Shown in pieces: positions 1-64,000 of a DNA stretch of 64,000 nucleotides. Each line of letters starts with the position of its first letter. The first letter of the stretch is position 1. A model generated the notes under the pieces. The model had not been told where the DNA came from and made no database searches. It saw only the letters and a program-made list of their open reading frames with translations. Source of the DNA: Lentisphaerae bacterium ADurb.Bin242. Lineage in GTDB: Bacteria; Verrucomicrobiota; Lentisphaeria; Victivallales; UBA1829. The position numbers and the translations under genes were made by a program. Location: positions 1 to 64,000 of the forward strand of contig MWCA01000002.1 of NCBI GenBank assembly GCA_002069785.1. The letters run 5' to 3'.

Positions 1-272
1 TTTCGCAAGTCCTCAAGTCGGTGACGATGCTCGTATGATTTTATCCATAGCGGAACGGTATTTTTCCCGACCACCTCAGGACTCGGTCTGAATGAAACGG
101 AGAAAACAGAGAAAGAAACGGCAGATTTTTCCGGAACCCGTGCAGAAGAAGCATTCTCCGTCCGGCGCGAAGGGGAGTGCTTTCCCGTTCGCAAACGCCC
201 CGACACAAGGTCTTTACAGCACAAAGGACAGGATTGTTAAAATCCTGTCCTTCAGCGACTTAAATACTAAAA
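1..272. other. Left-edge stretch, no supported gene
   Basis: I see no convincing gene here. A 112-codon open frame starting at 92 runs straight into the tmRNA gene on the other strand, has no ribosome binding site and has a lysine/arginine-rich start unlike a folded domain. The only structured element is the hairpin at 224-252, annotated separately. The first 90 bases could be the end of an operon lying to the left, but no coding signal can be followed. Confidence 0.5.
224..252 (-). terminator. Hairpin terminator downstream of tmRNA
   Basis: A perfect 12-bp inverted repeat (AAGGACAGGATT with AATCCTGTCCTT, loop of five bases at 236-240) lies 20 bases past the CCA end of the tmRNA gene. Read on the minus strand it is followed by only a short T run, so it is an imperfect intrinsic terminator, but the position fits the end of the ssrA transcript. 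Confidence 0.6.
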
Positions 273-625
273 TGGTGGAGCCGGCGGGAGTTGAACCCGC
301 GTCCTGTAACGTCCTCATGACGACATACTACATGCTTGTTCTGTCTTTATTGTTTTTCGTCCTCCGGCTTTGTCGACAGACAGACAGCCTTCCGACTACT
401 CCATTGATTGTCTCGCACGCGGACCAATGAATCAAATCCGGGTGCCAGAACACTGCTTGCGCCCGTCTTCCTTAGTGTTCGTCAGGAAGCGGACGTCGCC
501 GTCAAGCGGCGAGTGCGTACTCTTCGTTCGCAGTTATAGTTTTTGACCGGTGATTTACGAGGCAAACGATCATCCTCGGCATGCGTTCGGCACTCAGCGC
601 GTCCAGTCGAATCCGGAACGGCCCC
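273..625 (-). ncRNA. ssrA: tmRNA (transfer-messenger RNA)
   Basis: This RNA rescues stalled ribosomes: it acts as an alanyl-tRNA and then as a short message that adds a degradation tag. Read on the minus strand, the 5' end GGGGCCG (619-625) pairs over seven base pairs, one a G-U, with CGGCTCC just before an encoded ACCA at 273-276. A T-arm of the form GCGGG-TTCAACT-CCCGC precedes the acceptor strand, and the 5' region has the GGATTCGAC motif typical of tmRNA. Length is 353 bases, normal for a one-piece tmRNA. A tag frame ending in ALAA-stop is present at 502-531. The 5' end is inferred from acceptor-stem pairing. Confidence 0.95.
502..531 (-). other. tmRNA tag-peptide reading frame
   Basis: Within the tmRNA, codons GCG AAC GAA GAG TAC GCA CTC GCC GCT TGA encode the tag ANEEYALAA. 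It ends in the LAA degron recognised by ClpXP-type proteases in other bacteria. The GCG resume codon is inferred from the known pattern of tags starting with alanine and from the frame leading to ALAA-stop. Confidence 0.85.
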
Positions 626-836
626 GTGCGGAAAGTTCGGAAAGCGGAGCAATTCTCCGCTGTTCATATACTCTGCTTATTACAATAACTCATATCCGTA
701 AAATTGCAAGTCCCGAATATCGTCGGAAAGCTTTTTTATGCCGGCGATGTCTTTTTTTCCTCATTTTCCCGGAGCTTCCTCCTTGAAAAATGCCTGAACG
801 ATGAGAGATTACCGGGAAAGGAGATAATTCCGACAA

Positions 837-1610
837 ATGATGAAACAAATCCATTTTATGAACGGCGGAAAATTCATTTCCCGCGGACGGGGACGGCATC
901 CGACGCGAACCATAGACAGCACGGAACTGATTCTTGTCATTTCCGGGAAACTTTCCATTTTTGAGGCGGAAAATGAGTTCTGCGTGAAGGAAGGGGAGTT
1001 TTTGTTTCTGTATCCGGACCGTCTCCACGGCGGGCTTGCAGACTATCCGAAAAACCTTTCCTTCTTCTGGGGACATTTCCGCGCGGGAAAACGGCAGATG
1101 GCTCCGTTTCCGCAGTACGGATGCGCCGCAAGGCCGGAAAGTTTTTCCGAATATTTCGAGCTTCTCCTGGCGGAACAGCGGGTCCGGGACAATGCCAGAA
1201 CCTGCGATCTTCTGCTGGAACTGCTCCTGAATGAGACCATCCGGAGCCAGGGGCCCCGTGAAGCGGAACAGTCGCGTCTTGCCGAGGAGGCCAGACGGAT
1301 CATCCGGCTGCGCTTTTCCGACAATATTTCCACCTCGGACATCGCGCGGGAGCTCGGCTGCAACGCGGATCATCTCGGGCGCGTTTTTCATCACAATTAC
1401 GGAATGTCCGTGGTGGACGCCCTGAACGAGGCGAGAGTGGAGAATTGCGCAAAACTTCTGCGTTCGGGAACCGGTTCCATCAAGGAGATCGCCTACTCCT
1501 GCGGCTTCAACGACACCGCCTATTTCCGGCGACGCTTTTTCCATCGTTTTTCGCTTCGTCCGTCCCAATACCGGAAACTTCACTCGAACATCAAAATCAA
1601 CACGGAGTGA
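837..1610 (+). CDS. AraC family transcriptional regulator
   Basis: A 257-residue regulator with the standard two-part AraC layout. Residues about 15-90 form a cupin-like sensing domain (cup motifs around ELILVISGKLSIFEAENEF and FLFLYPDRLHGG). Residues about 155-255 are the paired helix-turn-helix DNA-binding domain, with STSDIARELGCNADHLGRVF as the first helix pair and IKEIAYSCGFNDTAYFRRRF as the second, the most conserved AraC signature. An AAAGGAG sits at 817-823, 13 bases before the chosen ATG; a second ATG follows directly at 840. It converges on the pilin gene 1646-2395. Its target is unknown; the neighbouring glycosidase set on the opposite strand is the obvious candidate, but nothing seen proves it. 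Confidence 0.9.
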   Translation: MMKQIHFMNGGKFISRGRGRHPTRTIDSTELILVISGKLSIFEAENEFCVKEGEFLFLYPDRLHGGLADYPKNLSFFWGHFRAGKRQMAPFPQYGCAARPESFSEYFELLLAEQRVRDNARTCDLLLELLLNETIRSQGPREAEQSRLAEEARRIIRLRFSDNISTSDIARELGCNADHLGRVFHHNYGMSVVDALNEARVENCAKLLRSGTGSIKEIAYSCGFNDTAYFRRRFFHRFSLRPSQYRKLHSNIKINTE

Positions 1611-1612
1611 GG

Positions 1613-1629
1613 TTTTCCGCACCGGAAAA
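1613..1629. terminator. Possible bidirectional hairpin between convergent genes
   Basis: TTTTCCG-CAC-CGGAAAA forms a seven-base-pair stem with a three-base loop in the 35 bases between the AraC gene and the convergent pilin gene. The A/T ends could serve as tails in both directions. The stem is short, so this is tentative. Confidence 0.35.
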
Positions 1630-1645
1630 ACGGGCCGCCGGAGAA

Positions 1646-2395
1646 TTATTCCACTTTGCCGTTATTGGCCAAGGTGGTAATGGAAAGGTAATTGTATTTT
1701 TTCTTCTGCTCGATGTGGAAATCGGCGAAAAGATTGGAACCGGAACCGTCCCGGCACAGACGGATGTTCGTGCTTCCGTGCGGCGTGGCAAGCTGGGCCC
1801 AGCGCAGATTGTCGGAGGTCGTGGCCCAGTTGTTGAATGCGTAGCCGATCCAGCCGCTGTTGTTTACGATCGAATCGGAAAGGACCAGTTTTGCCGCGGC
1901 CTGTTTCACCCGGGACATTCGGGCGACCGTATTGAAGGTGGGAATCCACGAAATATATCCGCCGAAATATCCGTTGTAAGCATAGGTGATGCTCCAGTAG
2001 ACACCGGTATGCTCCGTGCCGTAGGCGGACGCCTGAAGCATGGCGGGATCGCATGCGGTCACCACGGTCGGACAGTAATACACCTTCTTGTTGGGCATGT
2101 ATCCGTTGTTCCGGAGGAGCCAGCCCCATGCCTTGTTGGTTTCACTGACGCCGCCGTTGGCCTTTTCGTTGGAAGGCACGAAAAATTCCTTGGCATCATT
2201 GATGTACATCGACATCGCCAGCCCGATCTGCTTGAGATTCCCGGTACACCTGGCCGTGCGCGCCTGTTCCCGCGCCTTGTTCAGCGCCGGCAGCAGCATT
2301 CCGGCCAGAATCGCGATAATCGCAATCACGACCAGGAGTTCGATCAAAGTAAAAATCCGTATTCTTTCCGCCTGTCCGAAAGTTTTCTGTTTCAT
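1646..2395 (-). CDS. Prepilin-like protein with H-X9-DG motif
   Basis: A 249-residue type IV pilin/type II secretion pseudopilin-like protein. The basic leader [14 protein letters not shown] is followed by [18 protein letters not shown] (about residues 15-32), the prepilin peptidase site, with phenylalanine as the first mature residue and glutamate at +5. The long N-terminal helix ([16 protein letters not shown]) leads to a globular part with few cysteines. Near the C-terminus [12 protein letters not shown] matches the H-X9-DG pattern exactly. AGAAGGAG lies upstream of the ATG. It is the last gene of a minus-strand set: glycosidase 7590, GntR 3522, pilin. Such proteins are numerous in Lentisphaerota and Planctomycetota; their exact role is unknown, with secretion or surface binding of glycans as possibilities. 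Confidence 0.9.
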
Positions 2396-2436
2396 GTTGT
2401 TTTCTCCTTCTGTTGAAGTATTTCAATCATGCAATC

Positions 2437-3522
2437 TCATTGTTTTCTCACGCCCGATTCCTGAACGCCGGCAGCGGAACATGCCGGAATGTTCCGGTGA
2501 AGGACCAGTTTCTGCCGCAGCCACACCTGTTCGGAGGGGATTTCCGGCGTAAAAAGCCGCTTGCGGAGGATTTCCCACGCGGCAAAGAAATATTCGCTGT
2601 GGTCCGGATACTCGAACAGCAGGAAACGCTCCGGCAGATAGGGGTCGGCAAGCGGAATTTCCCGGCTGATCAGCAAAGTGGATTCCGGAATTCCGTCAAG
2701 ATCGTTTTTCATCCGGGCGTAAAGTCCGGGACGGATCGGATGCCAGTAGATCACAACTTCCGGCCAGGAGAAGCGTTTCGCCATCCGGCGGGTGTATTCG
2801 ATCATGTTCTCCTCCTGCGTCACGAACCACCGATAGGGAAAGAAATCCCCGTCGACCTCCGGAAGGGATAATTCCTTCTTGATCTGTTTCCATTTCCGCC
2901 GGATCATGTCGTTGTAGCCGTTCCGGTTGGAAGGAAAACACAGGCCGATCCGGCGGTATCCGGCGTCGACCAGCTTTTCGGTCAGTTCCCGGAGGGTTCT
3001 CAAGGAATCGAATTCCACATAGTTCAGATTCAGGTAGGTAGGACAAAAGCCGCAGGAGACGAACGGAATGCCGTCCCGTTCCAACTGTTCCGCGATCCGC
3101 TGCTGGCAGAAGGAGGAACAGGCAAAGAAAACGGCATCGAAACTGGAAAAAAGATGCAGCTGGGACGCGGGAATCCGGGTATCCCGGAACGCAAGAAAAA
3201 CATAGGAAAAACCGTCCGCCACGATCCGGTCGAAAAGGTGGTCGCAGGGCATGTATTCCATGAGCTTCTTTTCGGAATACCAGCCCACGACGGCGATCGT
3301 GCCGGTGCGAAGTTTTTCCGGGTGAATGACCATGCCTCCGCGCCGTTCGGAAGTGAGCAGCTCCGTCCGGAGATGCGGTTTAAGCGCCGTCGTGACCGTC
3401 TGTTTGGACACGCCATATTCCCGGGCCAGATCGCGCGTGGAAGGCAGTTTCCCGTGGAATTCGCCTTTCCGGACGCGCCGGTCCAGATCCACCGTAATGT
3501 CCGCATATTTGACTACGCTCAT
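2437..3522 (-). CDS. GntR-type regulator with LacI-like sensor domain
   Basis: A 361-residue regulator. Residues about 1-70 are a GntR winged helix (KLPSTRDLAREYGVSKQTV is the recognition helix region). The rest resembles the periplasmic-binding-protein fold of LacI/GalR sensors (ELTEKLVDAGYRRIGLCFPS), so it probably senses a sugar. The ATG at 3522 is preferred over an upstream frame extension because GAAGGAAAGAG lies just before it and the GntR domain begins directly after. It lies between the giant glycosidase (3703-7590) and a pilin (1646-2395). The promoter region carries a 16-bp element (3621-3636) also found before the glycosidase, which makes this protein the likely binder of both sites. 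Confidence 0.88.
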   Translation of the reverse strand: MSVVKYADITVDLDRRVRKGEFHGKLPSTRDLAREYGVSKQTVTTALKPHLRTELLTSERRGGMVIHPEKLRTGTIAVVGWYSEKKLMEYMPCDHLFDRIVADGFSYVFLAFRDTRIPASQLHLFSSFDAVFFACSSFCQQRIAEQLERDGIPFVSCGFCPTYLNLNYVEFDSLRTLRELTEKLVDAGYRRIGLCFPSNRNGYNDMIRRKWKQIKKELSLPEVDGDFFPYRWFVTQEENMIEYTRRMAKRFSWPEVVIYWHPIRPGLYARMKNDLDGIPESTLLISREIPLADPYLPERFLLFEYPDHSEYFFAAWEILRKRLFTPEIPSEQVWLRQKLVLHRNIPACSAAGVQESGVRKQ

Positions 3523-3556
3523 CGATTTCTCTTTCCTTCTGCTTTCGGATTCTATA

Positions 3557-3585
3557 GTTATATGCGAAAAACAGCTTTTTTTCAA
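3557..3585 (-). promoter_or_regulatory. Promoter of the GntR regulator gene
   Basis: On the minus strand TTGAAA (3580-3585) and TATAAC (3557-3562) are separated by 17 bases. The predicted start point is near 3550, giving a leader of about 30 bases before the ATG at 3522. Confidence 0.6.
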
Positions 3586-3620
3586 TATGCAAACGAGAGA
3601 ATTAAACCACAAAATTCATT

Positions 3621-3636
3621 TTCTGTTAGGACAAAA
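3621..3636. promoter_or_regulatory. Shared 16-bp regulatory element, copy 1
   Basis: TTCTGTTAGGACAAAA occurs here and again, identical, at 7699-7714. On the minus strand it reads TTTTGTCCTAACAGAA, a pseudo-palindrome with TGT and ACA half-sites. It begins exactly 35 bases upstream of the -35 hexamer in both places, which suggests an activator site rather than a repressor site. A weaker relative (GGACAAAA) is at 3651-3658. Confidence 0.6.
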
Positions 3637-3702
3637 ACCCTGAACTCCCGGGACAAAACGAAGGAACAACCGACCAAACCGTCCCTTCGTTCACCCCTCC
3701 GC

Positions 3703-6700
3703 TTACTTCTCCGCAATCCCGATCAGAAGGAAATTCCGCTTACCAACCGTCAGGCTGTCCAGGTCGGAAACGGGCTTGTCCTCCCACAGATCGCGGAACA
3801 CGGCCTTCTCCGGATCGACGCCCAGTTTCTTCCAGTCGACGGAGAGGGCGGCTTTCCGGTCTTCCCCGCCCATGTTGCCAATCACAAGCAGACGTTTCCA
3901 GGGCGACGGTTTTTCCCATTCATACCAGGACACATACACCCGGGGCGAAGCGGATTTCACGGCATCGCTGAACCAGTATCCGCGGAACTTCGCCGCCGCA
4001 AGATCGATGTCATGCTTGATGACGAACCAGCGCTCGACGGTTTTGAAGTGGTTCATCATCGCCGTGACATTGATGTCGTGCAGCAGACACGGCACCATCC
4101 ACATTTTCGTATGCCGGACGGTATCATAGCGGGGGCCTTTCGGCTTGCCGAACGCCAGTTCCGGATACATCCACAGCGCACAGTGCATGGCATACGCGCT
4201 GCCGTGCGCCTCGGCGTAATAGGCGCTCTGCCACTCTTCCAGCGGGATGTCGTCCGTGTAGAAGGAGTCGACATTCTTGATCCAGAAGTGATTATATTGT
4301 TCGCCCGGGAGCCAGAGATCCCCGAGTCCATGCACGAACGGGACGAAGCGGTTGTGCGCGTGGAGGAAGAGAATCTTGTCGGGACCGTGCGAGCGGACAA
4401 TGCGGGCGATGCGGATGAAGAAATCGCGGAGGCTCGGCAGGTTCGAGCTGGAATAACTCTTGCCGAAAGCGTCGACTCCGCCGTGGCCGTGAAGCGTGTT
4501 GTAACAGCTCCGCCCCTCGGAAATGTCGAAGTAAAGTCCGGCAGTCATGGGATAGTCCTTGAGAAACTGATCGCAGCGTCCCGCGAAAAGGTCGCCCGAG
4601 CCGGTGTGACCGCACGTCGCCACCGGATCGTAGCGGAGCCCGGTTTTGTATTCGACCGCCTGGCCGACGGGAAGGCCGGGCTTCTGCTCCCATTCCGGGA
4701 AGAAATAGTCATAGCTCTCTTCGATGCTTGCGGTGTAGCAGGGCTGTCCGTAGACCATGAACCGGGAGCCGTGCGCGGCGATGTCGTCGATATTCTTCTG
4801 AAACGCCTTGCGGTCATAGGGAATGAATCCGGTCCACGGCTCGGTCGCCCACGGATGCCGGTCCGGACCGTTTCCATAGCCCTGAATCTTGATGTTCTCG
4901 TGCTTGACATAGCCCCAGATATTCCCGCAGTTGAAGTCGCGCCAGCGGGCGGGCAGCGGGCGGCCGGGCGTAGCCATGAAGGCCATCGTATAATCGGCTT
5001 TTTTCGTGAGAACGGCCTTTTGGGAAATCAGGTCGGCGCGGATCGAGACACGGTCGCCCTTGCGGCTGACCGTGAACTGCTTCGCGCCGGGTTCATAGAC
5101 CCAGTTCGCTTCGGATTGAGGCCACCAGCAGAGGCCCTTGACCAATCCCATGTTCCAGAGGAGGAAGTCGGCCGGGTGGGAATAGGCGAAACGGAATACT
5201 TCGCCGTCGCGGTTGTTCCACTTCGTGTAAAGGGGATCGAGCATCTTCCGCGCGAACTCCGCCGGGACCGTCCATTCCAGCGAAAGGGAACGGATTTCGG
5301 TTTTCCCGGCGGCGGGCTCCATCGAAATGTCGCTCCGGCTCATGCCGTCGAACCAGAATTCCCCCTGCCAGGTGAATTGGAGACCGTCCGTGGTTCCTTT
5401 ACCGGAGAATTTCACAACGTCGTCATGGGTTTCCGCAACCTGAAAATCCTCCCACACGACCTCTTTTTTCCCGGTCCCGGAATCCACGGACAAAACCGGT
5501 GCGCCGGGAAGCATTTCATCCTTTCCCGAGCGGATCGAGACGGGGAACGGGCCTTTGCCGAAAGTATACACGCGGTTCCAGACATGGAATGAATTGCCGT
5601 TGCGTTCGATCTTCGTCCAGGGAGACGGCACGGTGTGGTTCACGCCGACCCGCAGTTGATAAGGCGTCATGTCGGGGACGCGAAAACTCCGGCCGGAGGT
5701 CAACTCGATTCCCGGTCCCGTGACCTTCGCCTTGATCTGATAGGTCCCCTGCTCCGGATTCTCCGGCAGCGGAAGGTCGAATTTATTTTTCAGAAGCTCC
5801 GCTTTCCCGGTCACGCTGGAATACACCTTCCCATTCCGGTCTTCGAGCGTCACGACCGCATTCAAGCTCTTCGAACGGATTGCGTCGCGGGTTTTGGCGT
5901 CGGACTTTCCGAGATCCAGCAGACATTCGATCGTCTTGCGGGAGGCGAAGCAGCGGTAAGTCACTTCCAGCGGGAGATTGACCGCGAAAGCGCCGGTATA
6001 ACGGAAATGCTTCCCGTTCACCCGCAGACGATAACCGCCCACGGGAAGCGCCGCCTTCCATGATTCATTCCGAGGAATGGCGCCGGGACGGCTGAAAACG
6101 GTGTTGCGGTCATCCACATAACGGATGTTCAGCGGGGTTTCCGAAATGATTTTCAGTTCCATTTCGCCGTCGCTGTCTCCGAATTTCTCAAAACGGACGG
6201 GCGGTTCGTCGAGACCGAACAGCAGGAGTCCGAACTTGGGCGCGTCGAAATACTGCTTCGCCCCGATCCCCCAGGTGGCGTAAATGGCTTTTTCGCCGTA
6301 GTTGGTGACGCAGAGATTGCCGCGAATCTGAGCCGGAGTATCCGCCCGGATACTCTTTTTCGGAATGACGATCTCGGCGGACCATCGGCCGTCATACTGT
6401 TTTGCGGCAGCCTTCGCGCCGCTGTTCCAGGAAGGCTTCATCTGATCCATGTTGTAGATGCCGTCGGGAAAGAATGCGGAGGCGTCGTACAGCGCGCCGT
6501 TGGAATTGAGGATGAACTGGTAACGAGTTTTGACATCGGCGGAAAGGTGAAGCTCCACGGCATCATCGCGCCAGATGTCGACCAGATCGCCGCCCGTGAT
6601 CGCATGACGCGTGGACGGGGCGAAAATCTCCGCCGCAACCAGGAAGTTGTCCTCGTCCTGTTTGAGATACATCCGCGCATAAGGAATATCCGCTTTTGTC

Positions 6701-7590
6701 ACACCCGTATTAATGATGGGGACAAGTGCCGCGTCCTTCCATTCGGCGGGATCGACCACGCCGTCGAGAGTAATCCCGTTTCCTTTCGGAACGGCCAGGA
6801 TGGGCGTATCGTCGGCAGATGCGACCGGCGGATAGAACTTCTCATACTCCTCCCTGATCTCCTGCGGAGAAAGGGGACGGTCGTAAATTTTCAGTTCGTC
6901 ATACGCGGTCTGGTCGTTCTTGTCCAGGTTGAAGGAGGGGTCCGCCCCGAGGTGCATATAGGCGTTTTCCTGTGTCGGCGGAAAATCGACCGGGTTCCGG
7001 AACCGGACCGGATTTTTCGTATACTCCAGAGGTCTGGCCAGCACGCCGTCCAGATACAATGCCATCTGCGTGGAATCCCATACGGCGTCGAGCTTGTGCC
7101 AGCGGTTCGGCGTCCAGTCCTCATCCTTCAGGGGAACCGTCACCTGATAAGTCTTCCCCTCGTGGATGATCACAAACAGAAGATAATCCGGCTTGATGAA
7201 CTTGTAAACCAGGAAACGGTAGCCGCCGGGCATCACGGACTGGAAGAAGATCTGAAATTTTTCCTTGCTCGGGACCCAGTTCTTCGCCAGCACCCATAGG
7301 GAAACCGTCCCTTGTTTCGGGTCGAAGTTCTTGTAATTGCTGTAGCGGCAGTTTTCGGCGTTGCTCATGGAAAGCGCATTGCCCTGTCCGGCGACGCCCG
7401 CGTGCATCCGCAGCATGAGGCTGGACGGTTTGAAGTTCGGGGAATTTTTCCATCCGGCGGCCTTCTGCGCGGTCACGTCGAAATTGTTGAAATTGGCTTC
7501 GAAGAGAAGCGACGGGTCTTCCTTCTCCTCCGCGGCGAACACAGCGGCCAGGCAAAAGGCCGACAGAAATGCAAGTGTCTTTTTCAACAT
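3703..7590 (-). CDS. Giant secreted glycoside hydrolase-like protein (LamG, CBM9-like)
   Basis: A 1295-residue exported protein. MLKKTLAFLSAFCLAAVFAA is a clear signal peptide. Residues about 25-245 look like a LamG/concanavalin domain (HKLDAVWDSTQMALYLDG). Residues about 260-450 resemble a CBM9-type binding module (ITLDGVVDPAEWKDA at its start, WSAEIVIPKKSI near its end). The C-terminal half, about 650-1290, resembles barrel-type hydrolases of the DUF6067/GH123-like kind, with GLYFDISEGRSCYN and aromatic-rich loops. No catalytic pair can be assigned safely. GGAAGG lies before the ATG. A perfect consensus promoter (7635-7663) and an upstream element (7699-7714) precede it. It is probably co-regulated with the GntR gene. 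The substrate is unknown. Confidence 0.85.
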   Translation of the reverse strand: MLKKTLAFLSAFCLAAVFAAEEKEDPSLLFEANFNNFDVTAQKAAGWKNSPNFKPSSLMLRMHAGVAGQGNALSMSNAENCRYSNYKNFDPKQGTVSLWVLAKNWVPSKEKFQIFFQSVMPGGYRFLVYKFIKPDYLLFVIIHEGKTYQVTVPLKDEDWTPNRWHKLDAVWDSTQMALYLDGVLARPLEYTKNPVRFRNPVDFPPTQENAYMHLGADPSFNLDKNDQTAYDELKIYDRPLSPQEIREEYEKFYPPVASADDTPILAVPKGNGITLDGVVDPAEWKDAALVPIINTGVTKADIPYARMYLKQDEDNFLVAAEIFAPSTRHAITGGDLVDIWRDDAVELHLSADVKTRYQFILNSNGALYDASAFFPDGIYNMDQMKPSWNSGAKAAAKQYDGRWSAEIVIPKKSIRADTPAQIRGNLCVTNYGEKAIYATWGIGAKQYFDAPKFGLLLFGLDEPPVRFEKFGDSDGEMELKIISETPLNIRYVDDRNTVFSRPGAIPRNESWKAALPVGGYRLRVNGKHFRYTGAFAVNLPLEVTYRCFASRKTIECLLDLGKSDAKTRDAIRSKSLNAVVTLEDRNGKVYSSVTGKAELLKNKFDLPLPENPEQGTYQIKAKVTGPGIELTSGRSFRVPDMTPYQLRVGVNHTVPSPWTKIERNGNSFHVWNRVYTFGKGPFPVSIRSGKDEMLPGAPVLSVDSGTGKKEVVWEDFQVAETHDDVVKFSGKGTTDGLQFTWQGEFWFDGMSRSDISMEPAAGKTEIRSLSLEWTVPAEFARKMLDPLYTKWNNRDGEVFRFAYSHPADFLLWNMGLVKGLCWWPQSEANWVYEPGAKQFTVSRKGDRVSIRADLISQKAVLTKKADYTMAFMATPGRPLPARWRDFNCGNIWGYVKHENIKIQGYGNGPDRHPWATEPWTGFIPYDRKAFQKNIDDIAAHGSRFMVYGQPCYTASIEESYDYFFPEWEQKPGLPVGQAVEYKTGLRYDPVATCGHTGSGDLFAGRCDQFLKDYPMTAGLYFDISEGRSCYNTLHGHGGVDAFGKSYSSSNLPSLRDFFIRIARIVRSHGPDKILFLHAHNRFVPFVHGLGDLWLPGEQYNHFWIKNVDSFYTDDIPLEEWQSAYYAEAHGSAYAMHCALWMYPELAFGKPKGPRYDTVRHTKMWMVPCLLHDINVTAMMNHFKTVERWFVIKHDIDLAAAKFRGYWFSDAVKSASPRVYVSWYEWEKPSPWKRLLVIGNMGGEDRKAALSVDWKKLGVDPEKAVFRDLWEDKPVSDLDSLTVGKRNFLLIGIAEK

Positions 7591-7634
7591 GAGTTTTCCT
7601 TCCCGGGGTGACAGAACTTTACGTTTGCACCCAT

Positions 7635-7663
7635 ATTATAGGAGGAAACGGACCGGATGTCAA
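7635..7663 (-). promoter_or_regulatory. Consensus promoter of the giant glycosidase
   Basis: On the minus strand TTGACA (7658-7663) and TATAAT (7635-7640) are separated by 17 bases, a perfect sigma-70 consensus. The start point should be near 7628, giving a leader of about 38 bases. So strong a core promoter implies repression or a conditional activator; the only repeated element seen upstream is at 7699-7714. Confidence 0.85.
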
Positions 7664-7698
7664 TCCTGTTTTCCGGGAATGGAACGGCAATTCAAGGT

Positions 7699-7714
7699 TT
7701 CTGTTAGGACAAAA
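7699..7714. promoter_or_regulatory. Shared 16-bp regulatory element, copy 2
   Basis: An exact second copy of TTCTGTTAGGACAAAA, again ending 35 bases upstream of a -35 hexamer (here 7658-7663). See the copy at 3621-3636. Confidence 0.6.
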
Positions 7715-7852
7715 CAGACAAAAGGAAACGGCTGAATTCGGGCGCGGCAGGATCGGTTTCAAGTTCGAGAATCCATCCGTGGAAGAGAGGCACGTGGCAG
7801 ACCACTCTCCGGATATCGCGGTGGAACCCGTCCGCAACGCGGATTATCCCGC

Positions 7853-7889
7853 GTGTGTTCCCCGGAGAAAACCGGGGCGCCGGACACAC
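7853..7889 (-). terminator. GC-rich hairpin downstream of the envelope cluster
   Basis: CCCCGG (7860-7865) and CCGGGG (7872-7877) form a stem with a six-base loop. Outer GTGTGT (7853-7858) and ACACAC (7884-7889) can pair as well. It lies just past the minus-strand gene ending at 7905. There is no T run, so intrinsic termination is uncertain. Confidence 0.35.
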
Positions 7890-7904
7890 CGCATCGGGAA
7901 AAGC

Positions 7905-8462
7905 CTACCTCAAGTTCTCAAAGGTCAGATCGTCCCCCTGGAGGTCGATGAAAAAGAACCCGAGGACGGCGTCCAGAATATCGACCGGATGAAGGGAAAA
8001 ATCCACTTCCGCCAGAGCAAGTCCCAGTTTTCCGCCGAATTCCCAATAATCGCGAGCCCCGGTTTTCGGGACATACAGCGGGTCGGACGGCAACGGAATC
8101 CCGGTGAAAACCTCCCAGTATTCCTTCACCCAGGGGGACGCGGGACGGCGTTCGATGTCTTCCGAAAGGAAAGGACCCGCGCAGACATTCCAGCCGTTCT
8201 GTGCGGCATAGCCGTACTGGCGGTTCGCATCCTTCATCAGGTTGAACGTATAGCCGATGCCCGCGCCGACCTGGACGGAATGGGTGGCGGTCAGTTCCGC
8301 GCGCACCACGGGACCGAAGCAGACATTCAGCGTGAACACATCGAAGACATCAATCACGCGGTTGGGAAGATACAGGATGATCTTGTCCGCCCATTGCGCA
8401 TGCGCGGCGGCTCCGGAGGACAAGGCAAACACGATCAGGATCGTTTTCAGGATTCGGTTCAT
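7905..8462 (-). CDS. Small exported protein of the envelope cluster, unknown function
   Basis: A 185-residue protein with a signal peptide (MNRILKTILIVFALSSGAAAHA, cleavage likely after AHA). I do not recognise the family. Alternating hydrophobic stretches such as VVRAELTATHSVQVGAGIGY and EFGGKLGLALAEVDFSLHP suggest beta strands and could belong to a small outer-membrane or periplasmic barrel-like protein. The ATG at 8462 is preferred over an upstream in-frame TTG because AAGGAG is seven bases before it. The gene follows the coiled-coil gene by 15 bases and is the third of a three-gene set on the minus strand. The same operon supports an envelope role; this is inference. Confidence 0.7.
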   Translation of the reverse strand: MNRILKTILIVFALSSGAAAHAQWADKIILYLPNRVIDVFDVFTLNVCFGPVVRAELTATHSVQVGAGIGYTFNLMKDANRQYGYAAQNGWNVCAGPFLSEDIERRPASPWVKEYWEVFTGIPLPSDPLYVPKTGARDYWEFGGKLGLALAEVDFSLHPVDILDAVLGFFFIDLQGDDLTFENLR

Positions 8463-8477
8463 TCGCAAACTCCTTCA

Positions 8478-10142
8478 TTATTTCCCTGCGTCGGAAAGCT
8501 TCTGCTGGATCTGGTTGACCGCCTCGGCAAAACCGGAATACAGCTTTTCCCCGGCCGCTTTGGTCAGAGGAATCTCCCGGGCGTCCGTCCACCGGACCGC
8601 CGGGGGGAAAAGATAGCAGAAAGCTTCCTGGGAACGTCCGTAAGCATCGCTCCGCACCCGGACGACCACCCCGACGAAGGCGCCCTCCTTGGAAATCACA
8701 AAATCGCCGACTTCCGCGGGGAGTTCGCTGCTGTTCCGGATCGCGTTCCGGATGATCAGATAATGGGGCGCGGCGGCATTCAGGCCGAGCGAACAGCGGT
8801 CATCCAGCGGAGCGGTTTCCTTTCCGAAAGTACCGGTCTTGAACAGCGTCAGATTCTGTAATCCCCGTTTCTTGAGTTCGGCAAAGGAGATGGGAATCAG
8901 GGGCTCGCCCCCTTGTTTCCGGAGCGGGATCAGACACACATTCCGCTCTTCGCCCAGAGAAAGGATCGGCCCGGTCAGCGGGACCGCCTCCGTCTCGGAG
9001 GAAAGCAGCCGGTTCCGGTAGGAAAGCTCGACAACCCGGGTGAAGCCGCTGATCGAGCCGTCCAGTCCGGTAATCGAGGCAAAGGACGTGACCAGGAAAT
9101 TCTTCCCGTTGATCTTGACCTCGGGGAGATAAAGCGTTTTTTTCAGGTCGAATGAATTCATGACCCGCTCATTTTTCAAATGATAGGAAAGCTCGTGGAC
9201 GGCCCTGGAATAAGAAGTCCAGGCATCGCTGCGGAGCAGAGCGTCGGCCTTTTGAAGCTGTTCCCGGGTGAAACGCAGATCTTTTTCGCGGGTTTCGACC
9301 GCCTGGCGGGTTTGGGTCAGCATGGCCTGCGAAACGGCCAGATTCTTTCCGGTCAGCGTCAGTTCTTTTCTGGTTTCCTCCAGAGAGCGGTTGGCTGCGT
9401 TCAGATCGCTGCCCGCCCTGGAAAGCATTCCACGGGCATTTTCGAGTTCTGCGGAGAGACGGGAGGCTTCCTGGCGGGCCAGCAGAAGTTCCCTGGAAAG
9501 CTCTTCCGTTCTGGAACGCCTGTCTTGCAGCTCTTTTTCGGTCGTCTGGAGTTTTCCGGAGGTGAAGGAAAGCTTCTGTTCCGCCTGGCGGGCCTGTCCG
9601 GAGACTGCCTGAAGTTCACCGACGGCGGCGTCATAGCGCCCCTGAATATTTTTGACCTCGGTCTCCCGCCGCGCAAGGGCATCCCGCTTCTGCTGAAGCT
9701 CATTTTGCGCGCCGGCCAGCTGCCGTTCAAGCTGAACCGCCTTTTCCTGCATCCGGGCGTATTCCTTCCGGACCTCGCCTATATTTTTCTCCTGTTCCCG
9801 CTGCCGGACGCCGGCCTGTTCAGTCTGCCGGGCAAGACTTTCCTTCAGGACGGCAAGTTCTGCGGCCAGACGCTCTTTTTCACTCTGCGCAACGCCGGTC
9901 CGGGAGGCTTGCTTTGCGAGACTCTCCTTCAGGACGGCAAGCTCCGCGTCCAACTGTTCTTTTTCATCCCGGAGGGCCGCCCGTTTTTTCAGCTCCGTGT
10001 GCATCTTTTCGACGGACACTGTTTCCGCCCTGGAAGCAAACCCGGCAACCGGCTTCGTGGACGGCTGGACGATGCCGTTTGAAAGCGACAGCGCCGACAG
10101 CACCAGAAAATCGCAGATGACAATCAGAATGGAACGATTCAC
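8478..10142 (-). CDS. Membrane-anchored coiled-coil protein
   Basis: A 554-residue protein starting with GTG, overlapping the upstream gene by four bases (GTGA). Residues about 3-22 (SILIVICDFLVLSALSLSNG) are a transmembrane anchor. Residues about 45-310 are a long coiled coil rich in E, K, Q and R with a repeated unit: AAELAVLKESLAKQ recurs around residues 65-115. Residues about 320-545 are a globular domain (KINGKNFLVTSFASITGLDG onward) rich in beta strands, with a late segment VGDFVISKEGAFVGVVV recalling chymotrypsin-fold proteins, but I see no catalytic triad. The single anchor plus a MotA/TolQ-like neighbour recalls MotB/TolR/ExbD partners, though the typical anchor aspartate context is not clear-cut (D11 is present). 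Function unknown. Confidence 0.75.
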   Translation of the reverse strand: MNRSILIVICDFLVLSALSLSNGIVQPSTKPVAGFASRAETVSVEKMHTELKKRAALRDEKEQLDAELAVLKESLAKQASRTGVAQSEKERLAAELAVLKESLARQTEQAGVRQREQEKNIGEVRKEYARMQEKAVQLERQLAGAQNELQQKRDALARRETEVKNIQGRYDAAVGELQAVSGQARQAEQKLSFTSGKLQTTEKELQDRRSRTEELSRELLLARQEASRLSAELENARGMLSRAGSDLNAANRSLEETRKELTLTGKNLAVSQAMLTQTRQAVETREKDLRFTREQLQKADALLRSDAWTSYSRAVHELSYHLKNERVMNSFDLKKTLYLPEVKINGKNFLVTSFASITGLDGSISGFTRVVELSYRNRLLSSETEAVPLTGPILSLGEERNVCLIPLRKQGGEPLIPISFAELKKRGLQNLTLFKTGTFGKETAPLDDRCSLGLNAAAPHYLIIRNAIRNSSELPAEVGDFVISKEGAFVGVVVRVRSDAYGRSQEAFCYLFPPAVRWTDAREIPLTKAAGEKLYSGFAEAVNQIQQKLSDAGK

Positions 10143-10699
10143 TTTCCGGCCTCTTTGGTTTGTCCGGCGGATGCCGCTTCAAGCATCCCGAACAATTTCT
10201 GTTTGAGCGGATACTGGAGGGAAAGTCTCAAAATCACGCTGAAAAGGATTCCGACCAGCGTGGAGGAATAGGCAATCAGGCGGCTGATCTGCGGATTGAA
10301 GGCCATCACGATGAAGGAAGAGACCGTCCCGAAAAGCCCGAAATACAGCGGCAGGTCGAGGAACAGATCGGCATTCTCCACTTTTTTCAGGCGGATGGCG
10401 ACAGCCTCCCTGCTGCGGATCAGATCGGTATAAACCAGCAGCGCGGTCAGAAAAGCAAAAATCTGGAGCGTCATCACGAACAGCAGAATCAGGAAGGACA
10501 GGCGGGCGGCCATTTGCCCGGCGGCAGCCACGGCGGCGGTTTGTTCCGCCACTGTCACGGCGGGAGAAGCGGTTCCCCCGTAAAAAAGGTCTTTAAAAGC
10601 GGGAAAACGGAAATAGCAATAGGTCATCCCGAGAACGAAGAGCGCTCCGGCTCCTATGTAAAGACAGCCAAGCAACACCCATTTCAATCCTTTATTCAT
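10139..10699 (-). CDS. MotA/TolQ/ExbB-like inner membrane protein (tentative)
   Basis: A 186-residue integral membrane protein with probably four transmembrane segments: about residues 7-28, 68-92, 112-132 and 138-160. The segment LYFGLFGTVSSFIVMAF resembles the conserved glycine-rich helix of MotA/TolQ/ExbB ion-channel proteins, but the protein is shorter than typical TolQ and the match is weak. It is the first gene of the set and overlaps the next (coiled-coil protein) by four bases, so the two are translationally coupled. A plausible reading is a stator-like pair spanning the inner membrane; an unrelated structural membrane protein is the alternative. Confidence 0.55.
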   Translation of the reverse strand: MNKGLKWVLLGCLYIGAGALFVLGMTYCYFRFPAFKDLFYGGTASPAVTVAEQTAAVAAAGQMAARLSFLILLFVMTLQIFAFLTALLVYTDLIRSREAVAIRLKKVENADLFLDLPLYFGLFGTVSSFIVMAFNPQISRLIAYSSTLVGILFSVILRLSLQYPLKQKLFGMLEAASAGQTKEAGK

Positions 10700-11347
10700 A
10701 ATTCAAACCTTTCTCTTTTCCGAATGTGCGATATTTCAGGCCCCTGAAAAGTCCCCCTTTTGGAATTTAATAAAAACTATATCTCTTTTCCGTTTTTTCC
10801 AGCCGGAAAAATTAAAATCGGGCTTTTTTTTGCAAAATTTCCCGGTTTTTCCCCGGTTTCCGGCGAAATGTTGAGAAAACAAGAGAAACAGACCTCACGA
10901 ACCGGAGAAAAGTTCCCGCTGAATCAGGAAGAGGACCCGTGCCGGTGATTCGAGCTCCGGATCCGTTTGGTCGAACTGACCTTGAAATGTTTCGGCTTTT
11001 CATTGATCCGGCCTCTGAAAACCATTTTCGGAGACAACGACCGTTTCCCGGGGCCGCTTTTATTGGAACTGTCTTTCTGCATGCAAACCTTTTTCTGCCG
11101 GTTGTCCCGGCATGATTCAACTTATCTGACAAACGGGCAGAGCATTCCGCACCTGAACCGTATATCTATTATTATATTCCCGAATTCTGAATTTTTCAAC
11201 CGTCTCAAACACATTTCGTCCTTTTTCCCGCCCTCATTTCAAAAAATTCCCGCATTTTTTTCAAAAAGGGACTTGCTTTTTCGGAAATATAGGTTATTCT
11301 TATTTAGGAAAAGAAACTATCAACCGTTTTTTCGGAGGAATGGAAGT
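10700..11347. other. Long intergenic region, no gene seen
   Basis: About 650 bases lie between the divergent envelope cluster and the Fur-type gene. It has A/T-rich blocks at 10750-10860 and 11160-11340 and several short CCGG-containing inverted repeats. The only site I can place is the promoter at 11273-11300. A 106-codon minus-strand frame (10812-11132) has no ribosome binding site and an unlikely composition. A small RNA cannot be excluded. Confidence 0.5.
11273..11300 (+). promoter_or_regulatory. Promoter of the Fur-type regulator
   Basis: TTGCTT (11273-11278) and TATTCT (11295-11300) are 16 bases apart. The start point would lie near 11307, with GGAGG at 11334-11338 before the ATG at 11348. 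The A/T-rich sequence over the -10 is a possible site for autoregulation, but no clean Fur or PerR box is visible. Confidence 0.5.
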
Positions 11348-11803
11348 ATGACGGCGAAACAGCGTGAAGATGCTTTTTACGCGCTTTGCAAGGCGAAAGG
11401 ATGGAAATGCACCATCCAGCGCCGGGCCGTTTTCAATTTCATCGCGGAAAATATGAAACATCCTTCGGTGGAAGAGGTCTGCGCGGCGGTCCGCAAGACG
11501 GTCCCCAATATCTCCACGGACAGCGTTTACCGGATACTCAACGATTTTGCGGCGGCCGGTGTCCTGCTGCGCCTGGAGGGCTGCGGAAAGAGCCATTTCG
11601 ATCCGAACACCGCGGAACACGACCATTTCTACTGTCTCCGCTGCGGCCATGTATACGACCTGAGCGGAGAAGGCCGTTCCGTTCCGAAAGATCGGTACGC
11701 GGCGTTCGGAGAAGTCCAATTCTGTGAAGTCCGCGTCACGGGGACCTGTAGAAACTGTCTTGAAAATCCGAAAATAAAAGCGAAAAGAATACAAAGCCTT
11801 TGA
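11348..11803 (+). CDS. Fur/PerR family metal-dependent regulator
   Basis: A 151-residue Fur-family protein. The N-terminal winged helix (residues about 10-85) includes HPSVEEVCAAVRKTVPNIS and TDSVYRILNDFAAAGVLLRL. The dimerisation domain has the regulatory-metal region HDHFYCLRCGHVYD and a second C-x2-C pair (CRNC) near the end, the two CXXC pairs of the structural zinc site. The longer upstream frame is rejected since it lacks the fold; GGAGG precedes this ATG. Rubrerythrin follows 58 bases later on the same strand, so a peroxide-sensing (PerR-like) role is likely. Whether it responds to peroxide, iron or zinc cannot be settled from sequence. Confidence 0.9.
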   Translation: MTAKQREDAFYALCKAKGWKCTIQRRAVFNFIAENMKHPSVEEVCAAVRKTVPNISTDSVYRILNDFAAAGVLLRLEGCGKSHFDPNTAEHDHFYCLRCGHVYDLSGEGRSVPKDRYAAFGEVQFCEVRVTGTCRNCLENPKIKAKRIQSL

Positions 11804-11861
11804 AACCCAAAACCGGCGTGGAAAGAGATTTCTCCGCCAAGAACAAGAAGGAGAACGAAAA

Positions 11862-12398
11862 ATGGAACTGTCACCGGACTCGAAAACCGCAAAAAATCTG
11901 GCGTATGCTTTCGCAGGCGAATCCCAGGCGCGCAACAAGTACACCTACTTCGCCGGCGTGGCCCGCAAGGAAGGCTTCGAGCAGATCGCGGCCTTTTTCG
12001 AAGCGACCGCCAACAATGAGAAGGAACATGCGAAACTCTGGTTCAAAGCCCTCAACGGGATCGGCGACACGGCCGCCAACCTCAAAGCGGCCGCAGCCGG
12101 CGAACACGAGGAATGGACCAGCATGTACAAGAACTTCGCCGAGGAAGCCAAGGCGGAGGGATACGAGGAAATCGCGCGTCTTTTCGAACGCGTCCTCCAG
12201 ATCGAAAAACGCCATGAGGAACGCTATCGCAAGCTCCTCGCCAATGTGGAAAAGGGCGAAGTCTTCGTGAAGACCGGCGAAAACCGCTGGGAGTGTAGGA
12301 ACTGCGGGCACGTCCACATCGGGGAAAAGGCTCCGGAGACCTGCCCGACATGCAAGCATCCCAGGGCCTTTTTTGAGGTCGAAGCCTTCAATTACTGA
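11862..12398 (+). CDS. rbr: Rubrerythrin
   Basis: A 178-residue non-haem iron protein that reduces hydrogen peroxide in the cytoplasm of anaerobes. The N-terminal ferritin-like four-helix bundle carries the di-iron ligands in GESQARNKY, NNEKEHAK and the helix with LQIEKRHEERY. The C-terminal rubredoxin domain binds one iron through CRNCGH and CPTCKHP. Length and domain order are the usual ones. AGAAGGAG lies before the ATG. It is downstream of the Fur/PerR-type gene and is followed by a strong terminator, so the two probably form one oxidative-stress unit. Confidence 0.96.
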   Translation: MELSPDSKTAKNLAYAFAGESQARNKYTYFAGVARKEGFEQIAAFFEATANNEKEHAKLWFKALNGIGDTAANLKAAAAGEHEEWTSMYKNFAEEAKAEGYEEIARLFERVLQIEKRHEERYRKLLANVEKGEVFVKTGENRWECRNCGHVHIGEKAPETCPTCKHPRAFFEVEAFNY

Positions 12399-12419
12399 TT
12401 TCGATCAGCCGTTTCCATC

Positions 12420-12465
12420 AACGTTCCGGAAAAAGTCCTTCGGGGCTTTTCCCGGAACGTTTTTC
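12420..12465 (+). terminator. Rho-independent terminator after rubrerythrin
   Basis: AACGTTCCGG (12420-12429) pairs with CCGGAACGTT (12452-12461), extended inward by the GTCC/GGGC region around a TTCG tetraloop (12439-12442) and followed by a T run at 12460-12464. This is a strong intrinsic terminator. Confidence 0.9.
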
Positions 12466-12513
12466 ATCCCGGGATCCTCTCCGAAAATATTCGGATTTTT
12501 AGCCGGGAAAAAG

Positions 12514-12541
12514 TTGTTTTTTCCGGATATGGACTTATAGT
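12514..12541 (+). promoter_or_regulatory. Promoter of the dehydrogenase gene 12602
   Basis: TTGTTT (12514-12519) and TATAGT (12536-12541) are 16 bases apart. Transcription would begin near 12548, which argues against an ATG at 12548 and for the ATG at 12602. A CCGAA/TTCGG inverted repeat at 12481-12494 lies upstream and might be a regulator site. Confidence 0.55.
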
Positions 12542-12601
12542 TTCATTATGTACAAAACCCAGTTGATTTCAGGAAAACAGAATGCAGGGAGGCCATTTCA
12601 A

Positions 12602-13618
12602 ATGAAGGCGGCGGTCATGTTGGATAAAGGTAAATTGGAAATCCGGGATGTACCGGACATCAAGCCGGGGCCGTACGAATGCCTTTGCCGGAATCTGTAT
12701 GCGACAACCTGTACTGGTACCGATATGAAACTTCTCTGGAATAAACTGCCGGCGAGAGATGTGAAATATCCGTCCATCCTCGGACATGAAACGGTTGGAA
12801 TTGTGCTCGAAACCGGCCGGGGTGTCCGGAACTTCAAGATCGGAGACATGGTGTTGCGTCCGGTGTACGGTTATCCCGGAACCGTCGTGAACGGATTTGC
12901 CAACGAATTCGGCGGTTTTTCCGAATACGGCCTCGTCACAGACCGTCTGTCCGCATTAGAGGACGGATTTCCCCTGTCCGCCTCAGAAGCAAGTTATTCC
13001 CGTTTCCAGCTCAAGCTCCCGGACTCCTGGTGCACCGTCCCGGAAAGCGTTCTTCTGATCACCCTGAAAGAAACTTTCAGTTGGGTCCGTCGTTTCGGCT
13101 CGTTTTACGGAAAGAACATAGCTGTTATCGGAGTGGGTGCGGTCGGAATGTTCATCCTCAAATTCGCCTCGCTTTCCGCTCCCCGGAAATTGATCGCCTT
13201 TGCCTCCGGCAAAAGCGGGGAGGAGCGGGCGCTCCACTGCGGTGCGGATGAATTGCGCGTGCTGCCGTCGGAAGGCTCTTCTTCCCCGGATAAATTCGAC
13301 TTCATTCTGGACGCGGCCGGGATGCTGGACCGGATTGACTTTCTTGCCCGGGAAATGCTCTGTGAAGGCGGCACCATCGGAATCTACGCCGTGAGCGGTG
13401 TTCCTGAAACACGATATGTTTCATCCGGTTTCTGTCTGGACCGGAGGGGTCCGGACGAGTCGAATCCGCTGATTCACGAGACTTCCATCCGAATGGTGGA
13501 ACGGGGAACCATTTCACTGAAGGATTTCGCATCCTCCTTCTTCCCCTTTGCGGAAATGCCGCACGCGTTTGACCTGATCGCGCAGAAAAAAGAGTTCAAA
13601 CCATTATTCCGTTTCTGA
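12602..13618 (+). CDS. Medium-chain (zinc-type) alcohol/polyol dehydrogenase
   Basis: A 338-residue member of the medium-chain dehydrogenase family acting in the cytoplasm. The N-terminal GroES-like domain contains YATTCTGTDMKLLW and the catalytic-site region ILGHETVGIVLE. The Rossmann domain has NIAVIGVGAVGMFILKFA (G-x-G-x-x-G) around residues 175-195. It lacks an obvious four-cysteine structural zinc loop, as in several glucose/threonine-dehydrogenase relatives. GGGAGG lies nine bases before the chosen ATG. It stands alone after its own promoter and converges on the xylose operon. The substrate is unknown; a sugar or polyol is likely from context. Confidence 0.82.
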   Translation: MKAAVMLDKGKLEIRDVPDIKPGPYECLCRNLYATTCTGTDMKLLWNKLPARDVKYPSILGHETVGIVLETGRGVRNFKIGDMVLRPVYGYPGTVVNGFANEFGGFSEYGLVTDRLSALEDGFPLSASEASYSRFQLKLPDSWCTVPESVLLITLKETFSWVRRFGSFYGKNIAVIGVGAVGMFILKFASLSAPRKLIAFASGKSGEERALHCGADELRVLPSEGSSSPDKFDFILDAAGMLDRIDFLAREMLCEGGTIGIYAVSGVPETRYVSSGFCLDRRGPDESNPLIHETSIRMVERGTISLKDFASSFFPFAEMPHAFDLIAQKKEFKPLFRF

Positions 13619-13701
13619 AACTCCCGGCAAAAGGCATGAATCCTTCCAGTCATCCGTGCGGATGAAAAGCCGCCGGAAGACACCGTCGGATTCTGCCTGT
13701 T

Positions 13702-15243
13702 TTACCGGTCGGCCGACCCGGTACCGAAAGAGTTTTCCAATGCTTCGAAATCTTTCAGGAGTTTTCCGTAGATTTGCGCACAAGCCGGGTCCGGAGCAAT
13801 GGATTCCTCCGGGGCGGAGAACATTCCGGACAACGTTTCAAACGGAATGCCGGATACGGCGTGAACCGCCCGCATGGCTGCCCCGAGCCCGGCGGAGTCC
13901 GTGACGGAAATGGTTTCGATCCGCGCCTGAAATACATCCGCGAGGATTCGGCGGAAACCGGACGATTTCGAAGCGCCTCCCGTCAGGCGGATGCGGGAAA
14001 CTTCTTCCCCCATCCACTCGGAATGAAGGCGCAAGCTCAGCGCCTGGGATTCGAGGATGGCGCGGATTTCCTCCGCGGGCGAGGCATCGGAATAGTTGCG
14101 TTTTACGCACGGATTCAATACGAGCGGCGTGCTTTCCGGTTCGAAATAGGGGAGTATGAGCTTGCCGTGGTTGCCGGGGACAGTCTGAAGCAGGGCGTCC
14201 CGGTCGAAGAAGGAACGGTCCACGCCCGTCCGCTCCCGGATTTTCTCGCGCGCCAGCGAACCGTTCGTGAAACAGATCAGGCTCATGAACCCACCGGAGG
14301 GACTGCCGAAGACATGTCCGTATCCTTTCGGATCGGTTTTAAAAGTCCGCATCGGAGCGAAAAGGGTGTCGCTGGTGCCGAGGCTGATTCCGAGGATTCC
14401 AGGATTCGATGCGCCGATTCCGACAAGACTGTTCGGATTGTCGCCGGACCATACCGCAACCGGAATTCCGGGCGTGAATCCGAACTTTCCGAAGAAAGGA
14501 GCCAGCCTGCCGGCAATGGTATTGGACGACCGGACCGGCGGAAGTTTTTCCAGAAGTCCGGGTGCGGTAAAATCTACGATCTCGGGGTCCCATACCAGTG
14601 TTTTCAAGTTCAAAAGGTTCATTCCGGCGCCATCGCCGAAGTCGATCGGGGCATGGCTGCCGCAAAGAATGGAACAGAGGAACGAGCTGACCAGATGAAT
14701 GCGGAAGGTTTTCCTGTACGCCTCCGGATTTTCCTTTGCAAATTTGCGGATCTGCGGTCCGGTAAAACGTTCGATCGCAGGACTTCCCGTTTCACTCTGC
14801 ATCCTGGTTCCGAAATGTTCGTCCAGTTCACGGCACTCCGTCGCGGTCGAGCGATCCATCCAGATCGGCGAAACCGGACGCGCCAGCAGCGGGCGGAGCT
14901 GTTCGGCCAGCGTTTTTTCATGGGCGAGCATGGGAAATTCCGAGTTCAGATACACTGAACCGTGCTGCTGTCCCGAACCGGAAATCCCGGCAACTTTGTT
15001 GAGAGGAACGCCGGTGCCCTTCAAACGGAGAAACGCCAATTCGAGCGCCTCGGCCCATAGGATCGGATCGGCCTGTTTCACGAGCGGGTCGGCGGAGGGA
15101 ATGAACCCGTTCGGAGCGCCGTAGTGCGGAAGATCGCGGCCGTAGTTCACCGAACTTTCGGCGGCGATTCCGCCGTTCTCCGTGTCGATCACGATGCACT
15201 TGAGGCTCTGCGTGCCGGCGTCGATTCCGAGATAGAGAGGCAT
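13702..15243 (-). CDS. xylB: Xylulokinase (FGGY carbohydrate kinase)
   Basis: A 513-residue sugar kinase that phosphorylates D-xylulose to xylulose 5-phosphate with ATP. The N-terminal YLGIDAGTQSLKCIVID is the phosphate-binding motif. ISGSGQQHGSVYL is the FGGY substrate region with the Q-Q-H typical of xylulokinases. SLGTSDTLFAP and RLTGGASKSSGFRRILADVF are the C-terminal ATPase motifs. Length is normal. The ATG at 15243 is chosen because the ATPase motif begins directly after it; upstream in-frame sequence is xylA in another frame. The gene follows xylA by 13 bases on the same strand, the classic xylAB order. The divergent AraC regulator at 16494 is its likely activator. Confidence 0.92.
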   Translation of the reverse strand: MPLYLGIDAGTQSLKCIVIDTENGGIAAESSVNYGRDLPHYGAPNGFIPSADPLVKQADPILWAEALELAFLRLKGTGVPLNKVAGISGSGQQHGSVYLNSEFPMLAHEKTLAEQLRPLLARPVSPIWMDRSTATECRELDEHFGTRMQSETGSPAIERFTGPQIRKFAKENPEAYRKTFRIHLVSSFLCSILCGSHAPIDFGDGAGMNLLNLKTLVWDPEIVDFTAPGLLEKLPPVRSSNTIAGRLAPFFGKFGFTPGIPVAVWSGDNPNSLVGIGASNPGILGISLGTSDTLFAPMRTFKTDPKGYGHVFGSPSGGFMSLICFTNGSLAREKIRERTGVDRSFFDRDALLQTVPGNHGKLILPYFEPESTPLVLNPCVKRNYSDASPAEEIRAILESQALSLRLHSEWMGEEVSRIRLTGGASKSSGFRRILADVFQARIETISVTDSAGLGAAMRAVHAVSGIPFETLSGMFSAPEESIAPDPACAQIYGKLLKDFEALENSFGTGSADR

Positions 15244-15256
15244 CTTCGAGTCCTCC

Positions 15257-16351
15257 TTACAGGGCGCACATTTCGCGGATGCTTTGGAGGTCGGCGGCGG
15301 AGGGAGAGATTCCCTTTTCCGGGGTCTTGATCCGGGCGGCGAGCCGGAGCGCGATGTCCAATGCTTCGGAGCAGTTGCGGATGAACTGACGCCGGGACTC
15401 ATGCGGATCGCCGGGCGTTCCTTCGGCGCGGAGCATGTGACAGTCGAACTCGACCACGCCTTTCCAGCCGAGGTCCTGGAGCGCTTTGAACAGGAAGACG
15501 GTCTCCTTGAGTCCTTCCGGTCCGATGAGCGGCGGAAAATCGTTGTCGAACTGCGCCTTGATCTGGGAACCGAAATGAAGGAATTTGAGTTTGTTCAGGG
15601 AGCAGAGATAAGCAACCGTCATGACGGCATTCATCAGACACATGCTTTCGTGCTGGAGAAGTTCCGGGTTGACGCCCCAGAAATCCTTCTCCCTGAGCTT
15701 GCCGAGAATGAAGCCGACGGCGTGTCCGCTGGTCGGCAGGAACATGTGTCCGCGGGGTTCATTGGGTTTGGGTTCGACCGTGGCGCCGAGATAATTGGCC
15801 ATTCCGTTGGCGCGGATGTAGCCGGTCACATGGTTGAGGCCGTCCGCCAGCCATTCATAGACCTTGTTCCATTCCGTGACGACCGGCACCTCGAAGCCGT
15901 CGCGTGCAACCCAGTATACATAATATTTCGCCCCGAAGAACTGCCCGATGCGGAGAGTCCGTTCCACTTTCTTCGCCGCCAGCGCGCGGATGACCGGCTC
16001 CGGATTGCAGAGGCCGCCGTCACGGAACATCGGATGTCCATGAAGGTTGCAAATGGAGGCATTGACTTCCACTCCGGCCTCGTCCAGAATTTCCTTGAGG
16101 ATGCGGAGTTTCCGGTAGACGGGACTTTTCGGATCGAGATCGTCTTCGGGCGCATCCGGGTTCCATGGAACGAGGTCGTCGTCATGGTAGCTGGTAGCTT
16201 CGATCAGGCCTTCCTTCCGGGCGGAAGCGATGATTTTCGCAATCCCGGCCGAATCAAGTTTTTCCATGACGGGTCCGCCGAAAGGATCGCTCAGGGGGTT
16301 GCCGACGCACCAGAAGGGCATCGAACGCAGGGTAACGCAGGATGTAGACAT
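15257..16351 (-). CDS. xylA: Xylose isomerase
   Basis: A 364-residue TIM-barrel isomerase converting D-xylose to D-xylulose with divalent metals. The metal/substrate motif VEPKPNEPRGHMFLPTSGHA (about residues 190-210) matches class I xylose isomerases, and ELLQHESMCLMN and GVVEFDCHMLRAEG supply later metal-binding positions. It is slightly shorter than most (about 385-440). GGAGG lies before the ATG at 16351. It heads the xylAB operon. The -10 (TATATT at 16429-16434) lacks a good -35, and paired ATCACCA repeats lie just upstream, which points to activation by the divergent AraC protein. Another aldose isomerase activity is possible. Confidence 0.88.
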   Translation of the reverse strand: MSTSCVTLRSMPFWCVGNPLSDPFGGPVMEKLDSAGIAKIIASARKEGLIEATSYHDDDLVPWNPDAPEDDLDPKSPVYRKLRILKEILDEAGVEVNASICNLHGHPMFRDGGLCNPEPVIRALAAKKVERTLRIGQFFGAKYYVYWVARDGFEVPVVTEWNKVYEWLADGLNHVTGYIRANGMANYLGATVEPKPNEPRGHMFLPTSGHAVGFILGKLREKDFWGVNPELLQHESMCLMNAVMTVAYLCSLNKLKFLHFGSQIKAQFDNDFPPLIGPEGLKETVFLFKALQDLGWKGVVEFDCHMLRAEGTPGDPHESRRQFIRNCSEALDIALRLAARIKTPEKGISPSAADLQSIREMCAL

Positions 16352-16428
16352 GTCATGCCTCCGATTGTTTGAGAAAAATCCGGAATTGCCGTCTCCTTGT
16401 CCGGAATCTTTCCTTTTTTCAGGTGGTA

Positions 16429-16434
16429 AATATA
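16429..16434 (-). promoter_or_regulatory. -10 element of the xylAB promoter
   Basis: TATATT on the minus strand. No good -35 hexamer lies 16-18 bases upstream (that window ends near 16457), and the first AraC-type repeat begins at 16464, about six bases upstream of the -35 position. This is the arrangement expected for an activator-dependent promoter. Confidence 0.5.
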
Positions 16435-16455
16435 GACGTTTTTTTTCAGGAAACC

Positions 16456-16484
16456 TTGACAAAATCACCAAAAAAGGGTAATTT
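16456..16484 (+). promoter_or_regulatory. Promoter of the AraC regulator at 16494
   Basis: TTGACA (16456-16461) and TAATTT (16479-16484) are 17 bases apart. The predicted start point, near 16491, is only about three bases before the ATG at 16494, so the message would be nearly leaderless; no ribosome binding site is visible in the sequence between. Confidence 0.6.
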
Positions 16485-16491
16485 ATCACCA
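16464..16491. promoter_or_regulatory. Paired ATCACCA repeats, likely AraC-type operator
   Basis: Two direct repeats ATCACCA at 16464-16470 and 16485-16491 are spaced 21 bases start to start, two helical turns, as is usual for AraC-family half-sites. They lie beside the xylA -35 position and overlap the regulator's own promoter and start point, so one bound dimer could activate xylAB and repress its own gene. Confidence 0.6.
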
Positions 16492-16493
16492 TT

Positions 16494-17390
16494 ATGAAAC
16501 GGAAATGCGAAAAACTGCCCGGAGCCTATTATTTCGAATCCGCCTCCCTGCCGCTCGGGGTGCGCCGGATCGAAGGCGCCTTCGTCAATCATGAGCATGA
16601 TTACACCGGAATCCCGCACCGTCACGATTTTGCCGAACTGGTGATCGTCCGGGACGGCCGCGGGGAACAGGTCATCAACGGCTCTTCCTATCCGGTCGGA
16701 AAGGGAGACGCGTTCGTCATTCAGGACAATGCCGACCACTATTTTCCGGATTACCGGGAACTGAAACTGGTGAACGTCATCTATTCGCCCGCCCTGCTGC
16801 GGTCCATGCACGGACTGCTCCGGCGCATTCCCGGATACAACATGATCTTCATCATGACGCCCGGTCTCCGTAGAGTCCGGACCTATCGCAATCACTTCCG
16901 GCTGTCTCCGGTGCAGCTGATGGAGGCACTGGAGATCATTGCGCGGCTGGAGAGGGAACTTCAGGAGAAAAAGACCGGATTCGAAGCCTCCGCTGCCGCG
17001 CTGTTCCTCGAACTGACCATCCGGATTTCCCGTTCTTTCCGGGAAGAAATGAACGGAAAAGACACCGTCGTCCGCATCGGACGGCTGCTCTCGCTCCTGG
17101 AAGAGAACTACCGGAAGGACTGGACCCTCGGGCAAATGAGCCGCGAGGCAGCCATGTCACCCAACAATTTCCTGCGAGTCTTCAAACAGGCAACGGACGA
17201 TTCGCCTCTGCATTATCTTTCCCGTGTGCGCTTGAAAAACGCAAAACGTCTGCTGCTGAATTCCGACCTTTCCATCGGTGAAATCGCGGACGGGTGCGGC
17301 TTCCGGGATTCCAACTATTTCTCGAAAAAGTTCACCGCCGAATTCAAACTGTCCCCGCGCAAATACCGCGGCGGAAGGAAACAGTTCTAG
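16494..17390 (+). CDS. AraC family regulator, probable xylAB activator
   Basis: A 298-residue AraC-type regulator. Residues about 20-110 form the cupin sensing domain (HRHDFAELVIVRDGRGEQVI, with metal-type histidines, and GDAFVIQDNADHYF). Residues about 190-295 are the double helix-turn-helix (WTLGQMSREAAMSPNNFLRV, then IGEIADGCGFRDSNYFSKKF). It is transcribed divergently from xylAB across 142 bases holding two ATCACCA repeats 21 bases apart. That makes it the probable xylose-responsive regulator. The ATG is almost at the predicted transcript start and has no ribosome binding site. Confidence 0.88.
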   Translation: MKRKCEKLPGAYYFESASLPLGVRRIEGAFVNHEHDYTGIPHRHDFAELVIVRDGRGEQVINGSSYPVGKGDAFVIQDNADHYFPDYRELKLVNVIYSPALLRSMHGLLRRIPGYNMIFIMTPGLRRVRTYRNHFRLSPVQLMEALEIIARLERELQEKKTGFEASAAALFLELTIRISRSFREEMNGKDTVVRIGRLLSLLEENYRKDWTLGQMSREAAMSPNNFLRVFKQATDDSPLHYLSRVRLKNAKRLLLNSDLSIGEIADGCGFRDSNYFSKKFTAEFKLSPRKYRGGRKQF

Positions 17391-17525
17391 TTTTCGTCCC
17401 GTTGAATCCGCTGTCTTTGCGAAAATACCGGATAAAGCTGGTAAACTTCCGGAAGCTGTGCTATGTTATGGAATTCATCCGCTACTATGGATTTTCAACC
17501 TCATTGAATCAAGGAAGGGGCAATC

Positions 17526-19103
17526 ATGCGCATGGCATCCGGAATCATCTGTGCAATGGCGATCACATCCGCGGCCGCACAGGAAAACATCACCGTTTAC
17601 CGTAACGGAAAAGATTTGCTGGTCCGGAGCGAATTTTCGCCCGGGGAGGACCTTGTCATCAACATCAACCGCGTGGCAAATGAAAACGCGTATCTGATCC
17701 CGAAGAGCGCTGCGATCACCGAATATGCGGCGAAAGGGAGGCTCATTCACTCCGGAGGCGATGAGTTTCCGGCGACAGCTTTTGAAAGCTACGGCTTCCT
17801 CAGCGGCAACCATGGTTCCATTTTTGCACGCACACTCCTTATCCCGAATCATGGCATGACCGATAAAGACATCGGCGCGCCCCTGACCGAAAAGGACGGC
17901 TATACCTACCGGATTCTTCAAGTCCCGGACAAGGACCACATTCTGATTCATCCGGACGGAACCGGGGACACCCTCCGTCACGGATTTCGGGCGCACAAGA
18001 ACGCCAAGCTGTTGCGGGACGGAAAAGAGCTCCCGTTTCAGAAATCGGAGTTCACGCAGCTGTATCCGCTGAACCGGATTACGGAGCTTCAATTTCTGGC
18101 GGACGGCAAAACGCCATTGCCGGACAAGACCGAAGTGAAGTGCCGTTTCCTTGACCATCTCATAACTCATGATGTCATTTCCCCGCTCGCGGTCATGGAG
18201 TGGGTGCGGAAGAATCCGGGCAAAAAACCCGAACCGGAACTCCAGGGAAAATGGGCAATGACCTACGCGGATACGGAAAAAGAACGCGCAAAGTTTCCGG
18301 AATACATGAAGCTGGATTCTCTTGTCACCTATCGCAACCTTTACCGCTATGAGCCGCGCGGCGCGAGCGTATTATACAGAAAAGCCGTTTTTCATGCGAA
18401 ACTCCCCCAGGTGAATTCCATGGACATCATGTTCTGCTGGAGTGGAGGGATTGCGAAGAAAAAGAACGAGGAGTTCTACATTCCGAAACTCAAACCGGTC
18501 AAAGTGAAACGGACGGACGGCGCGCCGGATGTCGAATGCGATTTCTCGGCCATTTATAAAATGCCGACGCCGATGCCGGTCAACGGCTGGATCGAGAAAA
18601 AGGACTGCCTGAATCCGGAAGACATGCCCGACCGGTTCATCCGCGTCGTGGGCGATACGGAACGCGAACTCGGAATCGCGCTCGGCTATTCGTTGTTCAT
18701 GGGTTGCACGGCCAAAGAGAACAAGGGTGCGGACCGGAACAAACTTTACCATCTCTGGAATTCAAAAAAGATGTATCCGTATGTCTATTCGCTTTCCAAT
18801 ATTAAGCCGGGAAAGACAATGGAGACAGTCTGTTACAAACAGTATTTCAACCCGAGGATTGAACCGGATGCGACGGCGTTCTACTGGCACCGGCAGGGCG
18901 ACTCCCTCGTGGTCTACCTAGACTTTCACAAGACGCTGACGAAGAAGACCGTCCCCCTGCCCTCCGGTTTCGCCGGGAAGAAAATAACGGTCCTCGAACA
19001 GACGCCGTCCGTGACGCTTCACAGCGGAAAAACGGTCCCGCCCGAAGGAATCCCCCTCAGCGTGAAGGACAACTACGGATATCTCGTTCTGAAATTGGAT
19101 TGA
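17526..19103 (+). CDS. Exported protein of unknown function
   Basis: A 525-residue protein with a short signal-like start (MRMASGIICAMAITSAAA followed by QENITVYRNG). GGAAGGGG lies before the ATG. I do not recognise the family. Its sequence is rich in aromatic residues and short beta-type segments, with many tyrosine/lysine-rich loops (YRNLYRYEPRGASVLYRKA), as in bacterial proteins with sandwich domains related to carbohydrate binding. No catalytic motif is clear. It follows the AraC gene by 135 bases and may be part of the same transcript; a structured gap and the next operon's terminator lie beyond. A role in xylan or glycan binding is only a guess. Confidence 0.7.
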   Translation: MRMASGIICAMAITSAAAQENITVYRNGKDLLVRSEFSPGEDLVININRVANENAYLIPKSAAITEYAAKGRLIHSGGDEFPATAFESYGFLSGNHGSIFARTLLIPNHGMTDKDIGAPLTEKDGYTYRILQVPDKDHILIHPDGTGDTLRHGFRAHKNAKLLRDGKELPFQKSEFTQLYPLNRITELQFLADGKTPLPDKTEVKCRFLDHLITHDVISPLAVMEWVRKNPGKKPEPELQGKWAMTYADTEKERAKFPEYMKLDSLVTYRNLYRYEPRGASVLYRKAVFHAKLPQVNSMDIMFCWSGGIAKKKNEEFYIPKLKPVKVKRTDGAPDVECDFSAIYKMPTPMPVNGWIEKKDCLNPEDMPDRFIRVVGDTERELGIALGYSLFMGCTAKENKGADRNKLYHLWNSKKMYPYVYSLSNIKPGKTMETVCYKQYFNPRIEPDATAFYWHRQGDSLVVYLDFHKTLTKKTVPLPSGFAGKKITVLEQTPSVTLHSGKTVPPEGIPLSVKDNYGYLVLKLD

Positions 19104-19415
19104 CTTCCGTCTGTTCCGGTCCGGAAAAATGGATAATACCAATTTGCAATCTTAAAGACAGCAAAAAGTACCATTGGGCTCAACGCAGCTTTCGTATGGC
19201 GACGTTACGGGCAGGTTCGGCAAGGGACTGCCGAACTGCGTCAACTCAGTTCGCGACGGAGTCACGAACCTACCTTGGTTTGTGTCTGGTCGAATGATCG
19301 TCCTGAAGTCATGGAAGTTTCCATAGCGGTCAGGGAAGTGCGCACCGGGCTGGCGGAAGTGTCAAAAAAATCACCGCCGCGGAAACGACGGTGATCCGGA
19401 TGAATTCGCGAAAAC
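19104..19415. other. Intergenic region with nested inverted repeats
   Basis: No gene is seen in this stretch of about 312 bases. It contains GTTCGGCA and TGCCGAAC (8-bp inverted repeat around 19216-19238), then GTTCG and CGAAC arms (about 19250-19268), and the terminator of the minus-strand operon at its right end (19370-19395). The middle part (19190-19340) might be a decayed repeat element. Confidence 0.45.
19370..19395 (-). terminator. Terminator of the gdh/aminotransferase operon
   Basis: On the minus strand ATCACCGTCG and CGGCGGTGAT form a stem around a short loop, followed by a run of seven T residues. It lies 20 bases past the stop codon of the aminotransferase gene. This is a textbook intrinsic terminator. 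Confidence 0.9.
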
Positions 19416-20792
19416 TTATTTCAGCTTGGCCGCGACTTCGTCGATGGCTTCTTCAAAGACCTGAATCGACTCGCGAAGCATGTCTTCGGGAATGCACAGC
19501 GGCGGAGCGATCTTGAGGCATTCTCCGGCGATTCCGACCGGGGCGAACATCAGCAGGCCCTTCTGATAGCAGGCGACGTTGATCTTCGTGGCCAGTTCGG
19601 GATCGGGGGTCTTGCTTCCGGGCTTGACGACCTGGATTCCGGCGACCAGTCCCTTGCCGTGCATGCATCCGAGGAAGGACGGATATTTCTTCTGGATCCG
19701 GTCGAGCGCCGGGATCAGGATTTCGCCCATCTTCGCGGCGCGTTCCACCAGTTTTTCACGCTCGATGATGTTCATATTCTCGATGGCGGCGGCCACGGCC
19801 AACGGCGAAGCCGAGTGCGTGGAAGTCATCGATCCGGGAGGATAGAGCCCCATAATGTCCTTGCGCCCGATCACCGCGGAGATCGGCAGCGAGGAGCTGA
19901 TGCCCTTGCCGCAGGCGATGAGGTCCGGCTTGATGCCATAGTGCTGGAAGGAGAACATCCTGCCGCTGCGTCCGAAACCGGCCTGGACTTCGTCGCAGAT
20001 GAAGACGATGTCGTGTTCGCGGCAGAACTTCTCCAGGCTCTTCGCATATTCCACCGGCATGAAGTCGGGGCCGACGCCCTGGAAGGATTCGACCATTACG
20101 CCACAGATGTCTTCGGGCTTGACGTTTTTGGCTTTCAGGGTGTTCAGGAACAGATCGAAGCCGGTGTTCTCGTTCTTGTAGCCGTCCGGGAACGGAACTT
20201 GGACGAAAGTCGGGTCGAGCTGTCCGATCCACTTCTTCTGGTTCGGATTGCCGCCGGCGAGCTGTGCGCCCATCGTGCGTCCGTGGAAAGCGTTGTTGAA
20301 GGAAATAAAATACTTCTTGTTCGGACCGTGCTTTTCCAGACCGTAGGTTTTGGCGAGCTTGATGCAGTTTTCCGTGGCTTCGCTACCGGTGCTCAGCAGG
20401 AAAACCTGATAGTTTTCCGGGTCCGGCGAAACCATCCGGAGCTTATGGGTCAGGACGGCGCGCCCTTCGTGCGGGAACACGTAGGTGGCCAGAAGCTCCT
20501 GATCGATCATCGCCTTGAGGGCGTCGCGGATCTCCCTGCGGCCGTGTCCGGCGTTGGTGATGAGCACGCCGGAGGACCAGTCGATCCAGCGGTTGCCCCA
20601 TTTGTCCCAGACGCTCGCGCTTTCGGCCTTGTGCCAGAGGATCGGCGGCTGGCCGGACATCGAGCGGGGTTCGGATTTTTTCAGTTCTTCGAAAACCGGC
20701 AGCGATTCCGGGACCGGAAGCGCGGTGCAGATTTTGCGGTTTGCGGTTTCCACCGGTTTCACTTGGACCGGGGTGAGATCATAAACAGCCAT
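19416..20792 (-). CDS. Class III PLP-dependent aminotransferase
   Basis: A 458-residue aminotransferase of the 4-aminobutyrate/ornithine type. Visible motifs are FLLSTGSEATENCIKLA (cofactor phosphate region), FICDEVQAGFGRSGRMF (the aspartate that contacts the pyridine nitrogen) and DLIACGKGISSSLPISAVIG with the Schiff-base lysine. It is the last gene of a four-gene operon (LacI, glutamate dehydrogenase, Gfo/Idh/MocA oxidoreductase, this gene) and is followed by a strong terminator. Together with glutamate dehydrogenase it could transfer an amino group to or from an oxidised sugar, cyclitol or amino acid. The exact substrate is not visible. Confidence 0.88.
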   Translation of the reverse strand: MAVYDLTPVQVKPVETANRKICTALPVPESLPVFEELKKSEPRSMSGQPPILWHKAESASVWDKWGNRWIDWSSGVLITNAGHGRREIRDALKAMIDQELLATYVFPHEGRAVLTHKLRMVSPDPENYQVFLLSTGSEATENCIKLAKTYGLEKHGPNKKYFISFNNAFHGRTMGAQLAGGNPNQKKWIGQLDPTFVQVPFPDGYKNENTGFDLFLNTLKAKNVKPEDICGVMVESFQGVGPDFMPVEYAKSLEKFCREHDIVFICDEVQAGFGRSGRMFSFQHYGIKPDLIACGKGISSSLPISAVIGRKDIMGLYPPGSMTSTHSASPLAVAAAIENMNIIEREKLVERAAKMGEILIPALDRIQKKYPSFLGCMHGKGLVAGIQVVKPGSKTPDPELATKINVACYQKGLLMFAPVGIAGECLKIAPPLCIPEDMLRESIQVFEEAIDEVAAKLK

Positions 20793-20819
20793 TTTTCAGT
20801 CTCCTTGCGTTCTGAATTT

Positions 20820-22091
20820 TCAGTTCTTGGCCCTTACTTGCACATGCGGCTTGTCGCCGTAGACGATCTGCGCCCAGTCTCCATCATGGAGGATGGAGAG
20901 GCGGGCGGCTTCGACCACCAGCTCGTTGATACTGCTGTTGGCGGGAGTCGCGATGATGCCGCGATCGTCGGTTTCCTTGATCATTCTCCGGCGGATATTC
21001 AGGGATTCGGCGGATTCCCTGTTCTGGACCGCGGATTCGATCTTCTGCATGTTTTCGAGGTTGGCGGCGATGGAATCATAGCCGTAACCCATCGGCATGA
21101 AGCCCTCGCCGTCCCACGGCGCCAGACGGTAGAAGTCGGGGCTCACGTAGTTGTAATACGAACCGGCGCAGCCGATCGGCTCCAGATAGCAGTGGCGGAC
21201 GCCGCGGTACTGGTCGTCGTGCTGGATCAGGGCGCTCTTGCCCTCGCCTTCGCAATACATCACGAGGCACTGGTCGTTGCTTCCGGCGCCCGCATCGGGA
21301 TAGCCGAGACCGTCGATCACGGACAGGATGGCGCCGTTTTCATAGCGGACCCGCCCGTTGGCCCACATGTAGCCTTCCTTGCCGTTCGGGAACTTGCCCT
21401 TGATGCCGGACACGGAAAGCTCCACCGGCTTGAGCCCGGTAATGAAGTAAACCAGGTCCACATAATGGCAGCCGACGTAAACGAACGGGTCGGTCTGGTC
21501 GGTGGTGAACCAGTTCTGGAAGTTGGAGAAGCGGTAGTAATAAGGTTCGATCATCTTGGCTTCGCCCATCGTGAAGTTGCCGAAGTGTCCCTGGCGGTAC
21601 TGACGGCGGGCCAGCAGGGCGCGGCGGTCGAAACGCTTATGGTATTCCACGCCGACGAAAAGCCCTTTTTCGAGGGCGAGTTTTTCGATCTCGACGGCCT
21701 GTTCATGCTTCAAAACCAGCGGCTTGACGCAGAGCACGTGCTGATCGCACTTCAACGCCTGCATGACCATGCCGTAATGGAACTGGTCCGGCACGGCCAC
21801 AATCACCGCCTGACGGGGCTTCATCCGGCTCAAAACCTCATTGGCGAGGTTCGGGAACATCTTGTCGGCCGGTTCGTCGAACGACGGATACGGCGTGAAG
21901 CTCTGTCCCGGGAACGCCTCCTTGATTTCGGCGTCATCCCGGAGATTGCGCAGCGGCGCGTTGTTCAGGGCGCAGACGCTGATCCCGCCGACCACGCCGA
22001 GACGCTGCAGGTGATACGCGGACGGGAGGATCAGGTCGTGCGTGATCATGCCTCCGCCGATGATGCACAGATCGAGTTTGACTTTGTTCAT
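20820..22091 (-). CDS. Gfo/Idh/MocA family oxidoreductase
   Basis: A 423-residue NAD(P)-dependent oxidoreductase for sugars or cyclitols. The N-terminal Rossmann fold opens with LDLCIIGGGMITHDLILPSA, and HVLCVKPLVLKHEQA carries the K-P motif usual for the family (about residue 120). VEYHKRFDRRALLARRQ follows at the start of the C-terminal sheet domain. The ATG at 22091 is chosen because an AAAGGAG lies 11 bases before it; another in-frame ATG at 22112 contains that sequence and would add seven residues. It sits between glutamate dehydrogenase and the class III aminotransferase, as in a pathway that oxidises a hydroxyl and then aminates it, or the reverse. Confidence 0.87.
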   Translation of the reverse strand: MNKVKLDLCIIGGGMITHDLILPSAYHLQRLGVVGGISVCALNNAPLRNLRDDAEIKEAFPGQSFTPYPSFDEPADKMFPNLANEVLSRMKPRQAVIVAVPDQFHYGMVMQALKCDQHVLCVKPLVLKHEQAVEIEKLALEKGLFVGVEYHKRFDRRALLARRQYRQGHFGNFTMGEAKMIEPYYYRFSNFQNWFTTDQTDPFVYVGCHYVDLVYFITGLKPVELSVSGIKGKFPNGKEGYMWANGRVRYENGAILSVIDGLGYPDAGAGSNDQCLVMYCEGEGKSALIQHDDQYRGVRHCYLEPIGCAGSYYNYVSPDFYRLAPWDGEGFMPMGYGYDSIAANLENMQKIESAVQNRESAESLNIRRRMIKETDDRGIIATPANSSINELVVEAARLSILHDGDWAQIVYGDKPHVQVRAKN

Positions 22092-22118
22092 GGTGGTATC
22101 GACTCCTTTCATGGGGTT

Positions 22119-23378
22119 TCACGGTAAATAGCCGCGGGCGACCTTGGCGTCGCAGACGGTTTTGACGGCCAGCAGCATGGCGGCCTGGCGCATATTGACT
22201 CCGCGCTCGCGCGAAAAATCATACACATGGCGGAACCGGGTTCTCATGCGCTTGCTCAGGCGTTCATAGACTTCCTCCTCGGTCATCTGCTCCTGCTGGG
22301 TCTCCTGCGTATATTCAAGATAAGACACAAACACGCCTCCGGCATTGCACAGGATGTCGGGGATGATGAACACGCCCTTCTTCTCCAGAATGCGGTCGGC
22401 ATCGCTGGAGGTGGGGCCGTTGGCGCCCTCGGCGATGATGCGGGCTTTGATACGGTCGGCATTCTCGGCGGTGATCTGGTTGCCGGAAGCGGCGGGGACC
22501 AGCACGTCGCACTCCATTTCCAGCAGTTCCCCGCCGGAAATGGATTTGCTGCCGGCGAACCCTTGCAGACTGCCGTGTTCCAGATAATACTTCTGCAGGG
22601 CCGCCACGTCGAGGCCGTTCCGGTTGAGAATCGCGCCGTTGACGTCGGAAATGCCGATGACCTTGCAGCCCATGCGGAACAGTTCGAACGCCGCGGCCGC
22701 GCCCACGTTGCCGAACCCCTGAACCGCCACGGTCACGTCTTTCGGGGACTTGCCCATGGTGTCGAGGGCTTCGAGGACGGTCAGCATGACGCCGCGGCCG
22801 GTGGCTTCGCGCCGTCCGGGAATGCCGCCCAGGATCACCGGCTTGCCGGTCACATAGCAGCCCTGCGTGGTGGCGTTGCCCATGGAATGGCTGATGGCAT
22901 CCTTGATGTATCCCATGTCGGCTTCGTTGGTGCCCATGTCGGGAGCCGGAACATAAATCAGCGGATGAATGTGATTGTGCGCGTTGCGGGAGAAACTGCG
23001 GATCACCGTCTGTTTGTCGAGCTTGGAAAGGGTAGTCGGGTCGCAGACGATTCCGCTTTTGCCGCCGCCGAAGGGAACGCCGATCAGCGCGCATTTCCAG
23101 GTCATTTCCATGGCCAGGGCGGAAACGTCGCCGACCGTAACGTTCGGCGACATGCGGATGCCTCCCTTGCAGGGGCCGATCGCGCCGCAGTGTTTCACAA
23201 CGAACGCCTTGATGATATGGATTTTGCCGTCGCTCAGCAGGGGCGACAGCTGGAGTTCCGTCCGTTCACCGGGATGCCGCAGGATGTCAAGGAGTTCCTT
23301 GTCATACTCCTTCTCCAGCAGGACGGCGGCATTGTTGAAATTCTCGATCGCATTGTCCAGCATGTTTTTCGCACTCAT
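22119..23378 (-). CDS. gdhA: Glutamate dehydrogenase (Glu/Leu/Phe/Val family)
   Basis: A 419-residue enzyme interconverting glutamate with 2-oxoglutarate and ammonia. The substrate domain contains GPCKGGIRMSPNV with the reactive lysine, and FGGGKSGI. The dinucleotide domain has VTVAVQGFGNVGAAAAFELF (G-x-G-x-x-G-x3-A). Length is typical. AAGGAG lies six bases before the ATG at 23378 and is formed by the last codons of the LacI gene, whose stop codon ends two bases upstream, so translation is probably coupled. In this operon it likely recycles or drains glutamate for the downstream aminotransferase, rather than being the housekeeping enzyme. Confidence 0.93.
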   Translation of the reverse strand: MSAKNMLDNAIENFNNAAVLLEKEYDKELLDILRHPGERTELQLSPLLSDGKIHIIKAFVVKHCGAIGPCKGGIRMSPNVTVGDVSALAMEMTWKCALIGVPFGGGKSGIVCDPTTLSKLDKQTVIRSFSRNAHNHIHPLIYVPAPDMGTNEADMGYIKDAISHSMGNATTQGCYVTGKPVILGGIPGRREATGRGVMLTVLEALDTMGKSPKDVTVAVQGFGNVGAAAAFELFRMGCKVIGISDVNGAILNRNGLDVAALQKYYLEHGSLQGFAGSKSISGGELLEMECDVLVPAASGNQITAENADRIKARIIAEGANGPTSSDADRILEKKGVFIIPDILCNAGGVFVSYLEYTQETQQEQMTEEEVYERLSKRMRTRFRHVYDFSRERGVNMRQAAMLLAVKTVCDAKVARGYLP

Positions 23379-23379
23379 A

Positions 23380-24402
23380 CTATTCTCCTTCATTGGTTGA
23401 GATTGAATTGACTTCCGCATATTCGATACAGGATTCACGTTCGATCAGCTCCGGGGCCAGTTTCCGGACTTTCCGGCTTTTTGTCCCGGCCTCGGCGATC
23501 AGGTCGAAGGCCGCGGCAACCATCCGGCGGACCGGAACCCGGATGGTGGTCAGGGCCGGAATCATCAGCTCCGCCGAGGGGATGTCGTCGAAGCCGGTCA
23601 GGGAAATATCGCGCGGAACGGAAAGCCCGTTTTCATAGAGGGCGCGCAAGCCTCCCTGGGCGGTGAAATCGTCCGCTGCCAGCACGGCGGTCGGACGGCA
23701 TTTGCGGGTCTTCTGCAGCAGTTTTTCCATGGCGCGGATTCCGCTGTTTCCATCCTCCGGGACGGAGACAAATTCCGAAGCAATGTTTTTGGCGCAGAGC
23801 ACCTCTTCCAGCAGACGGCGGCGGCGCAGATGCGGTCCGGAGGAGCCGCCGATGAAACCGAGCTGGCGGTGTCCCTTCAGCAGGACATACTCCACCAGCA
23901 TCCGGATTCCGGCCGCTTCGTCGACTTCCACCCGGACGACGCCGGGGAAGTCGTTATCGACGCCGACTTGCGCCACGGGAATGTCCCGCGAAGTAAACTC
24001 CTCCACCCAGTCCGAACAGATGTCGCTTCCGCAGATGATGAGCGCGTCGAGACGGTAGCGCAGAAGGGACGCGCTGTCACGGGGAATCCCCTGGACGGCA
24101 TCGAAGCCGGTCAGGTTCAGGGAACAGCCGTTTTTGTGCGCCCGTTCCTGAATGACCTCGGTCATTCGTCCCAGGAAAGGATCGTTGAAATCCTTGATGA
24201 TCACGCCGACGACTTTCGCCGTGAATCCGCGCAGCGTGAGTGCGGCGGGATTGGGCACATAACCGAGTTCGGCGGCGGTCTCGCGGATCCTGCGGACCGT
24301 CTCTTCGGACGCGCCGATATTGGAGGCGGTGCCGGAGAGCGCCCGCGACACGAGCGACGTTGAAATGCCCAGTTTTTCAGCGATGGTCTTCTGCGTAATC
24401 AT
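23380..24402 (-). CDS. LacI family repressor of the gdh operon
   Basis: A 340-residue LacI-type regulator. Residues 1-50 are the helix-turn-helix (TQKTIAEKLGISTSLVSRAL) with the hinge region; the rest is the sugar-binding sensor (VGVIIKDFNDPFLGRMTEVI at the start, ISLTGFDDIPSAELMIPALT near the end). It is the first gene of the minus-strand operon and its end overlaps the ribosome binding site of gdhA. Its promoter is flanked by two matching palindromes of the LacI kind (24411-24424 and 24468-24481), so autorepression of the whole operon is likely. Confidence 0.93.
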   Translation of the reverse strand: MITQKTIAEKLGISTSLVSRALSGTASNIGASEETVRRIRETAAELGYVPNPAALTLRGFTAKVVGVIIKDFNDPFLGRMTEVIQERAHKNGCSLNLTGFDAVQGIPRDSASLLRYRLDALIICGSDICSDWVEEFTSRDIPVAQVGVDNDFPGVVRVEVDEAAGIRMLVEYVLLKGHRQLGFIGGSSGPHLRRRRLLEEVLCAKNIASEFVSVPEDGNSGIRAMEKLLQKTRKCRPTAVLAADDFTAQGGLRALYENGLSVPRDISLTGFDDIPSAELMIPALTTIRVPVRRMVAAAFDLIAEAGTKSRKVRKLAPELIERESCIEYAEVNSISTNEGE

Positions 24403-24410
24403 TCTTCAAT

Positions 24411-24424
24411 CTCACACGTTTGAG
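24411..24424. promoter_or_regulatory. LacI-type operator, proximal
   Basis: CTCACACGTTTGAG is a near-perfect palindrome with the central CG typical of LacI-family operators. It lies downstream of the predicted start point, between the promoter and the ATG at 24402, and matches the second operator at 24468-24481. Confidence 0.75.
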
Positions 24425-24438
24425 GTTCTTCTTCCCAT

Positions 24439-24466
24439 AGTATACACCGGAAGTTTGATTTGTCAA
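24439..24466 (-). promoter_or_regulatory. Promoter of the LacI-gdh-oxidoreductase-aminotransferase operon
   Basis: On the minus strand TTGACA (24461-24466) and TATACT (24439-24444) are separated by 16 bases. The start point should be near 24432. Both flanks carry LacI-type operators. Confidence 0.85.
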
Positions 24467-24467
24467 C

Positions 24468-24481
24468 CTCATACGTGTGAG
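24468..24481. promoter_or_regulatory. LacI-type operator, distal
   Basis: CTCATACGTGTGAG abuts the -35 hexamer on its upstream side. It shares the pattern CTCAnACGTnTGAG with the operator at 24411-24424; their centres are 57 bases apart, so repression may involve a short DNA loop. Confidence 0.75.
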
Positions 24482-24532
24482 ATTTTTGATTTTTTTCACT
24501 TTTTTGCCGGAATCCCGGATTGCCGGAGCATA

Positions 24533-24556
24533 AAGCCCTTCCATATGCGAGGGCTT
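24533..24556 (-). terminator. Weak hairpin downstream of hydrolase 24670
   Basis: AAGCCCT (24533-24539) and AGGGCTT (24550-24556) form a seven-base-pair stem with a ten-base loop. It lies past the minus-strand hydrolase gene but is not followed by a real T run. Confidence 0.3.
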
Positions 24557-24669
24557 CCATGTCTCCCGCCGCCGATGGCCAATATCTCCCGATTCGAAAT
24601 AAGTTTATCCAAATGGAAGCGGGTTCCGGGCATGCCGCCATCCCCGGAACCTCCATGCCGGCGGTTCCG

Positions 24670-27600
24670 TCATTCAACCAGGATCACCAATGGCCATGTA
24701 TGCGGCTTGTCATAACAACCGGAGCCGGGTTGAGTCGACAGAGAAAGGGCCTGTTTCCAGACTTCCGACCAGTCGCGGTCCACCACATACAGGGCAAATC
24801 CCATATTGTACCCTTTGGTCAGTCTTGCCGGCAATATATAATCTGCCGGGAATTCCGCTTCATAAATATAGCCATCCTCCGTTCTCGTGAATTTGGCCGG
24901 AATTTCGGAAGCGACCGAATTGTTTTTCGGCGCCGCAATGCCGAGCGTCAATTGAATATCAGGCGACAGCGCACGCCAGACTTCCAGTTTTTTTCCGTCC
25001 GCAGTCGGCATGAGAGTATAATCGTAGTCATCCTCATCATACGATTTTCGCCCGAAAAAGCGGGCGCTGCACCGGGTGTCCAGATAGACTTGACAGGCAT
25101 CGAACATCCAGCGGTTGACCGGAAGAGTTCCCGCAATGAAAACATCGTCTTTTACAGTAACCCGAAGATAGAGTTTCCGCGCATCCCATGCCAGCTGGAA
25201 TTTCGCCGCAAAATCACCCTGCCCGGAATTTTCCGGGCTCTTTTTGTTCAGCACCCGGTTGGTAATCTCAATCGGGGGAATTCGAGTCCAATCCCCCGTG
25301 AATTTTCCGGCCGCAAAGGCAGATGTTTCAAAGACACTCCGGAAAGACTGTCCGTCCGCATTGACTTGCAGCGGCAGGGAAAGTTTTGAAATCTTTCCAG
25401 TGGAAATCCTGAGTTCTTCCGGCAAGGAAATCCTGAGTTCCTGCGAGGACAACGCTTTCAGTTCAATCTTATGGGTCTTCCCGAGAATCGAGAATGTTCC
25501 GCCGATCGGGCGCGCCAGGTCATTCACCAGAGTGAATTTCAACCTATCCGCGGACTCGAAAGAATCGACGATCCGGAACGGAAAGAGAGCCGATCCCCGT
25601 ATCACCGCTTTCGACAATGCCTGCGTAAAGGCCTGGGTTTCCCCTTTCCGTCCGCGAATGAACAGCGGGAACGGCGAAACAGGAAATCTGCCGTCTGCTT
25701 CCGGTTTGCGTTCAACCCCCATCATGTCGATATAAGTGGCTCCTTTATAATCCATCACCGCGAACGGACTGTCTTTTTTTCCGTGATCGGTTTCCTGATT
25801 CTCGTTCCAGACCGCCGCCAGCGGACAGCCGTTCCCATCTATCCACACGAGGCATTTGGTTTCCGGCGCAAAAGTGAAATCTCCCACATATTTCCGCGGA
25901 TTGCCGAGGAGTGTTCCGAGAGTGTTCGGCACTTTCTGTATGCCGCGGGGCGTGAGGGCCGTGTCCATGACAAAGGAATTAATGTAATTGGCGGAGCTGG
26001 TGCCGCACCAGAGCCGGTCGAAAATCGTGAAATAGACAAGATAACAGCGCATGTAATAGGCCGTACTGAGCATTTCATACCAGCCCAGGTCGTAGGAGAG
26101 CGGCCCGGCGCCGTATCCATCCGTATTCCAGCAGACCATTTCACGGCCCCATTCCGGAATGGAATGCGGATAAAAGTGCATCCCCTCCGGAAAAGCGATC
26201 ATCGTGTTGCCGTAGCCGTGTTTTTCAGCAACGGCAATAAAGGCTTTGAGGTTGGGATAAAGCTGTGCAATATCTTTGGTATAGGTATGGCAGGCAAGCA
26301 ATTCCGGCTTGAATCCGCGTCCCCGGTACCGCGGCAGGATGCTGTCCAGTTGAGCCACGCCGCGGGTAATATCCATATTGCAGTCGCCCGCTTCATAGAC
26401 GATCGCCTTCGGATAAACCTTGCGGACCGCTTCGGCAAAGGCTTCCACAAGATCGATGTAGTGCGGGTCCTCCTTGATCTCGAGCGGCCATTCAGACCCG
26501 ATCCGGTAAGCCATCATGCCGGGCATCTTTTTGAGCTGGGAAATACAGGCGTCGATGAATTTCGCCCGGTATTCGGGCGTCCATCCGCCAACCAGCCGAT
26601 AATCGGGGAAAACGGCGCAGTCATCATTCCAATGATAGCGGGTCGGGTCCATCACATAAAAGAAAGTGCGGCCCGGCGGAACATCGAGGTCCGGAAATCT
26701 TTTTTTATATGCGGCGGAAGACAGCCGGCCGGTACATCCGCCGTCGAATGGAATGACCTTGTATTTTTTATAGAGTTCCAATGCGTCATTGCTCATGGCG
26801 GAAGCATGTCCGAAACATCCCACGCCGACCTTCCGATACCGGGCAAGCAGACGTTCGCTCGCTTTTTGAATCGAAGCATGGCCCCCCAGATAGGTCATGG
26901 AGAAAATGCGGGCGGTCCGATGTTCATTTTTCAGAAACGGCATGACGGCAAACCGGAAAAACTCGTTTGCGGACTGCTTCGCGCCTTCCACGGTGAACTT
27001 CACATGGACAACATAAATCCCCTGAGGCAGATTTTCGACGGGCAGGGCAAAACGAGGATATTCCTTATCTTTGAACGAGAAGGTGAAATCCTTTGTCATT
27101 ACGATCTCCTTGAAAAAGTTGGAAACCGCGACTTCAGCCTTGCCCCGGACAACTTTTTCGGACAAAGTGGAAAGTTCCAGTTCACATTTCATCGGCTTGC
27201 CTGCTTCAAAAAAATTCAACCCGTCTGGAGAAACCAGACCGGCGGAAACGAGAGGGGCTTCAAATGCCGTCGCTTTTGTCCCGGCTTCAAGCTGAAAACC
27301 GTCCAGGTATGCCACATTGCCTGCCTCGGATTTTCCGTTGAAAATGATCGAGATCACGCCGCGTTTGTTGAACTGAAACGGAAATTCATACCGTTTCCAT
27401 TCGCCGGGCTTTCCGGTGAACTGGATTGTGCCCCTTTTATGAGACTGATGCCAGGTGACCTCGTCCGAAACCTGAAGGTAGGCGCTTCCTTTGCCTTTCG
27501 CATAGAAACTGAGCACATAATCGCCCGGTTCGGCGGGTACCGCATTCAGATAGAATCCCCCCAGGGCAGGCATGCAATATTTCCCGAAAAGCGCTCCCTT

Positions 27601-28548
27601 TTCCGCGACGGGAATGCATTCTTCGCAGTGACCTTTTACAAGATTTTCGCCGCAGACCCAGAAGTAATTGGAGCCTTGTGCAAAGTATGGATTCAAGAGA
27701 AGATTCCGGGAGCCGCGTTCCGGAATAATCAGGTTGTCTCCAGCTTTGAAATCGACTCCGCCGGGAGGCAGTTCCCTGGCTGCGCCATAAGAACCGGGAT
27801 CGATCGCATAATGCCATTCAAGCGTCATGGGAGAATAACGGAACTGCTGATTTTGAAAGGGATGTATGTAGGATTTGCTCTTCAGGATGAGCTTGACGGA
27901 ATCCATCGGATCATCGGTGACGAGCTCGTCGTCGCAGAAATTATACCAGTCTTTTATATTTTTGGGGGCATACGTGCGTTTGTCGGATCGGACTCCGGGG
28001 CAATGAAAGAAAATTCCGCTGTCCTTGAATTTTTTACCGTCCGGCGTTTCAAAACGGAATTGAAAATCCAATTTGCCATCCGGAGCAAGGGAAACGGTAT
28101 GCGTCCATTCGCGCAAGACCGGCGTCTTATCCGACTTCAGATGGAAAGGCACAACCCCTTTGAATGTCAGTGTCCCGCGATCCGCATCGGCGATCACACT
28201 TGTGATGCAGAGGGTTCCGCCCGTATATTCCTTGACCACTTTGCAGGAGCTGTTCGGCTGCCATCCGTCAAAAGGAGTGTTCACAAAAAAATAACTTGTC
28301 ATGATGCTTTTTGAACCGGACATGTAGGTATAGGCGGCATTCTCCTTGAAGATGAATCTCTTTGAACCGAAAACGAAAGTCCGGTTTTTCGCGTCGAAGA
28401 ACGGTTTGTCTCTGACGGACGGAACAGGGGAAGCCGCCTTGGCCTTGAAAGGGGCTTCAGGCGCAGAAAGTCCGGACGGAACCGTGGCGGCAAGTTGAGG
28501 ACCGACAGACAAGACGGCAAGCAAAAAGATGGCGGACACGATTTTCAT
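24670..28548 (-). CDS. Giant secreted glycoside hydrolase-like protein with C-terminal CBM9-like module
   Basis: A 1292-residue exported protein. MKIVSAIFLLAVLSVGPQLA is the signal peptide; the ATG at 28548 is chosen since the longer frame extension would bury it. Residues about 285-440 resemble a CBM4/9 jelly roll (NLLLNPYFAQGSNYFWVCGE at the start, VAYLDGFQLEAG at the end). Residues about 540-950 look like a TIM-barrel hydrolase (GSEWPLEIKEDPHY and IVYEAGDCNMDITRG hold candidate acidic residues). The last 190 residues match a CBM9-like sandwich (FQLAWDARKLYLRVTVKDDV). It is the third gene after a LacI regulator (30429) and a pilin (29368). Substrate unknown. Confidence 0.85.
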   Translation of the reverse strand: MKIVSAIFLLAVLSVGPQLAATVPSGLSAPEAPFKAKAASPVPSVRDKPFFDAKNRTFVFGSKRFIFKENAAYTYMSGSKSIMTSYFFVNTPFDGWQPNSSCKVVKEYTGGTLCITSVIADADRGTLTFKGVVPFHLKSDKTPVLREWTHTVSLAPDGKLDFQFRFETPDGKKFKDSGIFFHCPGVRSDKRTYAPKNIKDWYNFCDDELVTDDPMDSVKLILKSKSYIHPFQNQQFRYSPMTLEWHYAIDPGSYGAARELPPGGVDFKAGDNLIIPERGSRNLLLNPYFAQGSNYFWVCGENLVKGHCEECIPVAEKGALFGKYCMPALGGFYLNAVPAEPGDYVLSFYAKGKGSAYLQVSDEVTWHQSHKRGTIQFTGKPGEWKRYEFPFQFNKRGVISIIFNGKSEAGNVAYLDGFQLEAGTKATAFEAPLVSAGLVSPDGLNFFEAGKPMKCELELSTLSEKVVRGKAEVAVSNFFKEIVMTKDFTFSFKDKEYPRFALPVENLPQGIYVVHVKFTVEGAKQSANEFFRFAVMPFLKNEHRTARIFSMTYLGGHASIQKASERLLARYRKVGVGCFGHASAMSNDALELYKKYKVIPFDGGCTGRLSSAAYKKRFPDLDVPPGRTFFYVMDPTRYHWNDDCAVFPDYRLVGGWTPEYRAKFIDACISQLKKMPGMMAYRIGSEWPLEIKEDPHYIDLVEAFAEAVRKVYPKAIVYEAGDCNMDITRGVAQLDSILPRYRGRGFKPELLACHTYTKDIAQLYPNLKAFIAVAEKHGYGNTMIAFPEGMHFYPHSIPEWGREMVCWNTDGYGAGPLSYDLGWYEMLSTAYYMRCYLVYFTIFDRLWCGTSSANYINSFVMDTALTPRGIQKVPNTLGTLLGNPRKYVGDFTFAPETKCLVWIDGNGCPLAAVWNENQETDHGKKDSPFAVMDYKGATYIDMMGVERKPEADGRFPVSPFPLFIRGRKGETQAFTQALSKAVIRGSALFPFRIVDSFESADRLKFTLVNDLARPIGGTFSILGKTHKIELKALSSQELRISLPEELRISTGKISKLSLPLQVNADGQSFRSVFETSAFAAGKFTGDWTRIPPIEITNRVLNKKSPENSGQGDFAAKFQLAWDARKLYLRVTVKDDVFIAGTLPVNRWMFDACQVYLDTRCSARFFGRKSYDEDDYDYTLMPTADGKKLEVWRALSPDIQLTLGIAAPKNNSVASEIPAKFTRTEDGYIYEAEFPADYILPARLTKGYNMGFALYVVDRDWSEVWKQALSLSTQPGSGCYDKPHTWPLVILVE

Positions 28549-28594
28549 GTTTGAACTCCATGGATGTTTTTGAATGAATGTTTGCATCGGCTGT

Positions 28595-29368
28595 TTATGG
28601 ATTCGGAATCCAATAGTCGTCTTTGAACCGCTGCCCGAGGCGATATTCCTGAATATTTCCGCCAAGACAGAGGAAATTACTGTTGAGACCGTGCCTGAAA
28701 GAAGGCCCCCATTCCTTCAAATACAAATTGTCGGATGCGGCATATTCCGGGGCATTGTAGTCATATCCGACTGCAACCAATCCTCCGGAAGCAGAGGTGG
28801 AGGAACAATGGTTCTTTTCGATCAGAATAATGGAGGCCGGATAAATAGTATCAATTCTTTTTTGTGTTGCGAAAGGACTTTCCCAAGGATAATCCTGCCA
28901 GCCGCCACTTTTCATTACTCCTGCCGTTGGTGTGGTAAACCGGTGCGGCCGGGTGGGACCATATGTTACATAAAACCGGATGGCAGGATAATTCGTTTGG
29001 ATAAAATTGTCATCATAAGACGGACATTCGAAATACTTGCTGTTTGTCCGCAAAAGTTTCAGGCGACCGCTCCCAATACCGAGATAAGATATCAGGGGCC
29101 CCCACCAGGATGTGTTTGCATTGCATTGATACCCGTCGTATTTCTGAACCGGCAGGATATTGTGACGGTTTGTAAGATAGTTGCTGAAATCATTCGCATA
29201 CAGGATCGCGACAAGATATATCTGCCTCATTTTGCCTGTACACGAAATTGATTTTGCTCTTTCCCGTGCACGGTTCAGCGCAGGAAGAAGCAGACCTGCC
29301 AGAATTGCGATGATCGAAATAACGACCAGAAGCTCGATCAATGTGAATCCAACATTTTTCTTTTTCAT
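28595..29368 (-). CDS. Prepilin-like protein with H-X9-GG variant motif
   Basis: A 257-residue pseudopilin-like protein. The short leader MKKKNVG precedes [18 protein letters not shown], the prepilin peptidase site and membrane helix, then [17 protein letters not shown]. Near the C-terminus [12 protein letters not shown] has the H-X9 spacing but GG in place of DG. The ATG at 29368 is chosen since the leader begins there, five bases after the stop of the LacI gene. The hydrolase gene follows 46 bases later, so regulator, pilin and enzyme form one transcript. Confidence 0.9.
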
Positions 29369-29373
29369 GATTT

Positions 29374-30429
29374 TTACCCCTTTTCTTTGTCTGACTGTAT
29401 CATCGGACCGGTAGACTCGCCCGGAACGAGCTCTACCGGGAAAAACTTTCCTTTTCCTTTTTTTCCGGCAGACAGATGGATGATTGTTTCTGCCGCATAA
29501 CTTCCCATTTCTCCGAAAGGTTGTGCCATTGTAGTCAAAGACGGAGCTGTGATATTGCATTCGGAGAGTCCCGCAAATCCGGTCACGGAAAGTGTGTCCG
29601 GAACCCTGATGCGGCGTTTGTAAGCCCAGTGGAGAACTTTCATCGCGGCAATGTCGGAACAGCAGACCAGTGCAGTCGGATTGAAAAGGTCATACAAGCG
29701 GTCAAGAGTAACGAGTTCTTCCGGCGTAATGCGGGACATGGGACTGATGCATGCAACCTTGTTTTTGTCGAAAGGCAGCCCGGCTTCTTTCATACCCGCT
29801 TTAAAACCTTCGAAACGGGTATTGGCGTCTTCCAGCATCCTTTCCGGGTTTCGGGGATGGAAATTCAATATATACCCGATTTTTCTGTGCCCAAGTCCCG
29901 TTATGTATTTCACAATCTTCCGCATTCCGTTGCAATCGTCGCTGTGAATGTTCGGCACGTTCGGGAGGCGGCAAAACGAATCGATGCAGACCAGCGGGAT
30001 TCCAGCTTTGTCCAGTCCCGGTTTCAGCAGCATCAGATGCTCGCGTTTGATCGAGATGCAGGCCATGCCGGCAACCCGCTGCTCGATACATTGGCGCAGG
30101 CTCCTTTCAAATTCTTCCGGTTCCTCATAGACAATCCCGAAAAGTTTCATCAGGTAGCCTTTTTCCTGAAGTCTTGAATTGAATCCGGACAATATATTCG
30201 GAACATGTTTGCTCGAAAGCAGACAAACCATGCCTATGATGTTGGTTTTCCCTGTTTTCACGGCAAGGGCGAGGGCATTTTTCGTGTAGCCGAGCTTCTT
30301 GGCGGCCGCAAGGATATGATTACGGGTTTTTTCGCTGATCCGAACGATTCCGCTATGCCCGTTGAGAACCAGCGACACCGTGGGTTGACTTACTCCGGCC
30401 GCAACAGCAATGTCCTGCATTGTAATCAT
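29374..30429 (-). CDS. LacI family regulator of the pilin/hydrolase set
   Basis: A 351-residue LacI-type regulator with the N-terminal helix-turn-helix [20 protein letters not shown], and a sensor domain containing [20 protein letters not shown] and [20 protein letters not shown]. It heads the minus-strand unit with pilin 28595-29368 and hydrolase 24670-28548. A candidate operator with central CG (30470-30481) overlaps its promoter. Probably represses its own unit until the glycan-derived sugar appears. Confidence 0.92.
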
Positions 30430-30465
30430 CGAAAAATGTCCCTCAAATTCTGTGTTACTTCGAAT

Positions 30466-30494
30466 AATTTAATTCGTATTAGCAAATTTGTCAA
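30466..30494 (-). promoter_or_regulatory. Promoter of the LacI-pilin-hydrolase unit
   Basis: On the minus strand TTGACA (30489-30494) and TAAATT (30466-30471) are 17 bases apart, inside an A/T-rich divergent region (30430-30669) also feeding the plus-strand LacI gene. Confidence 0.6.
30470..30481. promoter_or_regulatory. Candidate LacI operator
   Basis: TAATTCGTATTA is a near palindrome with central CG, placed in the -10/spacer region of the promoter at 30466-30494, where binding would block transcription. Confidence 0.5.
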
Positions 30495-30669
30495 GGGCAA
30501 TTTTTAGAAAAAACATTTTTTTCTTGTGGAAACAAAAAAGACAAATCATTTCTTAAAAAAACGAAAAAAATTGGATTTTAAATTTGATTTTTAAAAAAAT
30601 AATGATATTTTAATTTTATATAAATAGAATGATGTAATGTTTTATCATATCAAAAGGAACTCTTGAAAT

Positions 30670-31728
30670 ATGAAAAAAGGGAATGCCACGATAAAAGATG
30701 TGGCTGCCAAAGCCGGAGTTTCCGTGAGTGCGGTAAGCGTAGCCCTTTCCAATAAACTTTCCAGTGCGCGCATCTCCAAGGAAACGCGGGCCCGCATTCT
30801 CGATGCGGCAAAAGCGTGCGGCTATTTTCCGAGCCTGACCGCGAAAGGATTTCATTCCCGGAAATCTTATTTGCTGGGCGTATTTTTTGCCAGTCAGGGA
30901 TGGCATGTGATGGTAAAACTCCTGGAAAGCATTCGCAAGGTCTGTTATGAAAATGAATATGAGCTTCTGCTCTATCCTTCCGACGATGCCGAAATGGAAC
31001 GCCGGAATTTGCTGAGCGCGTCGCATCGGAATCTCGACGGAATTCTGACTCTGCCGGTTGCCCCTTCCGCCGCAGGAAACCTTACATTTTATGAAAAATT
31101 CGTTTCGGATGGAATTCCTGTCATTCAATTTCAATATTCTCTTTCCGACAAACTCCCGTTCGTCGGACGCGATTATTTCCGGCTCGGCTATGATGCCGTT
31201 TCCGAATGTGTTCGTGCCGGACACCGCAAAATTGCATTTGCCGTGTTCGAAAATTATACGAATAAAAAACTGGGCGGAGCCAACTATCTGGTTGCAGAGG
31301 GATATCGCTGCGCCATGAAAGAAAATAACCTGACCGCTGACATCTTTCCTGCGCCCTACCGGGGGCGTCCATTGAAATACATTCATTATGGGGCGGTTGT
31401 CGCCCGAAAAATCCTGGAACGGAAAAATCGGCCGACTGCGATCATAACCTGTGCCAATACTTTGGCTTACGGCATGATGACGTCTTTTGCAAAATGCGGA
31501 GTCCGGATTCCCGAGGATATTTCACTGCTCGGGTGTGCCGATGACATCGAAATGTCTTCTGAAATCTTTCCGGTGCTTTCTCACTACCCGATTCCGTCGG
31601 AACAGATTGGAACCCAGGTGACAAAACGCTGTCTCGGCCTCAGCGATGCATTCGAAGGGAATTCACTTTTACTGCACACCGGCCTCATTCGGGGAGAGAC
31701 CCTCGGCAGAATTGTGGAAAAACACTGA
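30670..31728 (+). CDS. LacI family regulator heading the GH42/dehydrogenase operon
   Basis: A 352-residue LacI-type regulator. TIKDVAAKAGVSVSAVSVAL is the helix-turn-helix; the sensor domain includes YDAVSECVRAGHRKIAFAVF and ISLLGCADDIEMSSEIFPVL. AAAAGGAAC lies about a dozen bases before the ATG. It is divergent from the other LacI gene (30429) across 240 A/T-rich bases. A pilin gene and then a run of glycan-degradation genes follow on the same strand with small gaps or overlaps, so it probably controls that whole operon. Confidence 0.92.
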   Translation: MKKGNATIKDVAAKAGVSVSAVSVALSNKLSSARISKETRARILDAAKACGYFPSLTAKGFHSRKSYLLGVFFASQGWHVMVKLLESIRKVCYENEYELLLYPSDDAEMERRNLLSASHRNLDGILTLPVAPSAAGNLTFYEKFVSDGIPVIQFQYSLSDKLPFVGRDYFRLGYDAVSECVRAGHRKIAFAVFENYTNKKLGGANYLVAEGYRCAMKENNLTADIFPAPYRGRPLKYIHYGAVVARKILERKNRPTAIITCANTLAYGMMTSFAKCGVRIPEDISLLGCADDIEMSSEIFPVLSHYPIPSEQIGTQVTKRCLGLSDAFEGNSLLLHTGLIRGETLGRIVEKH

Positions 31729-31785
31729 TCCATTTTCCAGCATCCGGTATTTCATACAAAAACCATGAAACGGGAGGAGAACGAA

Positions 31786-32685
31786 ATGAAAAAAACAAGT
31801 CGCGGCAACGGGAATCCTTTATCCGGCACTGACCGGAAACATCGTTATTATTTCAGTTCAGCGCCAAAGAAAATCCGGCAGGAATCCAAACCGGCCGGGA
31901 CTCCTCTGTTTCACCATTCAATTCCGATGCCGCATTTCAACGGCCGGACCTTGGATTTATTTACATTGATAGAACTTTTAATCGTTATTTCGATCATCGC
32001 GATTCTTGCGTCCATTCTCTTGCCGGCGCTCAACCGTTCCCGCATGACAGCGAAAAAAATCAGCTGCATCAATAATTTGAAGTCCTGCGGCATGGCGCAT
32101 ATTTTTTATGCTGACGACAACAACGGCTATCTGACAAAGTGCTATGAAACCGGTGAAAGCAACAAGACCAACCAGCTGGTTGTGGTTCTCAACTATCTGA
32201 AACCCTCGCCGAAAAACATTGGGTACGGAACCATTTCACCGCAACCGAAGGAAATTGCCTTCCCTTCTCCGCTCTGTTGTCCGGCCTATCTCTGGGGGAA
32301 TACCTTGGACAATCCAAGCATGAGGGTTTACTGCAACCCCGCATCCGGCAATTCATTCACTTACAGCTATGCGGGGAATCAACATGTGTTTTCTTATACG
32401 CGGTCTCCCGCCAATGCGCTCTATCCAAACAGCAATGAAAAGCTTGCCAGCCTCAAACGTCCTTCTTCCATCGGGATGATGGCCGACGGAAGCAGTGTCA
32501 TTTTTTCGTATGACGGACAAAATTTCTACAATGCCCACGGCAAAGGTTTCAACATGGTCTGGTTCGATGGACATGTTGCTTTTACCGGCAATCGGTTCCC
32601 TTACAAGTTGAATCTTTCGACAATGACGAGTCCGCGTCCGTTCAACACCAGCGATCCGATGTTCGGACGATACGATCAGCGATAA
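31786..32685 (+). CDS. Prepilin-like protein with H-X9-DG motif and unusually long leader
   Basis: A 299-residue protein with the pilin motif [20 protein letters not shown] starting only about 60 residues in, so the leader is far longer than in the other pilins here and rich in basic residues. GGGAGGAG lies before the ATG at 31786; an internal ATG at 31927 would give a normal leader of about 13 residues but has no clear ribosome binding site. The C-terminal [12 protein letters not shown] matches H-X9-DG exactly. It lies between the LacI gene and the GH42-like enzyme. Confidence 0.85.
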
Positions 32686-32700
32686 CTCAAGGAATCGTGT

Positions 32701-34710
32701 ATGAAAAGACAGTATTTTGCCTATCGCTCCTTTTTGCCGGAACTGGAAACCATGAAGGCATTCCGGAAGGAGGGGATCGACACTTTCGCGTATATGATAT
32801 CCAATACCTGTAATTCGCTCGGAACTCCGTATACGCCTTATCCCCCTGTATGGAAGTGGAACGGGGTGTATGATCTTGATTCTTTCAAACGTCAAACCGA
32901 TAACATTCTCGGGGCCGTGCCGGATGCAAAACTGATCTGTATGCTGGACCTGAACACCCCTGCGTGGTGGAGCCGGTATCTGGGCGCGTTCGGAGTCCGG
33001 CACGATTCCTATTACGGACTGGGAAAAATCTCCGGTTCCGAAACCTGGCGCAAAGATGTCATGGCCTATCTGGAGACCGTGTTGACGTATGCGGAAAAAG
33101 AGTATGCGGACCACATCGTCGCATATGTCCTCGGAGGCGGCGGCGCAACCGAATGGCATGACCGGTCACATGGCAAAGAGAGCGTTTACCGGGTCACCCG
33201 CTTCCGTGAATGGCAGAAACTTCAAGGAAAGGCGCCGACCGATATTCCCGGTCTGATGCGCCGCTGCTCCTGTTCACACGATTTCGACAATACGTACAAC
33301 GACATTGCCACGTATTACAACGGGATTGATCCGACCGGTTGTTTTTCCACGTTGTTCCCGGACGGATTCGGGCTGCTCCGCACCCCGGCGGAAAATGCCG
33401 ATGTAATCGATTACTGGCGCTTCGTCAACGAGTTCAACGCCCAAACCGTAGCCGGAATTTTTACCGCCGCCAGGAAAATGATCCGTATGGAGGTGGAACT
33501 GGGAGCCTTTTTCGGCTACTGTTTCGGCACGTGGACCCTTTTTGCCGGGCACCTGGCCTATGAAGAATTCTATCGTTCCGACGCCGTGGACTTCATCATT
33601 GCTCCCATCGGCCGCGAACACCGTGTCGGAGGCAATTCCAGTTCCGCCGCGATCCCGGAAAGCGTCCGCCTTTGCGGAAAGCGTCTGCTTCAGGAAATGG
33701 ATCAGCGGACATTCACCAGCAACCGGAAAATCAATGAGTATTGTGAACTGCCGGACCCTTCCGCCAATGAAGTCAAAGACAATTCATTCAAAGATGCGAC
33801 CGATTCCATGGAACTTTCCCGGAAATTCTCCATGGACCCGGGGGGAGGAATCTGGCAGACGGAACGCGATGTTTGCGCAGGCATCAAAAGGGACAGCGCC
33901 CTGTGTCTTATCGAGGGACAGTCCATGTGGTGGTTTGACATGTGGGGCGGATTCTATCGCGGGGAAAAAGTGATGGAAACCTTCCGGAAAACGCGTGAAA
34001 TCTGGAATCGCCATGCCGGGGAAACTCCGGCGTCCGTCGCGCAAATCCTGATTGTGGCGGACCCGGACAATATGTATTTGCTCAACGACATGAATCCCCG
34101 CTGCGGTTCTTTTCTGAATCAGCCGACCATTTCAGCCAGTCTGTCGGGCATGCCCTACAAGGTCTGTTCCTTCCGCGATCTTGAAGAACTGGATTGTTCT
34201 CCCTTCCTCTTCGTTGTTCTCTGCCATCCGTTCCAGTTGTCCGGGCAGAAGCGCAATCTGCTGGAACACAAACTGTTCCGCGATGGGAAAACGGTTCTTT
34301 TTCTTTACGGTATCTGTATCGATGAGGCCGGAAAATGGGATGAGTCGCAAAATCCGGAAATCTGCGGAGTTCCATTCGGAAGCAGCGGAATCGGCAGACA
34401 TGATTTTCGGACGTGGCGTGCGCTTTACGCATATCGTCCGGAGACTCTTTCCATCGAACGGTTCCGTGAACTCGCATGCGAAGCCGGATGCCATGCCTTC
34501 ACCCATCTTCCGCGCGCGGTTCGTGTCAACGAACGTTTTCTCTGCATTCATACGGCATGGGCGGAAACAATTCTTGTAACGCTGAAACAGTCCTATACGG
34601 CCGTCCGGGAACTTTATACCGGACTGACGTTCCGCAATACCGATCGTTTTGAACTGAAAACGGACGGACCGGAAACCTTTCTGTTCGTCCTGGAGAAAGA
34701 AGAACCATGA
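32701..34710 (+). CDS. GH42-like beta-galactosidase family protein, no signal peptide
   Basis: A 669-residue protein starting without any signal sequence, so probably cytoplasmic. The N-terminal barrel part (about 1-400) resembles GH42-type hydrolases (LICMLDLNTPAWWSRYLGAF; YVLGGGGATEWHDRSHGKES with a glutamate at the acid/base place; ALCLIEGQSMWWFDMWGGFY with a glutamate at the likely nucleophile place). The C-terminal part (about 440-560) resembles the glutamine-amidotransferase-like trimerisation domain of that family (LDCSPFLFVVLCHPFQLSG). AAGGA precedes the ATG. Its stop overlaps the next gene by four bases. It likely hydrolyses a small galactoside or related oligosaccharide inside the cell. 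Confidence 0.75.
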   Translation: MKRQYFAYRSFLPELETMKAFRKEGIDTFAYMISNTCNSLGTPYTPYPPVWKWNGVYDLDSFKRQTDNILGAVPDAKLICMLDLNTPAWWSRYLGAFGVRHDSYYGLGKISGSETWRKDVMAYLETVLTYAEKEYADHIVAYVLGGGGATEWHDRSHGKESVYRVTRFREWQKLQGKAPTDIPGLMRRCSCSHDFDNTYNDIATYYNGIDPTGCFSTLFPDGFGLLRTPAENADVIDYWRFVNEFNAQTVAGIFTAARKMIRMEVELGAFFGYCFGTWTLFAGHLAYEEFYRSDAVDFIIAPIGREHRVGGNSSSAAIPESVRLCGKRLLQEMDQRTFTSNRKINEYCELPDPSANEVKDNSFKDATDSMELSRKFSMDPGGGIWQTERDVCAGIKRDSALCLIEGQSMWWFDMWGGFYRGEKVMETFRKTREIWNRHAGETPASVAQILIVADPDNMYLLNDMNPRCGSFLNQPTISASLSGMPYKVCSFRDLEELDCSPFLFVVLCHPFQLSGQKRNLLEHKLFRDGKTVLFLYGICIDEAGKWDESQNPEICGVPFGSSGIGRHDFRTWRALYAYRPETLSIERFRELACEAGCHAFTHLPRAVRVNERFLCIHTAWAETILVTLKQSYTAVRELYTGLTFRNTDRFELKTDGPETFLFVLEKEEP

Positions 34711-35735
34711 AAAGTGCATTGTATGAAGGAGCTCGGAAAATTGTCTGGCGCGATGTGGAAAAACCGCTCCCCGGCAAAGGGGAAGCGGTCATCGAAGTGA
34801 GGTACTGCGGAATTTGCGGGACGGATCTTCACATTTATCACGGGGATATGGATGCAAGACTTCACATTCCGCAAACCGTCGGGCATGAAATGAGCGGTGT
34901 GATCGATTCCGTGGGAACGGATGTTTCAGACTGGAAAAAAGGCGACCGGGTGACGGTGCGTCCGCTGGAAAGCTGCGGCGAATGCGCCACATGCCGCCGC
35001 GGATTCACGCATATCTGTGAAAAAATCCGTTTTCTCGGAATCGAAACGGACGGAGCCTTTGCCCAATATTGGAAAGTTCCGGCAAAACGGCTTCATCGTC
35101 TTCCGGAGGGAATGAATTGGAGGCTCGGGGCTCTCATTGAACCGTTGGCCGTGGCATGTCATGACGTGCGGCGCGGAGAAGTCTGCCGGGGAGACTTTGC
35201 GGTCGTCAGCGGCGGCGGTCCGATCGGAATGCTTGTCGCGCTCTGCGCCCGGCAGAACGGCGCCCGCGTCGTCATTTCGGAAATCAATGCTTTCCGGCGC
35301 GCGTTCGCTGAAAAACTCGGATTTGAAACCATCGACCCGCTTCATTGCGAGCTCGAAAAAGAAGTCAAACTGAAAAATTCCGGAAACGGCGCCGATGTGG
35401 TGTTCGAGGTAAGCGGTTCCGCTCCGGGGGCGCTTGCCATGACCGCGTTGGCGCGGCCGCGCGGACGGATTGTGATGGTCGCCATTTATCCAAAACCGAC
35501 GCCGGTCGATCTGCACAAATTCTTCTGGAAGGAACTGACCTTGCTCGGGGCCCGCGTGTATGAGCGGGAGGATTTTGAAAAGGCCATTGCCCTGGCCGCC
35601 TCCGGAACCCTGCCTCTGGAGAAAATGATTACGAAAGTCTTTCCGCTGGAAAAGCTGGGGGAGGCATTCCAGTATATGGAACAGGAAAAATCCGCCATGA
35701 AAATTCTGATTCAATGCAACGGAGGTGAAAAATGA
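34707..35735 (+). CDS. Zinc-containing sorbitol/threonine-type dehydrogenase
   Basis: A 342-residue medium-chain dehydrogenase. YCGICGTDLHIYHGD holds the catalytic-zinc cysteine, TVGHEMSGVIDSVGTDV the zinc histidine/glutamate, and CGECATCRRGFTHIC the four cysteines of the structural zinc lobe. The Rossmann domain has FAVVSGGGPIGMLVALCARQ. It overlaps both neighbours by four bases (ATGA), so it is translated together with the GH42-like enzyme and the following short-chain dehydrogenase. It probably oxidises a hexuronate or polyol from the degraded glycan. Confidence 0.9.
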   Translation: MKSALYEGARKIVWRDVEKPLPGKGEAVIEVRYCGICGTDLHIYHGDMDARLHIPQTVGHEMSGVIDSVGTDVSDWKKGDRVTVRPLESCGECATCRRGFTHICEKIRFLGIETDGAFAQYWKVPAKRLHRLPEGMNWRLGALIEPLAVACHDVRRGEVCRGDFAVVSGGGPIGMLVALCARQNGARVVISEINAFRRAFAEKLGFETIDPLHCELEKEVKLKNSGNGADVVFEVSGSAPGALAMTALARPRGRIVMVAIYPKPTPVDLHKFFWKELTLLGARVYEREDFEKAIALAASGTLPLEKMITKVFPLEKLGEAFQYMEQEKSAMKILIQCNGGEK

Positions 35736-36496
35736 TCCTGGATCAATTCAAATTGACAGGGAAAACGGCGATGGTGACCGGATGCCGCCGCGGCATCGGA
35801 CGCGGGATCGCGGTCGGACTGGCCGAAGCCGGCGCCGACATTATCGGCATCAGCGCCACCCTGGAGGACAAAAGTGAAGTTCAGAACGAAGTCGAGTCGC
35901 TCGGACGTTCTTTCCACGGGTATCGCTGTGACTTTTCCGACCGTGCCGCCCTTTATTCACTGATCGCGGAAGTCAAACGGAACCATCCGAAAATCGATAT
36001 CCTGTTCAATAACGCCGGAACCATTCTCCGGAAGCCCGCCGCGGAACATCCCGATGAATCCTGGGACAAGGTGGTTGAAACCAATCTTTCCGCGCAATTC
36101 ATTCTGACGCGCGAGTTCGGGCGGGATATGCTGGCCCGGAAACAGGGAAAGATTGTCTTCACCTGTTCCCTCCTGAGTTTTCAGGGGGGAATCAATGTCC
36201 CCTCCTACGCGGCCAGCAAGGCCGGAGTGAAAGAACTGGTGATGGCGTTTGCCAATGAATGGGCGTCCTCCGGGGTGTGCGTGAACGGGATCGCCCCCGG
36301 ATATATTGCCACGGACAACACGAAGGCTCTGCGCGAAAACCCCGAACGGTCCCGGCAGATTCTCGAACGGATTCCCGCCGGACGCTGGGGAACTCCGGAA
36401 GATTTCAAAGGCATCGCGATTTTCCTTGCCTCCGGAGCTTCGGATTACATTCACGGATCAATCATTATGGCCGATGGCGGCTGGATGGGACGCTGA
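35732..36496 (+). CDS. Short-chain dehydrogenase, KduD-like
   Basis: A 254-residue short-chain dehydrogenase/reductase. Motifs: TGCRRGIGRGIAVGLAEAGA (nucleotide binding, T-G-x3-G-x-G), NNAGTILRKPA, the catalytic serine in FTCSLLSFQGG and the Y-x3-K pair in VPSYAASKAGVKELVMAFA. The arrangement and the ILRKPA stretch resemble 2-deoxy-D-gluconate 3-dehydrogenase (KduD), which reduces a keto-deoxyuronate from pectin- or glycosaminoglycan-type breakdown. GGAGGTG lies before the ATG, within the end of the previous gene. Substrate assignment is by similarity only. Confidence 0.85.
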   Translation: MILDQFKLTGKTAMVTGCRRGIGRGIAVGLAEAGADIIGISATLEDKSEVQNEVESLGRSFHGYRCDFSDRAALYSLIAEVKRNHPKIDILFNNAGTILRKPAAEHPDESWDKVVETNLSAQFILTREFGRDMLARKQGKIVFTCSLLSFQGGINVPSYAASKAGVKELVMAFANEWASSGVCVNGIAPGYIATDNTKALRENPERSRQILERIPAGRWGTPEDFKGIAIFLASGASDYIHGSIIMADGGWMGR

Positions 36497-36497
36497 A

Positions 36498-37727
36498 ATG
36501 ATTTACAATACCATTGCGAAACAGGCGGACGCCGCGTGGAAGTGTTCCTGGGACAAGTTTTTCTGTGAGAAAACCAGTCTGTTTTACGATTATCTCACGA
36601 GCGCAGACCTTTTGGAGCGGCATGTTCATCTTCCGAAGCCGGAAGAAATCGCCGCGGACCGGCCGAACCGCACCAGCTGGAACTCCGGCATGGAGGATTC
36701 CAGTATCAACGCGGGCATCATGATGGAAGGTGTCGTGAACCGTTTTGCCGTGACCGGAGAGGAAGCCATGCGCGACTGCGCCGCCAGGATTTTCAAAGGA
36801 ATGGTGAACTGCGCGACGGTTCACGGCGTGCACGGCTTCATTGCCCGTTCCATTTCGCCGTTCGACTGCCGGAGTGTCTACCGCGAAAGTTCCCGGGATC
36901 AATATACGCACTATGTTCAGGGGTTGTTCAAGTTTTACAACAGTCCCCTGTCCGGAGAAAAGGAACGGAAAACCATCCGCGGGATTCTTTCCTGGATTTG
37001 CGATTTCATGACCGCGCATGTGAAGGAGGAGTCCGACTGGTCTTTTCCGGCACTTGACATGCAGAAGCCGTGCAGCGTATGCAAGGTGTGGAAACGCAAC
37101 TCCTGGGCCGACGCCCGGCTGCCGATGTTTTACGCGGCCGCATGGAGTGTCACCGGGAGAAAAGAATACTATGAGAAATTCCGGGAATATGCTCACGAGG
37201 CCGCGGACATTACCCTGCGGATGCCTCCCGTGACAATCGAGGGATTTCTTCAGTACCAGATCCAGTGTTCTCTCGAACTCATCCGGGATGTCGCGGTCGG
37301 GGATGACGTCCTTCGGGAAAAATGTGCCCGCTCCATGCGCATGATTGCGGAACTCGGTGTATTTTATGCGTGGGAAACCCGTCATCATGAAAAGAAGACC
37401 GATTTTTCCATTCTGTTCAGCGACTGGCGCAAGGCGGAGTCCTTCTACGGAAAAGAGCCTTACCGCATTCCGCTTTTCCGTCCGGAAATGAAAGACGCCT
37501 TTGAAAAACTGCGGAATTCGTTCCAGACGGCGATCGTTCAATTCATGGCGCCGGGGTGGCGGTTCAGCGAATTCCAGAAAATCCTGCTGTTTTCCAGGAT
37601 GCGCGAAATCGATTTCGAGAATTGCAATAATTCCGGTGTCCTGTATCCCGCTTGCGCCTTCTGGAAGGGACGCGCCTGCGGAATGATTGCTCAAAAGGAA
37701 GCGGATGAACCCTTCCCAACTGAATGA
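36498..37727 (+). CDS. Probable helical-barrel sugar-processing protein, function unknown
   Basis: A 409-residue protein with no signal peptide and many amphipathic helices with conserved-looking tryptophans and tyrosines (NRTSWNSGMEDSSINAGIMM, then DARLPMFYAAAWSVTGRKEY). The pattern suggests an alpha/alpha barrel such as those of unsaturated glucuronyl hydrolases (GH88/GH105) or related families, but I cannot assign catalytic residues. The ATG at 36498 begins one base after the stop of the KduD-like gene; a longer upstream frame overlapping that gene is rejected. Its stop overlaps the region of the next gene's start. The uronate-type context supports a glycan role. Confidence 0.7.
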   Translation: MIYNTIAKQADAAWKCSWDKFFCEKTSLFYDYLTSADLLERHVHLPKPEEIAADRPNRTSWNSGMEDSSINAGIMMEGVVNRFAVTGEEAMRDCAARIFKGMVNCATVHGVHGFIARSISPFDCRSVYRESSRDQYTHYVQGLFKFYNSPLSGEKERKTIRGILSWICDFMTAHVKEESDWSFPALDMQKPCSVCKVWKRNSWADARLPMFYAAAWSVTGRKEYYEKFREYAHEAADITLRMPPVTIEGFLQYQIQCSLELIRDVAVGDDVLREKCARSMRMIAELGVFYAWETRHHEKKTDFSILFSDWRKAESFYGKEPYRIPLFRPEMKDAFEKLRNSFQTAIVQFMAPGWRFSEFQKILLFSRMREIDFENCNNSGVLYPACAFWKGRACGMIAQKEADEPFPTE

Positions 37728-37735
37728 GGTCTTTC

Positions 37736-40700
37736 ATGCGAAGAATCATCGTTTTTTTTCTGTGCTTTTTCGGGTTGACCGCACCCGGCGAAACCGTTTT
37801 GTACGAATATTCTTTTCAAAACGGACCGGAAAACTGGCAGTCTTCCGGCAATGCGTCCTGGAGCCCGGAGGCGCGAAGACCCGGAAAGAACGGTTCGCTC
37901 GTCCTCCGTTTTGAACAGGAAAAGGATTCTCTTCCCGCCTGGCGCTCCCCCGTTTTGAAACTGGACGGACGGGCGGTGAAAATCGGGTTCTGGGCCGCGG
38001 ACAATTATCTCCGCCAGCAGGATTATTCGTATTCGGCGGGGATTTCGGTCAAACGCTGCAATGCAGACGGGGTTCCCGAAACGGAACTCGCAAAAGTCTA
38101 TACGGAATGGGACAATTCGCTGGTCAGTCCCTACATGTGGGGAATGCGCACTCGGGAAAATGCCGTTTGGAAATATTACGAGATGGAAATCGGTCCCGGA
38201 AATCCGTTCATCCGACTTTTTTTCGATTTCCGGGCGCCGCTTGTGCGGGGACGCTGTCTTCTGACCGATGTCCGTGTGACAGAGAGCACGAAAAAATCCA
38301 TTCCTCTCCCGGAACAAAGGAACAGCGGGCAGAAAACCCGGCTTCTGCTGAGTTCTCCGGCTTCCGGCGGACTCTTCTTCCAGGGCGATTCCCTGCGTTT
38401 CGATGCCTTCCTTTACCAGCCTTCCGCAGAGAAAATAAACTTGCCTAAAAAAACATACTTCCATGTCGAAGTTTGCGATTTTGAACGGAATCCACTCGCA
38501 GAAATGAGGGTGGATGCCCGTGAGTTCACCCAAATCCGGGATGGGGAGTTTTACAAATCCGAAATCGCCCGGAAACAAAAAATCACACCGGAAAATCATG
38601 CGGTCAAGCGGTTCATCCTTGACGATCCCGCCGCGAAACAGCCGGGAATTCTTTTTCTGTTGAAGGCGGAACTTGTTTCCGATAAAAAAGTGCTTGCATC
38701 CGATACGATTCTTTACGGAGTGGTCGAACCCCTTCCTGCTGTGAAAAATCCCGAAAAAAGTTTCTTTTTCACCCGCGATCAGGGCGTTCCGTATTACGAC
38801 AGTCTTTCCACCGGCGGAAAAAGCGCTGCCGGTCAGGAGTTCGTCCGGAAAATGCGTTCCACCCGCATAGCCACCCTGGACAACGCCTACAACTGGAGTA
38901 AACTCCAGAAAAAATGGCCCGGTCCCATCCTCATTCCGGAACTTCTTCCGGAAATCCCCAAAAACCTCTATATGCCGAACATCGAGCAGGTCCGTGTGGC
39001 CCGCATGATTCCGGAAGGGGCATCGATTCCGGAAAAAAATCCGGTGTTTTATGCCGGCCGCAAAGGAATGCTTCAATTCGACTACCATGCGGAAGCCTAT
39101 GCGGATTTCATTGTCGAATACGTGAAACGGAACCATCGCGCCATCACGCATGTGATTCCCTCCGGACTGGAACGTCCTTTCTCGCATCGGGTGCCGATCC
39201 TGCAGAAGAAAGTATATGAGGAACTGAAAAAATTCGATCCGTCCATTCAAATCGGTTTTACCATCAATTTCATCCGTCTTGACGATTTCCGGAAACATGA
39301 ACTTTTCCGTTACACGGACTTCCTGAACGTTCATATGTATGGCTCTTCCCTCGGATTTCCGTTTGACGACAAAGTCGATCCGTATAAAAATTTTTATAAG
39401 ACCGTCCTAAAAAAGAAAGTTCCGCCGTTTACCCTGACGGAAGGCGCCATGCGCCCGCCTCCGGGATATCTCAACTATGCGTCGGGAACCGTCCGGGGAA
39501 TCTGGAGTCTGCTGGAAAACGGCTTTACCGGAATCTATTACTATCATCAGCGCAACCGGACGGCGCTGGAGAATCCGGACATCACGGATTCCGTCACCTC
39601 GGATCCGACAAGCCCGGGTTATGACAATTATCGTTTCGTGCAGCTGGCGGACCGTCCGGTTTTTGCTCCCGAAATCGTCATGAAACCGGGTTCCCTGTCC
39701 AAACGCTGGAGACCCGGAGACGGTTCCGGCGGGGGGTGTTCCATCATGCCCACGCCCGCCGCCATGGCGTATTACAACCTGATTCATGATTTTGACTATC
39801 TTCCCTTCCAACGCATGAGACTCCGGGGCGGATGCAAAATCTATTCCTTCGGAGACCAGGCAAAAAATATCTGCGGAATTGAACCTCTGGAAGGAGCTCC
39901 CGAGCAGCTTCTGCTGGTGAAAAGCGCTTCGCCTTATGTATTCCGGGATCTTCTTGGACGCACTACCCGGATGGTTCCGGTCGGGAATCTCTCCGTGATT
40001 CAGCCCGGAAAATATCCCTGCACGCTGATTTTCGATTCGTCCGGGGATGTCCCGGAATTCACGGCGCTTTCCCGCGGATTTCTCTCGTTGCCCGCCGCCT
40101 CACCCGGATCAGAGCTTCCCTGTCGCCTCGAACCGCCGTTCAGCGCTTCGGGACTGACCTTCGGGATTCAGCTTTCCGGTCCGGAAAAAATACGGGGAGT
40201 TCTGAAGGGAAATGAAACCGGATTTTCAGGAACAATTCCGCTGCCGGCGGACTTGAAGCCGGGGAAACGTCCGGTGCGGGCGTTTCTGCGGAAAGGAGAT
40301 GCTGTCTGCGGTATTTACCATACGGAACTGAATGTGCCGGATTCTTTGGAAATCACGCTGGAAAAATGTGTGAAAACAGCCGGAAAAGAAGCCGGTTTCG
40401 CCGTTCAAATTACGAATTCCTCCGCGCGGCAAGCCGACGGAACCATTTGTTTCGAAGACCGCTGGTTTTCCCGGTCTCCGTCTCCGGCCATCACCAAAAG
40501 AAAGTTCTCTGTTCCGCCTCACGAAACGAAGCAGGTTTTTTTCCAGGTCCCGGATGAAATGATCCGCATGAACTTCAATGAGGTGATTGCTTTGGATGTC
40601 TTGCTGTCCGGCGGCGAAAAACGCACGATCCGCGGAAGAATTCATTTCCGCGCTTCCCCCTATGTGGAAAAGCCTCCGGTCATCGACGGCGATCTCAGTG

Positions 40701-41302
40701 ACTGGAACCTCTCCGGACTGTATCCCGTCCCGCTCGAAAGAGTCCGCATGACGGATGTCGATCTTCCTGTGCCGGAAAACAGGAACAGTCCGGGGAAATT
40801 TTACAGTGTCTGGCATGGAGACACCGTATATTTTGCAGTCGTGGTGGAAGATGCGACGCCTCAATCGCGTTCCATGGATTTGAATCTCTGGATGGACGAC
40901 AACCTTCTCATTGGAATTTACCCATGGATTACCCGCACCGGCGAAAAACTTCATGCCGGTTATTATCGCGAGCACATCGGACTCCACAAAGACGGCACTA
41001 CGGGAAAATACCGCGCCGGCAACTATATTCCTTCCGGCGGGGAAAAAGACATGAAAAATGTCCGGGCTGTCGTGAAGAAAACCTCTTCCGGGTATATTTA
41101 CGAAATAGCTTATCCCGTCTCCTCTTTATTCCCCTTGAAGCTCGAACCCGGCGGAGGTTTCCGGCTTTCCCTGACCAATTTCGATGCGCGCGATTTCCGG
41201 AATGTTCCGTATTTTTACGGAGAACTTTCCTATTTCGGCGGCGCGGCGGTCAATTATCATACGAATCCTGAACTGTGGTTTGAATTTCTGTTTGTAAAAT
41301 AA
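37736..41302 (+). CDS. Giant secreted hydrolase-like protein with CBM9-like C-terminus
   Basis: An 1188-residue exported protein. MRRIIVFFLCFFGLTAPGE is the signal peptide; the ATG at 37736 has GAGGT five bases ahead, so it is preferred to an in-frame ATG at 37724. Residues about 20-185 resemble a galactose-binding-like jelly roll. Residues about 340-700 look like a TIM barrel (HVIPSGLERPFSHRVPILQK; FLNVHMYGSSLGFPFDD; PFTLTEGAMRPPPGYL with a candidate glutamate). Residues about 990-1188 are CBM9-like (PPVIDGDLSDWNLSGLYPV at its start). It belongs to the LacI operon at 30670 and is followed at 15 bases by another giant hydrolase. Substrate unknown. Confidence 0.82.
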   Translation: MRRIIVFFLCFFGLTAPGETVLYEYSFQNGPENWQSSGNASWSPEARRPGKNGSLVLRFEQEKDSLPAWRSPVLKLDGRAVKIGFWAADNYLRQQDYSYSAGISVKRCNADGVPETELAKVYTEWDNSLVSPYMWGMRTRENAVWKYYEMEIGPGNPFIRLFFDFRAPLVRGRCLLTDVRVTESTKKSIPLPEQRNSGQKTRLLLSSPASGGLFFQGDSLRFDAFLYQPSAEKINLPKKTYFHVEVCDFERNPLAEMRVDAREFTQIRDGEFYKSEIARKQKITPENHAVKRFILDDPAAKQPGILFLLKAELVSDKKVLASDTILYGVVEPLPAVKNPEKSFFFTRDQGVPYYDSLSTGGKSAAGQEFVRKMRSTRIATLDNAYNWSKLQKKWPGPILIPELLPEIPKNLYMPNIEQVRVARMIPEGASIPEKNPVFYAGRKGMLQFDYHAEAYADFIVEYVKRNHRAITHVIPSGLERPFSHRVPILQKKVYEELKKFDPSIQIGFTINFIRLDDFRKHELFRYTDFLNVHMYGSSLGFPFDDKVDPYKNFYKTVLKKKVPPFTLTEGAMRPPPGYLNYASGTVRGIWSLLENGFTGIYYYHQRNRTALENPDITDSVTSDPTSPGYDNYRFVQLADRPVFAPEIVMKPGSLSKRWRPGDGSGGGCSIMPTPAAMAYYNLIHDFDYLPFQRMRLRGGCKIYSFGDQAKNICGIEPLEGAPEQLLLVKSASPYVFRDLLGRTTRMVPVGNLSVIQPGKYPCTLIFDSSGDVPEFTALSRGFLSLPAASPGSELPCRLEPPFSASGLTFGIQLSGPEKIRGVLKGNETGFSGTIPLPADLKPGKRPVRAFLRKGDAVCGIYHTELNVPDSLEITLEKCVKTAGKEAGFAVQITNSSARQADGTICFEDRWFSRSPSPAITKRKFSVPPHETKQVFFQVPDEMIRMNFNEVIALDVLLSGGEKRTIRGRIHFRASPYVEKPPVIDGDLSDWNLSGLYPVPLERVRMTDVDLPVPENRNSPGKFYSVWHGDTVYFAVVVEDATPQSRSMDLNLWMDDNLLIGIYPWITRTGEKLHAGYYREHIGLHKDGTTGKYRAGNYIPSGGEKDMKNVRAVVKKTSSGYIYEIAYPVSSLFPLKLEPGGGFRLSLTNFDARDFRNVPYFYGELSYFGGAAVNYHTNPELWFEFLFVK

Positions 41303-41316
41303 AGGAACCATCCATC

Positions 41317-44300
41317 ATGCGTTTTCCGTTTGCCGTCATTCTTCCGCTTTCCGGAATTCTTTCCCTTGCGGCGGATTCCGGAAAGGAGCCGCTGCTGGCC
41401 GTCGACTTTGATTCGCCGATCCGGATCGGACAAACCCGGAAAGACAATCCTCTCCCCGAAAACGGATACCGGGAAGGACGTTTCGGAAAGGGATATTGTT
41501 TTGAACGGCCGGCCGTCAACTTTCTGCCTCGTCCGGTCGCTCTTCCCGAAAGCGCGAAGGGGTTCCGTCCCGGCGCCGGAAGCAGCCTTTCCATAGCGAA
41601 TGCCGCATTGTCTCTTCGGGGAGCTTCCTTTTCCATTCCGGAATTTGAAACCGATTTGAAACAGGAAACCGTTTTTCCCCGGACCGCGCTCACAATCAGC
41701 TGCGAAGTCAAAGGTCCCAGGGGAGCACAAGTCACCGTTTCTGTCCATTTTGCCCCTTGGAAAGCGACCGATGCACAGAAAGAGAAAATTCTGGCAGGCT
41801 CCCGAAAGAAGGAACCCTTTTCTCCGGACAGCGCCGGTTCGAAAACATACCGTCTCACCGGAGAATGGCAGCGGATTGCCGCTTTTGCGGAAACCGACGG
41901 ACGTTGCGCGGCAAACCGGACCGCCTCCGTCGAAATGATTCTTTCGGGAGCGGAAGAAGCCTCCTTCCGCCATTTCCAGGCAGAACAGACGATGCGTCAT
42001 CCATACCGCACCCATGCTCCGACTTCCTGGCTTCCCGGGAAAAATTCCCGGCCGGCGGGCAGCTCCGGCCTTTGTCTTACAGACCAGTTCCTTCAGCAGA
42101 ATTTCCCGATCAACGAAGGGACGGCGGCATTGTATGCTTTTCTCCCGGAAGAACCGGGATTCCCCCGGGCGAATTCTCCTTTTTTCGGGTTCGGACAAGG
42201 ATGGCGAAAACCGATGTGGCAATTCCGTCCCCGGCGCTTTGAAGCCGGTGCTTCCGGTGCGGTCAGCCTTAAAAAAGAACTGCCTTCGAACCGCTGGATT
42301 CACCTTGCGGTCACGTGGGACAAAAAGGAAAGCTGTATGTATGTGGATGGAAAGCTATGGGGTCAATCTTCCCGGCAAAACTGTTCTATGGAAGGACGGG
42401 AAAAATGTGTGTTCTCCATCGGGAAAACGCTTTGGCCCGAGGAAAGCGCCGATGCCGTGCTGGACGAATTTCTTCTTTTCGGACGCGTTCTTCCGCCGGA
42501 AGAAATCGCGCAGCTGGCATTTTCGAACAAACCGTTCATGCCGCCTGCCGGGGAATCTTTTCGGATCGCCCCCTTCTCGGTTCATCCGTTTTTCAGGGAT
42601 GATCCGAACGCCGGAATTCCGCTTGAAATCCATGCAGAGAACGAGGGAAAAATACGTGCGGAACTTGAATCATTTGAGCGTATCGCAAAAGAGTTTTCAT
42701 TAAAACAGGGGTGGAACCGGATTCATCTTCCTTTCCACCCGGACCGGCGCTCCCCCGGAAAAGGTTTGCTGCGGATCACCCTGTATGATGGAAACGGGAA
42801 AAATTTTTATACGTTTTCGGCTCCGTATGAAGTCCGCGGCGCTGTCCGCCGGGATCTCGTACGGATTTTGAGCTGGGGAGGCGACGGTGAAACGCCTTTG
42901 GAATACTTGCAGAAGCTCGGGATCAATGCGGTGAACACATCTCCGGGAAAATGGGAAGAAGAGGCCACGCGCCTCGGGATGCTGGTGAATTTTGATTTCC
43001 GCAATCATAAGGAGCTGCAGAAAAATAACTTCGATGTCTTGAAAACGCTCCAGGAAAGCCGGAATGAAATTCACCGGATGCGCGGCCGTTACAACTGGTA
43101 TGGAACCCTGCTCAACTCGGAGGCCTATGGCGCATGGGGGAATTTTTCCGAATGGAAAACAAAATATCCGGTTTTGCTCGATCATGCCCGAAAGTCTCTC
43201 GGATTCGATCCGCCGTTCGATCTTCTGAAACTCAATCCGATGTCCTGCCGCCGGGAAGATACCGAATTTGCAAAGGACGAAAGCGGAATCTATGAAAAAA
43301 CGGGGTGCGCATACCGTTTTCTGGACTGGTATGTGAATGAAGGGCACCCCGTCATTGCCCTGAACAATGCAAATGCAAAAACGGTCCGGGAAGCCGATCC
43401 GCAGAACCTTGTCTGGACCGAACCGGGATTTTCCGCCGGAATCTTTCGTCAGACCGACATGGGAGGCGCATGGGCCTATCTTGTCACGCTTCAGGAAGTG
43501 GCAGGGAAGCTGCGCCGCGAGTGGGGGCGTATTCGTTCAGCCGGCAGGAAATATTTTCAGCCGACCTTGACGATGTATTACTGGATCAACAGCAGGGAAA
43601 AGGCTGTTCTCGATGGAAAAAAATATTTTATGACACGATCCGTGGATGAACTCAAAGCCGATTGCTGGGCCGCGATCGGCATGGTTCCGATGCACGATCT
43701 TTGCTTTTTCAACGCGTATGCCTGGTATGACGCGGAAAATACCGGTCAAAAATTCCTCCCCGGCCAGGGAATGAGCGATGAATTCGGCCGTTTCATGAAA
43801 CAGGAGTTCTACCCATCGGCCCTTCTGCTGCGCGATACGGAGGAACCGCCCGCCCGCGTCGCCCTGTTTGTGCCGGAGGAGATTTCTTTCTATTCCGAAA
43901 AAAGCTGGGAGTATTACCGTACAATGTGCATGTGGGAACGAAACCTGTCGTTGTACAACATTCATTTTGACGTTGTTTACTCCGCGAGTTTGACGCAGCG
44001 GGCGCTGGAGGATTATTCGATCGTGATTCTGCCGATGGCTTCAAAAATTTCCCGCGAACTTCACGAAAGGCTCCTTGCGCTTGCGCCAAAGGCGCGGATC
44101 GTCGCAGACAACCATTGCAAACGGGAATATCCGGGCTTGCTCCGGCTGAATTATACGCACAATCCCGGACGGCCTTACGATCAGAAGACCTTCGAGAATA
44201 TTTTTCCATTCCTGAAAGAACTGGAAGTGTCCGGAACCGGACGGAGCTTCCGTGCGGAGGGCAAGTCGGGAAATGTCATGTATTTTGAAAGAATGTACAA

Positions 44301-44868
44301 GGGAGTCCGTTTCCTGCTGGTGGTCAATAATCATTGGACAACCGGATTCCTGAGCCGCTGTGCCGCAGATCAATCCCCGCGCGGATTCGAATACCGTCCG
44401 TACGGCGTCTCCCAACCGGCTGTTCTGACTGTTTCCGAAGCGGCGGAAACTGTGATCTATGACTTTTCCACCGGACGGAAAGTCCCGTTCCGGAAGGAAG
44501 GGAACCATGCCATATTTGAAACAGTGCTCGCTCCCGGCGGAGGAAAACTTTTCTGCGTTTATCCGTCGGCTCTTTCCCGTCTGGAAATGACCATACCGAA
44601 GGATATCCGCCGGGGAGAAACTGCGGCATTCCGGTGCGTTCTGACGGATGGAACCGGGAAAAATGCGCCGGGACGGCAGATTTTCCGGGTCGAGGTCACC
44701 GACGCCGACGGCCGGCAGACCGATGACGGCGGCTGGCATGTCATGGAAGACGGCATTCTTTCCGTTCCGGTCCGAATCGGATCGGACGCCCCATGCGGCA
44801 CCTGGAAAATCACGGTCTCGGAACACACGTCGGCATTGACAAGCACTCATTCGTTCTCCGTCCGCTGA
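41317..44868 (+). CDS. Giant secreted GH42-like hydrolase with LamG-like domain
   Basis: An 1183-residue exported protein. MRFPFAVILPLSGILSLAA is the signal peptide. Residues about 225-410 resemble a LamG/concanavalin sandwich (WIHLAVTWDKKESCMYVDGK). A barrel region follows at about 510-840 (FDLLKLNPMSCRREDTEFAK; LVWTEPGFSAGIF with a candidate glutamate). Residues about 845-960 resemble the amidotransferase-like domain of GH42 enzymes (YSIVILPMASKISRELHERL). AAAGGA lies before the ATG. It is the last gene of the LacI operon that starts at 30670. The secreted enzyme probably attacks the polymer while the GH42-like protein at 32701 acts inside the cell. Confidence 0.82.
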   Translation: MRFPFAVILPLSGILSLAADSGKEPLLAVDFDSPIRIGQTRKDNPLPENGYREGRFGKGYCFERPAVNFLPRPVALPESAKGFRPGAGSSLSIANAALSLRGASFSIPEFETDLKQETVFPRTALTISCEVKGPRGAQVTVSVHFAPWKATDAQKEKILAGSRKKEPFSPDSAGSKTYRLTGEWQRIAAFAETDGRCAANRTASVEMILSGAEEASFRHFQAEQTMRHPYRTHAPTSWLPGKNSRPAGSSGLCLTDQFLQQNFPINEGTAALYAFLPEEPGFPRANSPFFGFGQGWRKPMWQFRPRRFEAGASGAVSLKKELPSNRWIHLAVTWDKKESCMYVDGKLWGQSSRQNCSMEGREKCVFSIGKTLWPEESADAVLDEFLLFGRVLPPEEIAQLAFSNKPFMPPAGESFRIAPFSVHPFFRDDPNAGIPLEIHAENEGKIRAELESFERIAKEFSLKQGWNRIHLPFHPDRRSPGKGLLRITLYDGNGKNFYTFSAPYEVRGAVRRDLVRILSWGGDGETPLEYLQKLGINAVNTSPGKWEEEATRLGMLVNFDFRNHKELQKNNFDVLKTLQESRNEIHRMRGRYNWYGTLLNSEAYGAWGNFSEWKTKYPVLLDHARKSLGFDPPFDLLKLNPMSCRREDTEFAKDESGIYEKTGCAYRFLDWYVNEGHPVIALNNANAKTVREADPQNLVWTEPGFSAGIFRQTDMGGAWAYLVTLQEVAGKLRREWGRIRSAGRKYFQPTLTMYYWINSREKAVLDGKKYFMTRSVDELKADCWAAIGMVPMHDLCFFNAYAWYDAENTGQKFLPGQGMSDEFGRFMKQEFYPSALLLRDTEEPPARVALFVPEEISFYSEKSWEYYRTMCMWERNLSLYNIHFDVVYSASLTQRALEDYSIVILPMASKISRELHERLLALAPKARIVADNHCKREYPGLLRLNYTHNPGRPYDQKTFENIFPFLKELEVSGTGRSFRAEGKSGNVMYFERMYKGVRFLLVVNNHWTTGFLSRCAADQSPRGFEYRPYGVSQPAVLTVSEAAETVIYDFSTGRKVPFRKEGNHAIFETVLAPGGGKLFCVYPSALSRLEMTIPKDIRRGETAAFRCVLTDGTGKNAPGRQIFRVEVTDADGRQTDDGGWHVMEDGILSVPVRIGSDAPCGTWKITVSEHTSALTSTHSFSVR

Positions 44869-45008
44869 AAAGATGGAATGTTCCCCGGTCGATCCCCATT
44901 GCATTCCCGACCCGTCTTTTTTTGCGTCGGTGCGGAAAGGGCGTTCCCGGCATATTTTTACCGGAAGCATAGTTTCAAATTCTCTATTTCATACCTAAAA
45001 TATAGTGT

Positions 45009-45063
45009 AAGTATATTTTTTTTAAAATATTTTAAATTGCTCCCTTGACAATAAAGTATATTT
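45009..45063. promoter_or_regulatory. Candidate GntR operator repeats
   Basis: AAGTATATTT occurs at 45009-45018 and at 45054-45063, the second inside the promoter spacer. The first lies within an inverted repeat AATATA (44999-45004) and TATATT (45012-45017). These are candidate sites for autoregulation by the GntR protein at 45099. The region is A/T-rich, so chance matches are possible. Confidence 0.4.
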
Positions 45064-45073
45064 GTTATATAAT
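45045..45073 (+). promoter_or_regulatory. Consensus promoter of the GntR-pilin-lyase operon
   Basis: TTGACA (45045-45050) and TATAAT (45068-45073) are separated by 17 bases, a perfect sigma-70 core. The predicted start point is near 45080, giving a short leader before the ATG at 45099. Confidence 0.88.
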
Positions 45074-45098
45074 AAAAACAGAAAGACCGGAAGGCATC

Positions 45099-46202
45099 AT
45101 GACAATGATCAATCTGAAAAACAAAGCCCTGCTCCGCGATGAAGTCCGCGAGAAGATCGTCCGGATGATTATCGAGAACGGAATCTCCAAAGGAGAACGC
45201 CTTCTCCCGGAAAAAGACCTTGGGAAGCTTCTGAACGTCAACCATCTGACCGTCCGTTCCGCGTGCGCGGAGCTTGTGCGGAAAAACGTCCTTTACAAAA
45301 TTCCGGGGCACGGAACGTTTTTCAACGAGTTCCCGCGGGATGAAAGGAATTCCGAACACCCGGTCGCCGGTATCATCATGATGGAGGAAGAACACCTCTT
45401 CAATCTGGTGCGGACCCGGATCATCGACAATCTCCAGGAGCTCGGATGCCTCTGCCGCATCTCGGCACTGACCGGCAGGGAACGGGAAAGCATCCTGCCG
45501 GAAATCCGGAAAATGCTGGATTGCGACGTGGAACATCTGGTCATCATGCAGACGGAACTGGAAAAATTCCCGGACGCAATCGATTTCCTGGAAAAGAACC
45601 TGCATCATTTTAAAACCGTTGTGCGGATTTTCGGAAACCACGCCGTTCCGGAACCCCTTCCGGGATGCCAGGTAACGCCCGATTACAGGAAGTCTTTTCA
45701 GGCGCGTGTGGACCGCCTGAAGGCCGCCGGGATTAAACGCATCGCCTATCTCGGGCCCAGCTGCGCGCCGGATTACCTCGCCGGAAAAGCGAACCGGAAG
45801 TTCAATATGCTTTACACGGAAGCCATGATCGAAGCGGGTCTTTCCGAATATATTGCGATCCGCTCCTCCGGCGACGACATCGATGAGATCCGGCGGCTCC
45901 TTTCTTCTCCGGAACCGGTGGAGGCAATCCTCTGCGCCACCGATTTCCTTGCCATGAAAGTCTTCGAGACCGCCCGGGGAATGAACATCAAGATTCCGGA
46001 ACAATTGAGCATCATCGGTTCCTACCATACGCCCTGGTCGCAATATTTTCATCTGGCGACGACCCGGCTGGACATCCGGAGCTTCGCCGACGCCGTTTCC
46101 CGGGCGATTTCCACCGGCCGCAGGGACGGTGTGGAATATGTGGAGCTCGAACTTGTCGAAGGAACTTCCATCAGGCGAATCGAAAAACGAGATCATAAAT
46201 GA
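45099..46202 (+). CDS. GntR-type regulator with LacI-like sensor domain
   Basis: A 367-residue regulator. The winged helix at about residues 10-75 ([40 protein letters not shown]) is of the GntR type, followed by a LacI/GalR-like sensor domain ([40 protein letters not shown]). The ATG at 45099 is chosen because the upstream extension overlaps the promoter; GGAAGG lies five bases before it. It leads an operon of two pilins, a polysaccharide lyase, a split hydrolase and two Gfo/Idh enzymes. Confidence 0.9.
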
Positions 46203-46221
46203 GAAAAAAGGAGTAAAAACG

Positions 46222-46956
46222 ATGAAAAAGAGAAGAGAGACGTTCACATTGATAGAACTTCTCATCGTGGTTGCGATCATCGCAATTCTGGCGGGAATGC
46301 TTCTGCCCGCGCTGAATAAGGCGAGGGAAAGGGCCCGGGCTGTTCAATGCGTCAATAACCTGAAACAAGTCGGCATCGTCCATGGTCTATATCAATCGGA
46401 CTACAATTACTGGCCGTTCAACCTGTCCCGCTCTGCGGTGGACGGCACGTATGTATGGTGGGAAAATCTGAGAAAACTGGAGGGATTGAAGAGACTCAAC
46501 ACGATATGCCCGACGGTATACCCTGACGCAACAACCGAGGCAAGGGCTCTTGGAATCAATCGTTACCAATGCTACGGACAGGAGGCCATGATGTCGAACG
46601 GCTATGTGAGGGCGAAAATGGACACCGGATATTTCAGCGTCGACGGGACCGGTTCCTTCATCGATGTCGCAAAATTGAAGAATCTTTCCTCGTTCCCGTG
46701 CGTTTCGGATTCCCGGGACAACGCCATCGGAAGCAGCATCATGTCGCAGGCGACGAACATTTATGTGGGCACGTACGGCGTCTACTCCCTGCACCACAAC
46801 GGCCGGGGCAACATCCTTTATCTGGATACGCATGTGGGGTCCATCGGGAGCAGCTCGATCATCGAAATGGCCGCTTTCTTCAAGATCAAGGAGGCCTTCG
46901 GCACCTTGAAGGCGATCTATAAGGACAACAACGGGATTCTCAGAACCGTCCAATGA
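46222..46956 (+). CDS. Prepilin-like protein with H-X9-D motif
   Basis: A 244-residue pseudopilin-like protein. Leader MKKRRET, then [18 protein letters not shown] and [17 protein letters not shown]. Near the C-terminus [12 protein letters not shown] keeps the H-X9-D spacing with DT in place of DG. AAAGGAG lies eight bases before the ATG at 46222. It is separated from the GntR gene by 19 bases and from the second pilin by about 26 bases. Confidence 0.9.
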
Positions 46957-46982
46957 AAACCAGGAAAGAGAGGGTGACGAAC

Positions 46983-47450
46983 ATGAACGCCTTGTATTCG
47001 ATTTTCCGGCCGCGAATGGAAGGAAAACATCCTGTCCCTCCTTCTTTCCGCAAGAAATTCACATTAATAGAACTCCTCGTCGTGATTGCCATTATTGCGA
47101 TTCTGGCGGGAATGCTTCTGCCGGCGCTGAACAAGGCAAAAGAGAAAGCGCGATCCATCAATTGCGCGGGCAACCTCAAGCAGCTTTCACTGGCGACTTT
47201 TGCCTATCTGAACGACTACAAAGACACTTTTCCGAAATTGCGCTATACGAGTTCGGGAACCACGCTCGTCGGCTTTTCCGAAATCGTCCGATATTTGAAA
47301 ATCACAAAGCTGAAAAACAGTGCGGTCCACTGTCCTTCGGAGGATTTCGAGGTGCTTTCCAAACGCTACAATTATACGCTGAGCGGAAATCTGAAGTATT
47401 TCTATCAGACGGACTGGAAAAAAGCCCCGTGGGGGAATACCCATCCGTAA
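46983..47450 (+). CDS. Short prepilin-like protein lacking the C-terminal motif
   Basis: A 155-residue pseudopilin-like protein with [18 protein letters not shown] preceded by a 25-residue basic leader and followed by [17 protein letters not shown]. It ends at [10 protein letters not shown], roughly 90 residues earlier than the other pilins, and has no H-X9-DG region. An alternative ATG at 46953 overlaps the stop of the previous gene by four bases. It may be a genuinely small pilin or one truncated by mutation. It lies between the longer pilin and the lyase. Confidence 0.75.
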
Positions 47451-47522
47451 AATCGGAATTTCAGGGTTGAAATCGGCCCCTGAGGGTACATTTTATTCGA
47501 ACTGATCAACATGGAGAGCGAT

Positions 47523-50381
47523 ATGAAGAAAATCCTGCTGCCCGCTTTAGGCGCTGTGATCGCGTTGTCCGCGGCGGAACCCCTGCCGCAGGAGAAAAAA
47601 CCCGCGGTCCTGCGCTTCGACCTGAGTTCCACCGGACTCGAAAAGATGAAGAACGGAAACCGGCTCTGGCATATTCCGGCGGACAGAGAAAGCAGTAAAA
47701 TCGTCTTCGACCTCGACAAGCTGGGCGTTACGCCCAACGATTACGATGAAATCCGCGTTCTATTCTGCAACCGCAAGGGCGTCGCGGGTCTTGCCGCGCG
47801 CCTCACCAATTATCCCGCGACGGACCAGCTCCGCAACTGGTATTCCAAAACCGCCCTGCCGGAAAACCAGTTCATCGACCAGCGTTTCGACCTGCGGATG
47901 GACGACGACGGCTGGTGGTTCGGAAATCCGGTCATGGACGGGCACAAACTCGAACTGACCCTTCTCAAGAAATACAAACGCGTCCCGGGTGAACCGCCCG
48001 GCCGCGAAGTCGAAATCGCCGCCGTCGAACTGATCCGCCGGAAAGCCGACCTGACGTTCGATGAAACGGCGGCGGTCCTGAGTGCCGACCCAAAATCCAT
48101 CTCATGGAAATACCATCTGGAAATATTAAACCGCGAAGCCGTGCCGCAGAAACTGGAACTCTCTCTCGACACCGGCGGACTGAAGCATTTCAAGGCCGAC
48201 TGGACGAAAAAGACGCTGTCGCTCGGACCGCGCGAAAAAGTGAACCTCCCGCTGGTCCTCTCCATTCCCCGTTCCGAAGCGGAAAAACTGCCTCCGCTCT
48301 ACAGCGAACGGGTTCTGCCGAAACTGATTTTCAAAGACGATCCGCCGATCTTTCCCCTGATCGGATACCGTCCGCGCTACGTATGGGCGACCCTGCCCGT
48401 GGAAAATGTCCGGGTTTCCCTTGCCGTGCCGAAAACGGACCGGGAGCGGAAGGAGCTGACCGCGAAAGCCGAAGCGGCCGCCGCAAAGACTTTTGCCGTT
48501 CCACCGCAGGTCCATCCGGAATACTGCGCGATCTTCAAGCCGCGGGAGATGGAAGCGCTCTCCTTCTACCGGGTGCGCGACCGCAAGACGGGCGAGGACA
48601 TCAGCAAAAAACCCGGCGTCACCGGGTCGTACATCTACCACCACAACGAACAGACCTTCCGCGACCTGAAACTCATGGCTCAGGCGTACAAGCTGACCGG
48701 GAATCCCGCCTACGCGGAAAAAATCCGGGACATCCTGCTGGAATACGCCCATTGGTTCCGGTATCTGCCGCCGCGCGGCCCCTCCTCCACCGGCGGCGGG
48801 TCGCGGTTGACCTCGACGACGCTGGACCTCTGCTACTTCTTCACGGACGGCGTGGAAGCATACGTCGCGGTCAAGGATTCGCCCGTCTTCGGCAAGGCGG
48901 ACCGGGAAAAGATCGAATCCTCCTTCCTCGCGCCTCTCATGAAGAATCTTTATTCCCATGACATCGAATTCACCAACATGCAGCTCCATCATATCGCGAA
49001 CTACGGTTCCGCCGCCATTCTGCTGAACCGTTACTGGAACCTGCTCGGAGACGCCCTGTACGGCGACCACGGATTCTACGCCTTCGTCCGGGACGGCTTC
49101 ACCGCGGACGGCATTGCATTGGAAGGCGGCGCCTATCATCCGTTCGGACTCCTTCCCCTGCTGGATTTCGCCGCCAAAATCCGCGAATGCGGAATCGAGC
49201 TGGTCAACGATCCTTTCAAACGGATTTTCGACCACGGCATCCTCTGCACCCCGCAGGGAATCGCCGACGGCAATCTCCGTTCCACCTACCCGCTGGCCTG
49301 GGAACGTTTCCGCGATCCGAAGTATCTGCCGACCCTGAAACTCATGAAGAAACTGCCGCCCGGAATTCAGGCGAAGGACGTGCCGGACACGCTGTTCCTC
49401 GGGAACACCCTCCAGAAGAACAACGGCTATCTCTGGATCAGGGAAGACGGTCCTTACGGTTTCCGCGCCATCGCAATCAACTATATCATGGGCTGGGACC
49501 GTCTGGAGCACGACCGTCTGAACTTCCGTCTCTTCGATCACGGAATGCTTTCCCACGAGGTCAGCCGGGTCGGCTACACGAATCCCGGTGCGGACATGGA
49601 GGCGACCGTCTCCCACAACACGATCGTGGTCGACGAGAAAAATTCCGCGCCCAATCCGTCCGCGCTGGCCGCGTTCCTCGACCGCAAGGGCCTGCCGGGA
49701 GCGCTGTTTACGGAAAATCCACAATCTCCGCTCTATCCGGACATTGCGTTCTCCCGCGTCATTGCGCTTTTCGACGGCATCCTGTTCGTGGGCGACAGGC
49801 AATACGCGAAGGACGGCAAAGTCCATACCTTCGACTGGCCGTTCTATGCTCCCTGGCAGCCCTGGGCAAAGGAAGGCGAATGGGAGTTCTCCCTTCCGGG
49901 CGATTTCCAAACTCCGTTCAAGACCTCCTATCGTCACGTGGCTTCCGCCGTCTCTTCCCCCGTGAAAGACGGCCTGAAGGCTTCGGTCGACATCCCGCCG
50001 TCCACCCTTGAGAAAGGGTTCGACGTCAGGCAAAAGTCCGACCGGCGCCTTTCTATGACTTTCGCCCTGCCCCGGGAAACGACGGCGGCAAAGTTCCGGA
50101 TCGGGCGCGGACACAATCCCAAACCCGGCCCGATGCTTCTGCTCCGCCAGCAGGGAAAGGACGCCGAATTCGCCGCTGCGTTCGACACGGTCAAAACCGG
50201 CGGGAAGGAACGAATCGAAAGTGTCCGCTCCCTCCCCTTCGAGCCGGCCGATCCGCTCTCCGCCGTCTGGGAAGTCAAGGCGGATTCAGGAACGTATTAC
50301 GTCATCGTGAACCGCACGGGAAAAGAACTGAAAGCCGGAAACATCAGAACCAACCAGCAGTTTGAGGTCATCAAGAAATGA
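47523..50381 (+). CDS. Secreted heparinase II/III-type polysaccharide lyase
   Basis: A 952-residue exported protein. MKKILLPALGAVIALSAA is the signal peptide, and GGAGAG lies before the ATG at 47523. Residues about 320-640 form the helical toroid of alginate/heparinase-type lyases (FTNMQLHHIANYGSAAILLN holds the usual N and H pattern; DGIALEGGAYHPFGLLPLLD). Residues about 650-900 are the heparinase II/III-like sheet domain (VSHNTIVVDEKNSAPNP with the H-N-T signature, and KVHTFDWPFYAPWQPW). Such lyases cleave uronate-containing polysaccharides by beta-elimination in the periplasm or outside. It overlaps the next gene by four bases. The exact polymer is unknown. Confidence 0.85.
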   Translation: MKKILLPALGAVIALSAAEPLPQEKKPAVLRFDLSSTGLEKMKNGNRLWHIPADRESSKIVFDLDKLGVTPNDYDEIRVLFCNRKGVAGLAARLTNYPATDQLRNWYSKTALPENQFIDQRFDLRMDDDGWWFGNPVMDGHKLELTLLKKYKRVPGEPPGREVEIAAVELIRRKADLTFDETAAVLSADPKSISWKYHLEILNREAVPQKLELSLDTGGLKHFKADWTKKTLSLGPREKVNLPLVLSIPRSEAEKLPPLYSERVLPKLIFKDDPPIFPLIGYRPRYVWATLPVENVRVSLAVPKTDRERKELTAKAEAAAAKTFAVPPQVHPEYCAIFKPREMEALSFYRVRDRKTGEDISKKPGVTGSYIYHHNEQTFRDLKLMAQAYKLTGNPAYAEKIRDILLEYAHWFRYLPPRGPSSTGGGSRLTSTTLDLCYFFTDGVEAYVAVKDSPVFGKADREKIESSFLAPLMKNLYSHDIEFTNMQLHHIANYGSAAILLNRYWNLLGDALYGDHGFYAFVRDGFTADGIALEGGAYHPFGLLPLLDFAAKIRECGIELVNDPFKRIFDHGILCTPQGIADGNLRSTYPLAWERFRDPKYLPTLKLMKKLPPGIQAKDVPDTLFLGNTLQKNNGYLWIREDGPYGFRAIAINYIMGWDRLEHDRLNFRLFDHGMLSHEVSRVGYTNPGADMEATVSHNTIVVDEKNSAPNPSALAAFLDRKGLPGALFTENPQSPLYPDIAFSRVIALFDGILFVGDRQYAKDGKVHTFDWPFYAPWQPWAKEGEWEFSLPGDFQTPFKTSYRHVASAVSSPVKDGLKASVDIPPSTLEKGFDVRQKSDRRLSMTFALPRETTAAKFRIGRGHNPKPGPMLLLRQQGKDAEFAAAFDTVKTGGKERIESVRSLPFEPADPLSAVWEVKADSGTYYVIVNRTGKELKAGNIRTNQQFEVIKK

Positions 50382-51607
50382 AAAAGTTGTTATTTGCCGT
50401 ACTGGCCGCCGCCTCGCTCGGACTCCACGCCGATCTCAAGGAGAAAGTCTTCAAATTCATGCCTCTTCAATCCGACCTGGGGGTGATTTCCGGAAACGGA
50501 ACCCGCTCGCAGGAAGCGGTCTTCACCCGCGAATCCGCGGCGTTCACCCCGGACTTCAAGCGCTTCGAGACTAACATTCCCCGTTTCTTCAACGGCGGAC
50601 TCCTGATCGAAAACGGCGGAAAAACGCCCGAACGCGGCGCATGGAACTTCCTGCCCGCCGGAGTCCCGTTCCTGGAGGGCGGCAAAACGGTCAAGGGAAT
50701 CCATGGCGACGCGTTGGAATTTTCCGGAGCCAAGACACTGAAGGCAATTCCGCTCAAAACCGGCGGAGCGCATGTCTTTTCTTTTTACGCGAAAGGAAAA
50801 GGAAATCTTTCCCTGACGCCTCTCCTGAATCTGAAAAGCGGGACCGCGAAAAAACTTCCGGCGGCCGGCTTCCCCCTGACCGCCGAGTGGCAGCGGTTCC
50901 ATGTTTCCTTCTCCGCCGGAAATCCGGCGAAAGACGCGGACCCGGCGCTCTCCTTCGGCGGCTCATTCCAGGCTGAAAACGTAACGGTCGGCGCACCGAT
51001 GCTGGAAGGTCCCTGCATCTATTTTCAGACATTCTCTCCGAGCACCTACATCCCGAACGGAGCCTTCCGCGCCGCGGACAAGCTGAAACTTCCGGTCATC
51101 ACGCCGGAACTGGGAACGGAAGGAGCCTTCGCCTTCGTTTTCGAACCGACTTCGCAAGGCTGGTGGCAGGCGCTCCTTTCCGCGGGCGGCGGATGGAAAC
51201 CGGAACTGGAGCTTTCTTACAATGTCTACGCTCCGACCAATACGCGCCTCACGCTCCAGTTCCGCGGGAAAAAGATGCTGGCGCAGGCGCGTCTTGCACT
51301 CGGACAGAAGTATCATCTGCTCGTGAATTACACGAAAGACGGCTTTTCCCTCTGGCTCGACGGCAAAAAGCTTGGAGAAGAGAAAGCTCCCGGAGCTCCG
51401 TTCACCACAAAAGACCTCTTTCTCGGGAGCCGCGACATCGAAATCAAATCCAACGGAATCTTCCGCAATTTCGCCATCTTCAAAGCGCCCCTGGATGATG
51501 CGGAAATCAAAGAACTCTTCCTGAACGCCGACCTGACGAAGCTTCTGCCGGCGAAGGAGGTTTCTCTCGCCAGCCCTTTTGTGTGTTCCCCGTCAACGCG
51601 GGGATAA
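50378..51607 (+). CDS. Giant hydrolase, N-terminal part (LamG-like), zero frame of a split gene
   Basis: A 409-codon frame with signal peptide MKKLLFAVLAAASLGLHA. Residues about 225-395 form a LamG/concanavalin-type sandwich (HLLVNYTKDGFSLWLDGKKL). It starts inside the stop of the lyase gene (ATGA) and stops at 51605-51607. The downstream frame (51583-54021) continues in the -1 frame with the barrel and amidotransferase-like domains that follow a LamG-like domain in the gene at 41317. Joined, the protein would be about 1214 residues, like its relatives here. Split by programmed frameshift, mutation or sequencing error (see 51554-51603). Confidence 0.8.
   Translation: MKKLLFAVLAAASLGLHADLKEKVFKFMPLQSDLGVISGNGTRSQEAVFTRESAAFTPDFKRFETNIPRFFNGGLLIENGGKTPERGAWNFLPAGVPFLEGGKTVKGIHGDALEFSGAKTLKAIPLKTGGAHVFSFYAKGKGNLSLTPLLNLKSGTAKKLPAAGFPLTAEWQRFHVSFSAGNPAKDADPALSFGGSFQAENVTVGAPMLEGPCIYFQTFSPSTYIPNGAFRAADKLKLPVITPELGTEGAFAFVFEPTSQGWWQALLSAGGGWKPELELSYNVYAPTNTRLTLQFRGKKMLAQARLALGQKYHLLVNYTKDGFSLWLDGKKLGEEKAPGAPFTTKDLFLGSRDIEIKSNGIFRNFAIFKAPLDDAEIKELFLNADLTKLLPAKEVSLASPFVCSPSTRG
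51554..51603 (+). promoter_or_regulatory. Candidate -1 programmed frameshift signal
   Basis: Three elements in order: AAGGAGG (51554-51560) as an internal Shine-Dalgarno; the slippery heptamer C CCT TTT (51574-51580) in the correct zero-frame phase, 13 bases later; and a hairpin CCCCG/CGGGG (51588-51603, six-base loop) seven bases after it. The zero-frame stop TAA follows at 51605. The -1 frame then reads TGT GTG TTC CCC into the downstream domains. GTGTGT at 51581-51586 could also have gained two bases by slippage, which would explain the split as a simple mutation. Confidence 0.45.
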
Positions 51608-54021
51608 GCACAATTCTGTTCGACAGCGCCAAACCGGCCGCCTCGGCGGAACTCCGGATCGCTTCCTTCAAAACGGGAACCGTCGAAGTCACGGGAAACC
51701 GCCTGACCTGCCGTTTCGATCCCGCGCTGCTGATGCCCGGAAGTTATTCGCTGGAACTCGCCTGCCGGTTCACGGACGGAGCGACTGGAAATTTTTCCTT
51801 CCCGATCAAGGTCGGCAAGGCGCTGCGTCCCTGGGAAAATGTTCAGGTGAACACCTGGAATGAATACCGTCCGGAGTTCGAAGGGTCCGGCGTGACAATT
51901 GCCGCCAGCGGCCTGGAAGCCCACAAGATCGACGCCCTTGCGGAAAAACAGCTTTACGGCAATTACAACCTGAATTATTTCGGAACGCCGCGCCCCGGAT
52001 ATCCGGAAGACGTTGCGGTGGATTCGTCCGGAAAAACGCTCTATCCGGACATCCGTTCTCCCTATCTCAAAACAGATGTTTCGGAATATGGCCGGAAAGT
52101 GGCGGAAGCCATCAAGCTGGCGCCCACCTTCAAGGCGATCGTGCTGAACTCGGAACATCATGCGGGCGGCGCGGGCAACTGGGCCAATTTCTCCCCTTCG
52201 GAACTTCGGCGCGCCCGTTCGTTCGGGCTTGACCTTGAAAAATGGCGTCTGACCGGCGAAAAAACCAATGAAAGTTTCCGGAAATTCATGCCGATGGGCT
52301 ACCTCGGAACCACCGTCGCGCCGGAACTCGTGCCGGAATCCCGCGCCATCCCGGCAGACAATCCGCTGTATGCCTATCTGCTCGACCATCACGGCCCGGA
52401 CGGCGGAACCGAGGTGGTCATCAACGACCTGCTGGCGGAAGCCATCCTCAAAGTGCGCCCGGACCTCCTGATGATGCAGGACCCTGTAATGCGGCGTCCC
52501 GCCCTGCGGAGTTATGAAAAAATCAATGTCGCACAGGACTGGTTTTATTACACCGAGCTTTCCGTGATGGTGAACGGAGTCGAAGGACTCGGAGCGGTCC
52601 GGCGTGGATTTCCGGAAATGACGACCTCCACGATGCCTCAGTTCCTCTTCAAGGAGGGCATGGCCGCTCCGTTCGCCGGAATGCCTCCGCGCGACATGTT
52701 CCGGGAAGCCTGCTGGATCGCGGCCAGCCGTCCCATGCGCGTCATTTCCTTCTGGAACACGGGCAATGCTTTCCTCAAAGGCAATCAGATGACGGCGGAC
52801 GAGATCAAGGAACTGCTCGGCAATGCGGATTACGCACAGACCGCAAAAACAATGAAAGAGAAAAAAGCGAATCCGTTCTGTTTCGATCCGAGGCTGAAGG
52901 AGGAATTCCGCTCCCTTTCGGAAACACTCTGGGTTCCGTTCGGCGCGCTGATGCCCAACTGGGAAAACGCTCCCCGGAAACTTGCCGTGGTCAGGAGTTT
53001 CGCCTCGGATTTGTTCGGAAATGTCCGCTGGCCCAATACGGGCGTAATCGGCACAGCCATTGCCGAGTCCGGAATTCCTTTCGACATTCTGCTGGACAAC
53101 GACCTCGAAAAAGGGATCGGAAACTATGATGTGATCGTGCTTCCGAACTGTTCCGCCCTGCCGGAAAAGGGCGTGAACAATCTCCGCGAATTCATCCGGC
53201 GCGGCGGAACCGTCGTCGCCGATGACAAACTGAAAGTCAAGGGGCTGGAGGGAGCGGTCATTCTTCAGGGCCCGGCCCAATGGGACGAGGAGGCTTTCCG
53301 TCAGAAGGAACAGGAAATTCTCCGGCAGGCGGGCGGAAAAACCGATACGCCCGCATATATCGAAGCCATGGAGGAACTTCAGAAAGAGACGGACAGGCAA
53401 AAGCAGACGCCCGGGCTGAACGAACTCCTCCGGAAACGCCTCAAAACGACTTTTTCCACCTCGAACACGAATCTTTTCTGGAATCATCTCCGGGCCGGGG
53501 ACGCCCAATATCTCTTCGTCGTGAACGATCTCCGCATTCCCGGCGAAATCTATGGCCGTTTCGGAAAGGTCAGGGAACAGGGAGTGGCGCAGAAGGTTTC
53601 CTTCAGGATTCACGATCCGAAACTCCGTCATGCCTTCCATCTGAACTCGAACACTCCGATTCCCGTGAAAAATGGAGAAATCTCCCTTGAACTTCCGCCG
53701 TCCGGAGGCAATATTATACTCTTTACGGAAAAACAGCCCGGAAGGTTCGCTGTTTCCGCGGAGAAGGAAGTCAGGCGGGGAGCACGCATGTCCGTGAAAC
53801 TCTCGCTCGAAAACGGCTCAGGGTTGATTCCCGTGAATCTGGAACTCTTTCTTCCCGACGGAACACGCTCAAGCCTTTCCCGCTGGAATGTTTTGAAAAA
53901 CGGGTCGCTCGCATGGGAGTTCACGATTCCCCTGAACGCGCCGGCAGGAGACTGGCGCATCCGCGCCGCGGAGTCGGCGACGGGACAGGTGAAGACTTTC
54001 TCCTTCCGGGTCGCGCCATAA
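51583..54021 (+). CDS. Giant GH42-like hydrolase, C-terminal part, -1 frame of a split gene
   Basis: An 812-codon frame with no signal peptide and no proper ribosome binding site (a GTG at 51583 lies 22 bases after AAGGAGG). Residues about 75-450 look like a barrel (AIVLNSEHHAGGAGNW with a candidate glutamate; NVAQDWFYYTELSVMVNGVE). Residues about 470-560 resemble the GH42 amidotransferase-like domain (YDVIVLPNCSALPEKGVNNL; FIRRGGTVVADDKLKVKG). It lacks everything N-terminal, so it is best read as the continuation of 50378-51607. The Gfo/Idh gene follows after 37 bases. Full-length production depends on a frameshift or on a sequence correction. Confidence 0.75.
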   Translation: MFPVNAGISTILFDSAKPAASAELRIASFKTGTVEVTGNRLTCRFDPALLMPGSYSLELACRFTDGATGNFSFPIKVGKALRPWENVQVNTWNEYRPEFEGSGVTIAASGLEAHKIDALAEKQLYGNYNLNYFGTPRPGYPEDVAVDSSGKTLYPDIRSPYLKTDVSEYGRKVAEAIKLAPTFKAIVLNSEHHAGGAGNWANFSPSELRRARSFGLDLEKWRLTGEKTNESFRKFMPMGYLGTTVAPELVPESRAIPADNPLYAYLLDHHGPDGGTEVVINDLLAEAILKVRPDLLMMQDPVMRRPALRSYEKINVAQDWFYYTELSVMVNGVEGLGAVRRGFPEMTTSTMPQFLFKEGMAAPFAGMPPRDMFREACWIAASRPMRVISFWNTGNAFLKGNQMTADEIKELLGNADYAQTAKTMKEKKANPFCFDPRLKEEFRSLSETLWVPFGALMPNWENAPRKLAVVRSFASDLFGNVRWPNTGVIGTAIAESGIPFDILLDNDLEKGIGNYDVIVLPNCSALPEKGVNNLREFIRRGGTVVADDKLKVKGLEGAVILQGPAQWDEEAFRQKEQEILRQAGGKTDTPAYIEAMEELQKETDRQKQTPGLNELLRKRLKTTFSTSNTNLFWNHLRAGDAQYLFVVNDLRIPGEIYGRFGKVREQGVAQKVSFRIHDPKLRHAFHLNSNTPIPVKNGEISLELPPSGGNIILFTEKQPGRFAVSAEKEVRRGARMSVKLSLENGSGLIPVNLELFLPDGTRSSLSRWNVLKNGSLAWEFTIPLNAPAGDWRIRAAESATGQVKTFSFRVAP

Positions 54022-54058
54022 ACTCTTTACCTGCCGGAAAGGTCGGAAAAGCTCGAAG

Positions 54059-55216
54059 ATGAAAGTCAGGACAGCGCTGGTCGGCATCAACGGATATGCC
54101 GGGGTTCATCTGCAACATTTGAAAAAATTGGAGAAGGACGGTCTGATCGAAATGACCGCCGCGGTCATTCTTCCTCACGAGAGAACCCCGGAAAACACCG
54201 AATGGCTGCGGTCCGCGGGCTGCGGAATCTACGATTCTCTGGATGACATGTTCCGGCAGTCTCCCGCAAAACCGGAGCTGGTCTGCCTCCCGGTGGGCAT
54301 CCCCTCCCACGAACCGCTGACGGTCTGCTGTCTTGCGAACGGCGCAAACGTGCTGCTGGAAAAACCCGCCGCCGGATCGCTCGAGGCGGTGGACAACATG
54401 CGCCGGGCCGAGGCGGAATCCGGCGGATGCTTCGTCGCGGTCGGTTTCCAGCATGTCTATTCCCGCGAAATCCAGCAGATCAAAAGAATCCTGCTTTCGG
54501 AACAGCTCGGAAAACTCGAATCGGTCTCGGTCATGGGCATCTGGCCGCGGACCAGGATTTATTACAGCCGTAACGGCTGGGCCGGAAAAATCAAGACGCC
54601 ATCCGGAGCGATTGTCCTCGATTCCCCGATCAACAACGCTTTCGCACACTACCTGAACGTCCCCCTCTTCCTCGCCGGGAATGCGTTCGAAAAATCCGCG
54701 CACCCCGTCGAACTGGAAGGGCAGCTCTACCGGGCGCGCACGGACATCGAATATTTCGACACCTGCGGACTTCAGGCAAAAACCGCGGATGGAATCTCCC
54801 TGCGCGCCTGTTTCAGCCATGCCTCGGATGTGACCGTCCATCCCCTTCTCACACTCAAATGCCGGGATGGAATCATCCGGATCGATTTCGGGAACAGCCG
54901 CTGGAACATTTCCGGCAAGGACGGTTCGGTTCAGAAGGATGAACCTATGACTTCCCTCCACGCGGACATGTTCCTGGACGTGGTTCGCAAGGTCTCCGAC
55001 CGTTCCGTTTTCACCTGTTCCCTGGACATCGCCCGCGAACACACCTTCTGCATCGAATGGCTCTATCGCAACTGTGTCCAGAAAGACCTTTCCCCAACCA
55101 GTGTGGAATATCGCAAAGACACGGAACAGGCGGTCATCCCCGACCTCCCCCGCATCTTCCGCGAATATTTCGAGAATTCCGGCCCGCTCATTCTGGAAAC
55201 AGGAAACGTAAAATGA
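54059..55216 (+). CDS. Gfo/Idh/MocA family oxidoreductase
   Basis: A 385-residue oxidoreductase. The Rossmann fold opens with KVRTALVGINGYAGVHLQHL (G-x-N-G-x-x-G), and ANVLLEKPAAGSLEAVDNM carries the E-K-P motif, followed by VAVGFQHVYSREIQQIKRIL and the second sheet domain. Cytoplasmic; NAD(P)-dependent. It overlaps the next Gfo/Idh gene by four bases (ATGA). Both follow the split hydrolase, so they probably process the sugar it releases. Confidence 0.88.
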   Translation: MKVRTALVGINGYAGVHLQHLKKLEKDGLIEMTAAVILPHERTPENTEWLRSAGCGIYDSLDDMFRQSPAKPELVCLPVGIPSHEPLTVCCLANGANVLLEKPAAGSLEAVDNMRRAEAESGGCFVAVGFQHVYSREIQQIKRILLSEQLGKLESVSVMGIWPRTRIYYSRNGWAGKIKTPSGAIVLDSPINNAFAHYLNVPLFLAGNAFEKSAHPVELEGQLYRARTDIEYFDTCGLQAKTADGISLRACFSHASDVTVHPLLTLKCRDGIIRIDFGNSRWNISGKDGSVQKDEPMTSLHADMFLDVVRKVSDRSVFTCSLDIAREHTFCIEWLYRNCVQKDLSPTSVEYRKDTEQAVIPDLPRIFREYFENSGPLILETGNVK

Positions 55217-56199
55217 AACTCTGCTGCATCGGTTCGCGCGGACATTGGGGATATGTTTTCGAAAGCCTCCGGGAGGTCCCATGTGTGGAACTCGCCGGAA
55301 TCAGCTCCGGCTGCGAAGATCCCATTGACAAAATGCGCCGGCGCTGCGCGGACGCCGGATTCACCCCGCGGGAATTCAACGACTGGCGGAACATGCTGGA
55401 CGAACTTCGCCCGGATATGGTCTGTATCGACGGCCCTTTTGAAAAACATGCCGAAATGTGCATCGAAGCCTTCCGCCGCAACATCCACATTTTCTGTGAA
55501 AAGCCGATTGCCCTGACTCTCTCCGATCTGGAGCGTCTGGAACAGGCGGCCGCCTCCTCGAAATCCAGAATCGTCTCCATGGTCGGCCTCCGCTACGATC
55601 CGGCGTTCTACACTGCCCGGAAACGGGTCCGGAAGGGGGCCGTCGGCAAGATCAAACTGATCCAGTGCCAGAAATCCTACAAGCTCGGAAAACGTCCCGC
55701 CTTCTTCCATGCCCGTGCCACGTACGGAGGCACCCTCCCCTGGGTCGGAAGCCATGCGATCGACTGGATTCTGTTTTTTTACGGAGACGCCGATTTCCAT
55801 TCCGTTTTCGGCGCACAGAGCCGGGAAGACAACTTCGGCAACGGCGACATGGAAATCACGGCGCAGTGTCTCTTCCGCATGAAAAGCGGAGTGATTGCTT
55901 CCGTCAGCACCGACTATCTGCGGCCCGCCGCGGCTCCGACGCACGGAGACGACCGCATCCGCATCGCCGGAACCGGGGGCGTCCTGGAAGTCTCCGGCGG
56001 AAAAATCACCCTCATCGACGCGAACGGCACGTCTGAAATTGTCCCGGAAATGCCCGACCGGAAGCTGTTTTCCGACTTCGTGCTGGACATCGAAGGAGTC
56101 CGGCCCGGCCTGGTGGACAACGCCGCCACATTCGCCCTCACCCGCGCCTGTCTTCTCGCTCAGGAATCCGCGGACACAGGAAAAGTCGTCTTCTTCTGA
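55213..56199 (+). CDS. Second Gfo/Idh/MocA family oxidoreductase
   Basis: A 328-residue oxidoreductase starting with MKLCCIGSRGHWGYVFESLR (nucleotide-binding turn), then IHIFCEKPIALTLSDLERL with the E-K-P motif, and VGLRYDPAFYTARKRVRKGA. LPWVGSHAIDWILFFYGDAD is the usual substrate-side H-x3-D-W stretch. The ATG lies inside the stop of the previous gene; a longer frame extension upstream is rejected. It is the last gene of the GntR operon and converges on the pilin gene 56208-56936 with an eight-base gap. Two different enzymes in tandem suggest two oxidation or reduction steps. Confidence 0.88.
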   Translation: MKLCCIGSRGHWGYVFESLREVPCVELAGISSGCEDPIDKMRRRCADAGFTPREFNDWRNMLDELRPDMVCIDGPFEKHAEMCIEAFRRNIHIFCEKPIALTLSDLERLEQAAASSKSRIVSMVGLRYDPAFYTARKRVRKGAVGKIKLIQCQKSYKLGKRPAFFHARATYGGTLPWVGSHAIDWILFFYGDADFHSVFGAQSREDNFGNGDMEITAQCLFRMKSGVIASVSTDYLRPAAAPTHGDDRIRIAGTGGVLEVSGGKITLIDANGTSEIVPEMPDRKLFSDFVLDIEGVRPGLVDNAATFALTRACLLAQESADTGKVVFF

Positions 56200-56207
56200 A
56201 TGCAGAA

Positions 56208-56936
56208 TCAGTCCGCTGAAACGGAAGCGGGTATTATTCCGTCTACAGTGTGCCACCACATTGTGTCCGTCGTGCCGTCGGCCTCGGAGTTTCCGGTCGG
56301 CACGTCGGTGAATTCCAGATGTCCGTCCAGAAAACCGACGTTCACGCGTTCCGAACGGTGCCAGACGATATGGCGTTTGCGGGGCGGTGAAAAATCGGCT
56401 GCGAAAGCCTCGGTGAAACACAGCAGCGACGACGGCCGCTTGAAGGAAGAGATTTTCCGGTTGCGCAAATACCAGTTGAACGCATAGGAATTGCCGACCT
56501 CCTCATATTTCGCATCGTACTCTCTTTCGCCTTTCGGATATTTCACGCTGTCGCGGGGACACCGGAAAATTCCCTGTCCGCCTTTGACGTATGAATTCAG
56601 CGGACGCGGCACATAATGCTCGAACAGATCGCCCTGCGGGCCGGTATATTTGTTGCCGGTTTCGCGCCCACCGTAGACATACATGTCCATGTAGTAATTC
56701 GGATTGCCCGGCTCCACTCCCCAGAACAGCCGCTCATCCCAGTCGCCGATATACAGCATCAGCGCTTTCTGGATCGAGCTCACGTTGCTTCCGCACGAAG
56801 TAATGATCGCCTTCTCCCGCGCCGACTGAAGCGCCGGCAGCAGAAGTCCCGCCAGAATCGCGATGATCGAAATCACGACGAGGAGTTCCACGAGCGTAAA
56901 AATTCTTGCAATTCTTTCATTTGCAGACATCTTCAT
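56208..56936 (-). CDS. Prepilin-like protein with H-X10-DG motif
   Basis: A 242-residue pseudopilin-like protein. Leader [12 protein letters not shown], then [18 protein letters not shown] and [17 protein letters not shown]. Near the C-terminus [18 protein letters not shown] has ten residues between H and DG, one more than the usual pattern. AAGGAG lies before the ATG. The start overlaps the stop of the upstream membrane-anchored protein (57862) by four bases. No enzyme gene is adjacent on this strand, unlike the other pilins in the region. Confidence 0.9.
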
Positions 56937-57862
56937 TTCTCCTTCTTCACCTCGGTGGAATAAATATATTCATACCTCCACGGAGCCGATTTGTCAAGAT
57001 AAAAATCCCGGGAAAGGCCTATCACCAGAACATAATTCCGTTCCCGCTTGCCTTTATCCACGGTAAAACGATAACGAACACTTGCCTCTTCGAAACCGGT
57101 GCGTCCGCGGAAAGAAGTAATTCCCGCACCGGAAAATTTTCTCGGGGAAGTTTGCTGATTCCTGAAAAGATTGTTCAAGGCCGTGATCCTTTTTCCGTTC
57201 CTCAACTCCGCCAGCCTGTATTTCTTCCATCCGAAATAATCCGCTCCTTTCATCTGCACCAAAGCGGCTTCCTTGAAGAAGTCCGCATTGCCGCCCTCGA
57301 TCGCCTCAAGGACTTTTCCGGACAACGCCCTGATTGAACTCATTTCTTCCTTGGAAGGAGTGCGCCTCAAAGGATTGTCGAACGCCCGTCTCAGCCAGTA
57401 GTCCGCCAGCAGGACACGGTATTTCTGCCTGCCGTCCGATTCGATGAGGACCCGTTCCGTGACCTGATTCCTCGGATTCTTGAACATCCGGAAACGCGTA
57501 TCGAATTTGAGCTCATACCGTTTCATTCCGGCGGACGTCCCGGCAATTTCCCGGCGCTGGAACAGCTCCCGTCCGCCGGTTTTTTCCAGGCTGAGACGGT
57601 CTTTTTCAAACCCCGCGAACCAATCGCCGTCCTCAATATTTTTCCGGCAGACATCGAATTTTCCGGCATCGGCATTTTCCAGCCACGCAATGGCGGATTT
57701 GACGGTGAAGTCATTGGCATATTCCGACGGCGGATTGAACCAGCGGTAGCCCCCCCAGCCGCAAAGTCCGGCGGCCGCCAAAGCCGCAAGACAGATTTTC
57801 AACAGATGGCGGCGCCTCTGCTTCACGAAAGAATCGCTGCCGCCGGACTGGAATGCACTCAT
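56933..57862 (-). CDS. Membrane-anchored protein of unknown function, paired with a pilin
   Basis: A 309-residue protein with one transmembrane segment (about residues 22-42, [20 protein letters not shown]) after a basic stretch FVKQRRRH, and a C-terminal part of mixed helices and strands ([20 protein letters not shown]). No family is recognised. The ATG at 57862 has AGGAGAG shortly upstream. It overlaps the pilin gene by four bases, so the two are translated together. It may assemble or dock that pilin at the inner membrane, but this is only inference. Confidence 0.7.
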
Positions 57863-57931
57863 GGAAACTCTCCTTCCTGAAAATTTCACAGATTCTGTTT
57901 TTGACACAGAGACGCAGGAACGTCCTTCCCT

Positions 57932-58055
57932 CCGCCATAAGAGGTTGAATTCAAAAAAAAATTCCCATGACAGGAAACAGATACATGTTTGAATATAATC
58001 CGGTTTTCCGCTTTTTCAAGCCTCTTCTCCGGAAAGGAACTTCCTCTTATGGCGG
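57932..58055. repeat. 13-bp perfect inverted repeat, 98 bases apart
   Basis: CCGCCATAAGAGG at 57932-57944 is matched in inverse by CCTCTTATGGCGG at 58043-58055. It may be a regulatory site pair or the ends of a small, non-coding insertion; no target-site duplication was identified. Confidence 0.5.
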
Positions 58056-58269
58056 CCCCGTCATCGGGTCTGGAAATTCGGACTCGGGCGAAGAGACTGA
58101 ACTCGTTTTGAGAAGGATTGGGAGAATGCCTCGGGGAATGCATCCGGATCAGGAATGCGCCCGGCGGCAGGAAGAACAAAGACAGCCCGTTTTCCCAGAA
58201 TGATAAGCTCAAAATCCTGTTTTTATCAACTTTTTTCAAAATTTTTACTGTTTCGATGCGTTTTGCGGC

Positions 58270-58298
58270 TTGACATCTGATGCAAACTGATCTATAAT
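58270..58298 (+). promoter_or_regulatory. Consensus promoter of the GntR-pilin-hydrolase unit
   Basis: TTGACA (58270-58275) and TATAAT (58293-58298) are 17 bases apart, a perfect core. The start point should be near 58305. The spacer is fully occupied by a likely operator. Confidence 0.9.
58276..58291. promoter_or_regulatory. GntR operator inside the promoter spacer
   Basis: TCTGATGCAAACTGAT fills the spacer between the -35 and -10. It matches the inverse of the site at 58309-58324 at 15 of 16 positions. Binding here would block polymerase. Confidence 0.75.
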
Positions 58299-58308
58299 AT
58301 AACAAAGA

Positions 58309-58324
58309 ATCAGATTGCATCAGA
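58309..58324. promoter_or_regulatory. GntR operator downstream of the start point
   Basis: ATCAGATTGCATCAGA; its reverse complement TCTGATGCAATCTGAT contains two TCTGAT half-sites around GCAA. It lies ten bases before the ATG at 58335 and overlaps the untranslated leader. Confidence 0.75.
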
Positions 58325-58334
58325 TGGAGCCATT

Positions 58335-59420
58335 ATGAAATCTTACTGTGAAACGGGTCCGCACTCCGCCCGTGTGGCAAAAGCGATTGAAAAAGAAATT
58401 TTCTCCGGCACGTTTCCTCCGGATTCCCCGCTGCCGAGCACGCGCGCCCTGGCCGGACGGTTCGGGGTTTCCCAGCGCGTCGTCCTTTCCGCTCTCGACC
58501 TCCTCGAAAAGAAAGACGTGCTTGTCCGCCAGGAACGAAAACGGGTTTATGTCAAGGCCCGCTCCGTGGTCGACGGCGCAAAGGAAATTTTGTTTTTTGC
58601 GTTCGGCGATGAAATCGGCCTTCACAGTATTTATCAGGCGGTCAATGAAATGATCCTGAATACCGGTGATCTGCGCCGCTATGACTTTTTCAGCCGGATC
58701 GTCTCTTCCAGCGGACCTTTCACCTCGAACCGTCTCGACCGCGAACTGGCGCGTCTGGATAACCTCGGATTCATCGACTGCGCTCTCTTCTATTGTTTCA
58801 TGGATGAGGCGTCCATGCGGAAGTGTATGAACCTGCCCTACCCCGTGATCTTTCTCGGAGAAGTGCCGGACAGCGGGAAACTTCCGTCCGGCGCACGGAT
58901 GATCTCTCCGGATTCCACGGGACTGCTCCTCACGGCCGCGAAATATGCCGTGGAAAAACAATACAAAGAGATGGCATTGGCCTACTGGGAGGAACCGGCA
59001 ACGCACCGTTACGAAAAAAAGGCGCTCCGGGCAATGGAGGATTTTCTGAAAAGTCATTCCCTGCCTCTCCGCAAAATTCCGATCCCCGGAGCCGATCTCC
59101 GGGAGACCCGCAAAAACTTCAATTCGATGGCGCCATCGCTGGCCGCGTCCCTTGCACCGGGGACTCTGCTGACGGCGCAAAATATTCACTCGCAGGAATT
59201 TGATTCCCGGACGCTTCTTCCCCGGAAGAAATACCCGGGAATCGATCTGCTGACGTTGACTCTCCCGGAATCCTCATGCCGAATCAAATCTGTATTCCGC
59301 GACTATGCGGACTTCCAGCGGACGGTGGTCGAATTCATCGAGAATGCCCGGAATCCGTCGGAAAAATACAGGCACGTTACGATAAACTATCATTATAAAA
59401 TCGTGGAAGAATCAGAATGA
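58335..59420 (+). CDS. GntR-type regulator with LacI-like sensor domain
   Basis: A 361-residue regulator. The winged helix lies at about residues 10-75 ([20 protein letters not shown]). The remainder, about 80-355, resembles the LacI/GalR sensor fold ([20 protein letters not shown]), suggesting a sugar ligand. Two nearly identical 16-bp sites in its own promoter support autorepression. It is followed at 16 bases by a pilin and then a giant hydrolase, the plan seen elsewhere in the region. Confidence 0.9.
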
Positions 59421-59436
59421 AACAAGGAGGTCGCCA

Positions 59437-60189
<753 letters not shown>

Positions 60190-60229
60190 ATTATAACATT
60201 CAGCAAGTCGGAAAAAAGAAAGGGAAATC

Positions 60230-63200
60230 ATGTTCAAAAAATCCATTGTCATGATCGGAGCAACTTTACTCTGCGGACTTGCCGTTGCGCAATCACCTCA
60301 AAATCTCCTGCTCAACGGTGACTTCTGCAACGGTATGAAATCTTGGCTCCCGCATAATGAAAACGGAGTCACAATCGAAGAAAAGGTCGCACCCGGCGGG
60401 TTGAATGCACTCAAACTCGTCTCTGCGAAGGAACACTACGTGGCAAACTATTCCCTCAAGGTCAAACCTGATACGGACTACACCATCACAGCAAAGATCA
60501 AAACCGACGGCAGTGCGCAAGTCTATCTTTTCTTTTGTCGCACGCCGGACGCAGATAAATACAATACCAGATCGCAAGTGTTTACAAGGTCGACCGATTG
60601 GATCGACGTCAACATAATTCTGAACAGCGGAAAAGCCAAGGAAATGCCTGTCATCTGCCGCGTCATCGGAGCCGGAACAGCCTGGTTTGCCGACATCAAA
60701 GTAACGGAAGGCAACAATATGCCAGTCGAAAACCTGATTAAAAACAGTGATTTCAAAACCAAAACCCGTTACAAAAGCGTTCCAGACGGCTGGACTCCGG
60801 CTATCCAGACCCCTGTTGCGACACCGGATGACTACATTTTTGAACTTACAAACCAGACACCGCCAATCAATGGTGCAGGAGTATTCAAAATTGCGAATTG
60901 CCTTGTCTCCGGACAGAAAGTTCAGCAACCGGTGCCCGGACAAGTTTACACATATTCGTTCTACGCTAAAAATGTTGTATCCGGTTCGAATACTGAAATT
61001 CAGATCCGTTTCGATAACAAATCGGATCGCGTGAAGCTCTCTGACAAATGGACCCGCTATTCTCTCACAAGCAAACTCAAAACGGCATGGCCTGCCACCA
61101 GTGTTCGCGCCGCAGCCGGTTCTTCTTTTTATTTCTCCGCGCCCCAGCTTGTCATGGGAGCACAGGCCCAGCCGTGGGTGCCGCCGAAGACAGAAAAGAG
61201 CGTTGTTGTAACCACGATCAGGGAGGCGGTTGCCGAAGCCGAGAGCCGGAAAATTTCCGGAAAACCAAATGAGTCGGACTGGACAAAAGCGCCCGCGTAT
61301 CCTGTTGCGCATATAACGAAAGGCAGACAGGAGGCGTTGATACCGGCAACCGCGAGAATTTTGCATAACGACCAGTTCATTTTCGTGTTGTTCGAATCAA
61401 AAACAAGTCCGGAAATCAAGGTCGGCAATCCAACAAAAATCGACTGGGGAAATATCTGCGACAATGTCGAACTTTTTCTTACGGATACCGCGAATGACGG
61501 CACTTACATTCATTATGCCGTTGATGTCAATGGGCACAGCTACAGCGCGTATAATATGACGCCGGAAATTCTCGGAATCACTTCTGAAGTAGCGAAAAAG
61601 AGAGATTCATGGACGGCTTGCATCACAGTCCCACTTACGCTTTTCAAAGCAAACAGAAACTGGAAAATTGCATTCGGACGCTGTTATGATCACGAAAAAT
61701 ACGGTCGTATTGCATCCGACTGGTCTCTTCCGGGCAGTCGCCATAATACAGCTAACTTCGGATTGCTCCGGGGGGTTTCAGTTCTGCCGGTACCTTCGCT
61801 TGAACTTGAAAAACTCTACGGTTCAATGGACCGCAAAAAGCTCTTCTACGGGTTTTCCGGATTCAAAAACGAGATGGTCGGAAGTTCGATTGACATCCGG
61901 ATACTGCTGAATGGAAAAACGCTCTGGCAGACGCGGCAACCGTTCAACGGGATGACAGGTGAGATTGAACTGCCCGCCGATTATGAAAAAATGATTGAAA
62001 CGGAAACACGTATTGCGCTTGAAGTCATAGGGAAAAATGACCAGAAATATTACCAGGCATCCCGCGTGCTCTATCTCCTGTTCTCGTCATATGCACGGCA
62101 CAACAAGGCGATGGAAGTTTATCCGAAATACAATATATTTACAGAGAAGGACAAATATGTCGAACTCATCGTCAACATGGATAAAAAAATATTCGACAGG
62201 CTCAAGGTAACTTTGATTGACTCAAATGGGAAAACAGCACATTCCGCAGAAACGGATTCGGATTTGTTTCTTCCCTCAACCAGGATCGCAGATGGAATGT
62301 ATAAAATCAAGGTCGAAGCCCTGAAAGATGGTAAAATCGCGGATGTCCGCTGCCATGAATCATTCATGAAATTACCATTCCGACAGGAACTTGTGCGCAT
62401 GAATCGTAAAATGATATGTCTTGCGGATGCAAAAGGCAACTTTATATCCATGTCGTATTATTCGTCTGGGGATCATTCATATGCCTACGACCCCGATTAC
62501 GGCCCTGTAAATGATGCTCTGTTTATCGGTGCAAAGAAGGCAGGCTTCAATTCCGTGAAAAAAGGGTTCTGGCTTGCATCACAGGAGAAAATCGACGAAT
62601 GGCTTGCCAAAGCGGTAAAACACGACATGCCGTATCTGATCGATATGTCGGCAGTTTTTCCGCGCGGGTATTATGACGGAACATTTGCCGACAACTTGAG
62701 TGGCCCGGAGACAGAAAAAATCATGGTTGAATATACACGGAAACTTCAAAAAATGACATTTGGAAAACCGGGCATTCTGGCATATGCCCCGTATCACGAG
62801 CCCGGCTATTACCGCGGCGGCAAAGGGATCATTGATTCTTACCGAACGGCGGCAATCCTGCCCGAAATCAAGAAAAACGATCCCTACCGCCCAATCACAG
62901 GCTTTTGGGCGCCTCCGCACTGGGATACGAACGGAGAACCTTTCGGTTCAGTCGATGGAGCCGATTTTTTCATCGTCGACGTCTACACACGCAATCTCCG
63001 GAAGCACTGTGATGAATTGTTCCGGATTGCGAAAGCTTCGCGGATCGCACGGCGTCCTCTGGGACAGATATTCAATATAGACAATCTCGGCGAGGATGCG
63101 CGCGAATGCCCGACTCCGGCGGAATATCGTGCGGAAGTTTATACGGCGCTGATTGCCGGATACCGCGTATTCTACAACTACATCGGCATAGCACCGGTCC

Positions 63201-63532
63201 GAGAGACCTGGGAAGAAATGATCGAATGCAACCGGCGTCTCCCGCTCTTTGCGAAATTCATCTGTGACGATGCCTGTCGTGAACTCGCGTCTGTGAATGA
63301 GCAGGAAGTCTGTTACGCCGTCTATGAACGAAAAAACGAATTCCTCATCATAGCGGCAAGCAAGAGCAATGATACGAAAACAAACTTAAAAATTGATCTC
63401 GGCAAGTTCACAAAAACAAGCTTGAAAGAATGCCGCGAATTCTTCGACGGCAATCAAGTCACCATGGACGGCAATGTATTCACCATGGAACTTGTTCCTG
63501 CCGGAAGCGGAGCATGGCTCTTTCGAAAATAA
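60230..63532 (+). CDS. Giant secreted glycoside hydrolase-like protein with CBM4/9 and CBM9-like modules
   Basis: A 1100-residue exported protein. MFKKSIVMIGATLLCGLAVA is the signal peptide. Two CBM4/9-type jelly rolls follow (NLLLNGDFCNGMKSWLPHNE at about 25; NLIKNSDFKTKTRYKSVPDG at about 170), then a CBM9-like module at about 330-520 (ISGKPNESDWTKAPAYPVAH at its start, WTACITVPLTLFKANRNWKI near its end). Residues about 730-1010 look like a TIM barrel (GILAYAPYHEPGYYRGG with a candidate acid/base glutamate, and FFIVDVYTRNLRKHCDELFR). Substrate unknown. It is the third gene of the GntR unit and 18 bases ahead of the gene cut by the window edge. Confidence 0.85.
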   Translation: MFKKSIVMIGATLLCGLAVAQSPQNLLLNGDFCNGMKSWLPHNENGVTIEEKVAPGGLNALKLVSAKEHYVANYSLKVKPDTDYTITAKIKTDGSAQVYLFFCRTPDADKYNTRSQVFTRSTDWIDVNIILNSGKAKEMPVICRVIGAGTAWFADIKVTEGNNMPVENLIKNSDFKTKTRYKSVPDGWTPAIQTPVATPDDYIFELTNQTPPINGAGVFKIANCLVSGQKVQQPVPGQVYTYSFYAKNVVSGSNTEIQIRFDNKSDRVKLSDKWTRYSLTSKLKTAWPATSVRAAAGSSFYFSAPQLVMGAQAQPWVPPKTEKSVVVTTIREAVAEAESRKISGKPNESDWTKAPAYPVAHITKGRQEALIPATARILHNDQFIFVLFESKTSPEIKVGNPTKIDWGNICDNVELFLTDTANDGTYIHYAVDVNGHSYSAYNMTPEILGITSEVAKKRDSWTACITVPLTLFKANRNWKIAFGRCYDHEKYGRIASDWSLPGSRHNTANFGLLRGVSVLPVPSLELEKLYGSMDRKKLFYGFSGFKNEMVGSSIDIRILLNGKTLWQTRQPFNGMTGEIELPADYEKMIETETRIALEVIGKNDQKYYQASRVLYLLFSSYARHNKAMEVYPKYNIFTEKDKYVELIVNMDKKIFDRLKVTLIDSNGKTAHSAETDSDLFLPSTRIADGMYKIKVEALKDGKIADVRCHESFMKLPFRQELVRMNRKMICLADAKGNFISMSYYSSGDHSYAYDPDYGPVNDALFIGAKKAGFNSVKKGFWLASQEKIDEWLAKAVKHDMPYLIDMSAVFPRGYYDGTFADNLSGPETEKIMVEYTRKLQKMTFGKPGILAYAPYHEPGYYRGGKGIIDSYRTAAILPEIKKNDPYRPITGFWAPPHWDTNGEPFGSVDGADFFIVDVYTRNLRKHCDELFRIAKASRIARRPLGQIFNIDNLGEDARECPTPAEYRAEVYTALIAGYRVFYNYIGIAPVRETWEEMIECNRRLPLFAKFICDDACRELASVNEQEVCYAVYERKNEFLIIAASKSNDTKTNLKIDLGKFTKTSLKECREFFDGNQVTMDGNVFTMELVPAGSGAWLFRK

Positions 63533-63550
63533 GAATTACATCGGAGTAAA

Positions 63551-64000
63551 ATGATTACATTATACAAGGAGTTCCGCGCGGAAGTCGATGCGGACAGGAT
63601 TCTCAAAAACACGGAAGAACTGCTGAACCTTGAACTCGGACAGACTTTTTCCTGTTATCACGCTTCGGCACGAAAGACACTTGAAATCCTGCGGGAAACA
63701 GGTATTCCGAACGCGGAAAAGATCACCTTTCCTGCCGACGGAAGAACCGCGTATCAGGACAAAATTACCCCGCTCGGGTGGGAGGCGTCCGTCGGCAGGC
63801 TCACGATCCTGGAGGGAAACGGCATCGAACCCGGATTCGTGGCGGCGGATTATCAAAAACACCCATTCCACCTCATCAAAGGCTCGGTTTCGACCGCGCC
63901 CGGCGGGGAGATTGTCCGCCTTCTTTCCCACGAACAGCTTCTTGCGGGGGAAGACCCGCGGGACGCCTTTGTGATGATCCCGCCCGGAGGAGGCCCCACT
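63551..64000 (+). CDS. Partial gene, possible metal-dependent peptidase-like protein
   Basis: The first 150 codons of a gene running off the right edge (MITLYKEFRAEVDADRILKN at its start). There is no signal peptide. The segment YHASARKTLEILRETGIPNA and a PA-like stretch (FVMIPPGGGPT at the cut) recall a Lentisphaerota group related to M28/DUF4910 aminopeptidases, but no metal ligand is visible yet. Low confidence in function; the coding frame is clear. It follows the hydrolase gene by 18 bases. Confidence 0.6.
   Translation, partial: MITLYKEFRAEVDADRILKNTEELLNLELGQTFSCYHASARKTLEILRETGIPNAEKITFPADGRTAYQDKITPLGWEASVGRLTILEGNGIEPGFVAADYQKHPFHLIKGSVSTAPGGEIVRLLSHEQLLAGEDPRDAFVMIPPGGGPT

Follow-up and report, generated by a model that had tools for sequence, protein, structure and literature searches.

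The locus raises the question of whether a hydrolase gene divided between two reading frames is a damaged or misread gene, or one whose two products are set by programmed -1 ribosomal frameshifting. The window analyzed was a stretch of 64,000 nucleotides (positions 1 to 64,000 of contig MWCA01000002.1) from Lentisphaerae bacterium ADurb.Bin242, the assembly of which comprises 303 contigs; the features of the locus are listed in Table 1. The ATG of ORF1 overlaps the stop codon of an upstream lyase-like gene in an ATGA sequence, and a lyase-like gene lies upstream of every LamG or LamG-barrel copy examined in the family. The barrel frame lies one base back from that of ORF1, ends at position 54021 and encodes 812 amino acids when counted from a GTG at 51583. 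Reading ORF1 and the barrel part through a -1 shift gave a stop-free product of 1214 amino acids. The two-frame split described in the original prediction was confirmed, but its overlap of 51583 to 51607 began at the first GTG; the barrel frame is open upstream as far as a TGA at 51496 to 51498, and hence the real overlap spans about 51499 to 51607.

Table 1. Features of the split gene and its junction in the window
Feature	Coordinates	Strand	Details
Lyase-like gene	47511..50381	+	956 aa; partial oligoalginate-lyase match, far under cutoff
ORF1, zero-frame product	50378..51607	+	Signal peptide, jelly-roll (CBM4_9-like), LamG; 409 aa
Internal Shine-Dalgarno-like AAGGAGG	51554..51560	+	13 nt ahead of heptamer; same sequence and spacing in G008:C52
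Slippery heptamer C_CCT_TTT	51574..51580	+	Zero-frame phase; identical in G008:C52
-1 frame, post-shift	51580..54021	+	Ig-like domain, GH42-like barrel, MG2-like end; 813 aa
Hairpin CCCCGTCAACGCGGGG	51588..51603	+	7 nt past heptamer; identical in G008:C52
Zero-frame stop TAA	51605..51607	+	Ends LamG-only product; offset +31 in both split genes

An AAGGAGG, a C CCT TTT heptamer 13 nt later and a GC hairpin 7 nt after it had been reported at this junction, and all were present as described. The heptamer is in the zero-frame phase inside the ORF overlap and is the sole in-phase X_XXY_YYZ sequence there. As C_CC.U_UU.U, it belongs to the H_HH.U_UU.Y class of efficient Escherichia coli heptamers (PMC4066793). 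Both spacings fall within the published ranges, which are 9 to 14 nt for the Shine-Dalgarno (SD) sequence in bacterial -1 shifting (PMC5009743) and 4 to 10 nt downstream for the hairpin that usually partners a slippery site (PMC4066793). The hairpin had a folding energy of -9.3 kcal/mol on its own, and the 48 nt downstream folded at -18.6 kcal/mol (z, -3.1). Its core is short, at 16 nt, and known stimulators are often longer. A second small hairpin is present a few bases past the first (51612 to 51630), with one of different sequence at a similar place in the other split gene, and may be part of the stimulator. An Rfam search gave no match. In-phase heptamers of any kind were found at 8 of the 2539 codon positions of the split gene and neighboring genes. 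When the same peptide was recoded with the gene's own codon usage, the heptamer together with AGGAGG arose in 0.5% of draws and an equally strong hairpin in 0.1%.

The closest copy of the gene (G008:C52) was located on JAFVTF010000051.1, from the metagenome-assembled genome of a sheep-colon Lentisphaeria bacterium of the same family but another genus. The two split genes shared 54% identity in protein and 60% in DNA. The frames of the orthologue break at the same nucleotide as those of the window, with the barrel again in the -1 frame, and its ORF1 encodes 414 amino acids with the C-terminal end ...CITPFVSTPSTRG. The junction reads AAGGAGG - 13 nt - CCCTTTT - GTGTGTT - CCCCGTCAACGCGGGG - A - TAA in the window and AAGGAGG - 13 nt - CCCTTTT - GTGTCTA - CCCCGTCAACGCGGGG - A - TAA in the orthologue. 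Alignment of orthologues, proposed as a check of the prediction, thus found the overlapping split, SD sequence, heptamer, hairpin core and UAA at identical spacing. Because the core hairpin is identical in both genes, it provides no informative pairs for covariation. The known split sequences number two, and both apparently come from metagenome-assembled genomes.

Substitution analysis of this pair detected dS values of 2.6 for the LamG half and 4.6 for the barrel half, which are saturated, and dN values of only 0.45 and 0.36, respectively, indicating that each half continued to be maintained as a protein-coding sequence for a long time after the frames had separated. Synonymous conservation across the gene was most extreme in a 20-codon window starting from AAGGAGG, where 13 of the 15 codons for shared residues were identical versus 6.0 expected. 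The observed rarity-weighted value was reached in 0 of 200,000 independent draws (P about 5e-6), even though the two genes differ in GC3 content (68% and 47%). Both genes retain codons required by the signal (GAG, CCT, GGG and ATA) that at least one of them otherwise uses rarely. Over this divergence, and with a sample of two sequences, the split and the signal were kept and synonymous change was reduced.

The gene family is rare, being present in 5 of 137 genomes of the order. Four other barrel-bearing copies (G021:C40, G015:C8, G008:C94 and G050) are single ORFs of 1218 to 1230 amino acids, to which the -1 product of the window aligns without gaps; at the junction, G021:C40 and G015:C8 read SPFTVFPVNAG, and the window reads SPFCVFPVNAG after the shift. 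Neither the heptamer nor the AAGGAGG was present at the junction in any of the four in-frame copies, and the hairpin was absent there in both of those folded (G021:C40 and G008:C94). A search of genome contigs for more orthologues detected none by protein and JAFVTF010000051.1 alone by pattern, and no orthologue was found on viral contigs. Class and phylum searches revealed no further split gene among close homologues, with several class-level matches lying at contig ends, where they could not be judged. With up to 3 mismatches allowed, the heptamer-hairpin cassette occurred in this gene and its orthologue only among 388 genomes of the phylum. Reuse of the cassette elsewhere in the genome was also considered and rejected, as matches to AAGGAGG plus CCCTTTT were at or below the control level.

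The signal peptide of ORF1 was recognized by eye and is followed by a jelly-roll with a weak CBM4_9 match. The LamG part matched Laminin_G_3 with an E value of 9e-8 and 32.8 bits, above the curated cutoff of 27.6, and has a lectin-like jelly-roll fold, as is characteristic of LamG/concanavalin A-like domains. Foldseek matches of this half to laminins, sialidase lectin domains and clostridial toxin binding domains were generic for the lectin fold (TM about 0.3) and carry no information on toxicity. In predicted structures, ORF1 (pLDDT 78) has an unstructured tail at residues 395 to 409, and the barrel part (pLDDT 88) is structured from its second residue, starting with the Ig-like domain; the shift site would therefore lie in an inter-domain linker. 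The best Foldseek matches to the barrel part were GH42 beta-galactosidases (E about 1e-16, TM 0.4 to 0.5, 10 to 13% identity). A match to the GH42 trimerization domain (Glyco_hydro_42M) was weak, with an E value of 4e-4 under the curated cutoff, and the barrel part gave no match to the Pfam Glyco_hydro_42 catalytic domain at an E value of ≤1. A conserved NSE (residues 190 to 192) and E335 are candidate catalytic residues only. The barrel part is accordingly described as GH42-like, a predicted likeness mainly of fold, and GH42 membership is not claimed; it differs from GH42 beta-galactosidases in having extra Ig-like and MG2-like domains.

With the signals and the split conserved in the nearest relative and the whole signal absent from in-frame homologues, the predicted programmed shift was supported, and we consider it highly probable, as judged from sequence, that classical -1 frameshifting would yield a LamG binding protein and a LamG/GH42-like enzyme. 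Ribosomes translating ORF1 would pass the AAGGAGG, which is able to pair with 16S rRNA, and would meet the GC hairpin with CCT (Pro) in the P site and TTT (Phe) in the A site. A fraction would slip one base back to CCC TTT and continue through ...SPF-CVFPVNAG... into the Ig-like and GH42-like part, while the remaining ribosomes would reach the TAA after eight further codons and release the LamG-only protein for secretion. A single gene would in this way supply, at a set ratio, a LamG-enzyme of 1214 aa and a carbohydrate-binding-type protein in free form. We infer the slippage itself, its efficiency, the secretion and the ligand of the LamG protein.

Separate initiation of the barrel, either at an internal start or through translational coupling to the zero-frame stop, would produce an enzyme lacking LamG and the signal peptide with no frameshift at all. 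The AAGGAGG would make a good SD sequence for such a start, coupled restarts near a stop codon are common in bacteria, and the barrel frame has the GTG at 51583; however, the orthologue has GTC instead, and the two genes have no barrel-frame ATG, GTG or TTG in common within SD range, making restart at an internal start codon unlikely. The first shared ATG lies 159 nt past the heptamer and would remove most of the Ig-like domain. Furthermore, the product would have no signal peptide, and this route would not account for the conservation of the heptamer and hairpin. Overall, we regard separate initiation as improbable.

Still less credible is that the split arose from an error of sequencing or assembly or from a recently acquired inactivating indel, the real gene then being a single frame or a young pseudogene. 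Only metagenome assemblies are available, and the GTGTGT tract, a two-base gain in which had been offered as the simple alternative, does occur in the window. The independently assembled, strongly diverged orthologue, however, has the same break and signals but GTGTCTA at this position. As the nearest relative is equally split without GTGTGT, the two-base-gain alternative fails, and uninterrupted relatives with GTGT in place of GTGTGT were looked for and not found. The frames are also open over 400 and 813 codons, with purifying selection on both. Retention of the same slip signal in a diverged relative indicates that the split reflects neither a sequencing error nor a dead gene. Transcriptional slippage at the CCCTTTT run, giving mRNAs in different frames, would likewise make two products and exploits homopolymer runs too, but it is very unlikely here. 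The run is only T4, and selection against slippage-prone runs typically becomes apparent at a length of about nine A or T (PMC1088944); polymerase slippage also has no need for AAGGAGG, a heptamer in phase or a hairpin at the spacing suited to ribosomes.

Programmed frameshifting at this gene would make two proteins that relatives encode separately. In a LamG tree, the two split genes grouped with LamG-only genes of 395 to 396 amino acids (G015:C94 and G021:C80), and the family's in-frame genes formed a second group with a third LamG-only gene (G008:C94); the inner forks had support values of 98/99 and 99/99, and a lyase tree gave the same two groups. The LamG-only genes occupy the operon position of the split gene and, like it, overlap the same lyase-like gene at its end. 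Downstream of both G015:C94 and G021:C80 is a terminator-like hairpin with a T run, and comparison of this pair detected purifying selection (dN, 0.018; dS, 0.162). In G008:C94, lyase, LamG-only and in-frame LamG-barrel genes are in tandem. Each type of protein is thus a gene product in the family, and both would be made from the split gene. The stand-alone LamG-only genes also support the short product being useful. The barrel may have been lost from G015 and G021 or, alternatively, acquired by the split gene. A transposase-like ORF (L029:3297-4226) lies downstream of the LamG-only gene of G021:C80 and is a possible cause of barrel loss. We lean towards a broader reading in which, in a secreted polysaccharide-degrading system of gut Lentisphaeria, conserved -1 frameshifting would set the ratio of free LamG-type binding protein to LamG-tethered hydrolase, with sister lineages obtaining the same two products from separate genes as an interchangeable solution for stoichiometry.

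The cassette is classical, and it is the gene that is new. To our knowledge, few cellular bacterial genes use -1 frameshifting to give two functional products. The arrangement resembles that of E. coli dnaX (tau/gamma) in its internal SD sequence, X_XXY_YYZ heptamer and downstream hairpin and in products that share their N-terminal part; it differs in having C_CCT_TTT rather than A_AAA_AAG, in an unrelated gene for a predicted secreted enzyme, and in the shifted product being the longer one. E. coli copA similarly provides a large protein, CopA, and its free N-terminal ligand-binding part, CopA(Z), from one gene. The short copA product comes from the shift, whereas the shift here would yield the long one, and the genes have no sequence relation. 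In other bacteria the small copA protein is encoded by a separate gene (PMC10187127), which parallels the LamG-only genes of relatives here. In a few bacteria, dnaX itself is reported to have the longer product as the shifted one (PMC5009743). A glycoside hydrolase depending on a -1 shift, as proposed here, is represented by fucA1 of Saccharolobus solfataricus, a GH29 alpha-L-fucosidase made only via -1 frameshifting between two ORFs (PMC8211752). That gene is archaeal, uses A_AAA_AAT, has a short product without a known role and is split in strains of one species only; the gene described here is bacterial, has an SD sequence, is conserved across genera and breaks between domains. No bacterial carbohydrate-active enzyme with programmed frameshifting was found in the open-access literature searched, though one may have been described elsewhere. 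The shift proposed here would free a secreted binding module from the enzyme to which it belongs, and a natural comparison is offered by relatives that make these parts from separate genes. Annotation records such genes as pseudogenes or as a pair of ORFs, and hence other enzymes may be hidden likewise.

Several further observations were made in the vicinity. Upstream of the lyase-like gene, positions 46953 to 47450 encode a pseudopilin-like protein of 165 amino acids, and copies ahead of the same operon have 253 (G008:C52) and 255 (G021:C40) amino acids, indicating that the C-terminal part is missing in the window. Positions 44395 to 44862, within an open frame of 1194 amino acids, weakly matched the C-terminal part of the barrel protein (E value, 3e-7), which identifies this nearby segment as an apparent distant paralogue. 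Downstream of the split gene, two GFO/IDH/MocA-type oxidoreductase genes occupy positions 54059 to 56199. The mechanical start of the second, 55057, overlaps the first gene, and its real start is probably further in.
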